The position numbers and the translations under genes were made by a program. The notes under the pieces are model-generated. The model was not told the DNA's origin. It was given only the letters and a program-made list of their open reading frames with translations, and ran no database searches. 6,722 nt of DNA from assembly GCA_021798075.1 (NCBI GenBank), contig JAJZYO010000112.1:1-6722 (forward strand). The letters run 5' to 3'. Below are positions 1 to 6,722 of the stretch, piece by piece. Every line of letters begins with the position of its first letter. Position 1 is the first letter of the stretch. The stretch is from Actinomycetes bacterium. GTDB taxonomy: Bacteria; Actinomycetota; Acidimicrobiia; Acidimicrobiales; Palsa-688.

Positions 1-1458
1 TCTAGTCCCAATGCGGTCCTTTTTCGTCCGTGCAACGAGGCCCTGAAACCCAATGGTTGGCAAACCCGCGGGGTCGTAGCCGTCACCGCGCTCGCTGGTT
101 TGGCCGTTACCGTATTGCTCGCAACCGTCGAGGTCACCGCGCGCAGCCCGAGCGTCACGGGTATGCGCACCGCGCTAGAGACTTCACTCGTCCTTACGTT
201 CGCCCTCGTTGCCATCCTCGCTTGGGGCCGGTACAGTTTGCAGCACCGCGCGGTCGACCTCGCGCTCTTTGGCGTCGTGACCTTCGTATGGGTCCTCCAA
301 CCGGCCTGGCAGGCGCTCGGTCATGCCCTGAGTGACCAAAATGGCGGCGTCTGGGCACCGACTTTCGCCCGCCTGGCGGGGGCCCTGGCCCTGGCGTTGG
401 TCACCTCCTGGCCTTACTGGTGGAGGCACCCTCGCGGCTCGGCGCGCCCCAGGAGCTTCACGCACTGGCAGCTATGGGGCGCCGCTGCGGCTGTCTTGCT
501 TGCCGCTGTCGGCGCTGTGATCGGCTTGACCGTGGCCCTAGGTGATGTCAGTGCTGCGCCCGCTGCAGCCCCGCTGACGGACGGCTTCGGGCGGTGGCCC
601 GCCCGAGAGTCCCTCGAGCTTCTGACCGCCTTTGGCTTTCTTGCGGCCGCGTGGGCATTTGCTTGGCGGGCAGACGCAGCAAAAGACTGCTTCATCGCGT
701 GGGTAGGGGTCGCGTGCGCGCTCGACTCGATCGTTTACGTCAATTACGCCCTCTTCCCCTCTCTTTCTATGCCTTTGCTTTACAGGGGGGACTACTTCCG
801 GGTGGCTGCATTGTGCGCCTGGGCAATGGCGGGCTATCAAGAGATCTCCCGCTATCAGGCCGAGATTGCTCGCATGGCACGCGTGGAGGAACGGCGGCGC
901 ATCGCTCGCGACCTCCACGACGGCCTGGCACAGGACCTCGCGTACCTGAGCTCACGCGCGAAGCTCCTAATGTCGTCGGCGAAGCCCGACGAGGCGTCGC
1001 TCTCGGACCTGGCAACGACGAGCGAGCGCGCGCTGCAGGAGTCGCGCCGGGCGGTGCTTTCGCTGACGCGCCAGTGCTCGGGGCCTCTCGACAAAGACCT
1101 CGCCAACACCGCGCGGCAAGCCGCACGCAGTTACGCAACGCAAGTACGCGTCTCGGTTGACCCCGGGGTGCCGGTCGGCCCGGACCGCAGGGAAGCACTG
1201 GTGTCGATCGTGCGCGAGGCGGTGTACAACGCGTCTCGCCACGGCTGCGCCGCGACGGCGACGGTTGAAGTCTTGCGCTCGAAGGGCGGCATGGTGCTCC
1301 GCGTGAGCGACGACGGGAACGGCTTCGACCCATCGACGGTTCCCCGGGTGGGCTTCGGCCTCGTGAGCATGGAAGAACGCTCGCGCGCGGCGGGCGGGCG
1401 CTTCGCGCTCACGTCAGCTCCCGGTGCCGGCACGATAGTGGAAGTGGAGTGGCCTTGA
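1..1458 (+). CDS. Membrane sensor histidine kinase, NarL/DesK-like (HisKA_3 type), probably 5'-partial
   Basis: Sensor kinase of a two-component system, expected to autophosphorylate on His and pass the phosphate to the adjoining regulator. The only usable in-frame start in the window is TTG at 100, but the frame is open to base 1. The upstream codons complete a first hydrophobic helix (GVVAVTALAGLAVTVLLATV) that TTG100 would cut in half, so the true start probably lies left of the window. Numbering from TTG100, hydrophobic segments lie near residues 26-42, 52-71, 90-107, 125-147, 172-189, 197-219 and 233-246, making eight with the first. The dimerisation/phosphoacceptor helix is ERRRIARDLHDGLAQDL with H273. 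The ATPase domain (about 360-452) shows the N box REAVYNASRH (N377), a G1 box DDGNGF (D405) and a glycine-rich GFGLVSMEERSRAAGG. I see no PAS, GAF or HAMP domain, so the signal is probably read within or near the membrane. The ligand is unknown. Confidence 0.93.
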   Translation, partial: SSPNAVLFRPCNEALKPNGWQTRGVVAVTALAGLAVTVLLATVEVTARSPSVTGMRTALETSLVLTFALVAILAWGRYSLQHRAVDLALFGVVTFVWVLQPAWQALGHALSDQNGGVWAPTFARLAGALALALVTSWPYWWRHPRGSARPRSFTHWQLWGAAAAVLLAAVGAVIGLTVALGDVSAAPAAAPLTDGFGRWPARESLELLTAFGFLAAAWAFAWRADAAKDCFIAWVGVACALDSIVYVNYALFPSLSMPLLYRGDYFRVAALCAWAMAGYQEISRYQAEIARMARVEERRRIARDLHDGLAQDLAYLSSRAKLLMSSAKPDEASLSDLATTSERALQESRRAVLSLTRQCSGPLDKDLANTARQAARSYATQVRVSVDPGVPVGPDRREALVSIVREAVYNASRHGCAATATVEVLRSKGGMVLRVSDDGNGFDPSTVPRVGFGLVSMEERSRAAGGRFALTSAPGAGTIVEVEWP

Positions 1459-2102
1459 GAGCTGCCAAGGTGGTTGTTGCTGACGACTACCCTCAGCACA
1501 GGGCGCTCGTCCGGGAAGTCCTCGAGGCTGCCGGTTTCGAGATCTGCTCCGAAGCAGCCGACGCCCCGACGGCCGTCGCGGCGGTACTCGAGCACCGAGC
1601 CGACCTTGCGCTACTCGATGTACGTATGCCCGGTGGGGGCGCTTGGGCTGCACGCGAGATCAAGGCCTCCAGTCCCTCGACCTTCGTAGTGATGCTCACG
1701 GTGTCCGACGAGTCAGCCGACCTCTTCGACGCGCTGCGAGCCGGCGCATCAGGCTACGTGTTGAAGGGAGGCGACCCCAGACGGATCCCTCAGGTGCTGG
1801 AGCGCGTGGTCTCCGGGGAGGCCGTCGCGCCCTCCTCTCTGGTGCAACAGATGGTAGCTACGATGCCGCGGCGGTTGCGAGCGTCACTCACCGGTGAGCA
1901 GCCCCGCCTCACCAGTCGCGAATGGGAAGTGCTCGAGCTACTGGCTGATGACTACACCACCGCGGAGATAAGCGAGCGGCTCTTCGTGGCCGAGGTCACC
2001 GTCCGGAGCCACGTCGGGGCCATCCTGCACAAGCTCGGTGTGAGAGATCGCGCCGAAGCGGTGTCGTTCCTCCTCAGAGGAAACCATCCTTGCGACTCCT
2101 GA
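1449..2102 (+). CDS. Response regulator, NarL/FixJ family (receiver + LuxR-type HTH)
   Basis: Cytoplasmic transcription regulator and likely partner of the kinase it overlaps. The receiver domain (about residues 7-122) has the acidic pair D12-D13, phosphoacceptor D57 in LALLDVRMP, switch residue T84 and conserved K106 in GYVLKG. The C-terminal LuxR-type helix-turn-helix covers about 153-210 (LTSREWEVLELL, then EISERLFVAEVTVRSHVGAI and KLGV). At 217 residues it has normal length for the family, and all catalytic residues are present. Two starts are plausible: GTG at 1449 (10-base overlap with the kinase, GGAA five bases upstream) and TTG at 1455 (TTGA junction, 4-base overlap, GGAG five bases upstream). 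Either gives a complete receiver. Its last codons overlap the start of the next gene, so kinase, regulator and secreted enzyme are probably one operon. Its DNA target cannot be seen here. Confidence 0.94.
   Translation: MALRAAKVVVADDYPQHRALVREVLEAAGFEICSEAADAPTAVAAVLEHRADLALLDVRMPGGGAWAAREIKASSPSTFVVMLTVSDESADLFDALRAGASGYVLKGGDPRRIPQVLERVVSGEAVAPSSLVQQMVATMPRRLRASLTGEQPRLTSREWEVLELLADDYTTAEISERLFVAEVTVRSHVGAILHKLGVRDRAEAVSFLLRGNHPCDS
2076..2081 (+). promoter_or_regulatory. Ribosome binding site (AGAGGA) for the GH114 gene
   Basis: AGAGGA lies eight bases before the TTG at 2090, inside the last codons of the response regulator. It supports TTG2090 as the start, the only start that gives a signal peptide, and it points to translational coupling with the regulator. 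Confidence 0.6.
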
Positions 2103-2998
2103 CCGCTTTGGCATGTGCACTTTGCCTCGTACAGCCGACCACCGCCTCGGCCACCGCAACCCGGTCTTGGTGGCGGCCGGGGCCATTGCAGTCGTGGGTG
2201 TACGTGATCGGCGAGAACTACCCGCTCACCATCCCCCCCTTAGTGGCGGGGAAGAAGACCAAGGTGCAAGCCGTAGACGCGGATCTCGGCGACCAAGACG
2301 GGCTGACGCCATCAGGGGTACCCGTGGCAGACCCTGCCATCGAGCGGTCCATCAAGGCCGTCCACGCCATGGGGGGACGTGCCATCTGTTACCTAGACGC
2401 CGGCACAGCGGAGAACTGGCGAAGTGACTATGCCAAGTTCGACCCTTCGGAACTGGGTCGCCCGCTCCCTGGTTGGCAGGGTGAGCGCTTCATTGCCGTT
2501 TCAGACTGGTCGAAACCGGTCCGCCCGCCCCACGAAACCCTCGAGACGATCATGGCCAATAGGGTCGCCCTCTGCAAAGCGGAGGGATTCGACGCGATCG
2601 AGGCCGACAACGTCGATGCCTACACTTACGGCGACCTCGGGGGCTTTAAGCTGTCCATGCGCGCAGAGGCGACTTACATCGAGCGCCTCGTCACCCTGGC
2701 ACACACCCACAACCTCGCCTTCTTCCTCAAAAACGAGGTCAACGGCGACGGTCTCATCCGACTGCTCGCTCCCCGCGTCGACGGCGAGGTCGACGAGCAG
2801 TGCTGGCAGTACAACGAGTGCGGAGCCCTCAAGGCTTTCGTACGAGAGCACAAGCCTATCCTCGAGGTCGAGTACCAAGACGTCGCCTCGACCGCCCTCT
2901 GCCCGAAGGCGCGTGCCTTCCCGATGGCAACGATCAGGACGGGCCTCAGCTTGGACGGGAGGGTCACCTTCGGCTGCTGGCAGCCCCCCGGGAGGTAG
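2090..2998 (+). CDS. Secreted GH114-type endo-alpha-1,4-polygalactosaminidase-like glycoside hydrolase
   Basis: Predicted exported TIM-barrel hydrolase of the GH114 family (old DUF297), whose characterised members cleave alpha-1,4-linked galactosamine / N-acetylgalactosamine polymers. It starts at TTG2090 with a good ribosome binding site. Residues 1-23 form a short Sec signal (MRLLTALACALCLVQ core, then PTTASATA). The mature part shows the family pattern in order: an aromatic WWRPGPLQSWVYVIG opening, a DADLGDQDG strand, AICYLDAGTAENWRSD (D103), a WxGE-like segment, GFDAIEADNVDAY (E171, D173, D176), FFLKNEV (E216), VDEQCWQYNEC (E236; C238 and C244 may pair) and ILEVEYQDV near the end. The acidic residues are intact, but I cannot say which two are catalytic. 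At 302 residues it is complete and single-domain, with no carbohydrate-binding module or anchor. It overlaps the response regulator by 13 bases. The exact substrate (galactosaminoglycan or another polymer) is inferred from the family. Confidence 0.85.
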   Translation: MRLLTALACALCLVQPTTASATATRSWWRPGPLQSWVYVIGENYPLTIPPLVAGKKTKVQAVDADLGDQDGLTPSGVPVADPAIERSIKAVHAMGGRAICYLDAGTAENWRSDYAKFDPSELGRPLPGWQGERFIAVSDWSKPVRPPHETLETIMANRVALCKAEGFDAIEADNVDAYTYGDLGGFKLSMRAEATYIERLVTLAHTHNLAFFLKNEVNGDGLIRLLAPRVDGEVDEQCWQYNECGALKAFVREHKPILEVEYQDVASTALCPKARAFPMATIRTGLSLDGRVTFGCWQPPGR

Positions 2999-3062
2999 CA
3001 CACGGCCTACTTAGTGGTGGACGCTCTCTTTGCACAGGCCGATATTGCCAAGGGCCAAAGTC

Positions 3063-3080
3063 GCTGGGCTGGCGCCCGGC
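3063..3080. terminator. Possible terminator hairpin between convergent genes
   Basis: GCTGGGC-TGGC-GCCCGGC forms a 7-bp stem (one G-T pair) with a 4-base loop in the 108-base gap between the GH114 stop and the minus-strand small gene. There is no clear T tract on either side, so it would be a U-less hairpin at best. The convergent position is what makes it plausible. Confidence 0.3.
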
Positions 3081-3106
3081 CTCTCACCCTTGCCCTTCCG
3101 CTGCCG

Positions 3107-3442
3107 TCAGGGATAGAGGCGGTTCTTCGTGCCAGAACTGGTGGACCCCTCCCTGTGGCCGCCACGTCCGCTGCCAGCCGAGTCCGGCTCCAGCAGGATG
3201 GTCCAGAGCCGAGAGAGGTGCTCGGGCAATGTATGTGCGCTGGCCGCGTCCCTCTCGACAGCGTCGCGAATGGCCGCACGGCCGTAGGCGGCAAAAAGCC
3301 AGGCGATGTGGTCCCAACCGCCCCAGCGGAGCGTAGCCAGGACTGCCGCGTCCCGGTCGGTCTCCGCGTCCGAAGGCCGCCGTTGATGGAGCTGCAGCAA
3401 CTCGATCACCACCCTCGGGATGGTGTCAACTCTGTTGGTCAT
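3107..3442 (-). CDS. Small hypothetical protein, 111 aa, mostly helical
   Basis: Not recognised with certainty. The ATG at 3442 is preferred over the ATG at 3454, four codons upstream, because GGAGG sits five bases before it. The protein begins MTNRVDTIPRVVIELLQLHQ and has a compact, probably helical core: VLATLRWGGWDHIAWLFAAYGR, AAIRDAVERD and TLPEHLSRLWTILLEP. A Gly/Ser-rich, basic, probably disordered tail of about 25 residues follows. The core (a W-rich helix, then a YGR turn and an LP..L...W helix) recalls small DUF6922-like / antitoxin-like proteins, but this is only a resemblance and no toxin partner is present. It has no signal peptide or membrane helix, so it is probably cytoplasmic. 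GC-rich third codon positions support coding. It lies 52 bases downstream of the large surface-protein gene on the same strand and could share its transcript. The opposite-strand frame over this region looks like a shadow. Confidence 0.6.
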   Translation of the reverse strand: MTNRVDTIPRVVIELLQLHQRRPSDAETDRDAAVLATLRWGGWDHIAWLFAAYGRAAIRDAVERDAASAHTLPEHLSRLWTILLEPDSAGSGRGGHREGSTSSGTKNRLYP

Positions 3443-3447
3443 GGAGC

Positions 3448-3452
3448 CCTCC
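3448..3452 (-). promoter_or_regulatory. Ribosome binding site (GGAGG) deciding the start of the small gene
   Basis: On the minus strand GGAGG overlaps the upstream ATG (3454) and stands five bases before the ATG at 3442. This makes the inner ATG the better start. Confidence 0.55.
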
Positions 3453-3494
3453 ATCGGAGGCTTGCCTGTAGTTGCACTATGCAGTTGCTGCGGC

Positions 3495-6400
3495 TCATGG
3501 TCGCAGCATGATGACGTAGTGGTGGGTCATCTTTCCGAGCGAGTTGGACGCGGTCACGTCGAAGTTGCATTTGCCCCTCCACCCCTTGGCAGGCGTGCCG
3601 GCGATCATGGCCTTCCCCTTGCCCAAGCGGGTGAACGTCAAGCCTTTCGGCAGCTTGCCGTTCGTCTTCAGGAAGGGCACCGGGTAGCCGTAGGACTGGA
3701 CCACGAACTTGAACTTCTTGCCGGCGTGGCTCGCCGGGAGCTTGGTCTTGGCAATACCCGCGGGCCGTTGCAAAGTCATCGTTATGACCACGACGGCCTC
3801 GCCGGCCGAGCTCTTGGCGACGACTCGGACGGTCTGCACCCCGGCCCATGAGGGGGCCGGCACACCGGATATGGTCGCCCAGCCCTTGTGCGCGCTCGAC
3901 CAGTGGAGGCCGGCCGCCAGCTTGGAGTGCACGAGGGTCGGCGCCGGCTGGCCAATGGTCTTCACCTGGAAGGAGAACCTCTTGCCAACCGTGCCCTTTA
4001 CTGTCTTGGGGCCAGTGAAAGAAGGTGACTCAAGGGCCGCGGTCGCCGGGCCGGTTGTCCTTGGCCCTGGCGATATGACGCTATTTGGCGCTGTAGCAGC
4101 GGGCGTCCTCGGCGCCCAGGTCACGGGCGGCACAAGTGGCACAGGGGCCGTTGTGGTGGCCGGCGCGGTTGTCGTAGTCGGCGCAATAGTTGCCGTGGTC
4201 GTTTGCGGCACCGTGGTCGTAGTCGGCACAGTAGTGCTCGTTGGGGTGGTCGTAGTCGGCACAGTAGTAGTGCTCGTGGTCGTGACCGGGACCGTAGTCG
4301 TCGTGGTCGTGGTCTCTTCCGTGCCGCTAACCGTCACGGTGAGGTCCTCGACCGCCTGACCGGCCGTGTTGGAAGCGGTTACCACGGTCCTGAACGAGCC
4401 TGCGGCAGCCGGCGTCCCGGCCAGAGTGGCCGTCCCGTCACCGTTATCGGTGAAAGTGAGGCCGGCGGGGAGCGTGCCGGTAAGGCTCAATGAGGGGTTC
4501 GGCGTGCCCGTGGCCTCCACGGTGAAGGAGCCCGGAGCGCCTTTGTGGAAGGTCGCCATGGTGGGGCTTGTGAACGCCGGCACGGTGCCGGCATTAACAT
4601 CGAGCGTGAATAACTGCTGGACGCTCCCATAGCTATTTGTCGCCGTGATGGTGATGTCGTGCGTGCCGACGTCATCGCTGCTCGGGGTGCCCGATATCGT
4701 CGCCGTAGCGTCGCCGTTGTCTTGGAGCACGATGTCGCTGGGCAGTCCGCTCTGGGCGAAGCTGACGGCAGGGTAGCCGCCGGTCGTGACTTCGAAGTGG
4801 AACGGCGTGCCAGCGATTGCACTAACGCTGCCCGCGCTGGTGAACGTCGGCGCTTGGCCGACCACGACCGACCAGTTGACCGTGGCGTCGGGGTATATCC
4901 CGTTGCTCGCGCTGAGCGTCAGGGGGTACGTGCCCACAGGCCCCGTCGGGGCCCCCGAGAGGAGCGCGGTGCCACCGCCATTGTCTGTAAAGGTCAGGCC
5001 CGCAGGAAGGGCCGCGCTCTCGGTGATCGCCGGCGTCGGGTGGCCACTTGCTACTACAGCCACGCCACCCATCTGGCCGAGCGTGAAGTCGGCTACTGGC
5101 AAAGACGTGAAGACCGGCGCCGCGGCCGGGTCAACTGTGATGGTGAGGCCCAGCGTGGCGGTGCTGTTGTCCAGGGGGTTGGTAGCAGATATGCCGACCG
5201 GGTACGTGCCTTCGGAGCCGGTAGCTGGGGCCCCCGCGATCGTCCCCGTGCCGTTGCCGTTGTCGGTGAAGCTGAGCCCGCTCGGGAGGGTGGCGGCGGT
5301 GTCGGTCAGGGTCAGCGTCACCGGGTAACCGGTCGTGGTGATGTTGTAGGTGCCCGCAACGGTGGTAGTGAACGTGGTGGCTCTCGGGCTGGTGATCGTG
5401 GGGGCTTCACTGCTGGTGAGCGTGAAGCCTTGGGTGATAGACCCAGACGTGCTGGTGGCTGTTATCACCAAGGGGTAGCTCCCGCCCGAACCGATTGGGG
5501 CAGTGCCGGCGATGATGGCGGTCCCATTGCCCTTGTCAGTGAAAGTCAGCCCAGCCGGGAGGGCCCCGGACTCCGTGATGGCGGGGGCCGGCTCGCCGGT
5601 GGTGACGACGTCGAAGGTAAAGAAGGTCCCCACGTTGGAGACGGCCGCCGCCGCACTGAGGATGACGGGCGCCACGTGCAGAGAAAGCACCACGCTGTCA
5701 CCGGTTCCCAACGTGACCCACGCCGAGACCTGCCCACCGTAGGAAGTGCCGAATGGCGCCCCGTGTTCAGTGGTCCCCAGGGGCGCCGTGATAGGGACAG
5801 CCACGGGCGCCCCGGTGTTGGTCACCGTCACGGTCCCGTTGGTCTCGGTGGCCGTGACCCCTGTGCCGGTCTGGGAAGTGGCCCACGCAGCCTGCTCAGC
5901 CAGTGTCTCGGCGTCGGTGGCGTCGGTCATATGGACCAGTGGGCTGTTGGCTTGGTACCAGGTGTTGTACTGGCCCTGCATGTTGCTGATGAGGTCGAGG
6001 ATCGTGTAGCCGTAGTCGGCCCCGTTCTCCGTGGCCGGCCCGGTCAGGTTGGACTGATGAGCGAAGCCAACCCTCGGGTCGCCGGCGAGGACGTGGCCCA
6101 GCATTATGGAGGACTCCGATGCCAGCACGTCGGCTTCGCTAGCAGGCGCGCTCAGGCAGGCAGTGGTGCTCGTGCCCACGCAGTGCCCGAGCTCTCCGTT
6201 GCCGATGGGTACGCCGTACTGCACGTAAAGCGTGTTGTACTCGTTCAGCTCCTCCGGCCAGTTCGAGGCGTTGTAGTAGATGTTGGACGGGTACCTTGGC
6301 GCGGCGATAGCGCCGCCGATCGTGTAGGGCCCCGGCTGCCTGGAGGCGTCACTGCCGAACACTTTGATCCCAGTAGCAGCGAACGCAGCGGCGCTGTTGG

Positions 6401-6722
6401 GGTTCTCCAGCCCCGAGTGCTCGCCGGACACAACGACGCTCGGGTCGTAATTGCTGAGCCCGTTTGCCGCCGCGAACGCCTGGTCCAACCCGATCTCCTG
6501 CTCGATGGATGGGCCGGGTGAAGGGGCAGCCGCGGGGAGCCAGCTGCCCGCTGTCGAGGCGCAGTCGATCCCTGGGTCCGTGGCTGTCGGGAAGGTGTCC
6601 GCCGAGCCCGGTGGGCCCGCGGGTGCCTGGGAGCCGGTGTCGACGTAGGCGTAGGTGGTTGACAGCGTGGCACCGTCCTGCTCGGGCACCTGAGCGATCA
6701 GGCCGTAGCTGGAAGAACCGGG
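3495..6722 (-). CDS. Large secreted/surface protein: Agd3-like deacetylase region + 5 putative-Ig modules + Thr/Pro linker + 2 Lys-rich Ig modules (5'-partial)
   Basis: The frame is open to the right edge (1075 codons visible). The first in-frame start, GTG at 6689, lies inside what looks like a continuing domain, so the N-terminus, with any signal peptide, is missing. Numbering from that GTG, residues about 60-335 resemble Agd3/CE18-type polysaccharide deacetylases: VVVSGEHSGLENP (H91), GIKVFGSDASR, APRYPSNIYYN, ELNEYNTLYV, then LGHVLAGDPRVGFAHQSNL (H211) and a helix ending in QYNTWY. The two His motifs may be metal-site elements, and the acidic first motif of such enzymes would lie beyond the edge. 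Residues 340-787 are five putative-Ig (He_PIG-like) modules with the recurring core LPAGLTFTDNGDGTATLAGTP. Residues 791-858 are a Thr/Pro linker. Residues 887-1063 are two more modules, very lysine-rich. There is no LPXTG motif or C-terminal membrane helix. It probably acts outside the cell on a glycan. Coding and the Ig array are secure; the deacetylase call is moderate. Confidence 0.85.
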   Translation of the reverse strand, partial: PGSSSYGLIAQVPEQDGATLSTTYAYVDTGSQAPAGPPGSADTFPTATDPGIDCASTAGSWLPAAAPSPGPSIEQEIGLDQAFAAANGLSNYDPSVVVSGEHSGLENPNSAAAFAATGIKVFGSDASRQPGPYTIGGAIAAPRYPSNIYYNASNWPEELNEYNTLYVQYGVPIGNGELGHCVGTSTTACLSAPASEADVLASESSIMLGHVLAGDPRVGFAHQSNLTGPATENGADYGYTILDLISNMQGQYNTWYQANSPLVHMTDATDAETLAEQAAWATSQTGTGVTATETNGTVTVTNTGAPVAVPITAPLGTTEHGAPFGTSYGGQVSAWVTLGTGDSVVLSLHVAPVILSAAAAVSNVGTFFTFDVVTTGEPAPAITESGALPAGLTFTDKGNGTAIIAGTAPIGSGGSYPLVITATSTSGSITQGFTLTSSEAPTITSPRATTFTTTVAGTYNITTTGYPVTLTLTDTAATLPSGLSFTDNGNGTGTIAGAPATGSEGTYPVGISATNPLDNSTATLGLTITVDPAAAPVFTSLPVADFTLGQMGGVAVVASGHPTPAITESAALPAGLTFTDNGGGTALLSGAPTGPVGTYPLTLSASNGIYPDATVNWSVVVGQAPTFTSAGSVSAIAGTPFHFEVTTGGYPAVSFAQSGLPSDIVLQDNGDATATISGTPSSDDVGTHDITITATNSYGSVQQLFTLDVNAGTVPAFTSPTMATFHKGAPGSFTVEATGTPNPSLSLTGTLPAGLTFTDNGDGTATLAGTPAAAGSFRTVVTASNTAGQAVEDLTVTVSGTEETTTTTTTVPVTTTSTTTVPTTTTPTSTTVPTTTTVPQTTTATIAPTTTTAPATTTAPVPLVPPVTWAPRTPAATAPNSVISPGPRTTGPATAALESPSFTGPKTVKGTVGKRFSFQVKTIGQPAPTLVHSKLAAGLHWSSAHKGWATISGVPAPSWAGVQTVRVVAKSSAGEAVVVITMTLQRPAGIAKTKLPASHAGKKFKFVVQSYGYPVPFLKTNGKLPKGLTFTRLGKGKAMIAGTPAKGWRGKCNFDVTASNSLGKMTHHYVIMLRP
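3501..4031 (-). repeat. Two C-terminal lysine-rich putative-Ig modules
   Basis: Modules at 3774-4031 and 3501-3755 keep the same fold signature (QPAPTLVHSKLAAGLHWS with a GVPAPSW turn; YPVPFLKTNGKLPKGLTFT with a GTPAKGW turn) but differ sharply in charge. About 20 Lys and 6 Arg stand against three acidic residues, a strongly positive end. They finish the protein with no sorting signal, so they could hold it to an anionic wall polymer or glycan by charge. Confidence 0.75.
4116..4319 (-). repeat. Thr/Pro-rich low-complexity linker
   Basis: Residues 791-858 are almost entirely Thr, Pro, Val and Ala, starting EETTTTTTTVPVTTT and repeating VPTTTT-like units. This is a flexible, probably extended and possibly O-glycosylated spacer between the neutral/acidic Ig modules and the basic C-terminal pair. 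Its DNA holds internal direct repeats, described separately. Confidence 0.85.
4213..4268. repeat. 23-bp perfect direct repeat in the Thr/Pro linker
   Basis: The same 23 bases occur at 4213-4235 and 4246-4268, 33 bases apart, which is exactly 11 codons and keeps the frame. A degenerate third copy begins at 4171, a further 45 bases away (15 codons). After the second full copy an extra AGT triplet appears relative to the first. This pattern fits replication slippage or unequal exchange changing linker length. Confidence 0.75.
4329..5672 (-). repeat. Five tandem putative-Ig (He_PIG-like) modules
   Basis: Five modules of about 84-91 residues at 5415-5672, 5133-5405, 4860-5120, 4596-4853 and 4329-4580. 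Each opens with APxFTS or a variant (VPAFTS, APTFTS, APVFTS, APTITS, APVILS), has a G-P-A aromatic strand, and then a diagnostic core of the type LPAGLTFTDNGDGT, followed by a GTP/GAP turn and an ITATN or VTASN strand. They are typical stalks or adhesive modules in secreted bacterial proteins. They contain almost no basic residues (two Lys and two Arg in the whole stretch). The fourth copy is the most divergent in its core (GLPSDIVLQDNGDAT). Confidence 0.85.
5685..6512 (-). other. Agd3-like (CE18-type) polysaccharide deacetylase region of the large protein
   Basis: Residues about 60-335 of the visible protein. From memory of actinobacterial relatives, the string of motifs fits: GEHSGL, a GI..(F)GSD.SR turn, PRYP.NI.YN, an EYN..Y helix start, and H.LAGDPR..F.HQSNL. 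Two cysteine residues (C170, C178) bracket a short insertion, GHCVGTSTTACL, and could form a disulfide. Any carbohydrate-binding domain and the first metal-binding Asp of such enzymes would lie to the right of the window. This call is an inference from motif pattern, not from an alignment. Confidence 0.5.

Follow-up and report, generated by a model that had tools for sequence, protein, structure and literature searches.

A probable PelF/Agd3-type exopolysaccharide locus with an adjoining GH114 gene in an actinobacterium

Bacterial agd3 operons have been published before: the text of Bamford et al. 2020 (PMC7229062), the prior report of this combination in the open-licence PMC literature, describes operons with the same parts, and 30 of the 35 bacterial species in its tree, Actinobacteria among them, have agd3 in or near predicted carbohydrate-active enzyme operons. 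The galactosaminogalactan cluster of Aspergillus fumigatus is described, in the sections of the sources that deal with it, as comprising Gtb3, Uge3, Agd3, Ega3, and Sph3 (PMC7229062, PMC9030451). The locus reported here is a well-supported new member of the bacterial gene sets of the type described in 2020. As far as the text of that report describes those operons (PMC7229062), it has in common with them a CE18 deacetylase, a cytoplasmic glycosyltransferase, a multi-spanning membrane protein, and a GH114 enzyme; measured against the same text description, rather than the five examples drawn there, it differs in the Fn3-like insert that its deacetylase carries between CM2 and CM3, in the long Ig-like tail of that enzyme, and in the placing of GH114 in a two-component operon. 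With the A. fumigatus cluster, as presented in those same sections (PMC7229062, PMC9030451), it shares adjoining Agd3 and GH114 genes and the set of a synthase, a membrane part, and a secreted deacetylase and hydrolase, but here the PelF and membrane genes are separate, no epimerase is recognised on the contig, and the host is bacterial. The likeness to Bacillus cereus pelDEADAFG, as that operon is outlined in PMC7112168, lies in the PelF synthase, the secreted deacetylase, and the adjacent divergent glycoside hydrolase gene; in our case, however, CE18 replaces PelADA, GH114 replaces the PelA-type hydrolase, and PelG (PF16933), the exporter by which a Pel operon (pelABCDEFG or pelDEADAFG) is recognised, gave no match in any of 15 genomes (12 carrying Agd3, the other 3 PelF alone; several are incomplete), while the Thermotoga maritima control was positive.

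The window, by which we mean the whole stretch of 6,722 nucleotides that was analysed, derives from an actinobacterium, probably one of soil or peat. Its deacetylase gene is open at the window edge and continues on the contig (L002:5201-9982), which differs from the window at 11 bases, three of these being the first three window bases. The features are as follows.

1..1458, plus strand: sensor histidine kinase (HisKA_3/HATPase, Pfam), with its start codon 12 bp upstream of the window
1449..2102, plus strand: NarL/LuxR-type response regulator, overlapping the kinase gene by 10 bp and the GH114 gene by 13 bp
2090..2998, plus strand: predicted GH114 endo-alpha-1,4-galactosaminidase-type enzyme, 302 aa (PF03537, Ega3 6oj1)
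3495..6722, minus strand: Agd3-like CE18 deacetylase, secreted, in-window residues 519-1593 of 1593 aa (profile, fold)
3498..5681, minus strand: deacetylase tail overall (PF05345 at 7 stretches; linker from sequence)
~3498-4016, minus strand: two further Ig-like repeats of the tail
~4017-4334, minus strand: Thr/Pro-rich linker, read from sequence
~4335-5681, minus strand: He_PIG Ig-like repeats (PF05345, Pfam)
5691..6515, minus strand: second half of the CE domain plus C-terminal beta domain, residues 588-862 (profile alignment to 6nwz, 40-row conservation)
6057-6059, minus strand: putative CM4 catalytic acid H740 (same alignment and conservation)
6294-6296, minus strand: putative CM3 base-coordinating R661 (same alignment and conservation)
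6597..6722, minus strand: in-window end of an Fn3-like domain, the whole at about residues 430-560 between CM2 and CM3 (mostly beta in the model)
L002:2204-3745, outside the window, same strand as agd3: PelF-type GT4 glycosyltransferase, 513 aa (NF038011; DUF3492 plus Glycos_transf_1)
L002:3742-5187, outside the window, same strand as agd3: membrane protein, 481 aa (hydrophobic stretches)

The first-pass annotation had read the GH114 hydrolase and the large protein, which it took for an Agd3-like deacetylase, as a possible galactosaminoglycan-remodelling pair, and had staked this on a profile or fold match to Agd3 and on co-occurrence in relatives; both were found, and its overall interpretation is supported. 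The GH114 call holds without difficulty, as the protein scores 172.3 bits against PF03537 (Pfam cut-off 27) and its closest solved relative is the fungal Ega3 (6OJ1; E 2.3e-25), the bacterial enzyme being assigned by sequence comparison. Its predicted nucleophile D173 (2606-2608) and acid/base E236 (2795-2797) align with Ega3 D189 and E247 and are invariant across a 28-row GH114 alignment. The gene starts with TTG, its overlap is with the response-regulator stop, and the protein carries an apparent signal peptide as judged by eye.

The deacetylase call proved correct by a less direct route. Single-sequence Pfam searches left Agd3_CE under the cut-off (E 0.077 for the window part, E 0.16 for the full protein), as they did CBM87 (E 0.071), and phmmer of the large protein against the PDB gave no significant Agd3 and five matches, all filamins, on the Ig repeats; these searches alone would have led us wrongly to discard the call. 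Family-profile searches recover the homology (E 5.1e-10, and E 2.9e-19 for the whole chain vs 6nwz). The strongest stretch against 6nwz is the CBM plus CM1 (i-E 5.7e-15), and the CE and C-terminal parts align collinearly with 6nwz, though neither reaches significance by itself. D283, D284, H412, H416, R661, and H740 align with Agd3 D377, D378, H510, H514, R613, and H668, whose roles are taken from the account given in PMC7229062, so that by alignment CM1-CM4 are complete, with the Asp base, the Asp-His-His metal triad, the CM3 Arg, and the CM4 His; CM1 and CM2 lie outside the window on the same contig. The region that the earlier reading had singled out as deacetylase-like (5685-6512) corresponds to the latter half of the CE domain together with the C-terminal beta domain, and holds the CM3 Arg and CM4 His. 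Of the 40 aligned rows, 37 keep all six residues, and the present protein is one of these; those that do not are a pair of paralogues and a copy with a broken frame (L034). In the tandem paralogue of L013 and its like in L038, it is the second metal His that is lost. AlphaFold2 reached a pLDDT of 55 with a 24-row alignment of close homologues, and the model succeeded with the more diverse 40-row alignment; among the folds listed, Agd3 is the top match to the predicted model by a clear margin, and the model contains the three domains (CBM87, CE, and C-terminal beta). Homology, motifs, and modelled fold thus place the protein in CE18, and deacetylation is its predicted activity. The insert between CM2 and CM3 has no Fn3 match in Pfam; we read it as Fn3, and the model predicts it to be mostly beta. 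Of 39 tree rows, 33 have it and six lack it, a difference that amounts to a single change on the tree.

Upstream of agd3 the order is pelF, membrane gene, agd3, with a 4-bp overlap between the first two, 13 bp between the end of the membrane gene and the agd3 start, and the contig end ∼2.2 kb upstream of pelF. The PelF call is firm (NF038011 equivalog, 186.9 bits vs a cut-off of 100). The membrane protein has ∼12 hydrophobic stretches (family average) and the N-terminal motif DPLEIAxxLExxG, and no Pfam family exceeded the cut-off in 28 members of its family and 6 further sequences. Its profile found nothing in a comparison, itself a weak one, with a two-sequence PelG alignment, and a very remote kinship with PelG may still exist; by eye the two families have a short stretch in which they look alike, which we do not count as homology. 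PelD, the c-di-GMP receptor (PF16963), was found in 0 of 16 genomes, and the control genomes gave no match either. The flanking genes include a glycosyltransferase, which the first-pass annotation had suggested looking for, and the membrane protein; GalE, considered as the source of UDP-GalNAc, gave 12 matches in the locus's own genome, none over the cut-off (best 163 of 262 bits), which is not decisive, and no epimerase gene was recognised on the L002 contig. Its description as a remodelling locus stands for the deacetylase/hydrolase pair, but falls short in that the locus is also one for synthesis.

Linkage in relatives was scored in genome sets that overlap. The Agd3 profile matched 15 of 296 class genomes, and ten that matched only at profile positions ∼756-963 (the C-terminal part and Ig-like repeats) were dropped. 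All five genomes kept have both GH114 and PelF, on one contig in each, at 539-3081 bp and 0-3745 bp from Agd3, respectively, against base rates of 31/296 for GH114 and 8/296 for PelF over the cut-off (Fisher 9.3e-6 and 3.1e-9, kinship uncorrected). A hydrophobic ORF follows PelF in each of the five, L002 among them. The gene order of L002 thus brings agd3 together with glycosyltransferase, polytopic membrane protein, and GH114 genes in a single neighbourhood, as in the operons of Bamford et al. 2020. Streptomyces pacificus (L033) is another genome with the complete module. GH114 likewise accompanies Agd3 in 5/5 Agd3 genomes of a 61-genome sample of relatives and in 19 of 21 reached via named loci (no match in L014 and L029). 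Agd3 stands without PelF or GH114 nearby at 6 of the 10 loci having 10 kb on both sides, all in Streptomyces or Kitasatospora; these six all have the Fn3-inserted form, the 10 kb around each hold neither PelF nor the membrane protein nor GH114, and rough script gene calls at the six gave no conserved neighbours beyond those of near-relative pairs. Neither Agd3 nor GH114 occurs in the two congeneric relatives, and the locus is accordingly patchy.

We consider it likely that this is a PelF/Agd3-type exopolysaccharide locus. Its genes probably serve to build a sticky amino-sugar polymer, remove acetyl groups from it, and cleave it, and the polymer would be much like that on which Aspergillus relies for its biofilms. 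The cytoplasmic PelF-type transferase would build a chain of an N-acetylated amino sugar, GalNAc in alpha-1,4 linkage being the likeliest, and the membrane protein would export this chain. The secreted CE18 enzyme would bind it through the CBM87-like domain and strip N-acetyl groups at the Asp-His-His metal site, rendering the polymer cationic and sticky, and is probably tethered to the cell surface or to the matrix by its Ig-like repeats. Secreted GH114 would cleave deacetylated stretches, trimming or releasing the matrix; the overlapping two-component system probably controls it in this strain. That GH114 and CE18 share a substrate is something we infer from the families. We would suggest, tentatively, that these actinobacterial loci are a synthase-dependent system distinct from Pel, in which PelF would work with the unnamed membrane family (no detected relation to PelG), this family providing the export path, and the Fn3-inserted, Ig-tailed CE18 would deacetylate the chain on the outside of a cell bounded by a single membrane.

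The polymer might instead be something other than a galactosaminoglycan, PelF and CE18 acting on another N-acetylated chain (e.g., one containing GlcNAc or uronic acid) and GH114 having shifted in specificity; this seems unlikely, given that the three families found together are each associated with GalN/GalNAc polymers, and the clear lead of Agd3 as top fold also argues against another sugar. GH114 could also belong with the two-component operon and serve offence or scavenging on the galactosamine polymers of neighbours (fungi, other bacteria), its adjacency to agd3 being secondary. The overlapping gene ends and the strand opposite agd3 fit such a role, as do 26 class genomes with GH114 and no Agd3, and the convergence of GH114 with the synthesis genes, in an operon of its own here, counts against the main reading. 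Yet in 5/5 class genomes no more than 3.1 kb separates GH114 from Agd3, while the orientation changes, and the kinase occurs in 2 of 61 relatives at E 1e-40, its own genome counted. With spacing so close and the kinase almost absent from relatives, it is the linkage of GH114 to Agd3 that is conserved; the two-component system, which the first-pass annotation had counted with the module, is no conserved partner, and the scavenging reading is distinctly improbable. That the large protein serves chiefly as a surface adhesin and that its deacetylase part is vestigial, as its long tail, the unlinked copies in six Streptomyces/Kitasatospora genomes, and the paralogues of L013 and L038 lacking the second metal His might suggest, is very hard to credit against the intact catalytic residues of nearly all rows.

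A PelF/Agd3-type locus would link cationic galactosamine-type biofilm polymers to an actinobacterial lineage represented in this analysis chiefly by metagenomes from bogs and fens, and its compact module of PelF, CE18, and GH114, where searches gave no PelG, would offer a simple bacterial system for questions of export and deacetylation. It also bears on a possible bacterial origin of the fungal galactosaminogalactan cluster, an idea already put forward in the text of PMC7229062. Entries named by their source as 'putative Ig domain-containing protein' or 'hypothetical protein' are now identified as CE18 relatives.

The contig that contains the window is 16.6 kb long and belongs to a 4.7-Mb genome (G000) that is 89% complete. 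On that contig, read on the opposite strand as L002 (window position w = L002 13477-w), the genes are ordered as follows:

L002 2204-3745, PelF-type GT4 transferase
L002 3742-5187, membrane protein (481 aa), overlapping the PelF stop
L002 5201-9982, full large protein (1593 aa), the Agd3-like CE18 deacetylase, with AGGAGG ahead of the gene
L002 10479-11387, GH114, tail to tail with the large-protein gene
L002 11375-12028, response regulator
L002 12019-13488, histidine kinase
L002, more distant, GNAT acetyltransferase and methyltransferase

The window and contig sequences differ at 11 bases in 6.7 kb (window 1-3 and eight others), altering a single residue in each of three places: the codon at the kinase edge, a small ORF and the large protein. 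The intergenic stretch separating GH114 from the deacetylase gene holds a 115-aa ORF (window 3107-3454, minus strand) with a weak DUF6922 match (E 0.038, below cut-off).

The first-pass annotation had placed a GH114 enzyme beside an Agd3-like deacetylase, and both the enzyme call and the pairing are confirmed. The 302-aa enzyme, the single PF03537 match in its genome, scores 172 bits, and its best solved relatives are Ega3 structures (6oj1, 6ojb; E about 2e-25). D173 and E236, invariant across the 28 rows of the GH114 alignment, align (with a hand-counted offset of 41 in chain index) with Ega3 D189 and E247, given in PMC12054363 as nucleophile and acid/base, respectively.

The pairing recurs in relatives. 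We compared a class sample (296 genomes), a relatives sample (61 genomes) and the genomes of 23 named loci, which overlap (G000 and G049 are in the first two; G022 and G028 recur among the named loci). The Agd3 model matched 15 of 296 class genomes, 10 of them via the C-terminal part and Ig-like repeats only, and the other five (G000, G049, G099, G200, G249) were kept as carriers, the G049 copy being weak and split over frames. All five carry GH114 (vs 31/296 overall) and PelF over cut-off (vs 8/296), on the same contig as Agd3 and 539-3081 bp and 0-3745 bp from it, respectively (Fisher p = 9.3e-6 and 3.1e-9, without correction for kinship). Among the 61 relatives, the five genomes with Agd3 all fall within the eight with GH114 (Fisher 9.4e-6); the two genes share a contig in G000, G049 and G022, a genome of the same family, and lie on separate contigs in the fragmented G010 and G028. 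The two other genomes of the genus to which G000 belongs have neither. GH114 was also present in 19 of 21 genomes reached via the named loci (L027 and L035 omitted as second contigs of included isolates), being absent from those of L014 and L029.

Many of the 23 named loci are contig ends; twelve contain PelF, ten a profile match to the membrane protein and six GH114. Ten loci have 10 kb of flanking sequence on either side; of these, four have PelF and GH114 (L013, L024, L033, L034) and six have neither (L015, L017, L018, L021, L026, L030); the module is therefore real, but the Agd3 gene also lives alone. These six are from Streptomyces or Kitasatospora and have the Fn3-inserted form of Agd3, and all six genomes carry GH114 elsewhere. 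In a genome of the same taxonomic order that lacks an Agd3 match, PelF over cut-off adjoins GH114 (G308:C11:140833-143205), possibly a variant using another deacetylase.

The PelF-type glycosyltransferase on the window's contig scores 187 bits, the cut-off being 100. The membrane protein that follows it is a predicted export partner of PelF. Averaged over the family, it shows about 12 hydrophobic stretches downstream of a conserved N-terminal motif (8 when this sequence is taken alone and a stricter threshold applied), and at more distant loci a hydrophobic ORF also follows PelF, with an N-terminal motif of the same kind by eye. No Pfam family matched over cut-off in 28 members, and solved structures yielded nothing convincing (best E 0.042, a designed protein). 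PelG was found in none of 15 genomes (12 with Agd3, 3 with PelF only), with the positive control matched; across the phylum, 2 of 149 genomes gave a PelG match above the cut-off. This locus is distinct from the B. cereus pelDEADAFG operon (PMC7112168), given that its deacetylase belongs to CE18 and that the PelG search came up empty. The structure of B. cereus PelADA is near Agd3, yet its authors put it outside existing CE families (PMC13254593).

The two-component system noted in the first-pass annotation is present, and because each gene in the kinase-regulator-GH114 series overlaps the next, GH114 is probably under its control in this locus. It is not conserved among relatives: the kinase had one other match at E 1e-40 among the 61 (35% identity), no kinase relative lay next to other Agd3 loci, and regulator matches in L031, L032 and L041 were weak (25-53 bits). 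The system is a local feature.

With these corrections, the interpretation as a polymer locus is supported, its substrate being putative. Bamford et al. 2020 (PMC7229062) report Agd3 homologues in 45 bacterial species, Actinobacteria included; the locus is a further example of bacterial agd3 loci already in print, and offers a clear-cut case in which the bacterial side of galactosaminogalactan biology can be tested.

Between catalytic motifs CM2 and CM3 of the large protein is an insert of about 130 residues that we read, from sequence and modelling, as an Fn3-like domain; it gave no Fn3 Pfam match. It is present in 33 of 39 tree rows and absent from six (L032, L033, L041-L044), a single change (SH-aLRT 100) on a quick tree where long branches meet. 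A second Agd3 paralogue (L013:16898-22240 and L038:1979-5569; 45% identical), arranged in tandem and with a downstream GH114 of its own in L013/L037, has HTYDT vs HTWSH at CM2; having lost the second metal-binding His, it is possibly a pseudo-deacetylase, or else an alternative ligand binds the metal. Two Agd3 genes are spread over several frames (L045:9446-10672, L034:7544-11931), through decay or sequencing errors, and those of contigs titled Melainabacteria and Dormiibacterota (L016, L024) fall among actinobacterial rows of the tree, reflecting either transfer or misbinning. He_PIG matches seven stretches of the large protein's tail, which also includes a Thr/Pro-rich linker, and another protein of the window's genome (G000:C150:15483-16286) has similar Ig-like repeats.
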